64,000 nt of DNA. Origin: Myxococcus landrumus (lineage in GTDB: Bacteria > Myxococcota > Myxococcia > Myxococcales > Myxococcaceae). Within the stretch, counting starts at the first letter, position 1, and every line of letters begins with the position of its first letter. Below, piece by piece: positions 1 through 64,000 of this stretch. Both the position numbers and the translations under genes were made by a program. The stretch covers positions 4,786,001-4,850,000 of the forward strand of contig NZ_CP071091.1 of NCBI RefSeq assembly GCF_017301635.1, given 5' to 3'. Below the pieces are notes generated by a model. That model was not told the DNA's origin. It saw only the letters and a program-made list of their open reading frames with translations, and ran no database searches.

Positions 1-396
<396 letters not shown>

Positions 397-402
397 GCGG
401 CG

Positions 403-1539
403 TCAGGCGCGGTAGCCGCGCACCAGCTCCACCAGCCGGTCCATCTCCGACGGCAGGTTGTAGAAGTGGGGCGACAGGCGGATGCGCCCGCGGCGCACGG
501 AGTGGGCGACGTGGTGCTCGGACAAGTACGCACCGAGCTCCCGCGCCTGTGCTCCCGGAGGCAGGAAGGTGAGGATGCCCGCGCGATGCTCCGGCGTGGG
601 CCCCACCTCGCAGCCCAGCTCGAGCAGGCCCTTCTCCAGACGGGCGAGCAGCTCGCGGATGCGCGCCTCGATGTTCTCCACGCCCACCTCCTGCAGCAAT
701 TCCAGCGCGGCGCCCATCGCGTAGAGGCCGGGGTACGCGGCGCTGCCCTCCTCGAACTTGCCCGCGTCGGCGCGCAGCTCGAAGTGGGTGCGGTTGAAGT
801 TCCACGCATCCGTGGTGCTGCGCCAGCCCACCAGCACCGGCCGCAGCCGGGGCAGGACGTCCTTGGCCACGTACAACACGCCGATGCCGGAGATGCCCAG
901 CATCCACTTGTGGCTGTCCGCGCTGAGGAAGTGGATGCGGCACTTCTTCACGTCCACCGGGACGCAGCCCACGCTCTGGATGCCGTCCACGCAGAAGAGC
1001 ACTCCCGCGCGCTCGCACAGCGTGCCCACGGCCTCCAGGTCCGTGCGGTAGCCGGTGGCGAACTGCACGGACGACACCGCCACCAGCCGCGTGCGCGAGG
1101 TGATGGCCTGGGCGACGGCTTCCGGGGTGACGCCGCCGGAGGGTGTCTGGATTTCGCGCACCACGACGCCCCGGTCCTTCAGGTGCAGCCAGGGATAGAC
1201 ATTGGAGGGGTACTCCAGCGAGGAGGCCACGGCCACCTCGTCGCCTGGCTTCCAATCCAAGCCCTCCGCGACCAGGCCCAGGCCGTGGCTGGTGTTGCGC
1301 ACGAAGGCAATCTCACCCGACTCGGCATGGAGGAGCCGGGCCGCCAGGGCGCGGATGCGCTCACAGTGGGCCTCCCAGCCTCGCTCGTGGCTGATGCCAT
1401 GGTAGACGAGGTCGTCCATCCACCCACGCACCGCCTCGGCGGCACGCAGGCTGGTGGGGGCCACCCCCGCGTGGTTGAGATAGAGCTGCTCCTGCAGCAC
1501 GGGGAAGAGGGCGCGGTAGGACTCGAGGGGTCGCGTCAT
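403..1539 (-). CDS. Class V aminotransferase (cysteine desulfurase / isopenicillin N epimerase-like)
   Basis: A 378-residue PLP enzyme of fold type I. LYLNHAGVAPTS near the N-terminus and SADSHKWMLG, with the Schiff-base lysine, are class V aminotransferase hallmarks. I see no cysteine-rich active-site loop typical of SufS, so the substrate is open; isopenicillin-N-epimerase-like and selenocysteine-lyase-like members look the same at this level. The frame continues upstream, but the ATG at 1539 gives the usual family N-terminus. A TAGACT hexamer (1552-1547) ends 7 bases before this ATG and no Shine-Dalgarno sequence is visible, so the transcript may be leaderless. It lies divergent to the cytochrome gene at 1621. 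Confidence 0.85.
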   Translation of the reverse strand: MTRPLESYRALFPVLQEQLYLNHAGVAPTSLRAAEAVRGWMDDLVYHGISHERGWEAHCERIRALAARLLHAESGEIAFVRNTSHGLGLVAEGLDWKPGDEVAVASSLEYPSNVYPWLHLKDRGVVVREIQTPSGGVTPEAVAQAITSRTRLVAVSSVQFATGYRTDLEAVGTLCERAGVLFCVDGIQSVGCVPVDVKKCRIHFLSADSHKWMLGISGIGVLYVAKDVLPRLRPVLVGWRSTTDAWNFNRTHFELRADAGKFEEGSAAYPGLYAMGAALELLQEVGVENIEARIRELLARLEKGLLELGCEVGPTPEHRAGILTFLPPGAQARELGAYLSEHHVAHSVRRGRIRLSPHFYNLPSEMDRLVELVRGYRA

Positions 1540-1620
1540 GCCTGGGAGTCTACCCTCATCAGGAGCCCTCTCCCCGAGCGGTGGGGGGATGGGATATGCA
1601 TCCATCACATGCGATGCGAG

Positions 1621-2892
1621 ATGCGCGGTCCCCTTGGGAGCACCTTGTTGCTGTGCGCCTTGCTGGCGGGGTGCGCGAGCACCGTCCAGGCGCCCTACCC
1701 CGCCATTCGCGCGGACAGCTCTCCCGCGGCGCTCGAGCGGGGCGCCGCCATCTTCCACGCGAGCTGCGAAGCCTGTCATCGCGGCGGGGACGTGCAGACG
1801 GCTTCGGGTGCGCCGCTGCATGAGCTGCCGTCGTACATGGGGCGCTTTCACGCCTCCAACCTGACCTCACATCCCACGGCGGGCATCGGCGCCGTGACGG
1901 ACGAGGAGCTGGCGCGCGCCATCCGCTACGCGGTGAGCCGGGATGGACGGCTGATGGTGATGCCCAGCTACGGGATGGGGGACAAGGACCTGGCGGCGGT
2001 GCTGGGCTTCATGCGGTCGAACCATCCGCTCTTCGCGCCCGAAGCGAAGCCCGCGCCTCGCTCCGAGTTCAGCTTCATCGGGGGACTGGGCTTCCGCTTC
2101 ATCACGGGGAATGAGCCGGTGCAGCGTCCGCCCATCGGCATCCCCGTGCCGCCCAAGGGGCCAACGCTGGAGTACGGCCGGTACATGGCCCACGACGTCT
2201 ATGACTGTGCGTCGTGTCACACGCCGGGCTTCAGTCCGGAGAAGACGTCGGACGACGAGGTCTTCTCCGGAGGCATGGCCTTCAAGGATGCGGAGGGGAA
2301 CGAGGTCCTCTCCAGCAACATCACGTTCCACGGGACGGGGCTCGCGCACTGGACGCTGGAGGACTTCACGCGCGCGGTGCGCGACGGCATCGCCCCGGAC
2401 GGGTCCGCGGTGCGGATGCCCATGCCTCGCTTTCGCGGCATGGACAGCGATGAAGCACGGGCGCTCTATGACTATCTGCGCTCGATGCCGCCCCGGAAGA
2501 ACGCGGTGGAGGGCGCGAGGCCCCGGCTCACCGCCACATTCCAACGTCCGGCCTGGGTGGCGGCGGCGCCCGGTGGAGAGGCCCCAAGCTCGACGGCGAG
2601 CACCCCAGACGCGCCCGTGCCCTCACCCGCTCCCGTGGATGCCGCGAAGCTCTTCACCCAGTTCGGATGTGTGGCCTGCCATGCCCCAGGGGCCCGCTAC
2701 CATGCGCAGATGGCTCGCGCGGCGGGGCGCACCGAGGAGGAGCTGGTGCAGTGGATTCGGACCCCGGCACGGTTCCAGCCGGGCACGCCGATGCCCACCT
2801 ATGAGGAGCTGCTCGACGTCGCCACCGCGCGGGCCCTGGCCCAGTGGGTGAAATCCGGCGGCCCCGCCACGCTGGCCTCCGCCACGCACTGA
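1621..2892 (+). CDS. Tri-heme c-type cytochrome lipoprotein
   Basis: A 423-residue exported electron carrier. The N-terminus has a short hydrophobic run ending LLAGC, a lipobox, so the mature protein should be lipid-anchored in the envelope. Three CxxCH heme sites are present: CEACH (Cys49), CASCH (Cys196) and CVACH (Cys350). The third domain follows a Pro/Ala/Ser linker of about 30 residues. The arrangement resembles the cytochrome subunits of membrane dehydrogenases and other multi-heme cytochrome c proteins, but no dehydrogenase gene is adjacent, so its redox partner is unknown. The in-frame ATG at 1609 would add four residues before the signal; 1621 gives the cleaner signal peptide. Confidence 0.85.
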   Translation: MRGPLGSTLLLCALLAGCASTVQAPYPAIRADSSPAALERGAAIFHASCEACHRGGDVQTASGAPLHELPSYMGRFHASNLTSHPTAGIGAVTDEELARAIRYAVSRDGRLMVMPSYGMGDKDLAAVLGFMRSNHPLFAPEAKPAPRSEFSFIGGLGFRFITGNEPVQRPPIGIPVPPKGPTLEYGRYMAHDVYDCASCHTPGFSPEKTSDDEVFSGGMAFKDAEGNEVLSSNITFHGTGLAHWTLEDFTRAVRDGIAPDGSAVRMPMPRFRGMDSDEARALYDYLRSMPPRKNAVEGARPRLTATFQRPAWVAAAPGGEAPSSTASTPDAPVPSPAPVDAAKLFTQFGCVACHAPGARYHAQMARAAGRTEEELVQWIRTPARFQPGTPMPTYEELLDVATARALAQWVKSGGPATLASATH

Positions 2893-3120
2893 CTTCGGGA
2901 GGCTCCACCTCGACACTGTCCGTGCGCGCCTCGGCCCACGGCTCGCGCCCCAGCCGACGAGGCGCACGAGTGGGCGCACCCACGCAAGCGCGGACGTCTC
3001 CGCAATCCGCGCTCCGCCCTCCACTGGCACGGAGAGGAAACCCTCACGCGAAAATTCGAGTGAAATGACCCGAGAAACCAGCCCCCCTCGTATCTGGGTG
3101 GAAGTTCCTCGGGATGTCTC

Positions 3121-3187
3121 GTGACACCACCGAGGCGCGTGCCACCCCGGTGCGAACCGGCCCCTGCCCCGGGGTGGCGCGTGTCAC
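3121..3187. promoter_or_regulatory. Nested inverted repeats upstream of pxpA
   Basis: GTGACAC (3121-3127) pairs with GTGTCAC (3181-3187), and inside it GCCACCCCGG (3141-3150) pairs perfectly with CCGGGGTGGC (3169-3178). The 378-base gap between the cytochrome stop and pxpA holds no convincing gene; this is its only clear structure. It could be a transcription terminator without a T-tract, an RNA hairpin or an operator. There is no direct evidence to choose between these. Confidence 0.5.
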
Positions 3188-3258
3188 TTCCGAGCCCCCT
3201 CCCGCCAACCCACCAAGGCCTCCGTGGGGAGAGGGCTGCGTCCGAGGCGCGGCTCGCA

Positions 3259-3270
3259 TAGCGTGGACGC
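3259..3270 (+). promoter_or_regulatory. -10-like TAGCGT six bases before pxpA start
   Basis: TAGCGT at 3259-3264 is followed by only GGACGC and then the ATG at 3271. A start site about seven bases after the hexamer would fall on the ATG itself, so the messenger may be leaderless. No Shine-Dalgarno sequence is visible. The same spacing recurs before several other genes in this window. Confidence 0.4.
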
Positions 3271-4557
3271 ATGACGGAGTGCCTCCTCAACATCGACCTG
3301 GGTGAGCTGCCCGACGAGGACGAACGGCTCTACGCCTTCGCCCAGGTGGCCAACATCGCCTGTGGCGCTCATGCCGGTGACGATGCCTCCATGCGCCGCG
3401 CCCTGGAGCTCTGCGCGCGCCATGGCACTCGCGCCTGCGCGCACCCGTCCTACGAGGACCGCGAGGGCTTCGGACGGCGAGCCCTCGACGTGGCGCCCGA
3501 CATCCTGCGCGGCCAGGTGGCGAGCCAGTGCGCGCGCCTCGCCAGGCTGGCCCGCGAGCAGCGAGTGCCCGTCGTCTTCGTCAAGCCGCACGGCGCGCTG
3601 TACCACGCGGCCAATGCCTCACCCGAGCTGGCGCGGGCGTTGGTCGCGGGAGTGGTGGACGCGCTCGGTTCAGGCATCACCCTCATCGCGCCGCCCACGG
3701 GTGCGCTGCGAGACGCCGCCATCGACGCGGGCCTGCCCCACGCGCGTGAAGCCTTCGCGGACCGGGGCACCCGGCCGGATGGCTCGCTGATTCCCCGGGG
3801 CCAACCTGGCGCGGTCCTCACGGACGTCGAGAAGGTGCGTGACAATGCCGTGCGCCTCGCGACCCACGGAGAGGTCGACACGCTCTGCGTGCATGGCGAC
3901 ACGCCCGGAGCGGTGGAGCTGGCTCGCGAGGTGCGCTCCACGCTGGATGCGCTGTCACTTCCCATCCAACCGCTGGGCGACGGCGCGCTGCGCTTCTCGC
4001 TGCCCGACACCGTGGAGCGGAGAGCCGCGCGCGAGGTGCTCAAGGCCCTGCCCGGCGTCGTCGATGCCGTCGTCACGGAGCAACACGCGTGCGTGTACTT
4101 CGACCCTGGCGCGCCCCCGGAGGAGCCTCGACTGGCCCTGGCGCGGCTGCTGTACGCGCCCCAGGCCATGGCGGAGCGGGCGCTCGTCACGCTGCGCATC
4201 CGCTACGACGGCCCCGACCTGGAGAAGGTCGCCGCGCGCGCGGGACTGTCCGTGGACGACGTGGCCCGGCTCCACGCGGCTCGCGAGTACACCGTCCGCT
4301 GCGTGGGCTTCCTCCCCGGCTTCGCGTACCTGGGTGAGCTGGACCCGCGCATCGTCGTGCCTCGGCTGCCCACGCCGCGCATGCGGGTGCCCGCGCTCGC
4401 GGTGGGCATCGCGGGGGCACGCACGGGGGTGTATCCCTTCGCCTCTCCGGGCGGATGGAGCTTGATTGGCACGGCCATGGACTTCACGGCCTTCCACCCG
4501 GACCGGGGCGCGGTGTTGCAGCTCGGTGACCGGGTGCGCTTCGAACGGGTGGGATGA
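3271..4557 (+). CDS. pxpA: Fused 5-oxoprolinase subunits PxpA (LamB/YcsF) and PxpB
   Basis: A 428-residue fusion. Residues 1 to about 225 are the LamB/YcsF family (PxpA), with NIDLGELPDEDERLYA, ANIACGAHAGDD and VKPHGALYHA. From about residue 230 the chain becomes PxpB (KipI-like), with CVGFLPGFAYLGELDPR and the SPGGWSLIGTA ending. PxpA, PxpB and PxpC together hydrolyse 5-oxoproline to glutamate using ATP, which removes a spontaneous metabolic damage product. In most bacteria A and B are separate genes. The stop overlaps the start of pxpC by 4 bases (ATGA), consistent with translational coupling. Usual lengths (A about 250, B about 220) fit a simple end-to-end fusion. Confidence 0.9.
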   Translation: MTECLLNIDLGELPDEDERLYAFAQVANIACGAHAGDDASMRRALELCARHGTRACAHPSYEDREGFGRRALDVAPDILRGQVASQCARLARLAREQRVPVVFVKPHGALYHAANASPELARALVAGVVDALGSGITLIAPPTGALRDAAIDAGLPHAREAFADRGTRPDGSLIPRGQPGAVLTDVEKVRDNAVRLATHGEVDTLCVHGDTPGAVELAREVRSTLDALSLPIQPLGDGALRFSLPDTVERRAAREVLKALPGVVDAVVTEQHACVYFDPGAPPEEPRLALARLLYAPQAMAERALVTLRIRYDGPDLEKVAARAGLSVDDVARLHAAREYTVRCVGFLPGFAYLGELDPRIVVPRLPTPRMRVPALAVGIAGARTGVYPFASPGGWSLIGTAMDFTAFHPDRGAVLQLGDRVRFERVG

Positions 4558-5435
4558 TGGCGGGCTGGCTGGATATCACGGGCATGGCGGGGCCCGTCAT
4601 GGTGCAGGACGGCGGAAGGCCTGGGCAGATGCATCACGGCGTTCCGCCCGGCGGAGCACTGGTGCCGGAGCTGCTCGCGATGGCCAATCGCGCGGTGGGC
4701 AATGCCTGGAGCGCGGCGGCGCTGGAGTGCATGGGACCCCTGGAGGTGTGCGCTCGCGGCAGGGCCCTGCGCGTCTCGGTGGATGGGCGCCCCTCGTTCC
4801 CGCTGTCCGAGGGTGAGCGCTTCCGGGTGCCCGCGCCCGAGCGTTCCAGCGTCAGCTACGTCGCGGTGGACGGAGGGCTGGAGGTGCCCCAGGTCCTCGG
4901 TGGACAAGGCACGCTCCTGGTCGCGCGGCTGGGGGGACATGAAGGCCGGCTGCTGAGGCCCGGAGACTCGCTTCCCGTCGGAGCCACCCGCGCGAGCCCC
5001 GAGTCCGTGGAGCTGTCGTTCCCCTGGGAGGACGAGCGCCCCATCCGGCTGACGATGGGCCCAGACACGGAGGACTTCGACGCGCTGATGGCGGCCTCGC
5101 TCTTGGGGAGCACCTTCACGGTGTCGAACACGAGCGACCGCGTGGGCATGCGGCTCCAAGGCCCCGCGCTGGCGCACGGCGACGAAGGCGCGAGCACGTC
5201 CCGCCCCATGGTGCGAGGCGCCATCCAGGTGACGCTCTCGGGCGAGCCCATCGTCCTCGGGCCGGACCACCCCACCACGGGGGGCTATCCCCTCATCGCC
5301 ACCGTCATCCGCGCGGACTGGGGACGCCTGGGCGCACGACGTCCGGGCGCCACCGTCGAGTTCCAGGCCGTGACGCGGGACGAAGCACGCGACGCATGGA
5401 GCGAATACGTGCGGCGCTTCCGAGGAAGCACCTGA
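4554..5435 (+). CDS. pxpC: 5-oxoprolinase subunit PxpC (biotin-dependent carboxyltransferase family)
   Basis: A 293-residue member of the KipA/urea-amidolyase carboxyltransferase family. The N-terminus has the conserved block around GPVMVQDGGRPG, and the C-terminal part has LGPDHPTTGGYPLIATV, both typical of PxpC. It completes the PxpABC 5-oxoprolinase together with the fused PxpAB gene just upstream, which it overlaps by 4 bases. A second ATG at 4557 is also possible and would remove one residue. Confidence 0.9.
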   Translation: MMAGWLDITGMAGPVMVQDGGRPGQMHHGVPPGGALVPELLAMANRAVGNAWSAAALECMGPLEVCARGRALRVSVDGRPSFPLSEGERFRVPAPERSSVSYVAVDGGLEVPQVLGGQGTLLVARLGGHEGRLLRPGDSLPVGATRASPESVELSFPWEDERPIRLTMGPDTEDFDALMAASLLGSTFTVSNTSDRVGMRLQGPALAHGDEGASTSRPMVRGAIQVTLSGEPIVLGPDHPTTGGYPLIATVIRADWGRLGARRPGATVEFQAVTRDEARDAWSEYVRRFRGST

Positions 5436-5453
5436 AGCGGGCAGGATGAGCCC

Positions 5454-5933
5454 ATGCGGCTGCACACCGAACGGCTCATCCTCCGCGACTTCCAACGCGA
5501 GGACACCGCCACCGTCCTCGCCTATCAGTCGAAGGCCGCCTATCTCGAGCACTACGAGCGGCCACCGCCCACGGAAGAAGAAGCCCGCGCCTTCGTGGAC
5601 ATGTTGTGCCGCTGGGCCGAGGAAGAGCCGCGCTCGAAGTACCAGCTCGCCATCACCCTGGACGGCGGCCGGGTGATTGGCACCTGTGGCGTGCGCAAGG
5701 CGGCGCCGGGCGACACCGTGGCGGAGTACGGCTGCGAGCTCGACCCGGCCTGCTGGCGACACGGCTACGCGCTCGAGGCCTCACGGAAGCTGCTCACGTG
5801 GAGCTTCGACACGCTGGGCCTCCAGAAGCTCTTCGCCCTCACCCGCCCCCAGAACCTGAGCGCCATCCGACTCGCGGAGGCCCTGGGCTTCCACCGCGTC
5901 GAGGACGGCCGCTACGAGCTCACCTGCCCCTGA
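5454..5933 (+). CDS. GNAT family N-acetyltransferase (RimJ/RimL-like)
   Basis: A 159-residue GNAT protein. It begins RLHTERLILRDFQRED, the RimJ/RimL-type entry. It contains the region preceding acetyl-CoA binding (CWRHGYALEASRKLL) and ends with NLSAIRLAEALGFHRV, the standard GNAT tail. The acceptor (ribosomal protein N-terminus or small molecule) cannot be told from sequence. It follows pxpC by 18 bases and may be cotranscribed. Its last 22 bases overlap the 3' end of the convergent histidine kinase gene. Confidence 0.85.
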   Translation: MRLHTERLILRDFQREDTATVLAYQSKAAYLEHYERPPPTEEEARAFVDMLCRWAEEEPRSKYQLAITLDGGRVIGTCGVRKAAPGDTVAEYGCELDPACWRHGYALEASRKLLTWSFDTLGLQKLFALTRPQNLSAIRLAEALGFHRVEDGRYELTCP

Positions 5934-7168
5934 ACCGCCTCGTCCTCCCGGGGGAGCGAGAAGGTGAACGTCGTCCCCCGCCCCAGGTGGCTGCGCACGC
6001 TCACCTCACCGCCGTGGGCTTCCACGATGCCTCGGGTGATGGAGAGCCCCAGCCCCACGCCGCTCCCGGGAGCAGGCGTCATGGGGCGACGGAAGCGGTC
6101 GAACACCACGGGCAGCATCTCGGGGGCGATGCCCGAGCCCGTGTCCTCGACGCTCAGCGCGACCTGTCCCGAGCGCACCTCCGCCATGACGGTGATGCGT
6201 CCACCGGGCGGCGTGAAGCGGACGGCGTTGCCCACCAGGTTGGAGAACACCTGATGGATTCGGTCCGGGTCGCACCACACCTCGACATCCCGCTCGGGCA
6301 GCCGCACCTCCAGCCCGATGCCTCGCTCCAGGGCCAGCGGCTCCAGCTCCGACGCCTGCTCCAACAGCCGTGAGAGCGACAGCGAGACACGCCGCACGCG
6401 GAAGCCACCCCCTTCGATGGCCGCGAAGTCGAGCAGGTCATGGATGAGCCGCTCCATGCGAAGCGCGGAGCGATTGAGCGTGTCCAGGTGCTGGCGCGCC
6501 CGTTCATGGTGCGAGGACACGAACGGCGCCAGGAGCGAGGACGTCATCGAGATGACGCCCAGCGGATTGCGCAAGTCATGCGACACCATCGCCAACAGCT
6601 CGCCTCGCAATCGCATCTGCGACTCCGCGGCCCGGCGAGCCTTGCGCTCCGCCTCGTACAGCCGGCCATTCTCCACCGCCACCGCGGCGGAGTCCGCGAG
6701 CGTCTGGAGGAGCGCCACCTCCCGCGTCCCCAGCTCGCGCCGCTCCGCCCAATAGGCTCCAATGGCACCCACCGGGGCCGTGCGCCGCACCGGCACCATG
6801 ACCAGACACTTCACGAAGGTCGTGCGGTAGGCCTCGCACGAGACGCGCTCATCCGCGAAGACATCCTCGATGATGGCCGGCTCGTCATTCAGGATGGTCC
6901 AGCCGGAGATGCACGCATCGACGGGGAAGCGCCGCCCCTTCCACAGGGGCGCGATGGCGTCCTCGTCCGCGTAGTGGACCAGGTCGCCTTCCCTCAGGAC
7001 GAAGGTGACGCCATCCGCGCCGCTGAGCTGCCGCGCCGCGCGGCGCACGCTCGCGATGATGTCCTCGAGCTCCCGCAGGTGCGCCAGCTCTCGCACGACC
7101 TCGAGCAGCACGCGGGTGTCATCGAACGTCAGTGCCTCGAGCGGCGGACGCTCCTGAAACGTTCGCAA
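5912..7168 (-). CDS. GAF-domain sensor histidine kinase
   Basis: A 418-residue cytoplasmic kinase without membrane segments. Residues about 20-180 form a GAF-type sensory domain. The phosphoacceptor H-box is LLAMVSHDLRNPLGVI, followed by a HATPase domain with FSNLVGNAVRF (N-box), VEDTGSGIAPEM (G1) and GSGVGLGLSI (G2). The start codon is TTG; it is chosen because GGGAGG sits 6 bases upstream and no ATG is near. No response regulator is adjacent, so it is an orphan kinase, common in myxobacteria. The 3' end overlaps the acetyltransferase gene on the other strand. Confidence 0.88.
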   Translation of the reverse strand: MRTFQERPPLEALTFDDTRVLLEVVRELAHLRELEDIIASVRRAARQLSGADGVTFVLREGDLVHYADEDAIAPLWKGRRFPVDACISGWTILNDEPAIIEDVFADERVSCEAYRTTFVKCLVMVPVRRTAPVGAIGAYWAERRELGTREVALLQTLADSAAVAVENGRLYEAERKARRAAESQMRLRGELLAMVSHDLRNPLGVISMTSSLLAPFVSSHHERARQHLDTLNRSALRMERLIHDLLDFAAIEGGGFRVRRVSLSLSRLLEQASELEPLALERGIGLEVRLPERDVEVWCDPDRIHQVFSNLVGNAVRFTPPGGRITVMAEVRSGQVALSVEDTGSGIAPEMLPVVFDRFRRPMTPAPGSGVGLGLSITRGIVEAHGGEVSVRSHLGRGTTFTFSLPREDEAVQGQVSS

Positions 7169-7332
7169 GGATGGCCTCCCTGGAGCAGGCTTCAGTCAAC
7201 GCACACGATAAGAAGGACGCCACCCTCAACCCTCCCGGCCGTAGGTATAGGGGTTTGCTCCGCGCGAGGCCACGCGTCACCCCACACCCACCCGGGGGTT
7301 CTCGCTGGAATGAAAAATGGCGTCCCCGACGC

Positions 7333-8067
7333 TCAGCGTTGAAGCAGGCGCGACAGGAACTCACGGGTGCGCGGGTGCTGGGGCTCGCGCAACACCTGCT
7401 GCGGCTTGCCCTCCTCCACCACCTTGCCCGCGTCCATGAACAAGACGCGGTGGGCCACGTCCGCGGCGAAGCCCATCTCGTGCGTCACCACGCACATCGT
7501 CATGCCCTCGCGCGCCAGCTCGCGCATGACCTCCAGCACCTCGCCCACGAGCTCCGGGTCCAGCGCGCTGGTGGGCTCGTCGAAGAGCATCAGCTCCGGC
7601 TTCATCGCCAGCGCCCGGGCAATGGCCACGCGCTGCTGCTGCCCACCGGAGAGCTGCGAGGGGTACGCCTCCGCGCGCGAGTCCAGGTGCACCATCGCCA
7701 GCATGCGCCGCCCCAGCACGCGCGCCTCGTCCTCCGACATGCCCAGCACCTTGCGCGGCGCCAGCGTCACGTTCTCCAGCGCGCTCAGGTGGGGGAACAG
7801 GTGGAAGCGCTGGAACACCATGCCCACGCGGCGGTGCAGGGCCTGGAGCGCCTTGGGCTCATCGCGCACGGGGGTGCCTCCGACGATGACCTCGCCCTCC
7901 GTGGGCACCTCCAGCCCACACAGGCACCGCAGCAGCGTGGACTTGCCACAGCCCGACGGGCCCACGAAGACGACCACCTCTCCGGGCTGCACCTGGAGGT
8001 CCACCCCCTTGAGGACCTCCAGCGACCCGAAGCGCTTGTGCAGATTGCGAACCTCGACGAGCGCCAT
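7333..8067 (-). CDS. Polar amino-acid ABC transporter ATP-binding protein
   Basis: A 244-residue ATPase of the GlnQ/HisP type. It shows Walker [10 protein letters not shown], signature LSGGQQQR, Walker [13 protein letters not shown] and the H-loop VVTHEMGFA. It powers the fused binding-protein/permease encoded immediately upstream. Two ATG codons compete. The one at 8073 lies only two bases after the upstream stop; the one at 8067 has GAGG at a proper 6-base distance and is preferred. Substrate specificity within the polar amino-acid family is not predictable here. Confidence 0.9.
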
Positions 8068-8075
8068 GGCCATCC

Positions 8076-9542
8076 TCACGATTGACGGTGGAGGCGCTTC
8101 TCCAGCGCCGCGGCCAGCCGCGTCAGCGGCAGTGTGGCCATGAGATAGAACAACGCCACGAGCGGCCAGATGGCCAACGGCGCCGCCAGTTGGCTGGCCA
8201 GCTCCTGCCCCGCCCGCGTCAGCTCCGCCAGGCCGATGATGGACACCAGCGAGGAGTCCTTCAGCAGCGCGATGCCCTCGTTCGTCAGGGGCGGCAGCAC
8301 GTTGCGCAGCGCCTGCGGGAGGATGACGAAGCGCATCACCTGCGCGCGGCTCATGCCCAGCGCCCGCGCCGCCTCTTCCTGCCCCGGGTCCACCGACGCG
8401 ATGCCCGCCCGGAAGATTTCCGCCACGTACGCGGCGCTGTTGAGCGTCAGCGCCAGCACCGCCGCCACCATCGGCGCCAGGTCCACGCCCAGCAACTGCG
8501 GCAGCGCGTAGTAGATGAAGATGATTTGCACCAGCAACGGCGTTCCGCGAAGCCCCTCCACGTACGCCGCGCACAGCCAGGACAGCGGCTTGAAGCGCAC
8601 CCGCCGCCCCAGCGCCACGGCCAGCCCCAAGGGCAGCCCCGACACCAGCGCCAGCAGCGTCAGGCCCAGCGTGAGCCCCAGCCCCACCGCCAGCCGCCGG
8701 GCCACCTTGCCCCAGGGCACCTCCGTCGCCGCCTGCGCCTGGCGCGCGGACTCGCCGAAGTAGCGCTCCTCCAGCGCGGCGAACTTGCCGCTGTCGCGCA
8801 GCCGCTGGAGCGCCCCGTTCACCGCGTCGCGCAGTTCGGGGTCATCCGGCCGCATCGCGATGCCGTATTGCTCCTCCGTGAGCAGCCCGCCCGCGGAGCG
8901 CAGCCCCTGGAAGCCGTGGGTCAGGAAGTAGCGCAGCGTCGGCCCGTCTCCCACGACGCCCGCCAGGTTGCCGTTGCGCAGGTCCTGGAGCGCCAGGTCG
9001 ATGCTCGGGTACTGCCGCACCTCCACGTCCGGGAACTTCTTCAGCACCAGCGCGGCGGTGGTGTTGATCTGGATGCCGGCCACCTTGCCGCGCAGGCTCT
9101 CGATGCCCGTGACGGACAGGTCGTCCTCGCGTGTCACTACCAGTTGCCCGGCGGTGTAGTACGGCGAGGAGAAGCCCAGCCGCTGCTGACGCTCGGGCGT
9201 AATCGTCACCGCCGACATCACCAGGTCGAACTTCCCCGCCATCAGCGCCGGAAACACGCCGTCGAAGGACGTGTTCGTCCACTCCACCTTCGCGCCCAGC
9301 TCCTCCGCGATGAGCTGGCCCAGCTCGATGTCGAACCCCACCAGCTCCCCGTCCTTCACCGACTCGAACGGGGGGTAGGTGCCGTCCGTCCCAATCCGCA
9401 GGGTCCGGCCCTTCCAGTCCCCTCGCGACGCGGGGGCCTCGTTCCGGCCACACCCCGGCAGCACGAGCAGCCCCCAGGCAAGAAACAGCAGGGCCAGCCC
9501 GAACAGGGGGGTCCGGCGACACAGGAGGCGGAGGCGAGCCAT
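8076..9542 (-). CDS. Fused amino-acid ABC transporter substrate-binding protein and permease
   Basis: A 488-residue fusion. A hydrophobic N-terminus ending LPGC gives a signal or anchor. Residues about 45-265 are a SBP_bac_3 polar amino-acid binding domain ([14 protein letters not shown], then [16 protein letters not shown]). Residues about 285-485 are a HisM/GlnP permease with several membrane segments and the EAA loop [20 protein letters not shown] that contacts the ATPase. The binding domain is therefore tethered to the channel, in place of a free periplasmic protein. The ATPase gene follows after 2 to 8 bases. Such fusions occur sporadically in other bacteria. Confidence 0.9.
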
Positions 9543-9662
9543 GGGGAGAACTGCTCACATGCCCAACATTCCCTGAAGCATCAACTGTTTCCGCCCCAGC
9601 CCCGGCAACCCTTGATAGCCGGGCAACTTGTGGAGGCCCTGGCCCGATACTCCCTGTACACC

Positions 9663-11012
9663 ATGAAGACTTCTTCGTCCGGCCCCCGCATCCAGCCCCG
9701 TCCGCTCGACACTTCCGCCACCCCGGCGCGCAATGAGGTGAAGCCCCAGGTCGCGAAGGGGGACTCGCGAGACGCCTCCCGCTTCGACTCGGGCGCCGCG
9801 AAGAAGCCCGCGGTGGCGCTGTCGACCCCCGTGGCCACGTCCCAGGGCACGCGCGTCACCCCCGGGACCTACCCCACCGTCGCGGACGTGAAGGCCATCT
9901 CCTCCATGCAGGACCCGGTGGCCCGCAACCTGGCGATTACCCAGGGCTACTCGGACCTGTCCAACGCGCTGGGGCAGATGCTCGGCAAGGAGAACGCCAA
10001 CTGGTCCACGTTCGCGACGTGGGCCTCCAAGCAGGCCGGCGTGAGCATCCGCAACGAGGACATGCCCAAGTTCCTCACCGACGCGCTCAACGGCGCGGCG
10101 GACATGGCCGGTCCCCTGAAGAAGGTGGACGACGTGCTGCGCAAGCTGGGCCTGCCGTCGCTGCCCCTGGCGGACATCGCCTCCGCGGGCAAGGACGCGC
10201 TCAACAACGTGAGCAACTCCATCGCCGAGGGCAACCGCTACGTCTTCAACGAGGTGGGCCAGGAGTTCGCCCGCTTCATCGAGACCTTCCAGGGTGACAC
10301 CACCTACGACGCGGCCAAGGCCCAGAAGTACCTGGACGGCTTCGGCCAGGACAAGCCCCTGCTGAAGGAGGCCTTCGGCCACTACAGCAAGGCCATGTTC
10401 GAGAAGGACCCGAACAAGAAGGCGGAGCTGATGCTCCTGGGCAACGACAAGATTGGCCTGCACGAGCAGACGCAGCTCACGCCCTTCATCGAGAAGGCGC
10501 TCAACGCGCCCGTGAAGGACACCTTCCGAGACATCCTCCGCCAGAGCATCGAGTCGGGCATCAACAGCCTGCCCTTCCCGGCGAAGCTCGCGGGCCAGGC
10601 CGCCCTGAAGACGGGCCTGGTGGACGCGGCGCTCAACCCCGTCGTCGACGCGACGGCCACCGTGTTCCGCCGCCTGGCCACCGAGCACATGATGAAGCTG
10701 GCGGTGCCCGGCGGCGCGCTGAAGCTGGGCAACGACCTGCCCCCGCCCGCGGGCATGGAGTCCACGCTCTTCCCGCCGCACCTGCGCGCCATCCAGAACC
10801 CGGAGCTGCGCGCGCTGCTCGGCAAGCTGGACTCCAGCCCCGACAGCCTCAAGGGCACCGCCGCCAAGGACTGGAGCAAGCTGAGCCAGCGGATGGACTA
10901 CATCATCGACCTGTTCCGCACGCGCCAGTCAGACCCGCGCCTGTTCGACCAGCCCTTCGGCAAGTCGGGCACCACCTACCCGCTGCCGGCCACGCAGCAG
11001 CGCGCGGGCTGA
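9663..11012 (+). CDS. Hypothetical protein, soluble and mostly helical
   Basis: A 449-residue protein I do not recognise. The first ~65 residues are polar and low in complexity (Ser, Pro, Ala, Lys) and contain no export signal. The rest looks alpha-helical, with a charged middle section containing GNDKIGLHEQTQLTPFI near residue 265. That motif recurs, in my memory, in uncharacterised myxobacterial and actinobacterial proteins, but I cannot name the family. The ATG at 9663 is used because the in-frame extension upstream is antisense to the ABC permease gene. It converges with the sigma-54 regulator across a strong hairpin. Confidence 0.75.
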   Translation: MKTSSSGPRIQPRPLDTSATPARNEVKPQVAKGDSRDASRFDSGAAKKPAVALSTPVATSQGTRVTPGTYPTVADVKAISSMQDPVARNLAITQGYSDLSNALGQMLGKENANWSTFATWASKQAGVSIRNEDMPKFLTDALNGAADMAGPLKKVDDVLRKLGLPSLPLADIASAGKDALNNVSNSIAEGNRYVFNEVGQEFARFIETFQGDTTYDAAKAQKYLDGFGQDKPLLKEAFGHYSKAMFEKDPNKKAELMLLGNDKIGLHEQTQLTPFIEKALNAPVKDTFRDILRQSIESGINSLPFPAKLAGQAALKTGLVDAALNPVVDATATVFRRLATEHMMKLAVPGGALKLGNDLPPPAGMESTLFPPHLRAIQNPELRALLGKLDSSPDSLKGTAAKDWSKLSQRMDYIIDLFRTRQSDPRLFDQPFGKSGTTYPLPATQQRAG

Positions 11013-11028
11013 AGTCTCGCGGTGTAAC

Positions 11029-11055
11029 GCGCGCGCCGCTGTCCCAGGCGCGCGC
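11029..11055. terminator. GC hairpin between convergent genes
   Basis: GCGCGCGCC (11029-11037) pairs perfectly with GGCGCGCGC (11047-11055) around a 9-base loop. It sits in the 54-base gap between two convergent stops. No T-tract follows on either strand, so it is a probable rather than classical bidirectional terminator. Confidence 0.5.
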
Positions 11056-11066
11056 ACCCGCGCACA

Positions 11067-12671
11067 TCAGGACGCCTCGTCCACCACGAACTGCTCCAGC
11101 CGGGCGATGCCCAGCTTCTTCATCCGGCTCTGGAGCGTGGAGGGCTTGAGGCCGAGCAGCGCCGCCGCTCCGCCCGGTCCATAGACGCGGCCCCGGGTGA
11201 GCGAGAGCACCCGCAGGATGTGCTCGCGCTGCACCGCCGCCAGCGTCAGCACCGCGCCGGGCTTCATCGCCGCTTCCGGCGCCGCCGCTTCCACCTGGGG
11301 AGCCTGCGGGGGGACGGGGACGCTTCCGGACGTGCCCATGTCGAAGGCCGTGGCCCCCAGCTCCGTGCCCCGGGTCAGGATGGTGGCGCGCTCCAGCGCA
11401 TTCGCCAGCTCCCGCAGGTTGCCCGGCCACTCGTATGAGGCCAGCCGGCCCAGCCCCGCGGGTGACACGCGCATCCCGCGCCGGCCCGTGCGCCGCGCCT
11501 GCTCCTCCAGAAGGAACGTACACAACTGCGGCAGGTCCTCGCGCCGCTCGCGCAGGGGCGGCAGCCGCAGCGGGAAGACGCTCAGCCGGTAGTAGAGGTC
11601 CTCGCGGAAGCGCTTCTCCGCGATGGCCTTCTGCAAGTCGACATGCGTCGCCGCGAGGATGCGCACATCCGAGCGCACCGTCTTGTCGCTGCCCACCGGC
11701 TCGAACGCCTTCTCCTGCAGCGCGCGCAAGAGCTTCGCCTGCAACTCGACGGGCAGCTCGCCCACCTCGTCGAGCAGCAGCGTGCCCCCGTGCGCCATCT
11801 GGAAGCGGCCCGCGCGGTCCCTCGTCGCGCCGGTGAAGGCGCCCTTCACGTGGCCAAAGAGCTCGCTCTCCAGGAGCCCCGCCGGAATCGCCGCGCAGTT
11901 GAGCGTGACGAAGGGCTGGTCCGCCCTCGAGCTCCAGCGGTGGATGGCTCGCGCCAGGCGCTCCTTGCCCGTGCCCGTCTCACCCGTAATCAACACGGGC
12001 GTGTCCGTCTCCGCCACCTGCCGCGCGCGCCGCGCCAAATCGCGCATCATCGGGCTCAGCGACGTCTCGAGGATGCCCTCCGAGTCTCCGCCGAGCTGCG
12101 CCTCGAGCAGCTTCGCGTGCTCATGGTCCTGGCGGTGGAGCTGCTCGAAGGCCGCGCGCTGCTCGGCCGCCTGGAGGGCCGTCGCCAGCATCTGCCCGTA
12201 CACCTCCACCAGGTCCACCACCGGCTGGGGATACGTCTCACACTCCGCCCGGTCCAACGTCAGCACGCCGTACGTGCGCTCGCCCGCGCACAGCGGCACC
12301 ACCATGCACGCGTGCCCCGCTGGCAGGTCGAGCACGCCGTCGAACGGGTCCCCGTCTCCGTGCGAGTGGTCCTCCTCCGTGAAGGCCCGCGCGCGCCGCG
12401 TCTCCAGCGCCTGCTTCAAGGAAGGAAACTCCGAGAGCGCCAGCGCGTGATGGCGCACCTTGGCGTTCGCGAGCGGCCCGCGCGCCGCGACCGACACCAG
12501 CTTGCCGTCCCTCAAGAGGAACAGCGTGGCCAGGTCGAAGCGCACCACACGCGTCAACCAGTCCAGTCCTCGACGAAGCAGCTCCTCCACCGAATCCTCG
12601 GTGGTTGCCAGCTCGACCAGGTCCCGAGCATCCTTCGCGCCCTCGGTGAGGCCAGAGAGTTCATCCGACAT
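11067..12671 (-). CDS. Sigma-54-dependent transcriptional regulator with GAF domain
   Basis: A 534-residue enhancer-binding protein. Residues about 15-185 are a GAF sensory domain. The AAA+ core has Walker A GETGTGKE, the sigma-54 contact loop GAFTGA and [11 protein letters not shown]. The C-terminus is a Fis-type helix-turn-helix ([20 protein letters not shown]). It lacks a receiver domain, so a ligand or redox state sensed by GAF probably controls it. It faces ahpC-ahpD, which carries a -24/-12 promoter, so control of peroxide defence is the natural inference. An ATG at 12737 would add 22 residues; 12671 matches the usual family start better. Confidence 0.9.
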
Positions 12672-12677
12672 GCCGCA

Positions 12678-12736
12678 TGAATAATAGCGTTCCACCGAAA
12701 TTGCAGTGGCGGCAGTCACCGAGATTTCGTTATTCA
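12678..12736. promoter_or_regulatory. Inverted repeat between the sigma-54 regulator and ahpC (possible activator site)
   Basis: TGAATAA (12678-12684) is mirrored by TTATTCA (12730-12736), and inside it CGAAAT is mirrored by ATTTCG (12724-12729). The structure lies 65-125 bases upstream of the -24 element, the usual distance for enhancer sites of sigma-54 activators. It partly overlaps the regulator's own leader. Its role as a binding site is inference. Confidence 0.4.
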
Positions 12737-12802
12737 CCGTCCCGGCGGCAGCGACCAGCAGGGGGAGAAAGTCAAGCCCCTGAAATCATTGAAGTGGGAT
12801 GA

Positions 12803-12819
12803 CTGGCACGAGGTCTGCT
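12803..12819 (+). promoter_or_regulatory. Sigma-54 (-24/-12) promoter of ahpC-ahpD
   Basis: CTGGCACGAGGTCTGCT matches the RpoN consensus YTGGCACGRNNNTTGCW at all but one position. The invariant GG (12805-12806) and GC (12817-12818) are exactly 10 bases apart. Transcription would start near 12830, leaving a leader of roughly 58 bases before the ahpC ATG. A sigma-54 activator gene diverges from this point. Confidence 0.8.
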
Positions 12820-12887
12820 GTAGGCAGTGGCATCAGACACCTTCCCAGGGGCCCCCCCGGCCCCTCAACCCAAGGAGCAGTAACGAC

Positions 12888-13442
12888 ATGTTGACCGTTG
12901 GCGACAAGCTTCCGACCTTTGATGTCAAGGCCACCGTGAGCCTGGAGAAGGGCAAGGAGTTCCAGAACATCAACAACGCGTCCTACAAGGGCAAGTGGAT
13001 CGTCCTGTTTGCCTGGCCGAAGGACTTCACGTTCATCTGCCCGACGGAGATCGCGGAGTTCGGCAAGAAGAACAAGGAGTTCAACGACCGCGACGCGCAG
13101 GTGCTGGGCCTGAGCACCGACAGCGAGTTCGTGCACCACGCGTGGCGCACGCACCACCCGGACCTGAAGAACCTGCCCTTCCCCATGCTGGCGGACGTGA
13201 AGCACGAGCTGTGCAGCGCGCTGGGCATCCTCCACAAGCAGGAGGGCGTGGCGCTGCGCGCGACCTTCATCATCGACCCGGACGGCATCATCCGCCACGT
13301 GTCGGTGAACGACCTCTCCGTGGGCCGCAACGTCTCCGAGACGGTGCGCACGCTGGACGCGCTCCAGACGGACGAGCTGTGCCCCTGCAACTGGAACAAG
13401 GGCGAGGAGACCCTGACCCAGAAGCTGGCGAAGGCGGGGTAA
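12888..13442 (+). CDS. ahpC: Alkyl hydroperoxide reductase AhpC (2-Cys peroxiredoxin)
   Basis: A 184-residue peroxiredoxin that reduces hydrogen peroxide and organic peroxides in the cytoplasm. The peroxidatic cysteine is Cys51 in FTFICPTE. The C-terminal CPCNW (Cys165, Cys167) supplies the resolving cysteine, as in the AhpC partnered by AhpD in mycobacteria. The start is set by AAGGAG (12872-12877), 10 bases before the ATG. A TTG-initiated extension upstream would run through the promoter and is rejected. ahpD follows after 6 bases. Confidence 0.96.
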   Translation: MLTVGDKLPTFDVKATVSLEKGKEFQNINNASYKGKWIVLFAWPKDFTFICPTEIAEFGKKNKEFNDRDAQVLGLSTDSEFVHHAWRTHHPDLKNLPFPMLADVKHELCSALGILHKQEGVALRATFIIDPDGIIRHVSVNDLSVGRNVSETVRTLDALQTDELCPCNWNKGEETLTQKLAKAG

Positions 13443-13448
13443 TCCACC

Positions 13449-13973
13449 ATGGCCTCGCTCGAAGTCGTCCGCTCTGAACTCGCGGACGCCCACAAGGACA
13501 CCCGCCTCAACCTCCAGTCCGTTCTGGAGGGTGGAAGCCTCACGCCGGAGCAGCGTTGGTGTGTGGCCGTCGCTTCCGCCTACGCCGTTCGCAATGACCG
13601 GCTGAAGGAGGCGATGCTCAACGAGGCGCGGAAGGCACTCGCGAACCCCGAGCCCGTCATCGAGGATGCGCGCGCCGCCGCCTCGCTGATGGCGATGAAC
13701 AACGTCTACTACCGCTTCCGGCACATGATCGGGAAAGAGTCGTACTCGACCAAGCGCGCTGGACTGCGGATGAACAGGCTCGCGCAGGTGCTGACCAACA
13801 AGGTGGACTTCGAGCTGGTCTGCCTCGCGGTGAGCGCCATCAACGGCTGCGAGATGTGCATGCAGTCCCACGAGAAGGTCGTCCTCGAGGGCGGCCTCTC
13901 CGAGGACCAGGTGCACGACGCGGTCCGCATCGCGGCGGTCATCCACGCCGCCGCGGTGGGCCTGGAGTCGTAA
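13449..13973 (+). CDS. ahpD: Alkyl hydroperoxide reductase AhpD
   Basis: A 174-residue AhpD/carboxymuconolactone-decarboxylase-fold protein. The redox motif is CEMC (Cys134, Cys137) followed by HEK with His141, which is the AhpD active site. In mycobacteria AhpD, with a dihydrolipoamide cofactor system, regenerates AhpC. The tight linkage to ahpC supports the same job here and explains why no AhpF reductase is present. The operon ends at the terminator 34 bases downstream. Confidence 0.95.
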   Translation: MASLEVVRSELADAHKDTRLNLQSVLEGGSLTPEQRWCVAVASAYAVRNDRLKEAMLNEARKALANPEPVIEDARAAASLMAMNNVYYRFRHMIGKESYSTKRAGLRMNRLAQVLTNKVDFELVCLAVSAINGCEMCMQSHEKVVLEGGLSEDQVHDAVRIAAVIHAAAVGLES

Positions 13974-14006
13974 GCCTCCCGTCCACGAGACACCCGTGCT
14001 TCACCC

Positions 14007-14044
14007 GCGCCCTCCGGTGGAAACACCGGAGGGCGCTCCCTTTT
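14007..14044 (+). terminator. Rho-independent terminator after ahpD
   Basis: A perfect 13-bp stem (14007-14019 with 14024-14036) closes on a GAAA tetraloop (14020-14023) and is followed by TCCCTTTT. It is the clearest intrinsic terminator in the window and insulates dps from the ahp operon. Confidence 0.85.
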
Positions 14045-14047
14045 CCG

Positions 14048-14078
14048 GCGTCGTGCATCTGAAGGAATGTCACGACGC
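14048..14078. promoter_or_regulatory. Inverted repeat upstream of dps
   Basis: GCGTCGTG (14048-14055) is mirrored exactly by CACGACGC (14071-14078) with a 15-base spacer, 22 bases before the dps ATG. It could be an operator for a stress regulator or a leader hairpin. Confidence 0.4.
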
Positions 14079-14099
14079 TAAGAACGAAAGGAACACACC

Positions 14100-14576
14100 A
14101 TGTACAAGAGCCCCAGCCCCCTCCCCGAGAAGACCCGCGCCACCATCGCCGACTCGCTCAACGCGCGGCTCGCGGACGGCTTGGATTTGCACTCGCAAAT
14201 CAAGGTGGCCCATTGGAACATCAAGGGCCCGCAGTTCGCGTCGCTGCACCCGCTGTTCGAGACCTTCGCGGTGAGCCTGGCCAATCACAACGACTCCATC
14301 GCCGAGCGCGCGGTGACGTTGGGCGCCAAGGCGTTTGGCACCAGCCGCCACGTGGGCAAGGCGAGCCGCCTGCCGGAGTATCCGCAGGAGACGACGCGCG
14401 ACCTGGAGCACGTGAAGCTCCTGGCCGAGCGCATCGAGGTGTACCTGGACGGCCTGCGCGAGAGCCGCAAGCTCTTCGTCGAGGTGGATGACGCGGACTC
14501 CGAGGACCTGGCCACCGGCATCATCGTGGAGTTCGAGAAGCACGCGTGGTTCCTGCGTGCGTCACTGGAAGGCTGA
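14100..14576 (+). CDS. dps: Dps family DNA-protection / ferritin-like protein
   Basis: A 158-residue Dps protein. HSQIKVAHWNIKG and the later LANHNDSIAERAV carry the histidine and acidic ligands of the intersubunit ferroxidase centre. Dps oxidises and stores iron in a 12-subunit shell and protects DNA from peroxide. No lysine-rich N-terminal DNA-binding tail is obvious; the start MYKSPSPLPEKTR has two lysines. AAAGGAA lies 6 bases before the ATG. Its place after ahpCD forms a peroxide-defence block, although it is separated by a terminator and so is probably regulated on its own. Confidence 0.95.
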   Translation: MYKSPSPLPEKTRATIADSLNARLADGLDLHSQIKVAHWNIKGPQFASLHPLFETFAVSLANHNDSIAERAVTLGAKAFGTSRHVGKASRLPEYPQETTRDLEHVKLLAERIEVYLDGLRESRKLFVEVDDADSEDLATGIIVEFEKHAWFLRASLEG

Positions 14577-14761
14577 CGCGTCGCGAATCACCCGGGACAG
14601 GCGCGCCGTGAGTGTGCACGGCGTTGCACGTCCCGAGGGGGCGTCCGAAGCAGCCGGGCGCCTTTGTTTTCGCGAGGTTGAGTGGGGCACGAGGGTTGCT
14701 GTACTGGCTCCCGTCCCCATCGTGAAGGCACGGTGGGGCCTGCTCTCGAAGGAGCCCCCCG

Positions 14762-15574
14762 ATGCGCCCCATCCTCGCACTGTCCCTGGCCCTCCTCGTC
14801 GCCGCGTGTGGCGGGAGTGGCGTTCCCCCCGATGAGCTCGTCGAGTCCGCCAAGGCGCGTGTCGAGCGCGCGGCGGCGGCGGGACATCTGGCGCGGAGCG
14901 CGCTGGAGATGTTGGGGGTGATGCCCGTGTACACGTGCGGCGAGCCGCGCCGCGCCTTCCTGGATGTCGCGACGGTAGACGTGGGCAAGCGGCTGTCGTG
15001 TGTCACCACCAGCATCCGGTCCATGGACGCGGTGACGGACGCGGTGGTGTTCACCTTCGCCGAGCGCGGCTGCGAGATTCACGGGCTGAAGTTCACCGGC
15101 CGCGCCGTCCTCCAGTATCGCGGCGGTGAGGACCGGATGGAGGTCGAGGCGAGCCTGCGCGAGCTGCAGGTCGACGGACAGCCGCTGGACGTCGCGGCGG
15201 GTTACGGCACCTGCGGGGACCAGACGAGCGCCTGGGCGCAGGTCTACACCGCGGTGCCAGGACAGCCGGGCCATGGGATTCAGCTCGACGTCCGGGTGAC
15301 CCAGCGTCCGGGGCTCCCGTTCCTGGGGGGCTCCACGCTGATTCTCGACGGCCAGGGGGCGCTGGTCATCCCCGATGGAAGGGTGGATCAGCTCACCTTC
15401 ACCACCCTCAAGTACGAGGTGGGCGAATTCCTGCCCAAGGAAGGAACGCTCACGTTGCAGACGGTGGACGGACACTTCGTAGAGGCGAGCTTCCAACCAA
15501 GCCTGTGGCGGCTGGGCAAGGTGAAGCTGACGGTGGATGACCACGAGTCCGTGACGGTGCCCATCGTCCGTTAG
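14762..15574 (+). CDS. Hypothetical lipoprotein
   Basis: A 270-residue exported protein of unknown function. The signal peptide ends LVAAC, so the mature chain should begin with a lipid-modified cysteine followed by GGSG. Four further cysteines (in YTCGE, LSCVT, GCEIH and GTCGD) could form two disulfides. The rest is predicted beta-rich. AAGGAG precedes the start. I see no catalytic motif and no functional hint from its neighbours. Confidence 0.75.
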   Translation: MRPILALSLALLVAACGGSGVPPDELVESAKARVERAAAAGHLARSALEMLGVMPVYTCGEPRRAFLDVATVDVGKRLSCVTTSIRSMDAVTDAVVFTFAERGCEIHGLKFTGRAVLQYRGGEDRMEVEASLRELQVDGQPLDVAAGYGTCGDQTSAWAQVYTAVPGQPGHGIQLDVRVTQRPGLPFLGGSTLILDGQGALVIPDGRVDQLTFTTLKYEVGEFLPKEGTLTLQTVDGHFVEASFQPSLWRLGKVKLTVDDHESVTVPIVR

Positions 15575-15599
15575 CACGGAGTACACGCGCCCTGGCTTT

Positions 15600-15614
15600 C
15601 CGCTAGGGTGCGGC
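15600..15614 (+). promoter_or_regulatory. -10-like element CCGCTAGGGTGCGGC before the aminotransferase gene
   Basis: TAGGGT (15604-15609) lies 8 bases before the GTG start and is flanked by the small inverted repeat CCGC/GCGG. The identical 15-base string occurs on the minus strand upstream of terC (36836-36822). This placement predicts a leaderless or nearly leaderless transcript. Confidence 0.4.
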
Positions 15615-15617
15615 CTC

Positions 15618-16883
15618 GTGAGCGACGACGTCACGATTCCCGCATTCCGCTCCGTGCCGCGCACGGGCGTCATCTACGTCACCGCCGAGGCCACGCGCCG
15701 AGGCTACCGTTCCAGCGACCCCGACTGGTGCAACCTGGGCCAGGGGCAGCCGGAGACGGGAGACCTGCCGGGCGCCCCACCCCGGCTGAACACGGTGAAC
15801 ATCGACGTGGCGGACATGGAGTACGCCCCCGTCGCCGGCCTGTGGGACGTGCGCGAGGCCATCGCCAGTCTCTACAACCGCCTCTACCGCCGGGGCATGC
15901 CCAGCCAGTACAGCGCGGAGAACGTGTGTCTGTCGGGAGGAGGACGCGCGGCCCTCACGCGCGCGGCGGCGAGCCTGGGCAGCATCAACCTGGGCCACTT
16001 CCTGCCGGACTACACGGCCTACGAGGAGCTGCTGGACGTCTTCAAGGCGTTCACCGCCATCCCCATCCTCCTGGAAGGCGAGCGCGGCTACGCCTTCACC
16101 CACGAGGACCTGCGCCGCGAGGTGCAGGGCCGCGGCCTGTCCGCGCTGCTCTTCTCCAACCCGTGCAACCCCACCGGCAAGCTGGTGCACGGCGAGGAGA
16201 TGGCGCGCTGGGTGGGCGTCGCGCGCGAGCAGGAGTGCGTGCTGCTCATCGACGAGTTCTATTCGCACTACATCTGGACGGGCCGCCCCGGGCACCTGCC
16301 CGTCGAGAGCGCCGCGCGCTACGTCGAGGACGTGAACCGCGACCCCGTGGTCATGTTCGACGGCTTCACCAAGAACTGGCGCTACCCGGGTTGGCGCATG
16401 ACGTGGACGGTGGGGCCCAAGCAGGTGATTGAGGCCGTCTCCAGCGCGGGCAGCTTCCTGGACGGCGGTGGCAGCCGGCCCTTGCAGCGCGCGGCCATTC
16501 CGATGCTCCAGGAGGAGCCGGTGGTGGCGGAGACGTTGGCCATCCACACCGCGTTCCGCGAGAAGCGAGACCGCTTCCACTCGCGGCTGGAGCGGCTGGG
16601 CATCCGCACGGACCGGGCGCCGGATGGGACGTTCTACGTCTGGGGCAACGTGTCCGGACTGCCCGCGCCGCTCAACGACGGCATGGGCTTCTTCCGCGCG
16701 GCGCTGGAGCACAAAATCATCACCGTGCCCGGCGAGTTCTTCGACGTGAACCCGGGCAAGCGCCGCGCCCGTCCCTCGCGCTTCCGCAGCTACGTGCGCC
16801 TGTCCTTCGGCCCGTCCATGGAGGTGCTGGAGAAGGCCCTCGGCCGGCTGGAGGCCATGGTGCTCCAGCACAGCCGCGTCTGA
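15618..16883 (+). CDS. Class I/II pyridoxal-phosphate aminotransferase
   Basis: A 421-residue fold-type-I aminotransferase. LFSNPCNPTGKL is the NPxNPTG substrate loop. LLIDEFYSHYI holds the PLP-binding Asp and Tyr, and FDGFTKNWRYPGWRMTW holds the Schiff-base lysine and the pyridoxal-phosphate arginine. The donor and acceptor are not predictable. The start is GTG with no Shine-Dalgarno sequence, consistent with the short leader predicted from the -10-like element. The gene stands alone, with the transporter gene following after 49 bases. Confidence 0.88.
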   Translation: MSDDVTIPAFRSVPRTGVIYVTAEATRRGYRSSDPDWCNLGQGQPETGDLPGAPPRLNTVNIDVADMEYAPVAGLWDVREAIASLYNRLYRRGMPSQYSAENVCLSGGGRAALTRAAASLGSINLGHFLPDYTAYEELLDVFKAFTAIPILLEGERGYAFTHEDLRREVQGRGLSALLFSNPCNPTGKLVHGEEMARWVGVAREQECVLLIDEFYSHYIWTGRPGHLPVESAARYVEDVNRDPVVMFDGFTKNWRYPGWRMTWTVGPKQVIEAVSSAGSFLDGGGSRPLQRAAIPMLQEEPVVAETLAIHTAFREKRDRFHSRLERLGIRTDRAPDGTFYVWGNVSGLPAPLNDGMGFFRAALEHKIITVPGEFFDVNPGKRRARPSRFRSYVRLSFGPSMEVLEKALGRLEAMVLQHSRV

Positions 16884-16932
16884 TTCGCGCCGTCCGCTGC
16901 GCCCCGGCGAGAAGCTCTATGCTGGGGCGCAC

Positions 16933-18204
16933 ATGAGACTGCCCTCCTCCCGGCTCGCGCTGCTCGGCGTCCTCTACTTCGTGCAGGGGATGCCGTTCGG
17001 CTTCCAGGCCACCGCGCTCCCCGTCTATCTGCGCGAGCAAGGGGTGTCTCTCACCACGCTGGGCTTCGTCGGTGTCCTCGCGCTGCCGTGGGGACTCAAG
17101 GCCCTGTGGGCGCCGCTGGTGGACCGCTACCACTCCTCGCGACTGGGACGCCGCCGCTCGTGGATTCTCCCGATGCAGGCGGGCCTGACGCTCACGTGTG
17201 TGGCCGCGGGGATGCTCACCTCGGAGGGAGGCTCGCTGCATCTGCTGTTGGGGCTCATCCTGGTGATGAACCTCTTCGCGGCGACGCAGGACATCGCGGT
17301 GGATGGGCTCGCGGTAGACATGCTGCGCCCGGAGGAGCTGGGGCTGGGCAACTCCGTGCAGGTGGTGGGCTACAAGCTGGGCATGCTCACCGGAGGGGGA
17401 CTGCTGGTCTGGGCCAGCAAGTACCTGGGCTGGCCGGGCCTGTTCCTCTCCATGGCCGCGCTGTGCGCCGTCGCCTTCGTCGTCACGTTGTTCGCGCGGG
17501 AGGTGCCGCCGCGTGAGTCCTCCGCTGAGTCCGCTTCGGAGAGGACTTCGGAGAGGTTGAGCTGGGCACAGTGGTGGGAGCACATCCGGACGTTGGTGAC
17601 GGGGCCTGGCGTTGGATGGCTGCTGCTCTTCATCGGCACGTACAAGCTGGGCGAGACGATGGCGGATGTCCTCTACAAGCCCTTCCTCGTCGACGCGGGC
17701 ATCCCCTCGTGGCGCATCGGCCAGTGGGTGGGGACGTGGGGCAACGTGGCGTCCATCGTCGGCTCCATCGCCGGAGGGGTGCTCGCCATGCGGATGCCCA
17801 TGCTGGGGGCGCTGGGGCTCACCGCATCGCTGCGCGTGTTCCCGCTGGTGGGACGGTGGTGGCTCGCGAGCCATGGCGTCAGTGATGCGGGTGTCATCGG
17901 CGTCACGCTCGCGGAGGAGCTGGTGGGCGGCGCGCTCACGACGGTGATGTTCGCGTTCATGATGTCGCGCGTGGACCGAAGCATCGGCGCGACACACTAC
18001 ACGCTGCTGGCCAGCATCGAGGTCTGGGGCAAGGCGCCCGCGGGCCCGATTGCGGGATGGCTCGCGGATTCGACACATGGGCTCGGGTGGGGCTACGCGC
18101 CGGTGTTCCTGCTGGGCGCCGCGCTGTCCGTGGCCTTCCTCGTGTTGTTGATTCCGTTGCGACAACAACACGCGCGCGAGGTGGCCGTCGCTCTCACAGG
18201 ATGA
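16933..18204 (+). CDS. AmpG-like major facilitator superfamily transporter
   Basis: A 423-residue membrane protein with about 12 hydrophobic segments. YFVQGMPFGFQATALPVYL at the start and the ATQDIAVDG motif in the fourth helix are characteristic of the AmpG/SLC33 branch, which includes muropeptide permeases and acetyl-CoA transporters. Uptake of recycled peptidoglycan fragments is plausible, but the substrate is not proven. TATGCT (16918-16923) ends 9 bases before the ATG and no Shine-Dalgarno sequence is visible. Confidence 0.82.
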   Translation: MRLPSSRLALLGVLYFVQGMPFGFQATALPVYLREQGVSLTTLGFVGVLALPWGLKALWAPLVDRYHSSRLGRRRSWILPMQAGLTLTCVAAGMLTSEGGSLHLLLGLILVMNLFAATQDIAVDGLAVDMLRPEELGLGNSVQVVGYKLGMLTGGGLLVWASKYLGWPGLFLSMAALCAVAFVVTLFAREVPPRESSAESASERTSERLSWAQWWEHIRTLVTGPGVGWLLLFIGTYKLGETMADVLYKPFLVDAGIPSWRIGQWVGTWGNVASIVGSIAGGVLAMRMPMLGALGLTASLRVFPLVGRWWLASHGVSDAGVIGVTLAEELVGGALTTVMFAFMMSRVDRSIGATHYTLLASIEVWGKAPAGPIAGWLADSTHGLGWGYAPVFLLGAALSVAFLVLLIPLRQQHAREVAVALTG

Positions 18205-18229
18205 GCGCGGCGTCCGGTCCTGGGACAGC

Positions 18230-18262
18230 GAAACAGTGTCAGCCACGGCTGCTAACTGTTTC
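18230..18262. terminator. Hairpin after the AmpG-like gene
   Basis: GAAACAGT (18230-18237) pairs with ACTGTTTC (18255-18262), and inside it AGCC pairs with GGCT, giving a long interrupted palindrome 26 bases after the transporter stop. The terminal TTTC gives it weak terminator character. A regulatory role for the next gene is also possible. Confidence 0.45.
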
Positions 18263-18282
18263 CGCGCAGTCCTCCTCCAACT

Positions 18283-18304
18283 TCACGGGAAGAACTTCCC
18301 GTGA
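18283..18304. promoter_or_regulatory. 22-bp palindrome overlapping the ribosome-binding region of the 18317 gene
   Basis: TCACGGGAAG (18283-18292) and CTTCCCGTGA (18295-18304) are exact mirror arms around AA. The right arm runs into the GAGAGGGA ribosome-binding stretch just before the ATG at 18317. In DNA it would make a good dimer-binding operator; in RNA it could hide the ribosome-binding site. Confidence 0.5.
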
Positions 18305-18316
18305 GAGGGATTCCGC

Positions 18317-19099
18317 ATGTCTTCCTCAGTCATGAAGTCATTGGTGGGCGGTATCGTGTTGCTGTCCGCGCCCGTGGCGTTCGCAGGCAGCAGCACCACC
18401 ATCCCCGCCTTCAACACCGCGATTGCCGCGGCCCGGGCGACGACGAGCCCGGGAGGCACCGCCATTCTCCGCTCGGAGCTGAGCGACGCCGTCGACGGCT
18501 TCCTGTTCGACGACGGCCACGTGGACGCCGCCGAGCGGGCCTACCTGGGAGACCGCATCAACAACGCGTCGTTCAACGTGGGCCTAACCGCCTTCGCCAA
18601 GTACTACCTGATTGATTTCCACGAGCTGAACGACGGGGCGACGACGCACGCGCCGCTGTGGCTCACCTCGATGCCGCAGACGCCCGCGGCGCTGTATGGC
18701 GCCTCCGGGGCCCTGGCGAACGCCTCCACCATCGTCGAGGGCGAAATCCCCGTTGGGCAGAGCGGCGTGGCCAACCAGTTCACGCTGACGTACAAGGCAC
18801 GCGCCGTGTTCGGTGAGCAGTCCGGCCGGGAGTTCTTCCCCATCACGCCCCGCGAGGTCATTGCGCGGTTCTCCGCGAGCATGGAGAACGGCACCGCCAG
18901 CCCCGACGAAGTCGATGGCGCGATGGCGCTCATCTCCCAGATTTCCCTCAACAGCAAACTCATCTACGTCTCGGATTGGTACTGCCGCGAGTACTGCGGC
19001 TCTGGGGGTCCGGGCAGCACCGCGGGCTACACCATCGCGGCGGTGAGCGCGAACCGGCGCTTCGTGCGCATGGTGAACGTGCGCACCTGGTCGGAGTGA
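18317..19099 (+). CDS. Secreted hypothetical protein
   Basis: A 260-residue exported protein. The signal peptide (KSLVGGIVLLSAPVAFAG) ends in an AFA-like peptidase I site and no lipobox is present, so the product is periplasmic or secreted. Two cysteines in DWYCREYCGSGG could form a disulfide. No known catalytic motif is seen. Two palindromes upstream suggest tight control. The gene ends 7 bases before the stop of the convergent 672-residue protein gene. Confidence 0.72.
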   Translation: MSSSVMKSLVGGIVLLSAPVAFAGSSTTIPAFNTAIAAARATTSPGGTAILRSELSDAVDGFLFDDGHVDAAERAYLGDRINNASFNVGLTAFAKYYLIDFHELNDGATTHAPLWLTSMPQTPAALYGASGALANASTIVEGEIPVGQSGVANQFTLTYKARAVFGEQSGREFFPITPREVIARFSASMENGTASPDEVDGAMALISQISLNSKLIYVSDWYCREYCGSGGPGSTAGYTIAAVSANRRFVRMVNVRTWSE

Positions 19100-19106
19100 G
19101 CGAGCC

Positions 19107-21125
19107 TCAGTGCCGCACGCGCCACTCGAGCCCCGCGGGAGGAAAGGTGCCTCCGACGTGGGTCCACTCAAGGCGCACCTGACGGCGACCCTCGGGAGGA
19201 AGCGCTAGGACCGCCAGCACCCGGCCCTCTCCGCGTTGATTGACGCGGACATCCACGCGCTGGCCATCCACCTTCATCGCGAGGTTCAGGACGCCAGCCT
19301 GAGGGAAGAACTGCTCCTCGGGATGAAGCCGCGGCGAGGTGAGCAGCAACTCCACCTCGCACGGCTCGGGGGCTGGGTTCTCCAGCGTGTACGCCAGCTC
19401 ATACGAGACGCCCCGGCCTCCGTCGCAGGTCCGGGGCGTCCGCGTGGCATCGCTTCGCGGGGTGGGCGTCAAGACTCCGACGTCGGCCGCGGTGCCCACA
19501 TGTCCGCGGGACATGGACATGATGAGGTCTCCATCGACGTCGCCGCGAGACAAGCGCAGGGAGCGGCCACCGACGAAGGTGCTTCCCGCTTCGAGCACGC
19601 CTTGCAGGGGAGGAAAGGCGGCGACGGTGAGGAGCGATTCGTCGTCTCCGCTGGTGGCCAGCGGGTGCTCGCCTCGTGCGATGGCGGCGAGTTCTTCGGC
19701 GGTGAGGGAGAGCGGGCTGGACACCGTCGCCCATCGGAATCGTGCGCCAGGGTCCACCTGCCCCTTCGCATCCACGGCCGTGACGTTCACGAGGGCGCAG
19801 AGCGTGCCACCTTTCTCGTGGCGTGCCTCCAGGACGAGCGCTGTCGCGCCGGGCTTCACGGTGAGCCGCCCCTCGAAGCTTCCGCGTGTTCCCAGGCGCA
19901 CGGACTCCAGGCGGGACAGGTCGAGGTCGTCACGGAGCAGCGGGAGGGCCTCGCGTTCCGGCTCGGCGCGGAGGTCCAGGTGTGAATCCATCAGGCCCGC
20001 TGCGAGCACCGCGGAGGGGCCTCGGAAGAACAGGCCCTGGGGGTCCGGCACCTTGCCGTGCTCCGTGGACACGAGCCCCGTGAGGTCCTCGTCGAGCGGT
20101 TCCTGGTGGTGGGGATTGAAGGGCTCGCCGCGTGCGTCGCGGGGGAACTGCGGCGTGAGGTACTTGGAGAAGAGGCCGCCCTTGATTTCGAGGTGGATGG
20201 GGCGGCCCGAGGTGTTCCGTAGGACGAGGGAGCAACGCTGTGCGCCCTCGGGAGGTGAGGCCTGGACGCGTCGTCCCTTGGCGTCCTCGATGAAGGTCTC
20301 GCCCACGCGATTGACGGCGCGGAGGAACAGGCGTGCCTGGCTGGAGAAGGTGTAGCCGCCCTCACTCTTCCCGGGGACCATGCGCCCCATCGTCGACCCG
20401 ATGACGCCCGAGGTTCGAATCGTCTCGGGGCTCGTGTGGATGAGGAGCGGGGCACCCATGAAGGTGCCTCGCACGGGCGCAAGCGCGGAGATGGGGAGGA
20501 CATCCGAGTCGAGGGCACCCACAGTCAGTGGTGGCCGCGTGTGCTTCCGTGCCGCACGTGCCGAGGATGACTCTTGCGCTTCATTGGCGGATTCAGGGGC
20601 GGATTCAGGCCCGGTGTCTTCGTTCAGCGGGGACGATGACGTGCGTGCATCCGGAGCCTGGATCGGCACGCGCGGAGTGTTCCGCGGTGACTGCGACGCC
20701 CCTTCGCGTTTCGCCGCACGCTTCGCGGTGGCCGCGCCTCCCGTGGACCTGACCTCATCCTTGGGCGACCGCTCGTTCGTGTGGGGCTGAGCGGTCTCCC
20801 TCCTCGGCTGCGGACTCCCAGAGGGATTCACCGTTCTCTGCGCGTCCGCAGGTCCCTGCTCTGACTTCGCTCGCGCTTTCGGAGCCACAGCGTTCACAGC
20901 CTGCTTCGCTTGCGCCTTGGACGCCGTCGAGTTCGCGGCCTGCTTCGCCTGGCCCTTCGGAGCCGCCGCGCTCGCGGCCTGCTTCGGTGCCGACGCGGGC
21001 GCCGGCTTGCGCGCGGGGTCCGCCCCCTGCACGGAGGGAGCGGCCTTCCCCCCTCCCGACGGTGCCCGTGCCGGAGGAGCGGATTTCGCGGTGGAGCGTC
21101 TCGAAGGGGGCTTCGCGGGAGGCAT
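19107..21125 (-). CDS. Large protein with repeat-rich basic tail, function unknown
   Basis: A 672-residue protein in two parts. Residues 1 to about 210 are disordered and rich in Ala, Lys, Pro and Ser, with a 13-residue unit repeated about three times (AKQAANSTASKAQ, AKQAVNAVAPKAR). This part resembles histone-H1-like tails. Residues about 210-672 are beta-rich and include LVLRNTSGRPIHLEIKGG; I have a faint recollection of a similar block in cyanobacterial DUF3370 proteins, which is unverified. There is no signal peptide. The ATG at 21125 has GAGGA at a good distance; the upstream in-frame extension looks non-coding. Confidence 0.7.
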   Translation of the reverse strand: MPPAKPPSRRSTAKSAPPARAPSGGGKAAPSVQGADPARKPAPASAPKQAASAAAPKGQAKQAANSTASKAQAKQAVNAVAPKARAKSEQGPADAQRTVNPSGSPQPRRETAQPHTNERSPKDEVRSTGGAATAKRAAKREGASQSPRNTPRVPIQAPDARTSSSPLNEDTGPESAPESANEAQESSSARAARKHTRPPLTVGALDSDVLPISALAPVRGTFMGAPLLIHTSPETIRTSGVIGSTMGRMVPGKSEGGYTFSSQARLFLRAVNRVGETFIEDAKGRRVQASPPEGAQRCSLVLRNTSGRPIHLEIKGGLFSKYLTPQFPRDARGEPFNPHHQEPLDEDLTGLVSTEHGKVPDPQGLFFRGPSAVLAAGLMDSHLDLRAEPEREALPLLRDDLDLSRLESVRLGTRGSFEGRLTVKPGATALVLEARHEKGGTLCALVNVTAVDAKGQVDPGARFRWATVSSPLSLTAEELAAIARGEHPLATSGDDESLLTVAAFPPLQGVLEAGSTFVGGRSLRLSRGDVDGDLIMSMSRGHVGTAADVGVLTPTPRSDATRTPRTCDGGRGVSYELAYTLENPAPEPCEVELLLTSPRLHPEEQFFPQAGVLNLAMKVDGQRVDVRVNQRGEGRVLAVLALPPEGRRQVRLEWTHVGGTFPPAGLEWRVRH
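20893..20990. repeat. 39-bp coding repeats in the basic tail
   Basis: Two complete 39-bp copies (20893-20931 and 20932-20970) and the start of a third (from 20971) share GCGGCCTGCTTCG. Each unit encodes 13 residues of the Ala/Lys tail of the minus-strand protein. The unit is in frame, so copy-number change would lengthen or shorten the tail without a frameshift. Confidence 0.65.
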
Positions 21126-21241
21126 GGCCAGGATCCTCACAGAGAACACAGTCAGAAGTCGCCTCGACTCGACATGCCCACGGGTTCTCCTCGGGAATCC
21201 ACCCGGGTCCCCGTGGCCCCGCGCCATGAGGCAAGGCGCCC

Positions 21242-21928
21242 TCAGTCGCCCGCGGGTTCGACCGGCAGCTCCGTCGCGCGCCACAGGTACCAGCTCACCA
21301 CCGAGCGCCAGGGGCGCCAGCGCTCCCCGAACTCCAACACCGCCTTGGGACGCGGCATCTCGGGAAGCCCGTAGGTGAGCATGAAGCCCTTGCGCACGCC
21401 GAAGTCATCCACCGGCAACACGTCCGGCCGACCCAGCCGGAAGATGAGCAGCATCTCCACCGTCCACTGGCCAATGCCGCGCACCTGCGTGCAGTGCTCG
21501 ATGAGCTCCGCATCCTCCATCTTCCGCACCCGTGCCAGGGGCGGCACCGTGCCGTCCAACGACTTGCGCGCCAGGTCCTGGAGCGCGGCCAGCTTGTTCG
21601 CGGACAGGCCCGCTTCACGCAGCTCCGTCTCGGCGGTCGCCAGCAGGGCCTGCGGAGTGAAGCGCCGCCCCTTGCCCACCCGCTCGCAGACCCGCGCGAA
21701 GATGGCGGCGGCGGCCTTGCCGTGCAGCTGCTGGTAGACGATGGACTCCGCCAGCGCGGCGAAGGGGCTGTGCAGCGGGCCCAGCGCGAAGCGGAAGTCC
21801 CCCACGCGCTTCATCAGCGCGCCCAGCCTCGGGTCCGCGCGTGCCAGCGTGCGGCGGACCTCGGGGGTGAAGGCTTCGGGAAGAAGGCTCGGAGCAGAGG
21901 GCACGGGGCGGAGCATGGAGGGCCGCAT
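21242..21928 (-). CDS. DNA-3-methyladenine glycosylase (AlkA-type, HhH-GPD)
   Basis: A 228-residue base-excision repair enzyme that removes alkylated purines. It has the helix-hairpin-helix region around TQVRGIGQWTVEMLL, followed by DVLPVDDFGVRKG with the catalytic aspartate. Length fits the short bacterial 3-methyladenine glycosylase II group, which lacks the N-terminal domain of E. coli AlkA. A second ATG (MLRPVPS) four codons in is less well placed. It diverges from the Gvp-like operon across a 388-base gap that holds no gene. Confidence 0.85.
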   Translation of the reverse strand: MRPSMLRPVPSAPSLLPEAFTPEVRRTLARADPRLGALMKRVGDFRFALGPLHSPFAALAESIVYQQLHGKAAAAIFARVCERVGKGRRFTPQALLATAETELREAGLSANKLAALQDLARKSLDGTVPPLARVRKMEDAELIEHCTQVRGIGQWTVEMLLIFRLGRPDVLPVDDFGVRKGFMLTYGLPEMPRPKAVLEFGERWRPWRSVVSWYLWRATELPVEPAGD

Positions 21929-22500
21929 GCTGACGCTCCGCCCGCGCCGTGCAACCCGTTTCTTGTGTCAGTCCGCCCCCCTCCCGCGAACGCTCCACGT
22001 CATTCCCCTGCACTTGAAAAACCCGGTGTGTGCGAACGGGCGAAACAGCATCGAAGGTGCGCCCTCGCCTCATCCGCGCCTCACGGGCCAGGGATGCGTC
22101 CTGGAAGCGATAACCTGGCGACGGGGAGCGCCGCGCCCGCCCGGTAGCCCGGCTTGGCGGCCACTCGTGATGTATACGAGCGGACAGAGCGGGGCGCCGG
22201 GTGTTGGCAAGTCGCGCGGCGTCGGAAGCGAGCCTGGGGCGGCTCGAAGGCCCGCGCTAGATAGAGAAATGGGTCGGCCCCCCGAACCCTGACGCGAGCC
22301 CAGGGAGCCACGAAGAATGCCCGTGGAGAGAATGGCTGGAAGCACCAGTCTCGTCGATGTCATGGACCGGGTCCTGGACCGCGGGCTTCGTTGGGACGAC
22401 ACCCTCCGCGCCGCCGCCCTCCAGGACTCTTCCGAGGACAGCGCCGCTCGCGTCGTGGTGACCTTCCTGGAGGTCTGGACGAACGACTCCCCTCACCCTG

Positions 22501-24647
<2,147 letters not shown>

Positions 24648-24651
<4 letters not shown>

Positions 24652-25058
24652 CGAATCCCTCCCCGAATCTCCAGCCGCTCGTGCTCGTCGTCGACGACTA
24701 CGACGATGCGCGGGAGATGTACGCGGAGTACCTCGAGTACTCAGGGTTCCGCGTGGCGCAGGCGAGAAACGGCCAGGAAGCACTGGACCAGGCCTTCGCG
24801 CTCGTGCCGGACATCATCCTGATGGACCTCTCGCTGCCCGTCATCGACGGCTGGGAGGCCACGCGCCAGCTGAAGAAGGATGACCGCACGCGCACCATCC
24901 CCGTGGTGGCCCTCACCGGACATGCGCTGACGGGCCAGTCGGACGAAGCGCGCGGTGCGGGGTGCGACTCGTTCGTCACCAAGCCCTGCCTCCCCGATGA
25001 GCTCGTCACCGAGGTCCGCAACCTGCTCGCGCAGCGCGCGGTCGCGGCGACGCGGTAG
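24648..25058 (+). CDS. Single-domain response regulator
   Basis: A 136-residue stand-alone receiver domain. VVDDYDDAR supplies the acidic pocket, Asp60 in IILMDLSLP is the phosphoacceptor, VALTGHAL carries the switch threonine and FVTKP the conserved lysine. With no output domain it must act by protein contact. Its position between the kinase and a GvpF/L-like protein suggests that the Gvp-like proteins are its target, which is inference. It overlaps the kinase gene by 4 bases. Confidence 0.92.
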
Positions 25059-25067
25059 GACGTTCCC

Positions 25068-26030
25068 ATGCCGCGGCCCTCCCGCCCCTCCAGCAAGGCC
25101 AGGCCCCCGGGCCGGCGTGGGACACCCGCGAGGACGGAGGCGCCCCCGCCTCCCCGCAAGCAGAAGCCGCGGCGCGCCAGCGCCCCCAAGACCCGCACGC
25201 CCCACGCCAAGGCGAAGCCCCTCCGGAGAAAGGCCTCGCGAGGCGCCAAGACGCGTGAGGTCCAGGAGGTCCAGGAGGACTTCAAGGGTCCATGGTATCT
25301 CCACGGCGTGGTGCGCGCGAAGGGCCCCTTGAAGCTGGGCGCCCTGGGGCTGGGCATGCCACCGGCCCGGATTCACGGGGTGCGGGAAGGAGCGCTGACC
25401 GCGCTGGTGTCCCCCATCGCCACGCACCGGGTGGACCCGACGCGGGCGAACCTGATGGCCCACCAGCGCGCCGCCGAGGTCATCCTGCGCGAACACACGC
25501 TCTTGCCCGTGGCCTTCGGTACGGTGCTGAGCTCCCGGACGCAGGTCCAGCAGTTGCTGCGCGCCACGAAGGGCGTGCTCACCACCGCGCTCAGCTCGCT
25601 GGACGGCAAGGTGGAGCTGGGCGTCAAGGTGCTGCACCACCGCGAGCACCTGGCCCGGCGCATGGAGCTGGAGGACCTGAGCCTGCGCCGCCGCGCGGAT
25701 GAGATGGAGGCCGAGCACGAGCGGAGGCTCTGGCACGCGGTGGAGCTGCGCGCCGCGCTCGACATGGCCGCGATGCTGGAGAGCTTGCGCCCACTGGCCG
25801 CGGCCTCGCGCATCCATTCCCCCGTGGGAGAGCGGATGCTGCTCAACACGGCCTTCCTCGTCACGCGGGCCGAGGTGCCCGCCTTCGAAGCGAAGGTCCG
25901 AACGCTGGCGGCGCGCTCGGACCTCTACTCCTTCCGCTTCACCGGCCCCTGGCCGGCGTACAGCTTCGTCGACGTGAGGTTCGGGCTGGACGGGGGAAAG
26001 GCCCCCGCCGCTTCACGGTCCGCTGGCTGA
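25068..26030 (+). CDS. GvpF/GvpL family protein
   Basis: A 320-residue protein. Residues 1 to about 68 form a strongly basic, proline-rich tail. From about residue 70 it follows the GvpL/GvpF family: WYLHGVVRA, GALTALVSPI, NLMAHQRAAEVILREHTLLP, VAFGTVL, KVELGVKV and a closing FTGPWPAYSFVDVRF. In gas-vesicle producers GvpF binds GvpA and assists early assembly. It starts 9 bases after the response-regulator stop and closes the operon. None of the other usual gvp genes (N, K, G, O, C) is present here. The final 18 bases overlap the convergent DUF4340 gene. Confidence 0.82.
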   Translation: MPRPSRPSSKARPPGRRGTPARTEAPPPPRKQKPRRASAPKTRTPHAKAKPLRRKASRGAKTREVQEVQEDFKGPWYLHGVVRAKGPLKLGALGLGMPPARIHGVREGALTALVSPIATHRVDPTRANLMAHQRAAEVILREHTLLPVAFGTVLSSRTQVQQLLRATKGVLTTALSSLDGKVELGVKVLHHREHLARRMELEDLSLRRRADEMEAEHERRLWHAVELRAALDMAAMLESLRPLAAASRIHSPVGERMLLNTAFLVTRAEVPAFEAKVRTLAARSDLYSFRFTGPWPAYSFVDVRFGLDGGKAPAASRSAG

Positions 26031-27062
26031 CGACACCGGCGTCGTCACGCGAGCCACTTCCGAGGCCAACGGGTCCACACCCGCGGGCAGGCGAACCCAT
26101 CCGCTGGTGTGCTCGGTGCGCGCGAAGAAACCCTCCGGCCCCCTCGCCACGGTGAGCTGCCCCAGGGCCTTGCCGCCGCGCTTGTACTCGACGCGGAAGG
26201 ACTCCGTGGGCTCGCCTCCCACGGGCTGCTCGTCGCGGCCCAGCAGGTCCAACGGCACCAGCCGCCACACGCGGTCATGCCAGTTGCGGGTGAACTCGTC
26301 CGGCTTGTCCGGCGACTCCTCCGGCGCCAGCGCGACGGGGTTGGGCGCCTTGCCGGTCGCGGTGAAGGAGCGCGAGCTGCCCCCCGAGGAGATGACCACC
26401 GCGTCGAAGTCTCCCAGGTCGAACAGGTGCATCCGCCGGTCCACCAGGCGGCTGCTCGCGTTCTCCAAATCCGGCAACAGCGCGGGGCCCAGCAGGAAGA
26501 CCTGCCCATCCGACTCACGGCGCAGGTACGGCGTGCCCCAGCCGCCCGTCGTCGACGCCAGCGTGAAGGACTCCACCTTTCCGCCCAGCGTCATCGTCAG
26601 CTTGCGCTGCGACGTGGTCAGCCCCACCTCCTCCAGCTTCTTCGCGTCGAGCACTCCAAGCGAGCGCGTGGCGCGCAGCGGAGCAAAGCGTGGGAAGAGC
26701 TTCAGCGCCACCTCGTTGGCCCGCAGCTCGCGAGGAGGCGGAGGCGCCACGGGCGCCGCCGTGCCACCGTCTCCTGGAGGAGTACCGCCATCCGAGGCCA
26801 TCGCCGTGGCCTCTGGCTGAATCGGCTTCGCGGGCTTGAAGCCCAACCGGACCCAGAGCAGGTCCCGGTCCTGGGCGTCGCGGAACAGCTCCACGAAGCG
26901 GGCCTCGTCCTCGAAGCGCACGCGGTCCAACGCCCGCGACGGAAGCTCCACCACCGTCACGTCGCCAGGAGCGCCCGTGGGAGCGCGCTGCCACACCAGA
27001 TAGGCGGCCACCAGGGCCACCGCCGCGAGGGCGCCCTGGAGCGCAAGGTCTCGCGCCTTCAT
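26013..27062 (-). CDS. DUF4340 domain-containing protein
   Basis: A 349-residue protein with one N-terminal membrane segment (ALAAVALVAAYLVW) and a beta-rich periplasmic body. DUF4340 proteins commonly accompany GldG-type ABC cassettes, as here: this is the last gene of a four-gene set and overlaps the GldG-like gene by 4 bases. It probably forms part of the envelope assembly built by that cassette. No enzymatic motif is visible. Confidence 0.8.
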   Translation of the reverse strand: MKARDLALQGALAAVALVAAYLVWQRAPTGAPGDVTVVELPSRALDRVRFEDEARFVELFRDAQDRDLLWVRLGFKPAKPIQPEATAMASDGGTPPGDGGTAAPVAPPPPRELRANEVALKLFPRFAPLRATRSLGVLDAKKLEEVGLTTSQRKLTMTLGGKVESFTLASTTGGWGTPYLRRESDGQVFLLGPALLPDLENASSRLVDRRMHLFDLGDFDAVVISSGGSSRSFTATGKAPNPVALAPEESPDKPDEFTRNWHDRVWRLVPLDLLGRDEQPVGGEPTESFRVEYKRGGKALGQLTVARGPEGFFARTEHTSGWVRLPAGVDPLASEVARVTTPVSSASGP

Positions 27063-28930
27063 CGCTCACCTCCCGCCGCCACCGTGGCGCGCGGAGCACG
27101 ACGGCCTCGCCGCCGCGTCGTCACGAAGCCCACCGCCAGCACCAGCGCCGGAGCCAGGAAGACGGTGGCGTAGAACCACGCCACGTCCTGTTCCCGCGTG
27201 TGCTGGATGGGGACGTCCTCCTCGGAGGACACCCCACCGGACACGGCCTCTTCACCCGTCAACCACCGCAGCGAGTCCAGCACCAGGTACTCATTGCCCA
27301 GGTTGGTCAGCACCACGTCGCTCATCGCATCCGCGTCCGCCATGACGATGGCGCGCATGGGCGACTTGCCGGCCGGCGCGGGCTCCTCCACCGCCACCAC
27401 CAGCGGCCAGGTGCGCCGCGTCTCTCCCGCGTCGTGCGTGAAGTTCCCATTCGCGTCCGCGAAGGTGGCGCCGTGAGCACGCACGGAGATGTCGTGCATG
27501 ATGCCGTTAGGCAGGGGCTGGACCTGGTCCATCGCGCCCGCGCCGATGAGCGCCACCGCCGCCTGTCCGCCCAGCGCCGTCAGCGACGTGACGGACGGAT
27601 GCGAGCTGAAGCCCACCGAGCCCAGGTTGCCCCGGTCGCTCTGCTGACGCGTGGTGCGGAAGTACATCTGGTCGTTCGCCAGCGGCGTGCCCAGGTACTT
27701 CAGGCCCAGGGGTTCCAGGAGCTTCTCGAAGCGAGGGCCCTCCGGCTCCAGCGCCATCCACAACCGGCCGCCACGCTTGAGGTACTCGAGCACGGCGGTG
27801 GTCTCCTCGGGGAGGAAGTCGCGCGTGGCCCCCAGCACCACCAGCGCCGCCGCGTCGGAGGGAATCGCCTGTCCCAGTCCCTCGGAGACGCCCAGGGAGC
27901 GCACGTCCACGTTCTGCGAGCGGAGGACCTCCTTGAGCTGCGCGACGGCGGGCTTCGGCGTCTCACCCGGCACGGGCCGCGTGTCCGCGCGCTCGCCATG
28001 GCCCGCCGTGAAGTAGACGACGCGGCGAGGCTTCGCCACCGTCATGAGCCGCCGCTGGACCTCCTGGTCCAGGCGCTGCAACTGCCCTCGCGAGCGGTCC
28101 AGCTCCAGGCCCACCGTGAGGGGCTCTTTGCGCTCCCCCCGGGCCAGCACGACGGTGCCGTTGTTGTGCACGCCCAACAGCCGCGCCCGCGTGGGCTCCA
28201 CGGCCTGGTCCAGCCACTCCACGTTGAGGAGCTGGGGGCTCTCCGTCGACAAGTCTCGGAAGTACTGCCGCACCGCCTCGCCCACCTCGTTCGAGGGCGG
28301 GAAGAAGAGCGTCACCTGCAGGGGCTCGTTGAGGCCGCGCACCACCTTGCGCGTGGAGTCCCCGGGCTTCGCGGTGCGGTAGTACGACAGGTCCCACGTC
28401 GTGTTCGCCTGCGTCACGACGTACACCGTCGCGAAGGCGAAGATGACGACGAAGGACATGCCCAGGCCGGAGTACAGCGCGCTGCGCGCACGTCCCGTCT
28501 CTAGTACCGGCGCCCGCGCCATCGCCTGGACCGCGGTCTCCACCAGCACCAGCGGCGCCAGACAGCACGCGAGCAGCGCGGGATACAGCGCCGCCAGCAC
28601 CACCGCCAGCTTGGGGGACTTCATCGACAGCCGCGCGTCGAAGAGCGACGTGCCCAGGTCCGACTGGAGGAAGTAGAGCACCAGCGCCAGCAGGCCCAGC
28701 CCGTACAGGCCCAGCACCCAGCCATCCACCGTGCGTCGCTCCGCGCTCGCGCCACGCGAGGCGAAGAACCGCCAGCCCGCCGCGATGACGACCGCCACGA
28801 CCCCCGCGCCGGACAGCAGCCCCCGGCCCGTGCCCACGCCCAGGATGCGCTCACCGATGAAGACGGCGAGCAGTCCCGCGACGAACGTCAGCGTCGTCGC
28901 CAATCCCTGGCCCACCGGACGCGTGCTCAT
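27059..28930 (-). CDS. GldG-like ABC transporter auxiliary protein
   Basis: A 623-residue membrane protein. Four hydrophobic segments occupy residues about 10-165. A large extracytoplasmic part with a GldG/IFT52-like fold follows (STRKVVRGLNEPLQVTLFF, then VVYFTAGHGERADTR), and a final membrane segment lies near the C-terminus. In Bacteroidetes GldA, GldF and GldG form an ABC complex linked to gliding. Here the genes are in the same order, each overlapping the next by 4 bases. The start at 28930 overlaps the permease stop; the longer upstream frame is antisense noise. Confidence 0.85.
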   Translation of the reverse strand: MSTRPVGQGLATTLTFVAGLLAVFIGERILGVGTGRGLLSGAGVVAVVIAAGWRFFASRGASAERRTVDGWVLGLYGLGLLALVLYFLQSDLGTSLFDARLSMKSPKLAVVLAALYPALLACCLAPLVLVETAVQAMARAPVLETGRARSALYSGLGMSFVVIFAFATVYVVTQANTTWDLSYYRTAKPGDSTRKVVRGLNEPLQVTLFFPPSNEVGEAVRQYFRDLSTESPQLLNVEWLDQAVEPTRARLLGVHNNGTVVLARGERKEPLTVGLELDRSRGQLQRLDQEVQRRLMTVAKPRRVVYFTAGHGERADTRPVPGETPKPAVAQLKEVLRSQNVDVRSLGVSEGLGQAIPSDAAALVVLGATRDFLPEETTAVLEYLKRGGRLWMALEPEGPRFEKLLEPLGLKYLGTPLANDQMYFRTTRQQSDRGNLGSVGFSSHPSVTSLTALGGQAAVALIGAGAMDQVQPLPNGIMHDISVRAHGATFADANGNFTHDAGETRRTWPLVVAVEEPAPAGKSPMRAIVMADADAMSDVVLTNLGNEYLVLDSLRWLTGEEAVSGGVSSEEDVPIQHTREQDVAWFYATVFLAPALVLAVGFVTTRRRGRRAPRATVAAGGER

Positions 28931-29649
28931 CGCCACCTCCGCGCTTCGAGCACGCGCGTGGCCGCGAACAGCGCCACGTAGGTGACGACCCCGTAGTAGA
29001 CGACGTCGCGCACGTGGATGAGCCCCGACTGGAACGGCGGAAAGTGCTGGTTCCACAGCGACATCGCGCTGAAGACGTCCGACAGCGGCTGCTCGGTGAT
29101 GCGCGCCAGGAGCCAGCAGAGGATGAGCGCCACCAACATCACCGCGGACGTAATCGCCGCGAGCAACTGGTTGCGCGCCAGCGCCGAGCCGAACGTCCCC
29201 ACCGCGAGCGACGCGCTGCCCAGCAGCAGCAACCCCAGGTAGCCCGCAGCCACGTGCCCCAGCGACACCTTGCCGTTCACCAGCACCAGCACCGGCATGT
29301 ACAGCGTGCACAGCAGGTAGAGCGACAGGAAGGCGAAGCCCGCCAGGAACTTGCCCAGCACGATGTCCCTGTCCCTCAGCGGTGACGAGTACAGCAGCGG
29401 CAACGTCCCCGTCTGCCGCTCCTCGGCGAGCAGTCGCATGGAGATGAACACCGAGGCCACGACGGTGAAGCCGCTCGAGTAATAGAAGAACTGCGACAGC
29501 ACCTCGGCGGAGCGCTTGCTCGCGCCACCCAGGGCGTACGCGTTGAAGAACAAGCCGTTCAACGCGAGGATGACCGCGATGACGACGTAGCCGCTGAGCG
29601 TGTGCAGGTAACCGGACAGCTCGCGGCGGGCGATGAGCAGCGCCTTCAC
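28927..29649 (-). CDS. ABC transporter permease (GldF/ABC-2 type)
   Basis: A 240-residue integral membrane protein with six hydrophobic segments, beginning MKALLIARRELSGYLHTLSGYV. The stretch LAEERQTGTLPLLYSSPL between the second and third segments is the conserved ABC-2 permease signature. It pairs with the ATPase upstream and the GldG-like protein downstream, both overlapping by 4 bases. Confidence 0.88.
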   Translation of the reverse strand: MKALLIARRELSGYLHTLSGYVVIAVILALNGLFFNAYALGGASKRSAEVLSQFFYYSSGFTVVASVFISMRLLAEERQTGTLPLLYSSPLRDRDIVLGKFLAGFAFLSLYLLCTLYMPVLVLVNGKVSLGHVAAGYLGLLLLGSASLAVGTFGSALARNQLLAAITSAVMLVALILCWLLARITEQPLSDVFSAMSLWNQHFPPFQSGLIHVRDVVYYGVVTYVALFAATRVLEARRWR

Positions 29650-30575
29650 GCGCGCACCTCCTGGCCGTGCGTCAGCCGGAGGAAGATGGACTCCAACTGC
29701 CCCGCGCCCTGGTCCAGGCGCAAGAGCTCCAGCCCCGCGCCCACCACCGCCTGCGCCACACGCGGACGCTGGTCGGGAGAAGCGCGCAGGCTCAGCGACA
29801 CCACACCGTCCACGGCCCGCTCCACCTCCACCGCGCCGAACCCCTGGAGCACCTCCACCGCGCGCGCCTTGTCACCGCGCACCTCGACCTCGATGGAGCC
29901 TCCGCCGCCCATCTTCCGCCCCAGCTCCTCCTCCGTCCCCTGCGCCACCAGCGTCCCCTTGTGGATGATGAGGAGCCGGTCACACGTCTGCGAGATTTCC
30001 GGGAGGATGTGGCTGGAGACGAGGACGGTGTGCGTGCCCTTCAGTCCCCGGATGACGTCGCGCATCTCCACGATTTGCCGAGGGTCCAGGCCGCTGGTGG
30101 GCTCGTCGAGGATGAGCAGCGCGGGCTTGTGTACCAATGCCTGCGCCACGCCCACGCGCTGACGGTAGCCGTGGCTGAGCGTGGAGATGAGCTCGCCGTC
30201 CACCTCGCGAAGCCCCGTCTTCTCCTCGGCCTCCCCCACCCGGGCCACGGTGTCCCGCGCCGTCACGCCGCGAAGCCGCGCGACATAGGCCAGGTACTCG
30301 CCCACCGTCATCTCGTCGTAGAGCGGCGGCACATCGGGGAGATAGCCAATGCGCTGTCGGACCTCGTGGGCGTTGCTCACCACGTCATGGCCGTCGATGA
30401 CGACGCGCCCAGCGGTCGGCAGCAGCACGCACCCCAGGACCTTCAACGTCGTCGACTTGCCCGCGCCATTGAGGCCGAGGAAGCCGATGACCTCACCCTG
30501 CCCGATGGTGAAGGCCAGGTCCCGGATGGCCGCGTGCTCACCGTAGTACTTGGTCAGCCCTTCGACCTGAATCAT
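29646..30575 (-). CDS. ABC transporter ATP-binding protein (GldA-like)
   Basis: A 309-residue ATPase. Walker A is LNGAGKST, the signature is LSHGYRQR, and Walker B LLILDEPTSGLD is followed by a typical SSHILPE H-loop. The C-terminal ~80 residues are the extension found in ABC-2 and GldA-type ATPases. The ATG at 30575 (MIQVEGLTKYYG) has GGAA upstream and gives the standard N-terminus; one five codons further upstream is less likely. It is the first gene of the cassette. Confidence 0.9.
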   Translation of the reverse strand: MIQVEGLTKYYGEHAAIRDLAFTIGQGEVIGFLGLNGAGKSTTLKVLGCVLLPTAGRVVIDGHDVVSNAHEVRQRIGYLPDVPPLYDEMTVGEYLAYVARLRGVTARDTVARVGEAEEKTGLREVDGELISTLSHGYRQRVGVAQALVHKPALLILDEPTSGLDPRQIVEMRDVIRGLKGTHTVLVSSHILPEISQTCDRLLIIHKGTLVAQGTEEELGRKMGGGGSIEVEVRGDKARAVEVLQGFGAVEVERAVDGVVSLSLRASPDQRPRVAQAVVGAGLELLRLDQGAGQLESIFLRLTHGQEVRA

Positions 30576-30627
30576 AGAAAGCCATTCCATCAGTCGCGGT
30601 AGGGGGGATTGTCAAGCATCGAGCCGC

Positions 30628-32046
30628 TCAGTCATGACGGACCTCGAGCCCCTCCGTGGTGCGGCCCAGCGTGAAGCGCAACGCCCCTTCCAGGTCCGGA
30701 AGGACGAAAGAGTAACCCAGTTGCTCCGCCGTGGAGGGGAGCACCCGGGCACCCGCCAGCAGGGCCTCCTGCCCCATCTCCCCGAAGAGCGTCCGGATGA
30801 CCGCCGCGGGCATGGGCAGCACCGCCGGACGCCGCAGCACACGGCCGAGCGCCCTGGCGAAGTCCGCCTGCCGCACCGCGCCCGGCGCCACCGCGTTGAT
30901 GGGGCCTCGCGCCGCATCGGTGAAGAGGCTGAAGTGGATGAGGCCCAGGAGGTCCTCCAGCGACACCCAGCTCATCCACTGACGCCCGGAGGCGATGGGC
31001 CCTCCGCCCCCCGCGAGGAAGGCGGGCAGCATCTTCGCCAGCGCGCCGTCCCGCGCGTCCAGCACCGGGCCGATGCGCAGGTTCACCACGCGAATCCCCG
31101 CGGCCTCGGCGGGCGCGGTGGCGGCCTCCCAGACACGGCACACGTCCGCGAGGAAGCCCGTGCCCGGCGCGCTCGTCTCTGTGAGCGGCTCGTCGCCCCG
31201 GTCGCCGTAGATGCTGACGCCCGCGGCACACACCAGCACGCGCGGCTTGCGCTTCATCCGCGCCAGCGCTTCCGACAACGCGAGCGTGCCCTCCGCTCGG
31301 CTCTTGAGGATGGCGTCCTTGTACTCGGGCGACCAGCGCTTGCCCGCGACGTTGACGCCCGCCAGGTGCACCACCGCATCCACGCCCTCGAGCGCCGCCG
31401 TGTCCACCTCGCCCTTGTCGGGGGCCCACGCCACCTCGCCTCGCGAGGCCTCCGCCCGCCTCCGCACCAGCCGCTTCACGTCGTGGCCCCCCGTGGTGAG
31501 CAGCGGCACCAGCGCCGAGCCCACCAGGCCCGACGCCCCCGTGACGGCCACCGAGAGTGGCCCCCGCGACGCGAAGGCCAGGTGACGACGCAGGTCCATT
31601 CCCGTTACCCGGTGGCGATAGGCGAACACCCGCTCCAGCGAGCGCCGCGCGAAGCCCCCGCCCACCAGGCTCCCCAGCCAGCCCAGGGGCAGCGCGTACT
31701 CCACCTCATCCTCGAGGATGGAGGTGCCCTGCGCGGGCTCGGGCCAGAAGCGATGCGTGTGGACCCACTTGGAGAACGGGCCGGACACCTGGGTGTCCTG
31801 GAAGAGCGAGTCCTGGATGTAGGCCGTGTGCTCGGCCACCCAGCGGCGGGGGATGGGCCCCATGCGCATCTTCATGACGACGCGGGCGCCTACCTGGATG
31901 CCATCGCCCGAGCGCTCCAGGAGCTCCATCCGCTCCCAGGGGGGCGTCAGCCGTGCGAGCGCCCCTTCCCGGGCGTGCCAGGCGAACAACTCGGAGGCGG
32001 AAACTGGCATCCGAGCGCGCGCATTGAAGACGTGCGACTTGCCCAT
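30628..32046 (-). CDS. SRPBCC domain fused to TIGR01777-type NAD-dependent epimerase
   Basis: A 472-residue fusion. Residues 1 to about 155 are a START/SRPBCC ligand-binding fold. Residues about 165-472 are the TIGR01777 (SDR39U1, YfcH-like) epimerase family: nucleotide loop VTGASGLVGSAL, active-site strand GVSIYGDRGDEPLTE, and a DUF1731-type C-terminus. The substrate is unknown in the whole family. AGGAG precedes the ATG at 32046. Only 31 bases separate this start from the divergent tRNA-modification gene. Confidence 0.85.
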   Translation of the reverse strand: MGKSHVFNARARMPVSASELFAWHAREGALARLTPPWERMELLERSGDGIQVGARVVMKMRMGPIPRRWVAEHTAYIQDSLFQDTQVSGPFSKWVHTHRFWPEPAQGTSILEDEVEYALPLGWLGSLVGGGFARRSLERVFAYRHRVTGMDLRRHLAFASRGPLSVAVTGASGLVGSALVPLLTTGGHDVKRLVRRRAEASRGEVAWAPDKGEVDTAALEGVDAVVHLAGVNVAGKRWSPEYKDAILKSRAEGTLALSEALARMKRKPRVLVCAAGVSIYGDRGDEPLTETSAPGTGFLADVCRVWEAATAPAEAAGIRVVNLRIGPVLDARDGALAKMLPAFLAGGGGPIASGRQWMSWVSLEDLLGLIHFSLFTDAARGPINAVAPGAVRQADFARALGRVLRRPAVLPMPAAVIRTLFGEMGQEALLAGARVLPSTAEQLGYSFVLPDLEGALRFTLGRTTEGLEVRHD

Positions 32047-32077
32047 GGTTGCTCCTGGCGCGACAGTGCGGACCCCC

Positions 32078-33049
32078 ATGCTAAATCCGGAGCTCGTCGA
32101 GCGCGCGGTGGAATTGCTGCGGCGCGGCGGCGTCATCGCCTTGCCCACGGAGACGGTGTACGGCCTCGCGGCCAACGCCGAGGACGAGTTGGCCGTGCGT
32201 CGCGTCTTCGCCATCAAGGGCCGCCCCGCCACCCATCCGCTCATCGTCCACCTGCCCGGCATGGAGCACATGGCCTCGTGGGCCCGGGACCTCCCTCCGG
32301 CCGCGCACCAGCTCGCCCGCGCCTTCTGGCCGGGGCCGCTCACGCTCGTGCTGCCTCGCACGCCCCGCGCCACGGACGCCGTCACGGGAGGCCAGGACAC
32401 GGTGGCCTTGCGCGTGCCGGGGCATCCGGTGGCCCTGGCTGTGCTGAAGTCCCTGGGTGGAGGACTCGCGGCGCCCAGCGCCAACCGCTTCGGCCGGGTG
32501 AGCCCGACCACCGCGGAGCATGTGCGCGTGGACCTGGGCGCTGACGTGGACCTGGTCCTCGACGGGGGGCCCTGCACGGTGGGCGTCGAGTCCACCATCG
32601 TCGACCTGAGCTCTGGTGCTCCCTCCATCCTTCGGCCCGGAGGACTGTCGACCGAGGACATCGAGCGGGTGCTGGGCCACTCGGTCCCCGTGAAGACCTC
32701 CACGCAGGTCCGCGTGTCGGGCTCGCTCGCGTCGCACTACGCGCCGCGCGCGGGGGTCGTGCTCGCCGAGCCGGGTGAGGCCGCCGCGCGTGTCCAGGCC
32801 CTGAGGGAGCAAGGTCTGCGCGTGGGCGTGTTGGGCCCCGAGGGGCTCGTGCTTCCTCCCGACGTCGCCCGCTTCGACGTGCCCGCGGACCCGGCTGGCG
32901 CCGCACGTGTGCTCTACGCACGGCTGCGAGAGGCGGATGAGCGAGGCCATGACGTGCTTGTCGCTTGCCTCCCCTCCGCCAGCGGCCTGGGCATCGCGGT
33001 GCGAGACAGGCTCTCGCGAGCCGCCGCCCCACGCGACGCCGGGCACTGA
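32078..33049 (+). CDS. tsaC: L-threonylcarbamoyladenylate synthase (Sua5/YrdC type)
   Basis: A 323-residue enzyme that makes threonylcarbamoyl-AMP for the t6A37 modification of ANN-decoding tRNAs. The YrdC domain (about 1-200) has LPTETVYGLAANA, KGRPATHPLIVHL and APSANRFGRVSPT. SGSLASHYAPRA is the linker to the C-terminal Sua5 domain, so this is the long Sua5 form rather than short TsaC. The ATG at 32078 is the family start; the extension upstream would run through the divergent gene. Confidence 0.93.
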   Translation: MLNPELVERAVELLRRGGVIALPTETVYGLAANAEDELAVRRVFAIKGRPATHPLIVHLPGMEHMASWARDLPPAAHQLARAFWPGPLTLVLPRTPRATDAVTGGQDTVALRVPGHPVALAVLKSLGGGLAAPSANRFGRVSPTTAEHVRVDLGADVDLVLDGGPCTVGVESTIVDLSSGAPSILRPGGLSTEDIERVLGHSVPVKTSTQVRVSGSLASHYAPRAGVVLAEPGEAAARVQALREQGLRVGVLGPEGLVLPPDVARFDVPADPAGAARVLYARLREADERGHDVLVACLPSASGLGIAVRDRLSRAAAPRDAGH

Positions 33050-33316
33050 GCCCCACGACGCATCAGAGCCACCCGAGGGGCGTCGCGACTCGCACTGTCG
33101 CCCCCTCCTCGCGCAAGGGCGCGCGGTCCTCTCCGGGGCGCGTCCCCCCACGACCACGTACATCCATGACGCAGCCGGCCATCATGGATTGGAGCTGCAA
33201 GTGAATGATCACGCGCGCCGAGGCCGAGGCCGTGGATAATCGCGGCCGGGTGACGGACTTGAATGCCCTGATGGGCTCCGGTATCCCGCCGTGTACTCCC
33301 AGAGGAGCGTCCCCGC

Positions 33317-34351
33317 GTGATGCGAAGCCTGTTCGGCCTGGTCGTCGCCCTGTCGCTGTCCGCCTGCAAGGAAGAACCCCGAGGGCAGCTCGAGCCCATC
33401 CCCCGTCCGCCGGGCATGAAGGACGCGCCCCCTCCTCCCGATGCGAAGGCCGCGGCCCAAGCCGCCGCGCCCGCGGCGGACCCGTCCAAGGTCACCCTGC
33501 GATGGAAGCTCGCCGGGAATGCCCCTGTCGCCTACCGCCTCACCCTGGACCGTCAGGGCTCCGCTCCCGCCGCCCCCGCCGAGCCGGCGGAGGACACCAA
33601 GGGCAAGAAGGGCAAGGGCAAGGACAAGCCGGAGCCCAAGGAGGAGCGCGCACCCGCTCCCGCCTCCACGTTCCCCGGCTCGTTCACCTACGTGGTGGAG
33701 CGCTCTGACTCGGGCGGCTACCGCCTGCGCGTCATCCCCGAGGGCAACAACGCCGCCGAGGACTCCGGCTCCATGAGCGAGCGCGGCTTCGTGCTCGACG
33801 GACTCCAGGGCATCACCCGCAACACGGCCTCGCTGGTGATGGAGCTGCCCATGGCCGCCGTTGGCCCCAAGGACACCTGGGCCCTGGCCACGGAGCTGCT
33901 GACGCACGACTCGCTGGGCCCCGCGTTCGCCATGGGCAAGTCGGAGCGCCGCAACCGCGTGACGCTCACCGCGCTCACCGCCGAGGACGGGGGCGAGCAG
34001 GTGGCCACGCTGGAGTACGACCTGGCCGAGCAGCTCAACGGCAAGATGACCCAGCGCCGCCCGCCGCCCGCCGTGCCCGCGCACGCCGGTGACCCGGACA
34101 CGGAAGGGGCCGCTCCCGAGGACGCCGCCCCGCCCACCGTGCCCGCCTCCGCCGAGGTGCGCATCACCGGCAAGGGCCAGTTCCTGGTGAAGGCCGGCCG
34201 CTGGCGTTCGTGGGAGGGCAGCATCGCCGCGACCACGAGCGGCGCCTTCCCCGCCAACGCGCTCCAGGTGCCCCCGGGCACGGTGAAGCTGAAGCTCACC
34301 GCGCTGGAGTCGCCTCCCGCGTCCGCGCCTACGGCGAAGCCGCAGCAGTAG
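33317..34351 (+). CDS. Hypothetical lipoprotein with Lys/Pro/Ala-rich linker
   Basis: A 344-residue exported protein. A short signal ending LSLSAC gives a lipobox. Low-complexity Pro/Ala segments occupy residues about 25-55, and a lysine-rich stretch (KGKKGKGKDKPEPKEE) lies near residue 95. The folded beta-rich part covers about 115-240, with a second Pro-rich linker near 250-275. Function is unknown. AGAGGAG lies 9 bases before the GTG start; an ATG immediately follows and is an equal alternative. The 267 bases upstream hold no gene. The last 23 bases overlap hemH on the other strand. Confidence 0.75.
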   Translation: MMRSLFGLVVALSLSACKEEPRGQLEPIPRPPGMKDAPPPPDAKAAAQAAAPAADPSKVTLRWKLAGNAPVAYRLTLDRQGSAPAAPAEPAEDTKGKKGKGKDKPEPKEERAPAPASTFPGSFTYVVERSDSGGYRLRVIPEGNNAAEDSGSMSERGFVLDGLQGITRNTASLVMELPMAAVGPKDTWALATELLTHDSLGPAFAMGKSERRNRVTLTALTAEDGGEQVATLEYDLAEQLNGKMTQRRPPPAVPAHAGDPDTEGAAPEDAAPPTVPASAEVRITGKGQFLVKAGRWRSWEGSIAATTSGAFPANALQVPPGTVKLKLTALESPPASAPTAKPQQ

Positions 34352-35390
34352 GCGCGCCGTCTGACTCGCGTACCATCCGCACCACGGCGTCCACCCATTC
34401 CGGGTGGGCGTTGAGCGAGGGGACGAGCGTCAGCGCCTCGCCCCCCGCCTCCACGAACTGCTCGCGGGCGCGCAGCCCCACTTCCTCGAGCGTCTCCAGG
34501 CAGTCGGCGACGAAGGACGGGCACATCACCGCCAGCCGCTTCACGCCCCGCTTCGCCAGCTCCGGCAGCACCAGGTCCGTGTAGGGCTTCACCCACGGGG
34601 TGCGGCCCAGCCGCGACTGGAAGGACACGCTCCACCCCTCCGCCTTCAGCCCCAACCGCTCGGCCAGCCCTCGCGCGGTGGAGAAGCACTGCGCGCGGTA
34701 GCAGTGGCGATTGGCCTCGGTGAGCGAGTCGCAGCACCCCGCCGACGCGAAGCAGTGCTGGCCCGACGTGTCCGTCTTGCGCACGTGCCGCTCCGGCACG
34801 CCGTGGAAGCTGAAGAGCACGTGGTCTGAGCGCGTCTGCGCAATCACCGGCCGCGCCACGGACGTGAAGGCATCCAGGAACGACGGGTGGCTGTGGAACG
34901 CCGGCACCGCGCGCACGTTGGGCACATCCCAGCCCTCCGTCATCACCTCGTACACCCGCGCCAGTGACGACGCGGACGACGACGTGGCCTCCTGCGGATA
35001 GAGGGGCAGCACGGTGAAGTCCATCACCCCGCGCGCGCGAAGGCTCGCCACCGCGTCGGGAATGGAGGGCGTGCCGTAGCGCATGCCCAGCGCCACCTCG
35101 TACTCGCCGCCCAGCCGCGCGCGCACGGCGGCCTCCAGCTCCCGGCTGTACACCAGCAAGGGCGAGCCCTGGGGCATCCACACCTTGCGATACGCCTCCG
35201 CGCTCTTGGCGGGACGGACGGGCAGGATGATGAAGTTGAGGAGCATCCAGCGCCCCACCGGATGGATGTCCACCACCCGGGGGTCGCTCAGGAACTCCCG
35301 CAGATACCGCCGCACCGCCCCGGACTCCGGCGCGTCCGGAGTCCCCAGGTTGAGGAGCAGCAAGCCCCGCTTCGCGCCCGGAGTCGTCAT
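34329..35390 (-). CDS. hemH: Ferrochelatase
   Basis: A 353-residue enzyme that inserts ferrous iron into protoporphyrin at the end of heme synthesis. LLLLNLGTPDAPE opens the protein, and FSFHGVPERHV carries the catalytic histidine. A cysteine-rich stretch directly after it (HCFASAGCC, then HCYRAQC) fits internal cysteine ligands for a [2Fe-2S] cluster, known from some bacterial ferrochelatases; its presence here is inferred. The start overlaps the apaG stop by one base (TGATG). Confidence 0.95.
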   Translation of the reverse strand: MTTPGAKRGLLLLNLGTPDAPESGAVRRYLREFLSDPRVVDIHPVGRWMLLNFIILPVRPAKSAEAYRKVWMPQGSPLLVYSRELEAAVRARLGGEYEVALGMRYGTPSIPDAVASLRARGVMDFTVLPLYPQEATSSSASSLARVYEVMTEGWDVPNVRAVPAFHSHPSFLDAFTSVARPVIAQTRSDHVLFSFHGVPERHVRKTDTSGQHCFASAGCCDSLTEANRHCYRAQCFSTARGLAERLGLKAEGWSVSFQSRLGRTPWVKPYTDLVLPELAKRGVKRLAVMCPSFVADCLETLEEVGLRAREQFVEAGGEALTLVPSLNAHPEWVDAVVRMVRESDGAPTAAASP

Positions 35391-35776
35391 CAGTGCAGGG
35401 CGTTGGGCAGGGTGAGGGCGAACTCCGCGATGCGCGCCTCGAAGCTCGAGCCGTCCGGCCGCTCCATCTCGTAGCTGCCGCGCATGGTGCCGAACGGCGT
35501 GCGCAGCATCGCCCAGCTCGTGTACTCGAAGCGCTCGCTCGGAGCCAGGCGGGGCTGGCGGCCCACCACGCCCTCCCCCTTCACCTCTTCCACCTTCCCG
35601 GTGGCGTCGGTGATGAGCCAGTGGCGCGACTTCAACTGCGCGGGCGCCTCGCCCTCGTTGACGATTTCCACCGTGTACATGAAGGCGTACTGCCCCGACT
35701 CGGGCGAGCTGCGCTCCGGCCAATAGGCCGGCTTCACGGTGATGCGAATCCCGTCAGTGGTGGCGCTGGAAGACAT
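35390..35776 (-). CDS. apaG: ApaG protein
   Basis: A 128-residue ApaG-domain protein of immunoglobulin-like fold. Family marks are ITVKPAYWPERS, YTVEIVNEGEAPAQLKSRHW, the PRLAPSERFEYTSW block and MRGSYEM near the end. ApaG binds phosphate-containing ligands; its cellular role is unsettled. The ATG at 35776 has GGAGG just upstream. It is translationally coupled to hemH. Confidence 0.93.
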   Translation of the reverse strand: MSSSATTDGIRITVKPAYWPERSSPESGQYAFMYTVEIVNEGEAPAQLKSRHWLITDATGKVEEVKGEGVVGRQPRLAPSERFEYTSWAMLRTPFGTMRGSYEMERPDGSSFEARIAEFALTLPNALH

Positions 35777-35843
35777 GCCTCCACATTTGAAGGCAAGGCC
35801 CCCGGGTTGCAAGGAAAACCCCGGCGGGCCGCCCGGACAGGGC

Positions 35844-36794
35844 TCAGGTTTTCGCGCTCTCCCGGTCATCGCCCGGCTCCGGCGCCTTGGGCCAGATGAG
35901 CGACGCGACGATGGAGGCCAGGAGGATGCCACCAATGGCCCCCAGCGACAGGCTGATGGGGACGTGGATGTCGAAGTAGGTAATCAACATCTTCACGCCC
36001 ACGAAGGCCAGGATGGCGCTCAGGCCCACCTTCAGCAGGTGGAACTTCTCCATGAGGCTGGCCACCACGAAGAACAGCGAGCGCAGGCCCAGAATCGCGC
36101 ACACGTTGGACGTGTAGACGATGAAGGCGTTCTGGCTGATGCCCAGCACCGCGGGGATGGAGTCCAGCGCGAACAGCAGGTCGGTCGCCTCCACCACCAG
36201 GAGGACGATGAACAGCGGCGTCACCTTGCGGCGGTTGTCCTCGGTGATGAAGAAGCGGCTGCCCTCGCCCTGCCGCGCCACCGGCAGCATCCGGCGCGCG
36301 AGCTTGACGATGCCCTTCTGCTCCGGGTCCATCTCCTCGTCCTTCGAGAAGAGCATCTTCACCGCGGTGAAGACGAGGAAGGCGCCGAACAGGTAGATGA
36401 GCCAGTGGAAGCGCTGCACCAGCGCGGCGCCGGCGATGATGAGCACCGCGCGCATCACGAACGCGCCCAGGATGCCCCAGAACAACACCCGGTGCTGGTG
36501 CTCGGGCGCCACCCGGAAGTAGCTGAACACCATCAGGAAGACGAACAGGTTGTCGACGGAGAGCGAGTACTCCACGACATAGGCCGTCAGCCACTGGAGC
36601 GCCGGCGTGCTGCCGGAGAAGTGCCAGATGCCTCCGCAGAACGCGAGGCTGATGGAAATCCACACCAGCGTCCAGATGCCCGCTTCCTTGGGCGACACCA
36701 CGTGGTCCTTGCGGTGGAACAGCCCAAGGTCCACGGCCAGCATCGCCAGCACGAAGAGGTTGAAGCCCACCCAGAGCGCGACTTGCGTGTTCAC
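35844..36794 (-). CDS. TerC family integral membrane protein
   Basis: A 316-residue membrane protein with about nine hydrophobic segments. VEYSLSVDNLFVFLMVFSYF and ATDLLFALDSIPAVLGIS are the two acidic TerC signatures. Members export metal ions such as manganese or confer tellurite tolerance. The GTG at 36794 is chosen because AGGAT sits 6 bases upstream; the longer open frame begins inside glgX. A hairpin just upstream may be the glgX terminator or an operator on the terC promoter. Confidence 0.88.
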   Translation of the reverse strand: MNTQVALWVGFNLFVLAMLAVDLGLFHRKDHVVSPKEAGIWTLVWISISLAFCGGIWHFSGSTPALQWLTAYVVEYSLSVDNLFVFLMVFSYFRVAPEHQHRVLFWGILGAFVMRAVLIIAGAALVQRFHWLIYLFGAFLVFTAVKMLFSKDEEMDPEQKGIVKLARRMLPVARQGEGSRFFITEDNRRKVTPLFIVLLVVEATDLLFALDSIPAVLGISQNAFIVYTSNVCAILGLRSLFFVVASLMEKFHLLKVGLSAILAFVGVKMLITYFDIHVPISLSLGAIGGILLASIVASLIWPKAPEPGDDRESAKT

Positions 36795-36810
36795 GTATGA
36801 ATCCTGTTTC

Positions 36811-36839
36811 AAAAACAGCCGCCGCACCCTAGCGGCGGC
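36811..36839 (-). terminator. Hairpin with T-tract between glgX and terC, with embedded -10-like TAGGGT
   Basis: Read on the minus strand, GCCGCCGC (36839-36832) pairs with GCGGCGGC (36825-36818) and is followed by TGTTTTT, the form of an intrinsic terminator for the treY-glgX operon. The 6-base loop is exactly TAGGGT, and the centre CCGCTAGGGTGCGGC is identical to the element before the aminotransferase gene at 15600. It may therefore instead be a promoter -10 flanked by operator half-sites. Confidence 0.6.
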
Positions 36840-36868
36840 GCGCCCGGGCGTCGACACTTCCGTCACGC

Positions 36869-39007
36869 CTACTCCGTCGCGGGCCTCCTCAAGACCATCA
36901 GCGAACGCCCCGCCACCTGCACCTTGCCCCCCGCGGGCGTGTGGGTGCGGGGGGAAGCCCCCGCCGTGGCCGTGTCCACCACCTGCTCCCAGTCCGCGCC
37001 CCACTCCAGCGCCGGCAGCAGGAAGGAGATGGGCTCGTGGTGGGCGTTCATCAGCACCAGCAACGTGTCACCCACAATCCGGTTGCCCTCCTCGTCCGGC
37101 GCGGCGATGGCATCCCCGCCCAACAGGAAGGCGAGCGAGCGGACATAGGGCTTCTCCCAGTCGTCCTTGCGCATCTCCTTGCCGTCGGGGCGGAACCACG
37201 CCAGGTCCTTCAGCTCGCTGTCCCACATGTGCGCGCCGCGGAAGAAGCGGCGCTTGCGGAGGACAGGCTGCTCGCGGCGCAGCCGGGTCAACCGGCTGGT
37301 GAACTCCAGGAGCGCCGACTGCGACTCGGTCAGCTCCCAGTTCACCCACGACAGCGCGTTGTCCTGACAGTAGGCGTTGTTGTTGCCCCGCTGGGTGCGG
37401 CCCATCTCGTCGCCCGCCACCAGCATGGGCACGCCCTGGGACAGGAAGAGCGTGGACAGGAAGTTGCGCTTCTGCTGCTCGCGCAGGGCGTTCACCTTCG
37501 CGTCGTTCGTCTCGCCCTCCACCCCGCAGTTCCAGGAGTGGTTGTCGTTGCCGCCGTCGCGGTTCTCCTCGCCGTTGGCCTCGTTGTGCTTGTCGTTGTA
37601 GGTGACCAGGTCGTGCAGGGTGAAGCCGTCGTGCGCGGTGACGAAGTTGACGCTCGCGGCGGGCTTGCGGCCGGACAGCGCATACAGGTCCGAGCTGCCC
37701 GTGAGCCGGTAGCCAATCTCCGCCGCCTGCCGGTCATCGCCCTTCCAATAGCGGCGGATGGTGTCGCGGTACTTGCCGTTCCACTCGCTCCACAGCACCG
37801 GGAAGTTGCCCACCTGGTAGCCGAAGTCGCCCACGTCCCAGGGCTCGGAGATGAGCTTCACCCGGCTGAGCACCGGGTCCTGGTGGACAATCTGGAAGAA
37901 GGCCGCGCGCGTGTCGTAGCCGTGCCTGTCGCGCCCCAGCGTGGTGGCCAGGTCGAAGCGGAACCCGTCGACGTGCATCACCTCCACCCAGTAGCGCAGC
38001 GAGTCCGCCACCAGCTTCAGCGCGTACGGGTGCGTGGCGTTCCACGAGTTGCCCGTCCCGGTGACGTCCAGGTAGTAGCGAGGGTCCTTCTCCGTGAGCC
38101 GGTAGTACGCCCCGTTGTCCAGGCCCTTGAAGGACAGCGTGGGCCCCAGGTGGTTGCCCTCGCAGGTGTGGTTGTAGACCACGTCGAGGATGACCTCGAT
38201 GCCCGCCTGGTGCAGCGCCTTCACCATGGCCTTGAACTCGGCCACCTGCTCGCCACGGGAGCCAGAGGCGCTGTAGCGCGCGTCGGGCGCGAAGTAGCCC
38301 AGCGTGCTGTAGCCCCAGTAGTTGGTCAGCCCGCGCTCGGCGAGGAACGGCTCGTCGACGATGTGGTGGATGGGCAGAAGCTCCACCGCGGTGACGCCCA
38401 CCTTCTTCAGGTGCTCGATGGCGGCCGGGTGCCCCAGGCCCGCATACGTTCCGCGCAGGGCTTCTGGCACACGGGGGTGCAGCTTCGTGAAGCCCTTGAC
38501 GTGCAGCTCGTAGAGGACCGTCTGGTGCCACGGCACGCCCGGCGGGGTGTCACCTTCCCAGTCGAACGTGTCCTCCAGCACCACGGCCTTGGGCACGGCC
38601 GCCGCGTCATCCCGCTTGTCGAGGACCAGGTCCTCGTCCTTGCCCCCCGTCACGTGGGCATAGATGGGCGCGCCGTAGTCCACGCCGCCGTGGAGCGCGC
38701 GCGCATACGGGTCCACCAGCAGCTTGTGGGGATTGAAGCGCAGGCCCTTCTTCGGCTCGAACGGCCCGTGGACGCGCAGGCCGTAGAGCGTGCCGGGCTT
38801 CAGGTCCGGCACATAGCCATGCCACACCTGATGCGTCGTCTCGAGCAGGGGAAAGCGGCGCGTCTCCCTCGAGGGCTCCTGTGCATCGTAGAGGCAGACC
38901 TCCACCTTCTTCGCGTGCTCGCTGAAGACGGCGAAGTTGACCCCGTGTCCGTCGTACGTGGCGCCCAGGGGGAACGGCTTCCCTGGAAGCACCTCGGCCC
39001 TCCTCAT
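36869..39007 (-). CDS. glgX: Glycogen debranching protein GlgX
   Basis: A 712-residue GH13 enzyme that cuts alpha-1,6 branches from glycogen. The N-terminal CBM48 domain (residues about 10-110) begins with GATYDGHGVNFAVFSEHA. The catalytic barrel has VVYNHTCEGN, DGFRFDLATTLGRD with the nucleophile aspartate, SEPWDVGD with the acid/base glutamate, and NFVTAHDGFTLHD. The length matches GlgX. It overlaps treY by 4 bases. GlgX supplies linear maltodextrins, which are the substrate of TreY. Confidence 0.95.
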   Translation of the reverse strand: MRRAEVLPGKPFPLGATYDGHGVNFAVFSEHAKKVEVCLYDAQEPSRETRRFPLLETTHQVWHGYVPDLKPGTLYGLRVHGPFEPKKGLRFNPHKLLVDPYARALHGGVDYGAPIYAHVTGGKDEDLVLDKRDDAAAVPKAVVLEDTFDWEGDTPPGVPWHQTVLYELHVKGFTKLHPRVPEALRGTYAGLGHPAAIEHLKKVGVTAVELLPIHHIVDEPFLAERGLTNYWGYSTLGYFAPDARYSASGSRGEQVAEFKAMVKALHQAGIEVILDVVYNHTCEGNHLGPTLSFKGLDNGAYYRLTEKDPRYYLDVTGTGNSWNATHPYALKLVADSLRYWVEVMHVDGFRFDLATTLGRDRHGYDTRAAFFQIVHQDPVLSRVKLISEPWDVGDFGYQVGNFPVLWSEWNGKYRDTIRRYWKGDDRQAAEIGYRLTGSSDLYALSGRKPAASVNFVTAHDGFTLHDLVTYNDKHNEANGEENRDGGNDNHSWNCGVEGETNDAKVNALREQQKRNFLSTLFLSQGVPMLVAGDEMGRTQRGNNNAYCQDNALSWVNWELTESQSALLEFTSRLTRLRREQPVLRKRRFFRGAHMWDSELKDLAWFRPDGKEMRKDDWEKPYVRSLAFLLGGDAIAAPDEEGNRIVGDTLLVLMNAHHEPISFLLPALEWGADWEQVVDTATAGASPRTHTPAGGKVQVAGRSLMVLRRPATE

Positions 39008-42000
39008 CCCGCGCTCCTCTCCAGCAGCACCACCGGGAACCCCGACAGGAGCGGCGCGAGGGGCAGCACCACGCCACCCACCCCACGCTCGGGCCGCACC
39101 TGCCGACCGGTGAAGACATCGCGGAACATCATGCCCGCATATGCCTCGGGAAGGTCCAGGAACGTGCCGGCGTAGGCACCCGCGAGCCCCTCCGGTGACT
39201 CCAGCGCGGACAGGACGTAGCGTGGCGCACAGACCACCACGCCCGCATCCTCCCGCTCCCGAGCGAAGGCCACCGCCGTCTGGGCCCTCGCGCCCGACAG
39301 CTCCAACGCCCGGTAGCCTCCGGAGCGGAACAGCTCCGAAAGGCGCAAGCGCAGCCGCAGCACCTGCGACACGAGGAAGAGCTTCACGCGGCCATCATCC
39401 ATGTCCGCGGTCAGCCGCGCGCACAGCCCGGCCCGGTCCTCCGCCACCTGGGCGTCCAGCGCCTCCAGCATCCGCGAGCGGGCCTCGAAGTCCACCGGCC
39501 GCCGGTTGTCCGGGTCCACCAGCGACAAGTCCCACAGCTCGCAGCCCTGGTAGGTGTCCGCGACGCCGGGCGAGGCCAGCTTCAGGAGGAGCTGCCCCAG
39601 CGCGTTGTGCTGCCCCGCGCGCTCCAGGCGCCGCTTGAAGACCCGCACCTCCTCCAGGAACGAGGCGCCCTTCTCCGGCTCGAAGCACGCGTCCACGAAG
39701 CGCGCCACCGCTTCGTCGTAGGCGCTGTCCGGATTGGTCCACGAGGTGCGGACCTTCGCCTCCTTGATGGCCTTGGCCATGTACTCGCGCATCCGCCGGT
39801 GGAAGTCCGCGTGGCCCTCGGCGGAGAGGGACTCCCCCATGGGCCAGGCGCCCACCAACGTCTGGAGGAAGAGATACACGTCGTTCGCGCTGGGCGCGGG
39901 CCCCGAGGGCAAGGCCACCGCCCACTTCTCCGTGAGGCGCAGCCAGCGCCGGGCCAGCTTGCGCCAGTCCTCCGGCACCTCCGTCAGCACGTTGATGCGC
40001 GCGCGCACGTCCTCGCTTCTCTTGGTGTCGTGGGTGCTGGAGGTGAGCTGGCTCGAGGGCCAGCGCTCCGCGCGTTCCTGGTTGCGCAGGTGGAAGGTGT
40101 TGGCGCGCACGCCGAAGCGCTCCGGCTCGCCGCCCACCTCGTTGAGACTCACCAGCCGGTTGTAGATGTAGAAGACGGTGTCCTCCAGCCCCTTGGCCAT
40201 GACGGGCCCGGTCACCTGCTGGAGCTTCATCGCGAAGCGCAGCATCTCCGCGCGCTCGCGCTCATCGGACTGCTCCGGATAGCGGCGCAGGAGGATGTCG
40301 CGCAGGAAGTCGAAGATGGAGGCGTTGGTGGTGGCGTTGCGCTCCTTCGCGCGCTGGATGGTCCACTCCACGTACTGCACGTCGCGCGCATCCAGGCCCG
40401 GGCGCCAGCCGTCCACGTACGTGCGGTACACGGGGAACAGCGCGACGAACTCCACCAGCGCGCGCCGCAGCGAGTTGAGCGTGAAGTCGCGCGTGCGGCG
40501 GCTCATCTCGGAGATGCGGTTGAGCTCATGCGCCAGCACGTTGATTTCGCTGGCCATGGACACGCGCATGATGAGGAGCTTCTTCTGGTACACGAGCTCC
40601 GCGAAGTCCCCCGCCTCTCCCGTGAGTCGCGCGTACGTCTCCGTCAGGTGGGCTTCGGCCGCCGGGTGGACGAACAACCCGCTCACCGCGTTGGCGAAGC
40701 GGTAGCCGGTGGTCCCATGGACCGCCCACGCCTCGGGGATTCGCTCGCGTCCGCCCTGAATCTTCTCCACCACCACGTACAGCGCCTTGCGCAGGGGGCT
40801 TGCGGGATGCTCCGTCACCTCCGCGCGCCAGCGCTCCCGAAGCGAGCTCTCCACGCCAGGCCAGCGCGTGTCATCCCCCGCCAGCGCCTGGAGGAAGAGC
40901 GCGTGCGCGCGTTCGATGAAGTAGCCCTCCTGCAGGTCCAGGAAGTACGCGGTGGGGTCGAACAGGCCATCCGGGTGGTCGATGCGCAGCCCCGTGACAC
41001 AGCCCTCGCGCAGCCAGCGGAAGATGAGCGCGTGGGCTTCCTGGAAGACCTCCGGGTCCTCCACGCGAATGGCCGCCAGGCCGTTGATGTCGAAGAAGCG
41101 CCGGTAGTTGATCTCCTCGCCCGCCACCCGCCAGTGCGCCAGCCGGTAGCTGCACGAGGCCAGCACCGCGTCCAGCAGGTCGAACGAGCGCGGGTTGCCC
41201 GGCTCGCCGTTGAAGACGCGGACGTTGTCCTCGACGTACGCGGCGATGTCGGCGCTCGCGGCCACCACCGCGGCGAGGCGGCGCTTGATGACCTCCTTCT
41301 CGCGGTGGCGCTCGATGACCTTGGCGCGCTCCACCTCAGTGCGCAGCGGCAGGTGCTCGATGGCGGTGAGGATGGAGAGCAGCTCCACCATCGGCTCGGC
41401 CTCGGTGCCCAGCCGCGCCTCCAGCCGCTCCAGCCCATGGCGGAGGATGCGGCTGTACTGCCGGGGCGCCACTGGCAGGAGGTGCTCGTAGTAGTGGAGG
41501 AAGAAGGCGCCCTCGCGAAAGGACAGCTTCAGCTCCCCCCGCTCCAACACGATGCCGTACTGGTCTCCCAGGATGGGCAGGAGCACCTTGCCGTGCAGCT
41601 CCTCCTTCACCGGCGACCAGTCGATGTCGAAGTACTTCGCGTGGACGGACGAAGGGCCATTCTCCAGCACGTCGAACCACAGCCAGTTGCCGCGCTCGAT
41701 GCCCATGTGGTTGGGCACCACGTCCAGCACCTGCCCCAAACCATGCTCGCGCAACGTCGAGCACAAGGCCGCGTGGTCCTCCGCCGAGCCCACCTCCGGA
41801 TTGAGGTGCTGATGGTCCACGCAGTCGTAGCCGTGCGTGCTGCCCGGCGTGGCCTTGAGGTAGGGCGAGGCGTACAAGTCGCTCACGCCCAGCCGCGCCA
41901 GGAACGGCACCACCGCGCGCGCCTGCTGGAAGGTGAACCCTTGATGGAGCTGCACGCGGTACGTGGACAGCGGCGTGCGGGGACGCGCGCCCAGCTCCCC

Positions 42001-42105
42001 CTTCACGCGAGTGAACAAGTCCTCGGCCAGGGCTTCCGCGCTCAGCGTGGCCCCCGTTCCGCCCCCGGAGGCGCTCCCCTCTTCTTCCAATCCGTCGAGC
42101 AGCAT
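39004..42105 (-). CDS. treY: Malto-oligosyltrehalose synthase TreY
   Basis: A 1033-residue GH13 enzyme that converts the reducing end of maltodextrin into a trehalosyl unit. STYRVQLHQGFTFQQA, LYASPYLKATPGSTHGYD and VLDVVPNHMGI are the standard N-terminal blocks, and GLRIDHPDGLFDP holds the nucleophile aspartate. The length is about 100-300 residues above many TreY proteins; the first 35 or so residues are unconserved. The partner trehalohydrolase TreZ is not in the window. The order treY-glgX with overlapping ends suggests joint control of the glycogen-to-trehalose route. Confidence 0.93.
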   Translation of the reverse strand: MLLDGLEEEGSASGGGTGATLSAEALAEDLFTRVKGELGARPRTPLSTYRVQLHQGFTFQQARAVVPFLARLGVSDLYASPYLKATPGSTHGYDCVDHQHLNPEVGSAEDHAALCSTLREHGLGQVLDVVPNHMGIERGNWLWFDVLENGPSSVHAKYFDIDWSPVKEELHGKVLLPILGDQYGIVLERGELKLSFREGAFFLHYYEHLLPVAPRQYSRILRHGLERLEARLGTEAEPMVELLSILTAIEHLPLRTEVERAKVIERHREKEVIKRRLAAVVAASADIAAYVEDNVRVFNGEPGNPRSFDLLDAVLASCSYRLAHWRVAGEEINYRRFFDINGLAAIRVEDPEVFQEAHALIFRWLREGCVTGLRIDHPDGLFDPTAYFLDLQEGYFIERAHALFLQALAGDDTRWPGVESSLRERWRAEVTEHPASPLRKALYVVVEKIQGGRERIPEAWAVHGTTGYRFANAVSGLFVHPAAEAHLTETYARLTGEAGDFAELVYQKKLLIMRVSMASEINVLAHELNRISEMSRRTRDFTLNSLRRALVEFVALFPVYRTYVDGWRPGLDARDVQYVEWTIQRAKERNATTNASIFDFLRDILLRRYPEQSDERERAEMLRFAMKLQQVTGPVMAKGLEDTVFYIYNRLVSLNEVGGEPERFGVRANTFHLRNQERAERWPSSQLTSSTHDTKRSEDVRARINVLTEVPEDWRKLARRWLRLTEKWAVALPSGPAPSANDVYLFLQTLVGAWPMGESLSAEGHADFHRRMREYMAKAIKEAKVRTSWTNPDSAYDEAVARFVDACFEPEKGASFLEEVRVFKRRLERAGQHNALGQLLLKLASPGVADTYQGCELWDLSLVDPDNRRPVDFEARSRMLEALDAQVAEDRAGLCARLTADMDDGRVKLFLVSQVLRLRLRLSELFRSGGYRALELSGARAQTAVAFAREREDAGVVVCAPRYVLSALESPEGLAGAYAGTFLDLPEAYAGMMFRDVFTGRQVRPERGVGGVVLPLAPLLSGFPVVLLERSAG

Positions 42106-42244
42106 GCGGACCAGAGGTAGGGCGCCCCAGCGTCTCGCGCCAGCGTGGCCCCGGGCTTCCGCCCTCTACCCAACGCTCCAAGCGCTCGAAATGCCATGTC
42201 CCGCGCGAGAGGCTCGACGAATCTGTCCGCCAGTCATCGCCCGG

Positions 42245-42284
42245 AAAAAAGCAGAGGGCCCACCGATTCTTCTGGAGGGCCCTC
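42245..42284 (-). terminator. Intrinsic terminator after the SWIB gene
   Basis: On the minus strand GAGGGCCC (42284-42277) pairs with GGGCCCTC (42261-42254), followed by TGCTTTTTT. It lies 35 bases after the SWIB stop. A second small GC hairpin (CCGGGG/CCCCGG) lies between them. Confidence 0.75.
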
Positions 42285-42318
42285 GAGATGCATCAGCCGG
42301 GGAGGCCCCGGCGAAGGT

Positions 42319-42636
42319 TCAGCTCAGCTGCTTGTTCACCAGCGCGGTCATCTCGAACATGGTGACGTTCTTCTTGCCACCAAAGATGGGCTTGAGCTTG
42401 TCGTCGGCGTTGATCTGCCGCTTGTTCTTCGCATCCTGAAGATTGTTCTTCTTGATGTAAGCCCAGAGCTTCTTGACGACCTCGGTGCGCGGCAGCGGCT
42501 TGGAGCCGACAATCTCGGCCAGCGCGGCAGAAGGAGTCATCTCCTTCATGAACGACGCGTTCGGGGCGCGCTTCTTCGCAGCGGGAGCCTTCTTCGCAGC
42601 GGGGGCCTTCTTCGCAGCAGCTTTCTTGGCGGCCAT
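42319..42636 (-). CDS. SWIB/MDM2-domain protein with H1-like tail
   Basis: A 105-residue protein. The first ~28 residues are a basic Ala/Lys/Pro tail (KKAPAAKKAPAAKKRAP). The rest is a SWIB domain: SAALAEIVGSKPLPRTEVVK, LWAYIKKNNLQD, INADDKLKPIFGGK. SWIB domains are typical of eukaryotic chromatin remodelling and are also found as small proteins in chlamydiae and some other bacteria. DNA or chromatin-like compaction is the likely role. GGAGGAG lies just upstream of the ATG at 42636. Confidence 0.9.
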   Translation of the reverse strand: MAAKKAAAKKAPAAKKAPAAKKRAPNASFMKEMTPSAALAEIVGSKPLPRTEVVKKLWAYIKKNNLQDAKNKRQINADDKLKPIFGGKKNVTMFEMTALVNKQLS

Positions 42637-42729
42637 TCGTCTTGAGTCTCCTCCCCTCCGAAGGGGACGTTGTGCGGCCTCGCTTGAGTACAAAGCCAGT
42701 GCCGGTGGGGCGTTAGGTAGCACGCCCAA

Positions 42730-42920
42730 GCCCGAAAAACAGCCCTCTCCTGCGTTTTTCCCTCGGGGACCGCCCTACGCAACGCGTTTCATGCCCGAGA
42801 AACCGGCTCGGGAGCGTGCTTTTCGCTCGGCGCCCCCCCTCCTCCAACGCGTCCCGAGCCCGAAAAATCGGCCTCGCAGCCCTGTCTCCCCTCGGCGCGG
42901 ACCGATCAGCGGCGGGTGGA
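42730..42920. repeat. Three degenerate ~64-bp tandem repeats
   Basis: Units begin at 42730, 42793 and 42858. Each opens with GCCCGAAAAA or GCCCGAGAAA, carries a CGGC/CTC block, then CCCTCGG or GCTCGGCG about 32 bases later; the first two also carry CAACGCGT near the end. They fill much of the 378-base gap between the SWIB gene and the SDR gene, which has no convincing coding region. Confidence 0.6.
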
Positions 42921-43014
42921 GCGTCCCCGCCCATCGTTCTGCGCCGGAGACTCGCCCTCCTCGGGCGTGGGATTCCCCTTGCGGACCGGGTGTACTTTTT
43001 CGGATGAAACGCCC

Positions 43015-43998
43015 ATGAGAGCCCTCATCACCGGTGCCGGTGGCTTCCTCGGAGTCTGGCTGGCCCAAGCCCTCGCGGCGCGCGGCGACACCGTGACGTG
43101 CCTCCTGCGCCCGGGTGGAGATGCCTCCGGCCTCTCGGGAATCGACCACGCCCGCGCGGAGGGAGACGTGACGGACCCCGCCTCGCTGCGGCCCGCGGTG
43201 GAGGGACAGGACGTCGTCTTCCACCTCGCGGGGGTTCGCCGCGGCGCGACACGCGAGGACTTCATGCGCGTCAACGCCGAGGGCACCCGCCACCTGTGCG
43301 ACGCCATGGTGGCCGCGGGCCACCGTCCCCGGCTGGTGCTGGTGGGCTCGCTGGCGGCCATGGGCCCCTCCACCCCCGCCCGCCCGCATGTCGAGGAGGA
43401 CCCCTTCCAGCCCTACGAATGGTACGGCGAGAGCAAGGCAGAGGCGGAGCGCATCGCCTTCTCCTATGGAGACAGGCTGCCGGTGACGGTGTCCCGCCCG
43501 CCTCGCATCCTCGGCCCTCGGGACCGGGAGAACCTCACCTTCTTCCGGTTGGTGAAGAAGGGCCTGCGCCTGGAGCTCGGGGGTGGGCCCCGTCCTCTCA
43601 CCATGATTGACGTGGAGGACGTGGTGGACGCGCTCATCCTCCAGGCCGAGCACCCGCGCGCCGTGGGCGAGGCCTTCTTCTGCGCGGGCCCCGGTGGCAA
43701 GACGCTCTCGCTGGAGGGCGTCCAGGACCTGTGCGCCCAGGCCCTGGGGCTGCGGCCCCGCACGACGCGGGTCAGCCCCTGGGTGCTGAAGACCTTCGCC
43801 TCGGTGGCCGATGGCATCTCCCGCGTGTCCGGGCACAAGCTGCCCTTGAACCGGAAGCTGGCGCGGCAGCTGCTCGCGCCCGCCTGGACCTGCTCCGGCG
43901 CGAAGGCCGAGCGCCTCCTCGGGTTTTCCCCCCAGAGAGACCTGGAAGACTCCATTCGCCGCAGCGCCATCTGGTACGTCGAACACGGCTGGCTCTAG
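43015..43998 (+). CDS. NAD-dependent epimerase/dehydratase, first gene of the elb-like operon
   Basis: A 327-residue extended SDR. The nucleotide loop is ITGAGGFLGVWLA, and the catalytic Tyr and Lys are in YEWYGESKAEAE. It resembles the 3-beta-hydroxysteroid dehydrogenase/epimerase branch. The substrate is unknown, but as first gene before the HAD, LarA-like and ElbD genes it should act on a lipid intermediate or precursor. The ATG at 43015 gives the standard N-terminus. The gap to the HAD gene is 88 bases. Confidence 0.85.
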   Translation: MRALITGAGGFLGVWLAQALAARGDTVTCLLRPGGDASGLSGIDHARAEGDVTDPASLRPAVEGQDVVFHLAGVRRGATREDFMRVNAEGTRHLCDAMVAAGHRPRLVLVGSLAAMGPSTPARPHVEEDPFQPYEWYGESKAEAERIAFSYGDRLPVTVSRPPRILGPRDRENLTFFRLVKKGLRLELGGGPRPLTMIDVEDVVDALILQAEHPRAVGEAFFCAGPGGKTLSLEGVQDLCAQALGLRPRTTRVSPWVLKTFASVADGISRVSGHKLPLNRKLARQLLAPAWTCSGAKAERLLGFSPQRDLEDSIRRSAIWYVEHGWL

Positions 43999-44086
43999 CC
44001 ATGCTAGCAGGGGTAGGAGGGAGTCCTCCCCCGTCCTAGCGTCGTTGACCTCACCCCCCTTGGAGTGTCAGGAAGCCCGCTGCCAC

Positions 44087-44752
44087 ATGCCCTCGAAAGC
44101 CGCATTTTTCGATGTCGACGGGACGCTCGTGAAGACGAACGTCGTCCACGTCTACGCGTACTACGCGATGAACCGGGGCTCCGTGTTGGGCATGGCGGGG
44201 CGGACGCTGAGCACCGCCCTGAGCATCCCGCTCTTCGGAGCCATGGACACGTTGGACCGCAAGACGTTCAACGAGTTCTTCTACCGCTACTACGCGGGGT
44301 TGAGTGAGGACCGGCTCATCACCATCGCCGAAGACATGTTCGAGGACGTGCTGCGGCCCGCACTCTTCGCGCAGTCCCAGGACCTCATCGACCAGGCGCG
44401 CCGCAGCGGGTGCAAGGTCGTGCTCGTCACCGGCGCGCTGGACTTCACCATGCGTCCGCTCGCCCGGCACCTGGGCGCCGACGACATGATCGCCAACAAG
44501 ATGCAGTTCGTGGGCGGCAAGGCCACCGGCAAGGTGATTCCGCCCATCATCGAGGGCGCCAACAAGGCCAACGCCATCCGCGCCTACTGCACCAAGGAGG
44601 GCCTGACGCTGGACAAGTGTCACGGCTACTCCGACAGCGCCTCTGACTACGCCATGCTCGCGGTGGTGGGCCGTCCCACCGCGGTGAACCCGGACCTGCG
44701 GCTGCGCTCCATCGCGCGCGCCTACAACTGGCCCATCCTCGACCTCAAGTAA
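44087..44752 (+). CDS. HAD-IB family phosphatase
   Basis: A 221-residue HAD hydrolase. AAFFDVDGTLVKTN holds the nucleophile aspartate, VVLVTGALDF is motif II, the conserved lysine is in GANKANAIRAYC and GYSDSASDYAML is the metal-binding motif. HAD-IB enzymes dephosphorylate serine or acyl/lysophosphate-type substrates; cleavage of a phospholipid intermediate fits the operon. AGGAAG precedes the ATG at 44087. A TAGCGT hexamer at 44037-44042 could serve an internal promoter. Confidence 0.85.
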   Translation: MPSKAAFFDVDGTLVKTNVVHVYAYYAMNRGSVLGMAGRTLSTALSIPLFGAMDTLDRKTFNEFFYRYYAGLSEDRLITIAEDMFEDVLRPALFAQSQDLIDQARRSGCKVVLVTGALDFTMRPLARHLGADDMIANKMQFVGGKATGKVIPPIIEGANKANAIRAYCTKEGLTLDKCHGYSDSASDYAMLAVVGRPTAVNPDLRLRSIARAYNWPILDLK

Positions 44753-44767
44753 GGCCCCCTTTCTCCC

Positions 44768-46378
44768 ATGCGCCCGTTCAAGACGCTCCAGAAGCTGTAC
44801 GACGAGGAAAGCCAGGTCGTCATCACCGAGAAGGGCAGCCCCCCGCGCGCCCTCTTCTACGGTGAGGGATTCCTCCAGGAAGACCTGCCCGTGGGCACCC
44901 GGGTCATCTTCCCCCGTCCGCCCATGGCCGGCGTGCCCAACGTCAAGGCCGCCATCCGCTGGGCCATCAACCACCCGGAGGGCATGGACCCGCTGCACGC
45001 GCTGCTCAAGCCCGGCATGCGCCTGACGTGTGTCATCGACGACATCAGCGTGCCCCTGCCCCCCATGGTGACGCCCGACGTGCGTCAGTCCATCCTGGAG
45101 GTGGTGCTGGAGCTGGCCGCCGACAGCGGCGTGGATGACGTGCACCTGGTCATCGCCAACGCGCTGCACCGCCGCATGACGGAGGCGGAGATGCGGCGCA
45201 TGGTGGGGCAGAAGATCTACGACGCCTACTATCCGGACCGCTACTACAACCACGACGCGGAGGACCCGGACGGCATCGTCGCCCTGGAGCGCACCGCGCA
45301 CGGTGAAGAGGTCTCCGTCAACCGCCGCGTCGCGGAGAGCGACCTCATCATCTATGTGAACGTGAACTTCGTGCCCATGAACGGCGGGCACAAGTCCATG
45401 GGCACCGGCGTCTCCAACTACAAGTCGCTCCGGCACCACCACAATCCGAAGACCATCCGCGAGTCGGACAGCTACATGGAGCCGAAGTCCAGCGCGCTCT
45501 ATCGCAGCAACGAGCGCATTGGCCGCAACATCGACAAGCACCTGAAGGTCTTCCACATCGAGACCACGCTGAACAACCGCATGTTCGGCGCGCCCACGGA
45601 CTTCCTGGCCAAGAAGGAAGAGGACTACACCGAGGCGGACCGGCTGAAGTTCCAGGCCATGCGCTACACGCTGTCGAAGCTGCCTCGCGCCGCGGCGCGC
45701 AAGGTGCTCAACGCCATCCCCGCACCGTACGACGTCACGGGCGTGTATGCCGGCGCCACCGAGCCCACGCACGCCAAGACGCTGGAGACCAGCTGGAAGC
45801 AGTACGTGGTGCCGGTGGAGGGGCAGAGCGACATCGTCATCTTCCCCATCCCGTTCGTCTCGCCGTACAGCGTCAACTCCATCCTCAACCCGCTGCTCGT
45901 GCAGGTGATGGGGCTGGGCTACTTCTTCAACCTCAACCGCGGCGTGCCGCTGGTGAAGAAGGGCGGCGTGCTCATCCTGCTGCACCCGGCCTACGACGAG
46001 TTCGACCCGGAGCACCACCCCAGCTACATCGAGTTCTTCCACCGGCTGCTGCCGGAGACGCGCGACTCCATGAAGCTGGAGCACAAGTACGAGAAGGAGT
46101 TCGCGGAGAACCCCAGCTACGTGCACCTGTACCGCAAGAACAACGCCTACCACGGCGTGCACCCGTTCTACATGTGGTACTGGGGCGAGAATGGCCGCCA
46201 GCACGTGGGCAAGGTCATCGTCGCGGGCGCGGAGAACAACCACGTCCCGGCGCTGATGGGCTGGGACCGCACCGACACGCTCACCGAGGCCATCGAGGAG
46301 GCGCGCGGCTTCATGGGCCGCTCGGCCACCATCAGCCTGCTGCGCATTGCTCCCACGGTGATGGTGGACGTGAAGTGA
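44768..46378 (+). CDS. LarA-like (DUF2088) nickel-pincer racemase family protein
   Basis: A 536-residue member of the lactate racemase LarA superfamily. [26 protein letters not shown] and [14 protein letters not shown] match the blocks that, in LarA, hold substrate and the nickel-pincer nucleotide histidines and lysine. The chain is about 110 residues longer than LarA. It presumably epimerises or oxidoreduces a 2-hydroxy group, but the substrate in this lipid operon is unknown. The cofactor genes larB, larC and larE are not in the window. Spacing to neighbours is 15 and 8 bases. Confidence 0.8.
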
Positions 46379-46386
46379 GGACGGAC

Positions 46387-49300
46387 ATGTCACTGCCCCC
46401 CGAGCTGAACGTCTCCCAGGTCTTCTCTGGCAAGCGCGTGTTGTTCGCCGGCGCCACGGGCTTCGTGGGCAAGGTGACGCTGTCCATGCTGCTGCACCGC
46501 TACGGGCAGGAGCTGGAGCGCGTGTACGTGCTCGTCCGCAAGGGCAGCGCGGCCTCCGCCGAGCGGAGATTCTTCGACAAGGTGGCCACGAGCGAGCCCT
46601 TCCAGCCGCTGCGCGACGCCTACGGCGAGGACGGCGCGCTGGAGTTCCTGCGCGGCAAGTGCGAGGTGCTGGACGGCGACATCACCGACCCGTGGGTGGG
46701 TCTGGAAGAGTCGCGGGTGGCGGAGCTCACCGGCAAGGTCCACGCCTTCATCAACTGCGCGGGCCTGGTGTCCTTCAACCCGTCGCTGGAGGTGGGGCTC
46801 AACGTCAACACCCACGGCGTGAAGTACGCGGTGGAGCTGGCGCTGCGCTGGGGCGTGCCGCTCATCCACATGTCCACGTCCTTCGTGGCGGGCAACCGCA
46901 GCGGGCTCGTGTTCGAGGATGAAGAAGTCCGCGGCTACTTCCCCAAGAAGGACCAGCTCGACGGGCGCGACTTCAGCCTGGAGCAGGAGCTCAAGGACGC
47001 CGAGCGCATCGTCGCGCGGCTGCGCGAGCAGGCCGATGACCGGGCGCTGACGTCCACCTTCCGCAAGAAGGCGCTGGACCGGCTGGCCGAGGAAGGCCGC
47101 GACATCAACGACGAGAAGACGCTGCGGCTGGCGGTGGGCCGCGAGCGCAAGTTGTGGCTGAGCGGAGAGCTGGTGCGCGCGGGCATGGAGCGCGCGGCGC
47201 ACTGGGGCTGGCCCAACACGTACACGTACACCAAGTCGCTGGGTGAGCAGGTCATGGCGGGCACGCCGGGCCTTCGCTACTCCATCGTCCGGCCCTCCAT
47301 CGTGGAGAGCTCGAAGCACTACCCGTTCCCGGGTTGGAACGAGGGCTTCACCACCTCCGCCCCGCTGGCCTTCGCCGGCATCAAGGGCCCCGGTGGCATC
47401 CCCGCCGGTGAGAACACCATCCTGGACATCATCCCGGTGGACCAGGTGGCGGGGGCGACCATCGGCATCACCGCGCACGCCATGCAGGTGGAGGAGCGGC
47501 GCGTCTACCAGCTCGCCTCCGGCGACGTGAATCCGTTCTACGCCAGCCGCTCCGTGGAGCTCGTCGGCCTGTACCGGCGGCGCTACTACCGCAACCGCGA
47601 GACGGGCAACAAGGTGCTCAACCACCTGCGCTCGCGGCTGGAGCCGCAGCCGGTCAGCAAGCGCGAGTTCGAGCTGTTCAGCGCGCCCATGCTCGTCAAG
47701 GGCGCCCGCTTCCTGAAGAAGACCATCGACGAGGTGCGGCCCGCGTGGGGCGCGCCCGCGGTGCAGGCCATGCTGGACAAGGCCAAGGTCTCGCTCGACG
47801 AGGTGGAGGAGAGCAACACCGGCCTCATCGCGCTGACGGAGCTGTTCCTCCCCTTCCTCTACGAGAACCGCTACGTCTTCCGCTGCGACAACACGCGCTC
47901 CGTCTTCGAGCGCATGGTGCACTCGGACCGGCTGAAGATTCCGTGGGACCCGGAGCGCATCGACTGGCGTGCGTACTTCATGGAGACGCACCTGCCGGGC
48001 CTGGAGAAGTGGGTGTTCCCCGGCCTGGAGGAGGAGCGCGAGAAGCGCACCGTCATCCCCGCGAACCGGGACCTGCTGGAGATGTTCGAGGCCACGGTGC
48101 ATGCCTATCGGCACCGGGTGGCCTTCCGCATGGTCGCGGGCGAGAAGGAGGAGCGCTTCACCTTCGGCGAGGTGCACCGCTACGCCGCTCGCGTGGGCAG
48201 CTTCCTGTTGCGCTCGGGCCTGAAGCCCGGAGAGCGGGTGCTGCTGGTGTCCGAGAACCGGCCCGAGTGGGGCACGTGCTTCTTCGGCATCCTGCGCGCG
48301 GGCGGGACCATGGTCCCGGTGGACCCCGGCCTGAGCGAGGCGGAGATCATCAACATCGCGAAGCGGGCGCAGGCGCGCGTGTGCCTGTTCTCCGAGGACG
48401 CGGCGAAGGACTTCCCGGGGCTGCTCGACGCCTTGGGGAGCGACGTCGTCATCGCGAGCCTCGCCGAGGCCATGACGGGCGACCCGTCGGCCAAGGACGA
48501 CCGGATTGGTCCGGTGCGCAAGTCCGCGTCGCCGGATGACATCGCGAGCCTCATCTTCACGTCCGGCACGACGGGCACGCCCAAGGGCGTGATGCTCACC
48601 CACCGCAACTTCGCCTCGCTGGTGGCGAAGCTCGCCGGCGTGTTCGACGTGGGCGTGGGCGACGGCGTGTTGTCCGTGCTGCCCCTGCACCACACGTTCG
48701 AGTTCTCCGCGGGCTTCCTCACCCCGTTCTCGCGCGGCGCGGAAATCACGTACATCGACGAGCTCACGTCGGACCGGCTGGGCGAGGTCTTCGAGACGGG
48801 CCGCATCAGCGCGATGATTGGTGTTCCGGCGCTGTGGCAGCTCCTGCACCGCAAGCTGACGCAGGAGTTCTCCAGCCGTCCGCCCATCATCGAGCAGGGC
48901 ATCAAGGCGTTGATGGCCACGCACGGCGAGCTGCGCAACCGGGCCAACATCAACCTGGGCAAGCTCCTGTTCTGGCCGGTGCACCGCAAGTTCGGCGGGC
49001 GCCTCAAGGTGCTGGTGTCGGGTGGCTCCGCGCTGCCCGAGGAAGTGAACAAGGCCTTCCACGAGCTGGGCTTCAACATCACGGAAGGCTACGGGCTGAC
49101 GGAGGCCGCGCCGGTGCTCGCCGTCGCGGAGCCGGGCAACAAGCGCACGCCGGGCTCTGTGGGCAAGCCGCTCACGGGCATCGAGGTGCGCATCCTCCAC
49201 CCGGACAATGACGGCATTGGCGAGGTGCTGGCCAAGGGCCCCAACGTCATGGCGGGCTACTTCGGCGACCGCGAGGCCACGGAAGCGGTGCTGCGCGAAG

Positions 49301-50802
49301 GCTGGCTGCACACCGGCGACCTGGGCCGCGTGGACGCGGAGGGCCGACTGTTCCTGGTGGGCCGAGCCAAGGACGTCATCATCGACCACAACGGGAAGAA
49401 CATCTACCCGGACGAGCTCGAGGAGCTGTACCAGGAGCACCCGCACATCAAGGAGCTGTCCATCGTCGGCCTGCCGGACGACGCGGGCGGCGAGAAGGTG
49501 GCGTGTCTGTGCGTGCCGGACTACCGCGACCGTCCTCGCGAGGAGGTCCGCCGCGAGTTGGAGGAGCACTTCCGCAAGACGGGCGCGGGCATGCCCCACT
49601 ACCGGCGCATGAAGGTGCTGCGCTTCTGGGATGGGGAGCTGGCGCGCACGTCCACGCGCAAGGTGAAGCGCAAGCTGGTGGTGGAGGAGCTGCAGCGGCT
49701 GGAGCGCATGGCCGCGAGCACCGCCAAGGCGCGCGAGAAGGTCTCCACGACGACGCAGGGCGTGGGGGGCGCGGCGGACTGGCTCTTCCCGCTCATCGCC
49801 GAGGTGTGCCACCGGCCGCTGTCGGACGTGCGTCCGGAGACGAACCTCTCCGGAGACTTGGGCTTCGACTCGCTGATGCTCACCGAGCTGTCCTCCGCGC
49901 TGGAGGCGGCGGGCGTGCCGCTGCCGGCCATCGAGGACCTGACGCAGGTGCAGACGGTGGATGACCTGCGCAAGGTGGTGGTGGCCTCGGGCCGCCGGCC
50001 TTCCGCGGAGACGCGGGCCAAGGACATCTCCAAGCAGAACGTGAAGTCGGAAGAGGTGGAGATTCCGGTGCCGGACGTCGTCGCGGACGTGGGCCGGCAG
50101 TTGTTGTCCTTCGGCCAGAAGGTCCTCTACGGCGGCGTGTTCGACGTGAAGGTGACGGGCCGTCCCTTCATTCCGCAGAACCGCAACTTCCTGGTCATCG
50201 CCAACCACGCCAGCCACCTGGACGCGGGCCTGGTGCGCGTGGTGCTGGAGGAGCAGGGAGAGCGGCTCATCTCGCTGGCCGCGCGCGACTACTTCTTCGA
50301 CACGCCGCTCAAGCGCGCGTGGTTCGAGAACTTCACCAACCTGGTGCCCATCGAGCGACACGGCTCGCTGCGCGAGTCGCTGCGTCAGGCGGGCGAGGCG
50401 CTGCGCCAGGGCTACAACGTCCTCATCTTCCCGGAGGGCACGCGCTCGCCCACCGGAGAGCTGCAGGAGTTCAAGTCCACGCTGGGCTATCTGGCGCTGA
50501 CGTACCGGGTGGACGTGCTGCCGCTCTACATCCACGGCGCCTTCGAGGCGCTGCCCAAGGGCAGCGTGTTCCCCAAGTCCAAGGACCTCAAGGTCAGCAT
50601 CGGTCCCGCGCTCGGGCACGAGGCGCTTCGCGCGCGCACGCAGGGCATGGCGCGCTCGGAGAGCTACCGCTACGCCACGCGCATCGCCGAGGACGCGGTG
50701 CGCGAGCTGCGCGACGGCCGCGTGCTGCACCTGGGCAACCCGCCGTCGGTGGAGGTCAGCGTCATGCCCCAGCACACGCCCTCGGGAGGGTCTCAGTCGT
50801 GA
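46387..50802 (+). CDS. elbD: ElbD-like multifunctional enzyme: fatty acyl-CoA reductase, AMP ligase, carrier protein, acyltransferase
   Basis: A 1471-residue four-part enzyme. Residues about 10-500 are a fatty acyl reductase (GATGFVGK loop; Tyr279 and Lys283 in TYTYTK). Residues about 555-1090 are an AMP-forming acyl ligase with TSGTTGTPKG near 722. A carrier domain around 1130-1205 has LGFDSLML with the phosphopantetheine Ser1162. Residues about 1230-1440 are a PlsC-type acyltransferase with NHASHLD near 1273 and FPEGTRS near 1348. This is the domain order of ElbD, shown in Myxococcus xanthus to take part in ether-lipid synthesis during development. It overlaps the next gene by 4 bases. Confidence 0.88.
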   Translation: MSLPPELNVSQVFSGKRVLFAGATGFVGKVTLSMLLHRYGQELERVYVLVRKGSAASAERRFFDKVATSEPFQPLRDAYGEDGALEFLRGKCEVLDGDITDPWVGLEESRVAELTGKVHAFINCAGLVSFNPSLEVGLNVNTHGVKYAVELALRWGVPLIHMSTSFVAGNRSGLVFEDEEVRGYFPKKDQLDGRDFSLEQELKDAERIVARLREQADDRALTSTFRKKALDRLAEEGRDINDEKTLRLAVGRERKLWLSGELVRAGMERAAHWGWPNTYTYTKSLGEQVMAGTPGLRYSIVRPSIVESSKHYPFPGWNEGFTTSAPLAFAGIKGPGGIPAGENTILDIIPVDQVAGATIGITAHAMQVEERRVYQLASGDVNPFYASRSVELVGLYRRRYYRNRETGNKVLNHLRSRLEPQPVSKREFELFSAPMLVKGARFLKKTIDEVRPAWGAPAVQAMLDKAKVSLDEVEESNTGLIALTELFLPFLYENRYVFRCDNTRSVFERMVHSDRLKIPWDPERIDWRAYFMETHLPGLEKWVFPGLEEEREKRTVIPANRDLLEMFEATVHAYRHRVAFRMVAGEKEERFTFGEVHRYAARVGSFLLRSGLKPGERVLLVSENRPEWGTCFFGILRAGGTMVPVDPGLSEAEIINIAKRAQARVCLFSEDAAKDFPGLLDALGSDVVIASLAEAMTGDPSAKDDRIGPVRKSASPDDIASLIFTSGTTGTPKGVMLTHRNFASLVAKLAGVFDVGVGDGVLSVLPLHHTFEFSAGFLTPFSRGAEITYIDELTSDRLGEVFETGRISAMIGVPALWQLLHRKLTQEFSSRPPIIEQGIKALMATHGELRNRANINLGKLLFWPVHRKFGGRLKVLVSGGSALPEEVNKAFHELGFNITEGYGLTEAAPVLAVAEPGNKRTPGSVGKPLTGIEVRILHPDNDGIGEVLAKGPNVMAGYFGDREATEAVLREGWLHTGDLGRVDAEGRLFLVGRAKDVIIDHNGKNIYPDELEELYQEHPHIKELSIVGLPDDAGGEKVACLCVPDYRDRPREEVRRELEEHFRKTGAGMPHYRRMKVLRFWDGELARTSTRKVKRKLVVEELQRLERMAASTAKAREKVSTTTQGVGGAADWLFPLIAEVCHRPLSDVRPETNLSGDLGFDSLMLTELSSALEAAGVPLPAIEDLTQVQTVDDLRKVVVASGRRPSAETRAKDISKQNVKSEEVEIPVPDVVADVGRQLLSFGQKVLYGGVFDVKVTGRPFIPQNRNFLVIANHASHLDAGLVRVVLEEQGERLISLAARDYFFDTPLKRAWFENFTNLVPIERHGSLRESLRQAGEALRQGYNVLIFPEGTRSPTGELQEFKSTLGYLALTYRVDVLPLYIHGAFEALPKGSVFPKSKDLKVSIGPALGHEALRARTQGMARSESYRYATRIAEDAVRELRDGRVLHLGNPPSVEVSVMPQHTPSGGSQS

Positions 50803-51827
50803 AGCTGCTGGTGACGGGAGGCACGGGGTTCCTGGGCACGCATCTGGTGCCCAAGCTGGTGGCGGCCGGGCACACGGTGCGCCTCATCGGTCGCACGCGG
50901 CCCACGGGTCCGGCCTACGCGGGCACGGAGTACGTCGCGGGTGACTTGAAGGACCGGGACGCGGTGCGCCGCTCGTTGGAGGGCGTGGAGGGCGTCTATC
51001 ACCTGGCGGGGCTCGTCTCCTTCCAGCCCAAGGACGGGCGGAAGATGTTCGAGCTGCATGTCGACTGCACGCGAGAGCTCCTGCGCGACGTGCGCGAGGC
51101 GGGCGTCCAGCGCGTCGTGCTGGCCTCCACGTCCGGCACCACCGCGGTGTCCAAGGACGAAGCGGTGCTGGACGAGTCCGCCGACTATCCGCTCTCGGTG
51201 GTGTCCCGCTGGCCGTACTACCTCTCCAAAATCTATGAGGAGAAGCTGTCGCTGGAGTACTGCCGCAAGCACTCCATCCCGCTCGTCGTGCTCAACCCGA
51301 GCCTGCTCATGGGCCCGGGCGATGACCGGCTCTCGTCGACGTGGATGGTGGTGAAGTTCCTCAACCGGGAGCTTCCCGCGATGCCCGGTGGCGGCATGTC
51401 CTTCGTGGACGTGCGCGACGCGGCGGACGCGTTCCACAGCGCGCTCACGCGGGGCGAGGTGTATGGCCGCCACCTGATGGGCCTGAACATGACGATGACG
51501 GAGTTCTTCCATCGTCTGGAGCGCCTCACCGGAGTCGCGGCGCCGCGGCTCCGGCTGCCCTCGCAGGTGAACATCCTGGGCGGCCACCTGCTGGAGCGCT
51601 GGGCGAAGCTGCGTGGCACCCCCGCGCCGTTGGACCCGCAGGAGGTGGAGATTGGCGAGCACTACTTCTGGTTGGACGCCGCCAAGGCGGAGGCCGAGCT
51701 GGGCTTCCGCGCGCGCGATGCGCAGGAGACGCTGGCCGACACCGTGAAGCACATCTACGGGAAGCTGCCGCCCGGAAGCCTGCCTGGAACCAAGGGCCGG
51801 CTCGGGGACCTGCGCCAGGGCACCTGA
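50799..51827 (+). CDS. NAD-dependent epimerase/dehydratase, last gene of the elb-like operon
   Basis: A 342-residue extended SDR. It begins KLLVTGGTGFLGTHLV and has the catalytic Tyr and Lys in YYLSKIYEEKL. The GTG start overlaps the elbD stop (GTGA), so it is translationally coupled to it. It is of the same broad class as the first gene of the operon; reduction of a keto or aldehyde lipid intermediate is a reasonable guess but unproven. Confidence 0.87.
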   Translation: MKLLVTGGTGFLGTHLVPKLVAAGHTVRLIGRTRPTGPAYAGTEYVAGDLKDRDAVRRSLEGVEGVYHLAGLVSFQPKDGRKMFELHVDCTRELLRDVREAGVQRVVLASTSGTTAVSKDEAVLDESADYPLSVVSRWPYYLSKIYEEKLSLEYCRKHSIPLVVLNPSLLMGPGDDRLSSTWMVVKFLNRELPAMPGGGMSFVDVRDAADAFHSALTRGEVYGRHLMGLNMTMTEFFHRLERLTGVAAPRLRLPSQVNILGGHLLERWAKLRGTPAPLDPQEVEIGEHYFWLDAAKAEAELGFRARDAQETLADTVKHIYGKLPPGSLPGTKGRLGDLRQGT

Positions 51828-51847
51828 CGCGGGCGGTGGGCCGGAAG

Positions 51848-52003
51848 CTACCGGCCCACTGTCTGACGGGCCCGCTCCACCAGGGGGCTGGCCCACGACT
51901 CGGAGCGGTGGCCCCACACCCACGCGGCGCCCAGGAAGCTCAGGCCCAGCAGCACGAGCACCAGCCTCGCGAGCACGGAGGGCCCGGCCTCTTGCGCGGA
52001 CAT
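51848..52003 (-). CDS. Small membrane protein coupled to the diguanylate cyclase gene
   Basis: A 51-residue protein with one membrane segment (LARLVLVLLGLSFLGAAWVW), a short polar N-terminus and a basic C-terminus. Its ATG at 52003 lies two bases after the stop of the FHA-GGDEF gene, so it is very likely translated by coupling. I do not recognise a family. A regulatory or membrane-recruiting role for the cyclase is only a suggestion. Confidence 0.6.
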   Translation of the reverse strand: MSAQEAGPSVLARLVLVLLGLSFLGAAWVWGHRSESWASPLVERARQTVGR

Positions 52004-52005
52004 GA

Positions 52006-52887
<882 letters not shown>

Positions 52888-53116
52888 CACTCCCAAGGCT
52901 AGCACGACCCTGTTTTCGGAAGCCAAGCAACCCCTGCAGGAACCGAGCTTCCCGGCACGCCCGGCCCCCCCTCGGATGGCGCCGATGTCCCACATCTGGC
53001 GAGTCCCCTGGGGTGGGGAGGACGTGGCGGGCGCGGTTGGGCACTCAACGAAGACGCCCGGGAGGGTCTCGGCGGCCTTGTCGGGTGAGGGTGACGGACT
53101 AACGTCCCCCGGTTCT

Positions 53117-54346
53117 ATGTCCAAGGTCCTGGCGATGATTCTTGCGGGAGGCGCGGGCACGCGCCTGGAGCCGCTCACGCGCGAGCGGGCCAAGCCCGCC
53201 GTCCCCTTCGGGGGGCGCTATCGCATCATCGATTTCGCCCTCTCCAACTTCACCAACTCGGGGGTCTACCGGGTCAAGGTGCTCACCCAGTACAAGAGCG
53301 ACTCGCTCAACAACCACCTGTCCCGCGCGTGGCGGATGTCCGCCTTCCTGGGGCACTACGTGGAAGCGGTGCCGGCGCAGATGCGGACGGGGGTGGACTG
53401 GTACAAAGGCAGCGCCGACGCCATCTACCAGAACCTCAACATCATCACGGACGAGGAGCCGGACTTCATCTTCGTCTTCGGCGCGGACCACGTGTACCGG
53501 ATGGACACGCGGCAGATGCTCGACTTCCACGTCGCGAAGCGGGCGGCGTGCACGGTGGCCGCCATCCCCGTGCCCATCGAGCAGGGGCGCGAGTTCGGCA
53601 TCATCGACGTGGGGCCGGACGGGCGCATGCGCCAGTTCCTGGAGAAGCCCCAGAATCCACCGCCCATGCCGGGCAATCCGAAGATGTGCCTGGCCTCCAT
53701 GGGCAACTACCTCTTCACCACCGAGGTGCTGGTGCAGGAGGTGGTGCGCGACGCGGCCAACGAGACGAGTGCGCACGACTTCGGCAAGTCCATCATCAGC
53801 GAGCTGTACAAGAACGCGCCCGTCTACGTGTACGACTTCGCGCAGAACGAGATTGCCGGCCAGGAGTCCAAGGAGCGCGGGTACTGGCGGGACGTGGGGA
53901 ACATCGACATCTACTACCAGTCCAACATGGAGCTGGTGGAGGTGGACCCCATCTTCAACCTCTACAACGACCGCTGGCCCATCCACACGCAGTCCCACAA
54001 CTACCCGCCGGCCAAGTTCGTCTTCGCGGACGAGGAGAACCAGCGCGTGGGACATGCCACCGATTCACTGGTGTCAGAGGGTTGCATCATCTCCGGCGGG
54101 CACGTGAACCGGTCCGTGCTGTCCCCGAAGGTGCGCGTCAATTCCTATTCGGAGGTGGAGGCGTCCATTCTCTTCGAGAACGTCACCATTGGCCGCCGCA
54201 GCCGCATCCGCAAGGCCATCATCGACAAGAACGTGGAGATTCCGCCGGGGACGACCATCGGCTACGACCCGGTGGAGGACAAGCGGCGCTTCCACGTGAC
54301 GCCAGATGGGGTGGTGGTCATCCCCAAGGGCATGAAGGTCACCTGA
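53117..54346 (+). CDS. glgC: Glucose-1-phosphate adenylyltransferase
   Basis: A 409-residue enzyme that makes ADP-glucose for glycogen synthesis. [25 protein letters not shown]... is the standard nucleotide-binding entry. DADHVYRMD appears as [10 protein letters not shown], and the C-terminal left-handed helix repeats ([20 protein letters not shown]) are present. The start is supported by the family N-terminus. TAACGT (53100-53105) lies 11 bases upstream, without a clear Shine-Dalgarno sequence. It complements treY-glgX 11 kb away. Confidence 0.95.
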
Positions 54347-54353
54347 GGAGACC

Positions 54354-54887
54354 ATGGGCTCGTCGGGGGGCCTCCATCTCAGGCCAGCGCGCGACTCGGA
54401 CCGACGAGCGCTGTGGCGCATCCACACCGAAGCGGTGGAGACGCTGTGCCAGGGTGTGTATGCCCCCCACGAGCTGAACACCTGGGTGAGCCTGCTGCGG
54501 CCGGAGGGCTACCTGCGCCCGGACCGGCCGCGCACGGTGCTGGTGGCGGAGCGCGGCCGGCGCATGGTGGGCTTCGGCCAGCTCGACCCGCGACAGGGGG
54601 AGCTGGAGGCCCTCTACGTGGTGCCGGACGAGGTGGGCCGGGGCGTGGGCTCGCAGCTGCTGGCCGCGCTGGAGTCGGTGGCCTGGGGAGACGGCACACC
54701 ACTCCTGGGACTGGATGCGAGCCTCAACGCGGAGAACTTCTACCGCCACCGGGGCTACGTCTCGCTGCACCCGGCCCGGAGGCCGCTGACGGCGCGGGTG
54801 CAACTGGCCTGTGTGCGGATGCAAAAGCGGCGGCCCGTGACGGCGTCGCGTCAGGAGCCGGCCGCCGGTGCGATGACGCCTACGTGA
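54354..54887 (+). CDS. GNAT family N-acetyltransferase
   Basis: A 177-residue acetyltransferase. ELEALYVVPDEVGRGVGSQLL is the acetyl-CoA binding core, and LDASLNAENFYRHRGYVSL is the closing GNAT motif. The C-terminal ~25 residues are unconserved. It follows glgC by 7 bases and is probably cotranscribed with it. The substrate is unknown. The last 8 bases overlap the convergent membrane-protein gene. Confidence 0.82.
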   Translation: MGSSGGLHLRPARDSDRRALWRIHTEAVETLCQGVYAPHELNTWVSLLRPEGYLRPDRPRTVLVAERGRRMVGFGQLDPRQGELEALYVVPDEVGRGVGSQLLAALESVAWGDGTPLLGLDASLNAENFYRHRGYVSLHPARRPLTARVQLACVRMQKRRPVTASRQEPAAGAMTPT

Positions 54888-55347
54888 AGGCGGCCTTCAC
54901 CTCGGGCTTGAAGAGGACGACCAGGGCCCAGATGCCGATGGGAGCCGCCAGGCAGCAACAGGTGCCATAGCATGGCACCAGGGACGCGATGGCACCGGCG
55001 ATGGCCAGTCCCCGGCTCTTGAGCTGGCGCATCTGCCAGGCCCCCACGAAGACCAGGCCATTGAGCACGACGATGGGGCCGAAAATCAGCATGCGCTTTC
55101 CCGTCGAGGCCATGGCCTCGAGGAAGCCCCGGTTCTGCTCGAGCGCATCGCGGTAGGGGGCCAGGGCCGGGTCGCTGTAGAGCTGGTCCAGGTCCGCCGG
55201 GTTCACCGTCTGCACGACGTACATAAGGCCCCACAGGGCCGTCAGCGCCGAGGCGACCATCAAGAGGATGGCTGGCAGGGACACTTCCTGCCGGGGATTC
55301 GCCTGCGGAAATTCGTTCCCGGCGGGCGCTCCGAAGTGGTTCTCCAT
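54880..55347 (-). CDS. Small membrane protein, function unknown
   Basis: A 155-residue protein with three hydrophobic segments (about residues 25-45, 85-105 and 115-145). The third holds a cysteine cluster CYGTCCCLAAP. The loop between segments 1 and 2 (about residues 45-80) is polar. GGGAGGGG lies just upstream of the ATG at 55347, which decides the start over a frame 12 codons longer. I do not recognise the family with confidence. Confidence 0.7.
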   Translation of the reverse strand: MENHFGAPAGNEFPQANPRQEVSLPAILLMVASALTALWGLMYVVQTVNPADLDQLYSDPALAPYRDALEQNRGFLEAMASTGKRMLIFGPIVVLNGLVFVGAWQMRQLKSRGLAIAGAIASLVPCYGTCCCLAAPIGIWALVVLFKPEVKAAFT

Positions 55348-55445
55348 GATTCCCCTCCCGTGACGCGTCTGCGCGCATTCCAATCAGGGGACGGTGCACG
55401 CACCAAGAAGAATGATGCGGCACCGTCCGCCAGCGCTCGGCCCCC

Positions 55446-56870
55446 TCAGGCCTTGAAGGTGAGCAGCGGGGACAGCCGAGCCACCTCGCGCACGATGCCG
55501 GCCTCCACCTGCGAGTCCACCACCGGGCGGATGGGCTTGTAGGCCGCGGGGGCCTCCTCCACCCGGCGCTCCTCGCGCAGGGAGATGCAGTCCACTCCCT
55601 TCAAGCCCAGCGCGGCCTCGCTCTGGTCCGCACCGGCGCGAGACAGGGAGAAGCGGGAGCGCGCCCGGCCCGCGCCGTGGGACGCGGACTCCAGCGCCCG
55701 CGCATCACCACACCCCACCATGAGGAAGGAGGTGGCGCCCATGGAGCCGGGGATGATGACGGGCTGTTCCGCGGCCGCCGGGCACGCGCCCTTGCGAGCC
55801 AGCCAGCCGCCCTCGTACGGGAGGGTGAGGTTGTGGGGCACGTCGTAGACGAGGGGCGCCTCCACGTCGCCGAACAGCTCGCGCAGCGTCTGGCGCAAGA
55901 GCTCCGCGAGCAGCAGGCGGTTGAGGAACGCATAGTTGGCGGCGGTGGCCTCGGCCTCCAGGTACTGGGAGACGAGCGTCTCGTCCGCCAGGGGAAGGAT
56001 GCCGCTGTCGGGGAACGGTGCCCCGTGAGGCCAGGCCTTGCGGGTCCGGTCCCTCCACGCCACGCCCACGTGCTTGCCCACGTCCCGGCTGCCGGAGTGA
56101 ATCATGAAGGCGAGCTGCCCTTCGCGAACACCCCAGGCCCAGGCCCGCGCCCGGTCCTCCACGGCCTCCACGCGCTGCACCTCGACGAAGTGATTCCCTC
56201 CGCCGATGGTGGCCAGGCCCGCGTCACGCACCACGCCTTCGCGGGTGAGTGCCTCGGGAGCCCAGTCCGGGTTGCCTCGGAGCACGCCGCCCAGGTGGAT
56301 GCGCTCCACCTCCGCGTCGAGCTGCTTCAAGTCCGCGTCACGCGCACACCCCAGGGGAGCATCCAGCGTCTCCAGGAGCCACCCCGGAATGCCGTCGCGA
56401 AGCAGGGCCGTGGAGGCGCGCGAGGACATCGCCACGTCCCGCGTGCCGAAGAAGTAGTGGCCCTTCATGCGCTCGACGAAAGCATCGCGTCGAGCCAGGA
56501 AGTCGTCGACGGACAGGTCGGCGACGTGCAGGCGCATGCCACAGTTGATGTCGGTGCCCACCGCGCCAGGGACGACGAGCCCTCGCGTGTGGAGCACCGA
56601 GCCGATGGCCACACCGGAGTCACCGGGGTGGAAGTCGGGGGTGGCGCGCACGCGGAGGACCTCACCACCGCTGGGGTGCTTCAAGGCCGCGAGGTGCGCG
56701 AGTTGTTGGAAGGCCTTGCCCTCGACGGGCAGGTCCGGGGGAAGGAGCACCTCGGCGGGCGGCGCGTTCGCGTCGGCCTGGAGGCGCACGGAGTAGAGGC
56801 GACCGTCATAGGTCACCTCGAGCCCCTCACGGGCAAGCGCCCGCAGGAGCCGATTCAGTTTCGGCTGCAT
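55446..56870 (-). CDS. rtcB: RtcB family RNA ligase
   Basis: A 474-residue RNA ligase that joins 2',3'-cyclic-phosphate or 3'-phosphate ends to 5'-OH ends using GTP and manganese. Metal ligands appear in GTDINCGMRLHVA, GGGNHFVEVQ, IHSGSRDVGKH and DVPHN. The GMP-accepting histidine is His398 in ASHGAGR. In bacteria RtcB repairs cleaved tRNA and rRNA. No RtcR regulator or RtcA cyclase is adjacent. A strong hairpin stands 18 bases upstream of the start codon. Confidence 0.93.
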   Translation of the reverse strand: MQPKLNRLLRALAREGLEVTYDGRLYSVRLQADANAPPAEVLLPPDLPVEGKAFQQLAHLAALKHPSGGEVLRVRATPDFHPGDSGVAIGSVLHTRGLVVPGAVGTDINCGMRLHVADLSVDDFLARRDAFVERMKGHYFFGTRDVAMSSRASTALLRDGIPGWLLETLDAPLGCARDADLKQLDAEVERIHLGGVLRGNPDWAPEALTREGVVRDAGLATIGGGNHFVEVQRVEAVEDRARAWAWGVREGQLAFMIHSGSRDVGKHVGVAWRDRTRKAWPHGAPFPDSGILPLADETLVSQYLEAEATAANYAFLNRLLLAELLRQTLRELFGDVEAPLVYDVPHNLTLPYEGGWLARKGACPAAAEQPVIIPGSMGATSFLMVGCGDARALESASHGAGRARSRFSLSRAGADQSEAALGLKGVDCISLREERRVEEAPAAYKPIRPVVDSQVEAGIVREVARLSPLLTFKA

Positions 56871-56887
56871 GACCCAACTCAGGAATG

Positions 56888-56917
56888 CCCCGGTGCTCGC
56901 ATGCGAGCGTCCCGGGG
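56888..56917 (-). promoter_or_regulatory. Hairpin upstream of rtcB
   Basis: CCCCGG (56888-56893) pairs with CCGGGG (56912-56917), and inside it GCTCGC pairs with GCGAGC around AT, the inner 14 bases being a perfect palindrome. It lies between the stop of the SDR gene and the rtcB ATG, and has no T-tract. It may be a terminator of the SDR gene, an operator or a leader hairpin of rtcB. Confidence 0.5.
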
Positions 56918-57057
56918 GGACGTAGCGGAAGAGATGGTGGACCTTGGGTCAGCAGCCGCGGTCGCCGGACGGCGTGAAGCCCGTCCTCGACGCGCAGGGA
57001 CGACGAGCGCGCCAGGGCCTGACAACACCTGGCGCCATCGGCGCGCTCAGCAGCGGA

Positions 57058-57837
57058 CTACACCGCGCCGGACAACCCACCATCGACGTTGATGGCCGTG
57101 CCGCTGATGTAGCCCGCGCGAGGCGACAGCAGGAAGGCCACCACGTCCGCGAACTCCTCCGGCTTGCCGATGCGGCCCAGCGGGACACCCGCGTTGCGCG
57201 CCAGCTCCGCCTGAATCGACTCCAGCGGCTTGCCGGCCTGCTGCGCCCGCTTCACCCACTGGCCACTCTCAATCATGCCCACGAGCACGGCATTCACGCG
57301 GATGTCGCGCGGCCCCAGCTCCTTGGACAGCGCCTTCATGAGCGCCATGCCCGCCGCGCGAGTCACCGAGGACGGCGTGGACTGTGCCCCGGGCTCCTTC
57401 GCGCGAATCGACAACACGTTGACGATGGATCCGCCTCCGGACGCACTCAAGTGAGGCAGCGCATGGCGCGCCGCGCGCACGGCCGCGAACAACTTGAGCT
57501 GCAGGTCGGCTTCCCACTCCGCGTCCGTCACCGAGGCGAAGGGCTTTCCCGCCGCCGAGCCCGCGTTGTTCACGAGCCCGTCCACCCTGCCCCACCGCGC
57601 ATGCGCGGCGTCCACGAAGTGCTCCAGCTCGTAGGCCCTGGACACGTCCGCCTGCATCGCGAGCACGTCTCCACCTTCGGCTCGCAGCGCCGCCGCGGTC
57701 GCCTCCAGCCGCTCCGCGCCTCGGGCACAGAGGGCGACGCGAGCCCCCTCTCGAACGAGCCTCCGGGCCACCGCCGCCCCCAGCCCATCCGAGCTGCCCG
57801 TCACCAACACCACCTTGCCACTCAACTCCAAGTCCAT
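57058..57837 (-). CDS. SDR family protein lacking the usual catalytic Tyr and Lys
   Basis: A 259-residue classical SDR by fold: VVLVTGSSDGLGAAVARRLV nucleotide loop, LVNNAGSAAG, and the closing ISGTAINVDGGLSG. The place of the catalytic YxxxK reads PSSVTRAAG, that is Ser for Tyr and Arg for Lys. Similar variants exist in other SDR proteins. It may bind NAD(P) without normal reductase chemistry or use another mechanism. The ATG at 57837 gives the family start. Confidence 0.82.
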   Translation of the reverse strand: MDLELSGKVVLVTGSSDGLGAAVARRLVREGARVALCARGAERLEATAAALRAEGGDVLAMQADVSRAYELEHFVDAAHARWGRVDGLVNNAGSAAGKPFASVTDAEWEADLQLKLFAAVRAARHALPHLSASGGGSIVNVLSIRAKEPGAQSTPSSVTRAAGMALMKALSKELGPRDIRVNAVLVGMIESGQWVKRAQQAGKPLESIQAELARNAGVPLGRIGKPEEFADVVAFLLSPRAGYISGTAINVDGGLSGAV

Positions 57838-57948
57838 GTGCGCCTCCCTCCCGGACCAAGACACCAGGGACTCTCCCCGGAGAGTCCCCGGCACACCTGG
57901 CGGCGCGGAGCCGATGGCGCCGCGCCGCTCGAAGCGGAGGCTCCGCCA

Positions 57949-59112
57949 TCACCCGGGCTGCATCACCGATACGTGACGCTTCTTGTCGAAGGCCGCCAGC
58001 GTCTTGGAGATCTCCTCGTTCACCGCGTGCAGCACGTCCTGCTTCTCGCGGAACGGGAGGAAGGCGCTCTTGAAACCGGAGACGATGATGGTGGTCAGGT
58101 CATCCAGCGACAGGCCCAGCTCCTTGTGCGCAATCCAGAGCTCCTTCGTCACCGTGGTGTCAGTGATGAGGCGGTTGTCGGTGTTGATGGTCACCCGCAG
58201 GCCGTAGTCGAAGTAGAACTTCAACGGGTGCGCCGCGAGGCTGGACACCGCGCCCGTCTGCACGTTGGACGTGGGGCAGACCTCCAGCGGAATCCGGTGG
58301 TCGTTGACGTAGTTGAGCAGGTCCCCGTCCTCGCGCAGCCGCGTGCCGTGGCCGATGCGGTGGGAGCCCAGATTGTGGATGGCCTGGGAGATGGACTCGG
58401 GGCCGTACGCCTCGCCCGCGTGGGCGGTGCAGTTGACGTTGTTCTTGAGGATGAGCTGGAAGGCGTCCTTGTGGTCCTTCGCGGGGAAGCTGGCCTCGGC
58501 GCCCGCGAGGTCGAAGCCGATGACGCCCCGGTTCTTGTACGCCACCGCCAGCTCCGCCAGCCGCATGGACGTCTGCGGGTTGATGTGGCGGATGCCGCAG
58601 ACGATGACGCCGCACTTGATGCCCGTCTCGCGCTTGGCGACGCGCAGACCCTCGAGCACCGAGTCGATGACCGTCGTCATCTTCAGGCCCTTCTGCAGGT
58701 GCAGCGCGGGCGAGTAGCGCACCTCCAGCCAGCGCACGTTCTCCGCCGCCGCGTCCACCGCCAGCTCATAGGCCGCGCGGTAGAGCGCGTCCGCCGTCTG
58801 GAGCACGGAAAGCGTCACATCGAACGCGACGAGGTACTCCTCCAGGCTCTTGCAGACCTCACCCATGTGGATGGCCTTGGCGAGGCCGTCCTCGGTGTCG
58901 GCGAGCAGCTTGACCTTCTGCTGCTCGGCGAGCTCGAGGATGGTCTTCAGCCGCATGGAGCCATCCAGATGGCAATGCAGGTCTGTCTTGGGAAGGGCGT
59001 GGAGCAGCTCTTCGGTCACCGCCAGCGTGGGAGGCGGAACCAGGTCCGTCCGCCGGGCCCCGGAGGGGATGCCGGTGGCGTTGGGAATCTCGTCGTCGCG
59101 AATCGTGGGCAT
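57949..59112 (-). CDS. add: Adenosine deaminase family protein
   Basis: A 387-residue metal-dependent deaminase. KTDLHCHLDGSMR holds two zinc histidines, NCTAHAGEAYGPESI the third histidine and catalytic glutamate, and SHRIGHGTRL and TINTDN complete the site. It converts adenosine to inosine, or acts on a related aminopurine. A purine-salvage role is likely. AAGGAAGG lies upstream of the ATG. Only 35 bases separate it from the divergent PQQ lipoprotein gene. Confidence 0.9.
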   Translation of the reverse strand: MPTIRDDEIPNATGIPSGARRTDLVPPPTLAVTEELLHALPKTDLHCHLDGSMRLKTILELAEQQKVKLLADTEDGLAKAIHMGEVCKSLEEYLVAFDVTLSVLQTADALYRAAYELAVDAAAENVRWLEVRYSPALHLQKGLKMTTVIDSVLEGLRVAKRETGIKCGVIVCGIRHINPQTSMRLAELAVAYKNRGVIGFDLAGAEASFPAKDHKDAFQLILKNNVNCTAHAGEAYGPESISQAIHNLGSHRIGHGTRLREDGDLLNYVNDHRIPLEVCPTSNVQTGAVSSLAAHPLKFYFDYGLRVTINTDNRLITDTTVTKELWIAHKELGLSLDDLTTIIVSGFKSAFLPFREKQDVLHAVNEEISKTLAAFDKKRHVSVMQPG

Positions 59113-59147
59113 GGTCGAATTTCCTTCCTTACGCCATCCTCCAAACC

Positions 59148-60248
59148 ATGTCGCCCCGTACGTGTCCATGCAGGCCCCCCCTCCTCGCGCTCACCCTGAC
59201 ACTGGTGATGGCCGTGGGATGCCGGGAGCCCGCGGAGACGGCCTTCCGGACCTCCACGGATGCATCCTCCCGGGCCGGGCTGACGCCCCTGCCAGACGGG
59301 GTTCTCACCGGCAACGAGGCCGGCGCGGTGGTGCGCCTGGACCCCAGCGGCACCGTCGTCTGGAGGGTGGCCCTCGGGAGGGAAGTGGCCACCCGGCCCG
59401 TGGTGGCGGGGGACAGCGTCATCGCGGGGACGGTGGCCGGGGACCTGGTGCGGCTGGCCCTCTCGAATGGGACGGAGCAATGGCGGCTCACCGGAGAGCC
59501 CCCCGTCCTCACCCCGCTGGTGACGGCCCCGGATGGGTCCTCGGTGTACGTTGTCGCTCCGGACGGGGCGGTCCGAGCCCTCGCGGTGGAGACGGGCAAG
59601 GTCCGCTGGGCGGTTGCGCCGCCCAAGCCCGACGAGGCCCATCTGGACACCCGCCGAGGACTCCCCGCCCCCGCCCTCGCGGGAGGACTGCTCGTCGTGG
59701 CGCTCGGCGACGCGGGCCTGAGGGCCCTGTCCCCGGCGGAGGGAGGCATCGCCTGGCGCCGGGACGTCCGGAACGTGGTGGGGCTCGAGGTGAAGGGCGA
59801 CGTCCTCTACGCCAGCACGCGGGACAAGCGCGTCTGGGCCCTTCAGGCGAAGGACGGGACCCCGCTGTGGGAGAAGGCCCTCGCGGAGGAGCTCACCGGA
59901 CCTCCGTCGCTCGCGTTGGGTGTGCTGTGGGTGGGCGCGAGCAAGGAGGAGTCGCCGCTGGTGCTGGGGCTCGACCCGGCGACCGGGAAGGAAGTGGCCC
60001 GGGTGGACCTGCCCGACTTGCTCACCACCACGGTCGCGGACGCCCACGGGGAGCTGTTGCTGGTCCCCACCCAGGGCCGGCAGGGGCGGCTGGTGGCGCT
60101 GAAGCGGCCCACCTGGGAGCGCGCCTTCTCACTGCGCACGGACACCGCGCTGCGCTCCCAACCCGTCGTCCTGGGGGAGCAGGTGTTCGTGCTGGGAAGG
60201 GACGGGCGCGTCCTCTCATGGAAGCTGCGCCCACCTGAGCGGCCCTGA
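59148..60248 (+). CDS. PQQ-repeat beta-propeller lipoprotein (BamB-like)
   Basis: A 366-residue exported protein. The signal ends MAVGC, a lipobox. The mature part is made of PQQ-type propeller blades, for example GAVVRLDPSGTVVWRVAL, GDLVRLALSNGTEQWRL and VWALQAKDGTPLWEKAL. It resembles BamB, the outer-membrane assembly lipoprotein, but the usual neighbours (der/engA) are absent, so a BamB role is not secure. Confidence 0.8.
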   Translation: MSPRTCPCRPPLLALTLTLVMAVGCREPAETAFRTSTDASSRAGLTPLPDGVLTGNEAGAVVRLDPSGTVVWRVALGREVATRPVVAGDSVIAGTVAGDLVRLALSNGTEQWRLTGEPPVLTPLVTAPDGSSVYVVAPDGAVRALAVETGKVRWAVAPPKPDEAHLDTRRGLPAPALAGGLLVVALGDAGLRALSPAEGGIAWRRDVRNVVGLEVKGDVLYASTRDKRVWALQAKDGTPLWEKALAEELTGPPSLALGVLWVGASKEESPLVLGLDPATGKEVARVDLPDLLTTTVADAHGELLLVPTQGRQGRLVALKRPTWERAFSLRTDTALRSQPVVLGEQVFVLGRDGRVLSWKLRPPERP

Positions 60249-60352
60249 CGGCCGGAGCCGGGACGTTGAACCACGTCGTCAGGCTTTCTCGGCCACCGCC
60301 GTCATTCCTCGCATCCGCACCCGGCAGAAGAAGCCCTACACGCCCAAACTTC

Positions 60353-60439
60353 GCTGGTTCGAATCCAGCTCCCTCCGCCACTGTGGAGGGATGGCCGAGT
60401 GGTCAAAGGCACCAGACATGAATCTGGCAGGTTCCCTGC
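60353..60439 (+). tRNA. tRNA-Ser parts in permuted order (3' part, then 5' part)
   Basis: First comes a perfect T arm (GCTGG, loop TTCGAAT, CCAGC; 60353-60369), acceptor strand TCCCTCC (60370-60376), discriminator G and CCA (60378-60380). After four bases (CTGT) comes GGAGGGA (60385-60391), the exact complement of the acceptor strand. Then come a serine-type D arm (GCC...GGC), an anticodon stem CCAGA/TCTGG with the 6-base loop CATGAA, and a short variable hairpin CAGG/CCTG (60428-60438). All arms of a tRNA-Ser are present but in permuted order. The loop is one base short and has A in place of U33, so this may be a scar or pseudogene. Confidence 0.4.
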
Positions 60440-60481
60440 TGGCTTTCTCACTCGGGTGCGGACTCCTTTTCCCCGTCGTCG

Positions 60482-62791
60482 CTATCCCGGCATCAAGAAG
60501 CGGGCGATGACGCGCTTGAGGCCCACGGCGCCTCCGAACTCCACCGTCACCTTGGCGTTGGGCCCCGTCCCATCCGTGGCGACGATGCGGCCCACGCCGA
60601 ACTGCTCGTGCCGCACGCGCATGCCGCGCACGTCTCCGCTCACCGATTCCATGTCCGACGCCTGTGAGTAGGAGCGGTCGATGCGGGGCCCGTCGTCGTC
60701 ATCCCACGTGCGCTTGCGCGGCGGCGTCGCCACGGCACGGGGAGGCTCCGGCACGTCCTGCTCGCTGATGCCGAACAAGGCGGGAGGCACGTCTCGCAGG
60801 AAGCGGCTGGGCGGGTTGTAGCGCAGCTCTCCGAACAGCGAACGGCACTGCGCCAGGCTCACGAAGAGCCGCTTGCGCGCACGCGTGAAGCCCACGTAGC
60901 AGAGGCGCCGCTCCTCGGCCATCTCCTCGCCGTTGTCCGGGTCCTCGCCCTTGAGCGCTCGAGAGTGAGGGAAGACTCCGTCCTCCAACCCCGTGAGGAA
61001 CACCGCGTCGAACTCCAGGCCCTTGGCGGCGTGGAGGGTCATCAACGCCACGCGGCCCTCCCCCACTTCCGCGTCCGCGTCTCCCACCAGGGAGATCTGC
61101 TCGAGGAACGCCTGAAGCGGCGGGGTGTCCGCCGACAACGGAGCGGCATCCACCTCGGGAGGAACTTCCTCGCGAGGCTGGGACGCCGCGGCCACCGCCG
61201 CCGCCGCGCGGTTCAAGTCGAACTCCTGCGCCGCGCCCAGGAACTCGCGAAGGTTCTCCGCGCGCGTGTTCGACTCGTCGCTGCCTTCCGCCACCAGCGT
61301 CTCGACGAGCTTCGTCTCGCGGAGCATCTCGTCCACCGCGCTGGCCGCATCCGTCGTGCCCTGGGCGAAGTCATGCAGGGACTTCAGCAGTCCGTGGAAC
61401 GTGCGCAGCCGCTTCACCGCCGTGCTGTTCAGCGCGGGGACCCGCTCGGGCTCGGAGAGCACCTCATAGAGGCTCTTCGCCTGGGTGTTGGCGTAGTCCG
61501 TCACCCGCTCCACGGTGGTGTCGCCAATCCCTCGCGCCGGCGTGTTGATGATGCGCAACAGGTCCGCGTCCGAGCGCGGATTCACCATCAACCGCAGGTA
61601 CGCGGACGCGTCGCGCACTTCCGCGCGGTCATAGAAGCTGCGTCCACTCACCAGCGTGTAGGGGACGCGCGCCAGCCGCAGCCCCTCTTCCAGGACGCGG
61701 CTCTGCGCGTTCACCCGGTAGAAGACCGCCATGCTGGAGAACTTGATGAAGCCCTCCCGCTGCAGCGCGAGAATCTGCCGCGCCACCTCCTGTGCCTCCA
61801 TCCGCTCATCGCGGTTGAGCATCAGTTGCAGCGTCTGGCCCGCGGGCCGGTCGGACCACAGCTTCTTGTCCATCCGGCGCGTGTTCTTCCGGATGACCTC
61901 GTACGCGGCATCCAGGATGTTGCGGTCCGAGCGGTAGTTCTGCTCGAGCTTGACCACCTTCGCGCCGGGGTACTGGCGCGGGAAGTTGAGGATGTTGTCC
62001 ACGTCCGCGCCGCGCCAGCGGTAGATGGACTGGTCATCGTCACCCACCACCACCAGGTTCGCCGACGGCGGCGGGGCCAACTGCTTCAGGAGCGCGTACT
62101 GCACGGGGTTGGTGTCCTGGAACTCGTCCACCAGCACGTGGTGGAAGCGGCGCCGGTAGTTCTCCAGCACCTCCGGCCGCTTGCGGAACAGCGACACCAG
62201 CAGGAGCAGCAGGTCGCCGAAGTCCACGGCGTTCGCCGCGCGCAGGCGCTCCTGGTACGCGTGATACACCTTGCGCACCAGCATGCCGCGCTCGTCGCCG
62301 GGCTCCACTTCCATGTCCTCGGGGAGCCGCGCCGCGTTCTTCTCCTGGTCGATGCGGCTCAGGATGTCGCGGGGCTGCATGGACTGCTCCAGGCCCGCCT
62401 CCCGCATGGCCCGCTTCACCACGTTGAGCTGGTCCCCGTCGTCGTAGATGACGAACGAGCGGGTGAGCCCCACGTGCTCCGCCTCGCGGCGCAGAATCAT
62501 GGCCGCCGCCGAGTGGAACGTGCTCACCACCAGGTCATTCGCCTGGCGCCCCAGCAACTGCACCAGACGCTCGCGCATCTCCCGGGCGGCCTTGTTGGTG
62601 AACGTCACGGCGAGGATGCGCCACGGGAAGACTTCGTGGACCTTCACCAGGTACGCCACCCGGCGGGTGATGACGCGCGTCTTGCCGCTGCCGGCGCCCG
62701 ACAGGACGAGCAACGGGCCGCCGATATGCAGCACGGCCTCACGCTGGGGGGGATTCAGGTCTTCGAGGAGGGCGGATTCGTGGGCGTTCAC
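60482..62791 (-). CDS. pcrA: UvrD/PcrA-type superfamily 1 DNA helicase
   Basis: A 769-residue 3'-5' helicase. Motifs in order: Q-motif LNPPQREAV, Walker A GAGSGKTRV, TFTNKAAREM, Walker B VDEFQDTN, GDDDQSIYRWRGA, QNYRSD, TLHAAKGLEFD and VGFTRARKRL. The C-terminal ~70 residues include GMRVRHEQFGVGRIV, the small Tudor-like RNA-polymerase-binding fold of PcrA/UvrD. Roles are repair, replication restart and removal of stalled polymerase. Confidence 0.93.
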   Translation of the reverse strand: MNAHESALLEDLNPPQREAVLHIGGPLLVLSGAGSGKTRVITRRVAYLVKVHEVFPWRILAVTFTNKAAREMRERLVQLLGRQANDLVVSTFHSAAAMILRREAEHVGLTRSFVIYDDGDQLNVVKRAMREAGLEQSMQPRDILSRIDQEKNAARLPEDMEVEPGDERGMLVRKVYHAYQERLRAANAVDFGDLLLLLVSLFRKRPEVLENYRRRFHHVLVDEFQDTNPVQYALLKQLAPPPSANLVVVGDDDQSIYRWRGADVDNILNFPRQYPGAKVVKLEQNYRSDRNILDAAYEVIRKNTRRMDKKLWSDRPAGQTLQLMLNRDERMEAQEVARQILALQREGFIKFSSMAVFYRVNAQSRVLEEGLRLARVPYTLVSGRSFYDRAEVRDASAYLRLMVNPRSDADLLRIINTPARGIGDTTVERVTDYANTQAKSLYEVLSEPERVPALNSTAVKRLRTFHGLLKSLHDFAQGTTDAASAVDEMLRETKLVETLVAEGSDESNTRAENLREFLGAAQEFDLNRAAAAVAAASQPREEVPPEVDAAPLSADTPPLQAFLEQISLVGDADAEVGEGRVALMTLHAAKGLEFDAVFLTGLEDGVFPHSRALKGEDPDNGEEMAEERRLCYVGFTRARKRLFVSLAQCRSLFGELRYNPPSRFLRDVPPALFGISEQDVPEPPRAVATPPRKRTWDDDDGPRIDRSYSQASDMESVSGDVRGMRVRHEQFGVGRIVATDGTGPNAKVTVEFGGAVGLKRVIARFLMPG

Positions 62792-62916
62792 GGGAGACTC
62801 TCGAGGGAACCTCTGCTTCTAACGTCTTTCGCCGTCGGGTGGGCGTCCTTCCACCATCCCCGTCCGGTCGGCCGGTCCCCTGGCTTTTCGCGCTCGGGTA
62901 TATAGGGCGCAACGCC

Positions 62917-63405
62917 ATGTCCGACTCCTCCTCTGGTCCTCCCGCGCGGCCCTCCCAGGCCGCCCTGGAACGCTACGCCGAGCTCTTCAACCAGAGCCTC
63001 ACGCTGCGTCACTTCGGCGCCCAGCTCTCCTTTCCGGAGGGCCGCAACAAGGTCGTCGTCACCATCCCCGAGCTGCGCCCCGAGCACCGGGGCGGCGTGG
63101 GCAGCGCCCTGGCCGTCAACGGGGGCATCCTCGCCGCCCTCTTCGACCTCGCCATCGGTACCAGCGGCGCCCTGGTGGACCCCAGCCGCCGCTGCGCCAC
63201 CGTCCAGCTCTCCATGAGCTTCGAGCGCCCCGTCACGGGTGATCGCCTCCGCGTGGAGTCTGAAATCGACAGCCAGGGCCTCACCCTGCTCTTCGCCACC
63301 GCCCGCGTCTATGACGCGCAGGACCGCGTCTGTGGGCGCTGTCAGGGCGTGGTCCGACTCTCCAACCTCCCCTGGGCCTCTGGGGAAAGCCCCGCCACGA
63401 ACTGA
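62917..63405 (+). CDS. PaaI-like hotdog thioesterase
   Basis: A 162-residue hotdog-fold protein. HRGGVGSALAVNGGILAALFDLAIG is the conserved helix-containing active-site region of PaaI-type acyl-CoA thioesterases, and TVQLSMSFERPVTGDRL is the following strand pair. The acyl substrate is unknown. A TATATAGG stretch (62899-62906) ends 10 bases before the ATG with no Shine-Dalgarno sequence. It diverges from the helicase gene. Confidence 0.8.
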   Translation: MSDSSSGPPARPSQAALERYAELFNQSLTLRHFGAQLSFPEGRNKVVVTIPELRPEHRGGVGSALAVNGGILAALFDLAIGTSGALVDPSRRCATVQLSMSFERPVTGDRLRVESEIDSQGLTLLFATARVYDAQDRVCGRCQGVVRLSNLPWASGESPATN

Positions 63406-63528
63406 CTCTTGCCTACCCCTCCGCACATCTTCGGAGCCTCCGGCGATATGTCCGCCACGGACACACGTTACCCGGACACCGGGGAGCGGCCGCACTCCGG
63501 CTACGCTTCAGAGCGACGGGAAGACGGC

Positions 63529-64000
63529 ATGAGTGCAGCCGTGCAGGGCTTGCGGATGACGACGCTTCGACTGTCGAGAGATGCCGAGGAGCCGCAAGAG
63601 GCGGCGCGGGGGTCTGACGAAGACGCCCTGGCGCGCAAGGCCCTGGCCGGCGACCGGGCGGCGTGGGACGCACTGGTTGCGCGCCACCACCGCCGCGTCG
63701 TGGTATCGCTCCTGGCCCGAGGCGTCCGGGTGGACCGGGCGCATGAGCTGGCCCAGGAGACGTGGGCGCGGCTCATCCAACAACAGCAACGCGGACTGCT
63801 GACGGAGCTGCGCCTGCCCAACCTCGCCCTCACCCAGGCGGCCTTCCTGGCCGCGGACGATGCCCGCCGCGCCCGGCGCGAGTCCATCTCCGGTGCGGTG
63901 GAGGAGCTGCCCGAGCGGCAGCATCCGGTGGACCCTTCCGTGTCCGCCGAGCGTCGATTGCTTTCTGAAGAGCAGTTGTCCCGCGCCCACGCCGCGCTCG
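63529..64000 (+). CDS. RNA polymerase sigma-70 family factor (ECF-like), 5' part
   Basis: The frame opens at the ATG at 63529 and runs off the window, giving 157 residues. After ~35 variable residues, ALARKALAGDRAAWDALVARH is the start of sigma region 2. It is followed by AHELAQETWARL, the region 2.2 core-binding helix. The segment before region 4 ends ERRLLSEEQLSRAHAAL. It is shorter and more divergent than sigma-70, so an ECF-type or atypical sigma factor is likely. Region 4 is outside the window. Confidence 0.8.
   Translation, partial: MSAAVQGLRMTTLRLSRDAEEPQEAARGSDEDALARKALAGDRAAWDALVARHHRRVVVSLLARGVRVDRAHELAQETWARLIQQQQRGLLTELRLPNLALTQAAFLAADDARRARRESISGAVEELPERQHPVDPSVSAERRLLSEEQLSRAHAAL

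Follow-up and report, generated by a model that had tools for sequence, protein, structure and literature searches.

The stretch of Myxococcus landrumus DNA analysed here (64,000 nt, hereafter the window) carries a predicted noncoding RNA gene that resembles Y RNAs and bears a circularly permuted tRNA-like body (Table 1). The T arm, acceptor stem, D arm, anticodon arm and variable hairpin that the initial annotation had recognized in permuted order at 60353-60438 are present as described, as are the perfect 7-bp acceptor and 5-bp T stems and the odd anticodon loop, CATGAA, which is 6 nt long and lacks U33. That annotation had overlooked an inverted repeat (I1) in which 60314-60335 is matched by 60441-60462 and which encloses the permuted body. 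Because the outer and inner helices of this repeat close the body, forming a basal stem interrupted by an internal loop, the unit extends over about 60312-60463. Folding of this segment yielded -73.2 kcal/mol (z -5.07) and none of 200 shuffled sequences was equally stable, which, together with the recurrence of the structure in relatives with compensatory changes, indicates that it did not arise by chance.

Within the element, the acceptor strands TCCCTCC and GGAGGGA form 7/7 pairs, and the G-CCA at 60377-60380 is present in the window copy and unconserved across the family. The unpaired segment CUACACGC, which leads from the basal helix to the T arm, contains the sequence ACACGC, near-invariant across the RNA family (alignments A1 and A4), and is a candidate protein-binding site. 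The CAUGAA loop of the anticodon-arm mimic is not a decoding loop. Over the window, ARAGORN called no tRNA and no tmRNA and Rfam returned nothing reaching a gathering score, while scans of the RNA locus for a sigma-70 promoter or an intrinsic terminator found neither. Identity with tmRNA was rejected, the overlaps with tmRNA being sub-threshold (24-31 bits) and confined to other loci; the permuted two-piece tmRNA shares with the element a permuted acceptor/T arrangement in bacteria, but the element gives no ARAGORN tmRNA call.

Table 1. Coordinates of the RNA element, its parts and associated features in the window
Feature	Position	Strand	Details
rtcB gene (PF01139, E 3.3e-89)	55446-56870		ends 3.4 kb from the RNA
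Promoter-like site GTCAGG-N16-CGTC	60278-60303	+	34 nt before RNA model start; putatively ECF-sigma type
Y-RNA-like noncoding RNA gene with circularly permuted tRNA-like body	60312-60463	+	model R1, fold z; predicted transcript ends
Basal helix, outer 5' strand	60314-60324	+	partner 60452-60462; inverted repeat, fold, covariation
Basal helix, inner 5' strand	60327-60335	+	GA 60327-60328, GAAGCC 60330-60335; partner 60441-60449; covariation, fold
Unpaired segment, basal helix to T arm	60336-60343	+	alignments A1 and A4
T-arm mimic	60353-60369	+	stem GCTGG/CCAGC 60353-60357/60365-60369, loop TTCGAAT 60358-60364; 5 bp paired in 100% of cells, two-sided change in 3/5 pairs
Acceptor-stem mimic, closed 7-bp hairpin	60370-60391	+	TCCCTCC 60370-60376, G60377, CCA 60378-60380, linker CTGT 60381-60384, GGAGGGA 60385-60391; two-sided change in 7/7 pairs
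D-arm mimic	60394-60410	+	stem GCC/GGC 60394-60396/60408-60410
Anticodon-arm mimic CCAGA-CATGAA-TCTGG	60412-60427	+	6-nt loop without U33
Small hairpin CAGG-TTC-CCTG	60428-60438	+	sequence unconserved across family
Basal helix, inner 3' strand	60441-60449	+	GGCUUU 60441-60446, UC 60448-60449; covariation, fold
Basal helix, outer 3' strand	60452-60462	+	inverted repeat, fold

Distribution and covariation of the RNA family

When the locus was used as a query on 41 genomes, 19 loci with the whole or a partial layout were recovered (L001-L018 and L020); L019, from the same search, consists of ordinary tRNA genes. Loci L001-L015 share one position, next to where a UvrD/PcrA-type helicase gene (PF00580) ends. 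At one of these pcrA loci (L015, genome G010) the RNA is truncated, with its D and anticodon half lost, and the other copies in G010 are intact. A pattern made of the constant parts matched 23 DNA stretches in the genome_contigs collection, which come from Myxococcus, Pyxidicoccus, Archangium, other myxobacterial records (Kofleriaceae, Labilithrix, Polyangiaceae) and one contig binned as Planctomycetota. On a Planctomycetota-binned contig (L046:5170-7491), RNAs occur with the vWA partner protein described below, which has 66% identity to its Myxococcus counterpart, reflecting either transfer or misbinning. A phage origin was rejected, as the locus was unmatched in phage records and the pattern unmatched in viral_contigs.

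The family was captured in a model, R1, which matches the window copy at 131.2 bits over model positions 1-150, this copy (as L001) being itself one of the 25 seeds. Among 195 Myxococcota genomes, R1 detected the RNA in 76 at E<=1e-6 and in 103 at the looser E<=1e-3, where the 27 extra hits (one of them G097) are weak and mostly uninspected. At E<=1e-3, genomes of the genus carry about three to eight RNAs each, although a few of these matches may be tRNA arrays. The M. landrumus genome itself has five solid matches (131, 109, 98, 66 and 60 bits); of its three weak matches, two (36.7 and 34.1 bits) are true tRNA arrays. A further set of T arm, acceptor hairpin and D arm in permuted order, lacking the usual basal motif, can be seen at L150:1330-1480 of the same genome (32.8 bits).

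Two types of copy were distinguished: type A, which includes the window copy, is Ser- or Leu-like, keeps the anticodon arm and has its break in the variable arm, and type B is Ala/Val-like with its break in the anticodon loop. In alignment A4, which compares 25 diverse copies chosen by the family motif against a structure drawn from the window copy, standard pairs occupy 95.8% of 825 cells (shuffles, 77.2%; slid versions, 38-51%), and both sides have changed in 20 of the 33 pairs, including all seven acceptor pairs. The anticodon stem is kept among the 20 type-A copies of alignment A1, with two-sided change in three of the four counted pairs. Pairing extends to 97.5% of cells in the nine type-B copies of alignment A2 (37-47% when slid) and to 91.1% of those in the anticodon stem; this alignment varies little, its two-sided changes in 6/36 pairs being matched by 105/500 shuffles and its further pair types not being in excess (484/500 shuffles). 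Because two type-B sequences folded singly gave unconvincing z values of -2.10 and -0.55, the case for the type-B structure is comparative and does not draw on folding energy.

A script that takes the best acceptor offset was able to parse 79 of the 82 distinct copies. The T stem forms 5/5 pairs in 75 of these, and the best acceptor hairpin forms 7/7 pairs in 71. The loop of this hairpin measures 3-12 nt in 76 copies and 17, 34 and 57 nt in the other three. Loop insertions of 57 and 34 nt are found in the acceptor hairpins of L045:672-870 and L052:6174-6347, respectively.

The initial annotation had weighed the element as a permuted tRNA-Ser gene. The transcript of such a gene would be cut by RNase P and trimmed at its CCA, after which its ends would either be ligated or stay apart in a two-piece tRNA. 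The window copy taken by itself invites this reading through its perfect acceptor and T stems, G73, encoded CCA and Ser-like body. The wider family speaks against it: because a discriminator-CCA (NCCA) follows the acceptor in only 18 of the 79 copies parsed, and the acceptor loop shrinks to 3-4 nt in some, the RNA is not a tRNA precursor. Its anticodon loop, 6-7 nt long, has no constant sequence and no U33 and is absent from type B, so that no functional anticodon loop is available. A normal tRNA-Ser(UGA), which the annotation had recommended looking for, is found elsewhere in the genome, at about 4112935 of G000:C1. The permuted tRNA genes known from algae and archaea resemble the RNA in running from T half through acceptor to D and anticodon half, and it is by way of BHB motifs that their transcripts become tRNAs (PMC3978253); the RNA family differs in having neither a constant anticodon nor a conserved CCA. 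The nearby rtcB gene, to which the annotation had also pointed, is indeed there, and the order rtcB, SDR, adenosine deaminase, PQQ and RNA is kept, with its neighbors, in all 10 genus genomes examined. This proximity counts in favor of a permuted tRNA gene, and rtcB may be an operon partner of the RNA, but the kept order may be plain gene-order conservation, and a search of 21 further loci, 20 of which surround the gene for the 587-aa protein discussed below, did not find rtcB. A permuted tRNA-Ser gene is very improbable.

Still more remote is the second explanation raised at the outset, namely a degenerate scar left by two tandem tRNAs that lost their outer halves or by an element integrated at a tRNA gene. 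The two true tandem tRNA arrays mentioned above do match R1 weakly, but comparison of the locus in relatives, as the annotation had proposed, revealed an element conserved across the phylum with compensatory changes. It occurs in multiple copies that all have one constant basal stem, and many of them share a single upstream motif. The scar reading, that of an attachment site included, was rejected because the permuted form and its closing helix are conserved, here and elsewhere, over loci bearing many different tRNA-like bodies.

The 587-aa protein and the resemblance to YrlA

Two of the solid RNA copies of M. landrumus lie on either side of a gene for a metallophosphoesterase (PF00149), which is found 8-9 kb to the right of the copy in the window. 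The gene next to it, outside the window and 8.9 kb beyond the window copy, with these two RNA copies in front, encodes a 587-aa protein with a C-terminal vWA domain, the only domain that Pfam assigns. Behind it lie genes for an uncharacterized protein and a JAB protease, joined in some relatives by a ThiF/E1-like gene. A partner was sought by gene order because the five of 195 genomes that match Pfam TROVE barely overlap the strong RNA set, to which G122 alone belongs, G182 and G185 having weak R1 hits; on the same counts, an ordinary Ro60 was rejected as the partner.

The 587-aa protein is found in 76 of the 195 phylum genomes at E<=1e-30. With the RNA taken at E<=1e-6, both are present in 75 genomes, the RNA alone in one (G097), the protein alone in one (G158) and neither in 118, a co-occurrence that is not phylogenetically independent, most of the genomes with both belonging to one family. 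Among 20 protein loci (16 picked by protein alone and four by RNA, some cut by contig ends), an RNA lies <=300 nt upstream of the 587-aa gene in 12, including 8/16 of those picked by protein, and the remaining eight have no RNA directly upstream. These loci also encode a 330-aa protein (18/20), JAB (16/20), ThiF/E1-like (6/20), an 81-aa protein (5/20) and a phosphoesterase (6/20), the ThiF or phosphoesterase genes being kilobases distant in some. No Pfam family was found in more than one of 14 homologs of the 330-aa protein. The 81-aa protein beside ThiF has no Pfam match and is a candidate ubiquitin-like protein; in the operon stretch of M. landrumus itself (L054) there is no ThiF/E1-like match and no 81-aa/Ubl-like match.

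Sequence comparison does not connect the 587-aa protein with TROVE: Pfam TROVE (PF05731) is unlisted for all 18 homologs at E up to 10 and was not found in the M. landrumus genome, and a PDB sequence search with the protein gave no TROVE. Structure prediction, by contrast, places it closest to Ro60. With the full AlphaFold2 model (pLDDT 78.4, pTM 0.46), Foldseek ranks 1-6 are occupied by TROVE 9kop and Ro60 1yvp, 2i91 and 1yvr (E 4e-9 to 3e-7, TM 0.36-0.39), and VIA aligns 405 residues to 1yvp (Z 14.3, rmsd 8.5), vWA-only chains scoring up to Z 15.5. For the N-domain modeled alone (pLDDT 84.5), Foldseek again places Ro60 first, at only E 0.022 and TM 0.26. The first 10 VIA rows for this domain are Ro60/Rsr/TROVE (Z 9.3-7.6, rmsd about 14 A; next row, 6.5), a range covered by the VIA warning that helical repeats at Z under about 13 may share only a common arrangement. 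The MIDAS residues D399, S401, S403, T462 and D491 are invariant in the 18 homologs and follow the vWA motif DxSxS...T...D as given in PMC11277228. The protein thus has the C-terminal vWA with complete MIDAS expected of Ro60/Rsr, and shares with these proteins (PDB 1YVP, 2NVO) a predicted N-terminal helical-repeat domain as well, but it differs in its 11-18% identity in fold alignments and in lacking a Pfam TROVE match. The models provide good but not final evidence that it is a divergent Ro60.

In YrlA, a stem made of the 5' and 3' ends is combined with a tRNA-like domain, the stem being assigned to Rsr and the tRNA-like domain to PNPase (PMC8394870), and YrlA is described in PMC11472068 as a circularly permuted match to tRNA. 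The RNA family has the two hallmarks of such a Y RNA, since in it, as in YrlA (RF02553), a basal 5'-3' stem bears a tRNA mimic in which T arm, closed acceptor hairpin and D arm are circularly permuted; in type-B copies the break is likewise at the anticodon position, and if the 587-aa protein is read as Ro60-like, both RNAs lie near a Ro60-type gene. There are also differences. Type-A copies keep the anticodon arm, break at the variable-arm position and have no match to RF02553, the window copy included; several RNA copies are present per genome, some far from the protein; the partner is invisible to Pfam TROVE; and JAB/E1-like genes, not rtcBA, come after the protein gene. The family copy that matches RF02553 best (L131, type B) does so over its full length with 43.2 bits (E 2.5e-6), under the cut-off of 69. 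Because sub-threshold YrlA hits occur in 7/14 control genomes too, such hits carry weight only when topology and gene order agree with them. Four of the five Pfam-TROVE loci have R1 hits of 29-42 bits, and on the same stretches Rfam YrlA scores 43-65 bits, below its 69; at L138, the R1/YrlA hits lie directly behind the 557-aa reading frame in which the TROVE match is located. The Y-RNA-like elements next to ordinary TROVE genes therefore resemble the RNA family. At another Pfam-TROVE locus (L139:200-600, G051), three tRNA-Sec-like matches, one of them above the cut-off, lie beside a YrlA-like match.

We conclude with fair confidence that the tRNA-like element works like a Y RNA, its scores falling short of formal RF02553 membership. 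It is probably a YrlA-like noncoding RNA, and its likely partner is the 587-aa protein as a divergent, TROVE-like plus vWA relative of Ro60/Rsr. That the RNA might instead be a tRNA mimic with a function of its own, such as a tRNA-nuclease decoy or a tRNA-modification sponge, with a vWA protein that is not kin to Ro60, is suggested by the failure to detect TROVE by sequence, by the weak fold statistics of the N-domain, and by the role of competitive inhibitor proposed for YrlA in PMC7790460. We consider this unlikely, in view of the Ro60 entries that head both fold searches, the YrlA-like topology, the adjacency of RNA and protein genes, and the cross-hits beside true TROVE genes.

Promoter motif and proposed role of the Y-RNA-like system

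The site GTCAG-N14..20-CGTC is found <=110 nt upstream of 45 of the 82 copies in the family, against a background of 0.008 per 110 nt, a count that is not independent, since the motif was first seen in loci among these same copies and many copies are orthologous. In 32 copies it lies 29-41 nt before the model start, in 10 at 80-84 nt and in three elsewhere, and many of the copies that lack it are preceded by another in a tandem arrangement. The strict motif precedes two of the five solid copies in the M. landrumus genome. With two GTCAGG-CGTC sites in the window versus 1.44 expected, the motif counts by position only, and defining a regulon from the motif alone was rejected, its 36 genome sites being fewer than the 68 of a reversed control. 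Seven of the 20 protein loci encode a protein with sigma-70 region 2 as well as a zinc-finger protein. The motif may be of ECF type, the RNAs may be under sigma control, and motif and sigma-factor gene together hint at a regulon.

For a Y RNA in this setting, a sigma factor would turn on both the RNAs and the operon, the basal stem would dock onto the ring of the Ro60-like protein, and the tRNA-like body would either gate the ring or tether a tRNA-recognizing or RNA-degrading partner, the purpose being the surveillance of structured or damaged RNA. The analysis shows the structure and conservation of the RNA, its co-occurrence with the protein, the gene order, the similarity of fold and the promoter motif, from which point the scheme, with its transcription, binding, gating or tethering and stress control, and with a role for the JAB/E1-like genes, is a proposal. 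More tentatively, Myxococcota and a few other bacteria might possess a second, diverged Ro60-Y RNA system, in which sigma-controlled RNAs mimic different tRNA classes (those with a long variable arm, with the break in that arm, and ordinary ones, with the break in the anticodon loop) and a Ro60-like ring is tied to a JAB/E1-type ubiquitin-like cassette, coupling the surveillance of tRNAs or structured RNAs to protein tagging. Should this be true, Ro60-Y RNA particles would extend to a large bacterial group that sequence models have missed, the tRNA mimicry of Y RNAs would take two topologies matched to two structural tRNA classes, and the particle, whose Ro60 component is an autoantigen and a protein of RNA quality control, would be linked to JAB/E1-type enzymes and a sigma-factor regulon. 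Because Myxococcus is genetically tractable, the purpose of the tRNA mimicry can be tested by deletion of single RNAs.

Our search of the literature by title and abstract found no paper treating the RNA family, and so far as that search reaches, four features are new: the topology with an anticodon arm, the partner that had escaped detection, the promoter motif and the JAB/E1-like genes. Burroughs and Aravind reportedly described Rot/TROVE scaffolds with cognate RNAs in 2016, so an earlier description of the RNA family is possible.

The metallophosphoesterase encoded between the two RNA copies (L054:8289-8996) has a putative diadenosine tetraphosphatase as its best PDB match. Its partial likeness to Pnkp falls far under the Pnkp cut-off, and it may be an RNA-end phosphatase. 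A metallophosphoesterase gene also lies directly downstream of the RNA in L020, which comes from another family.
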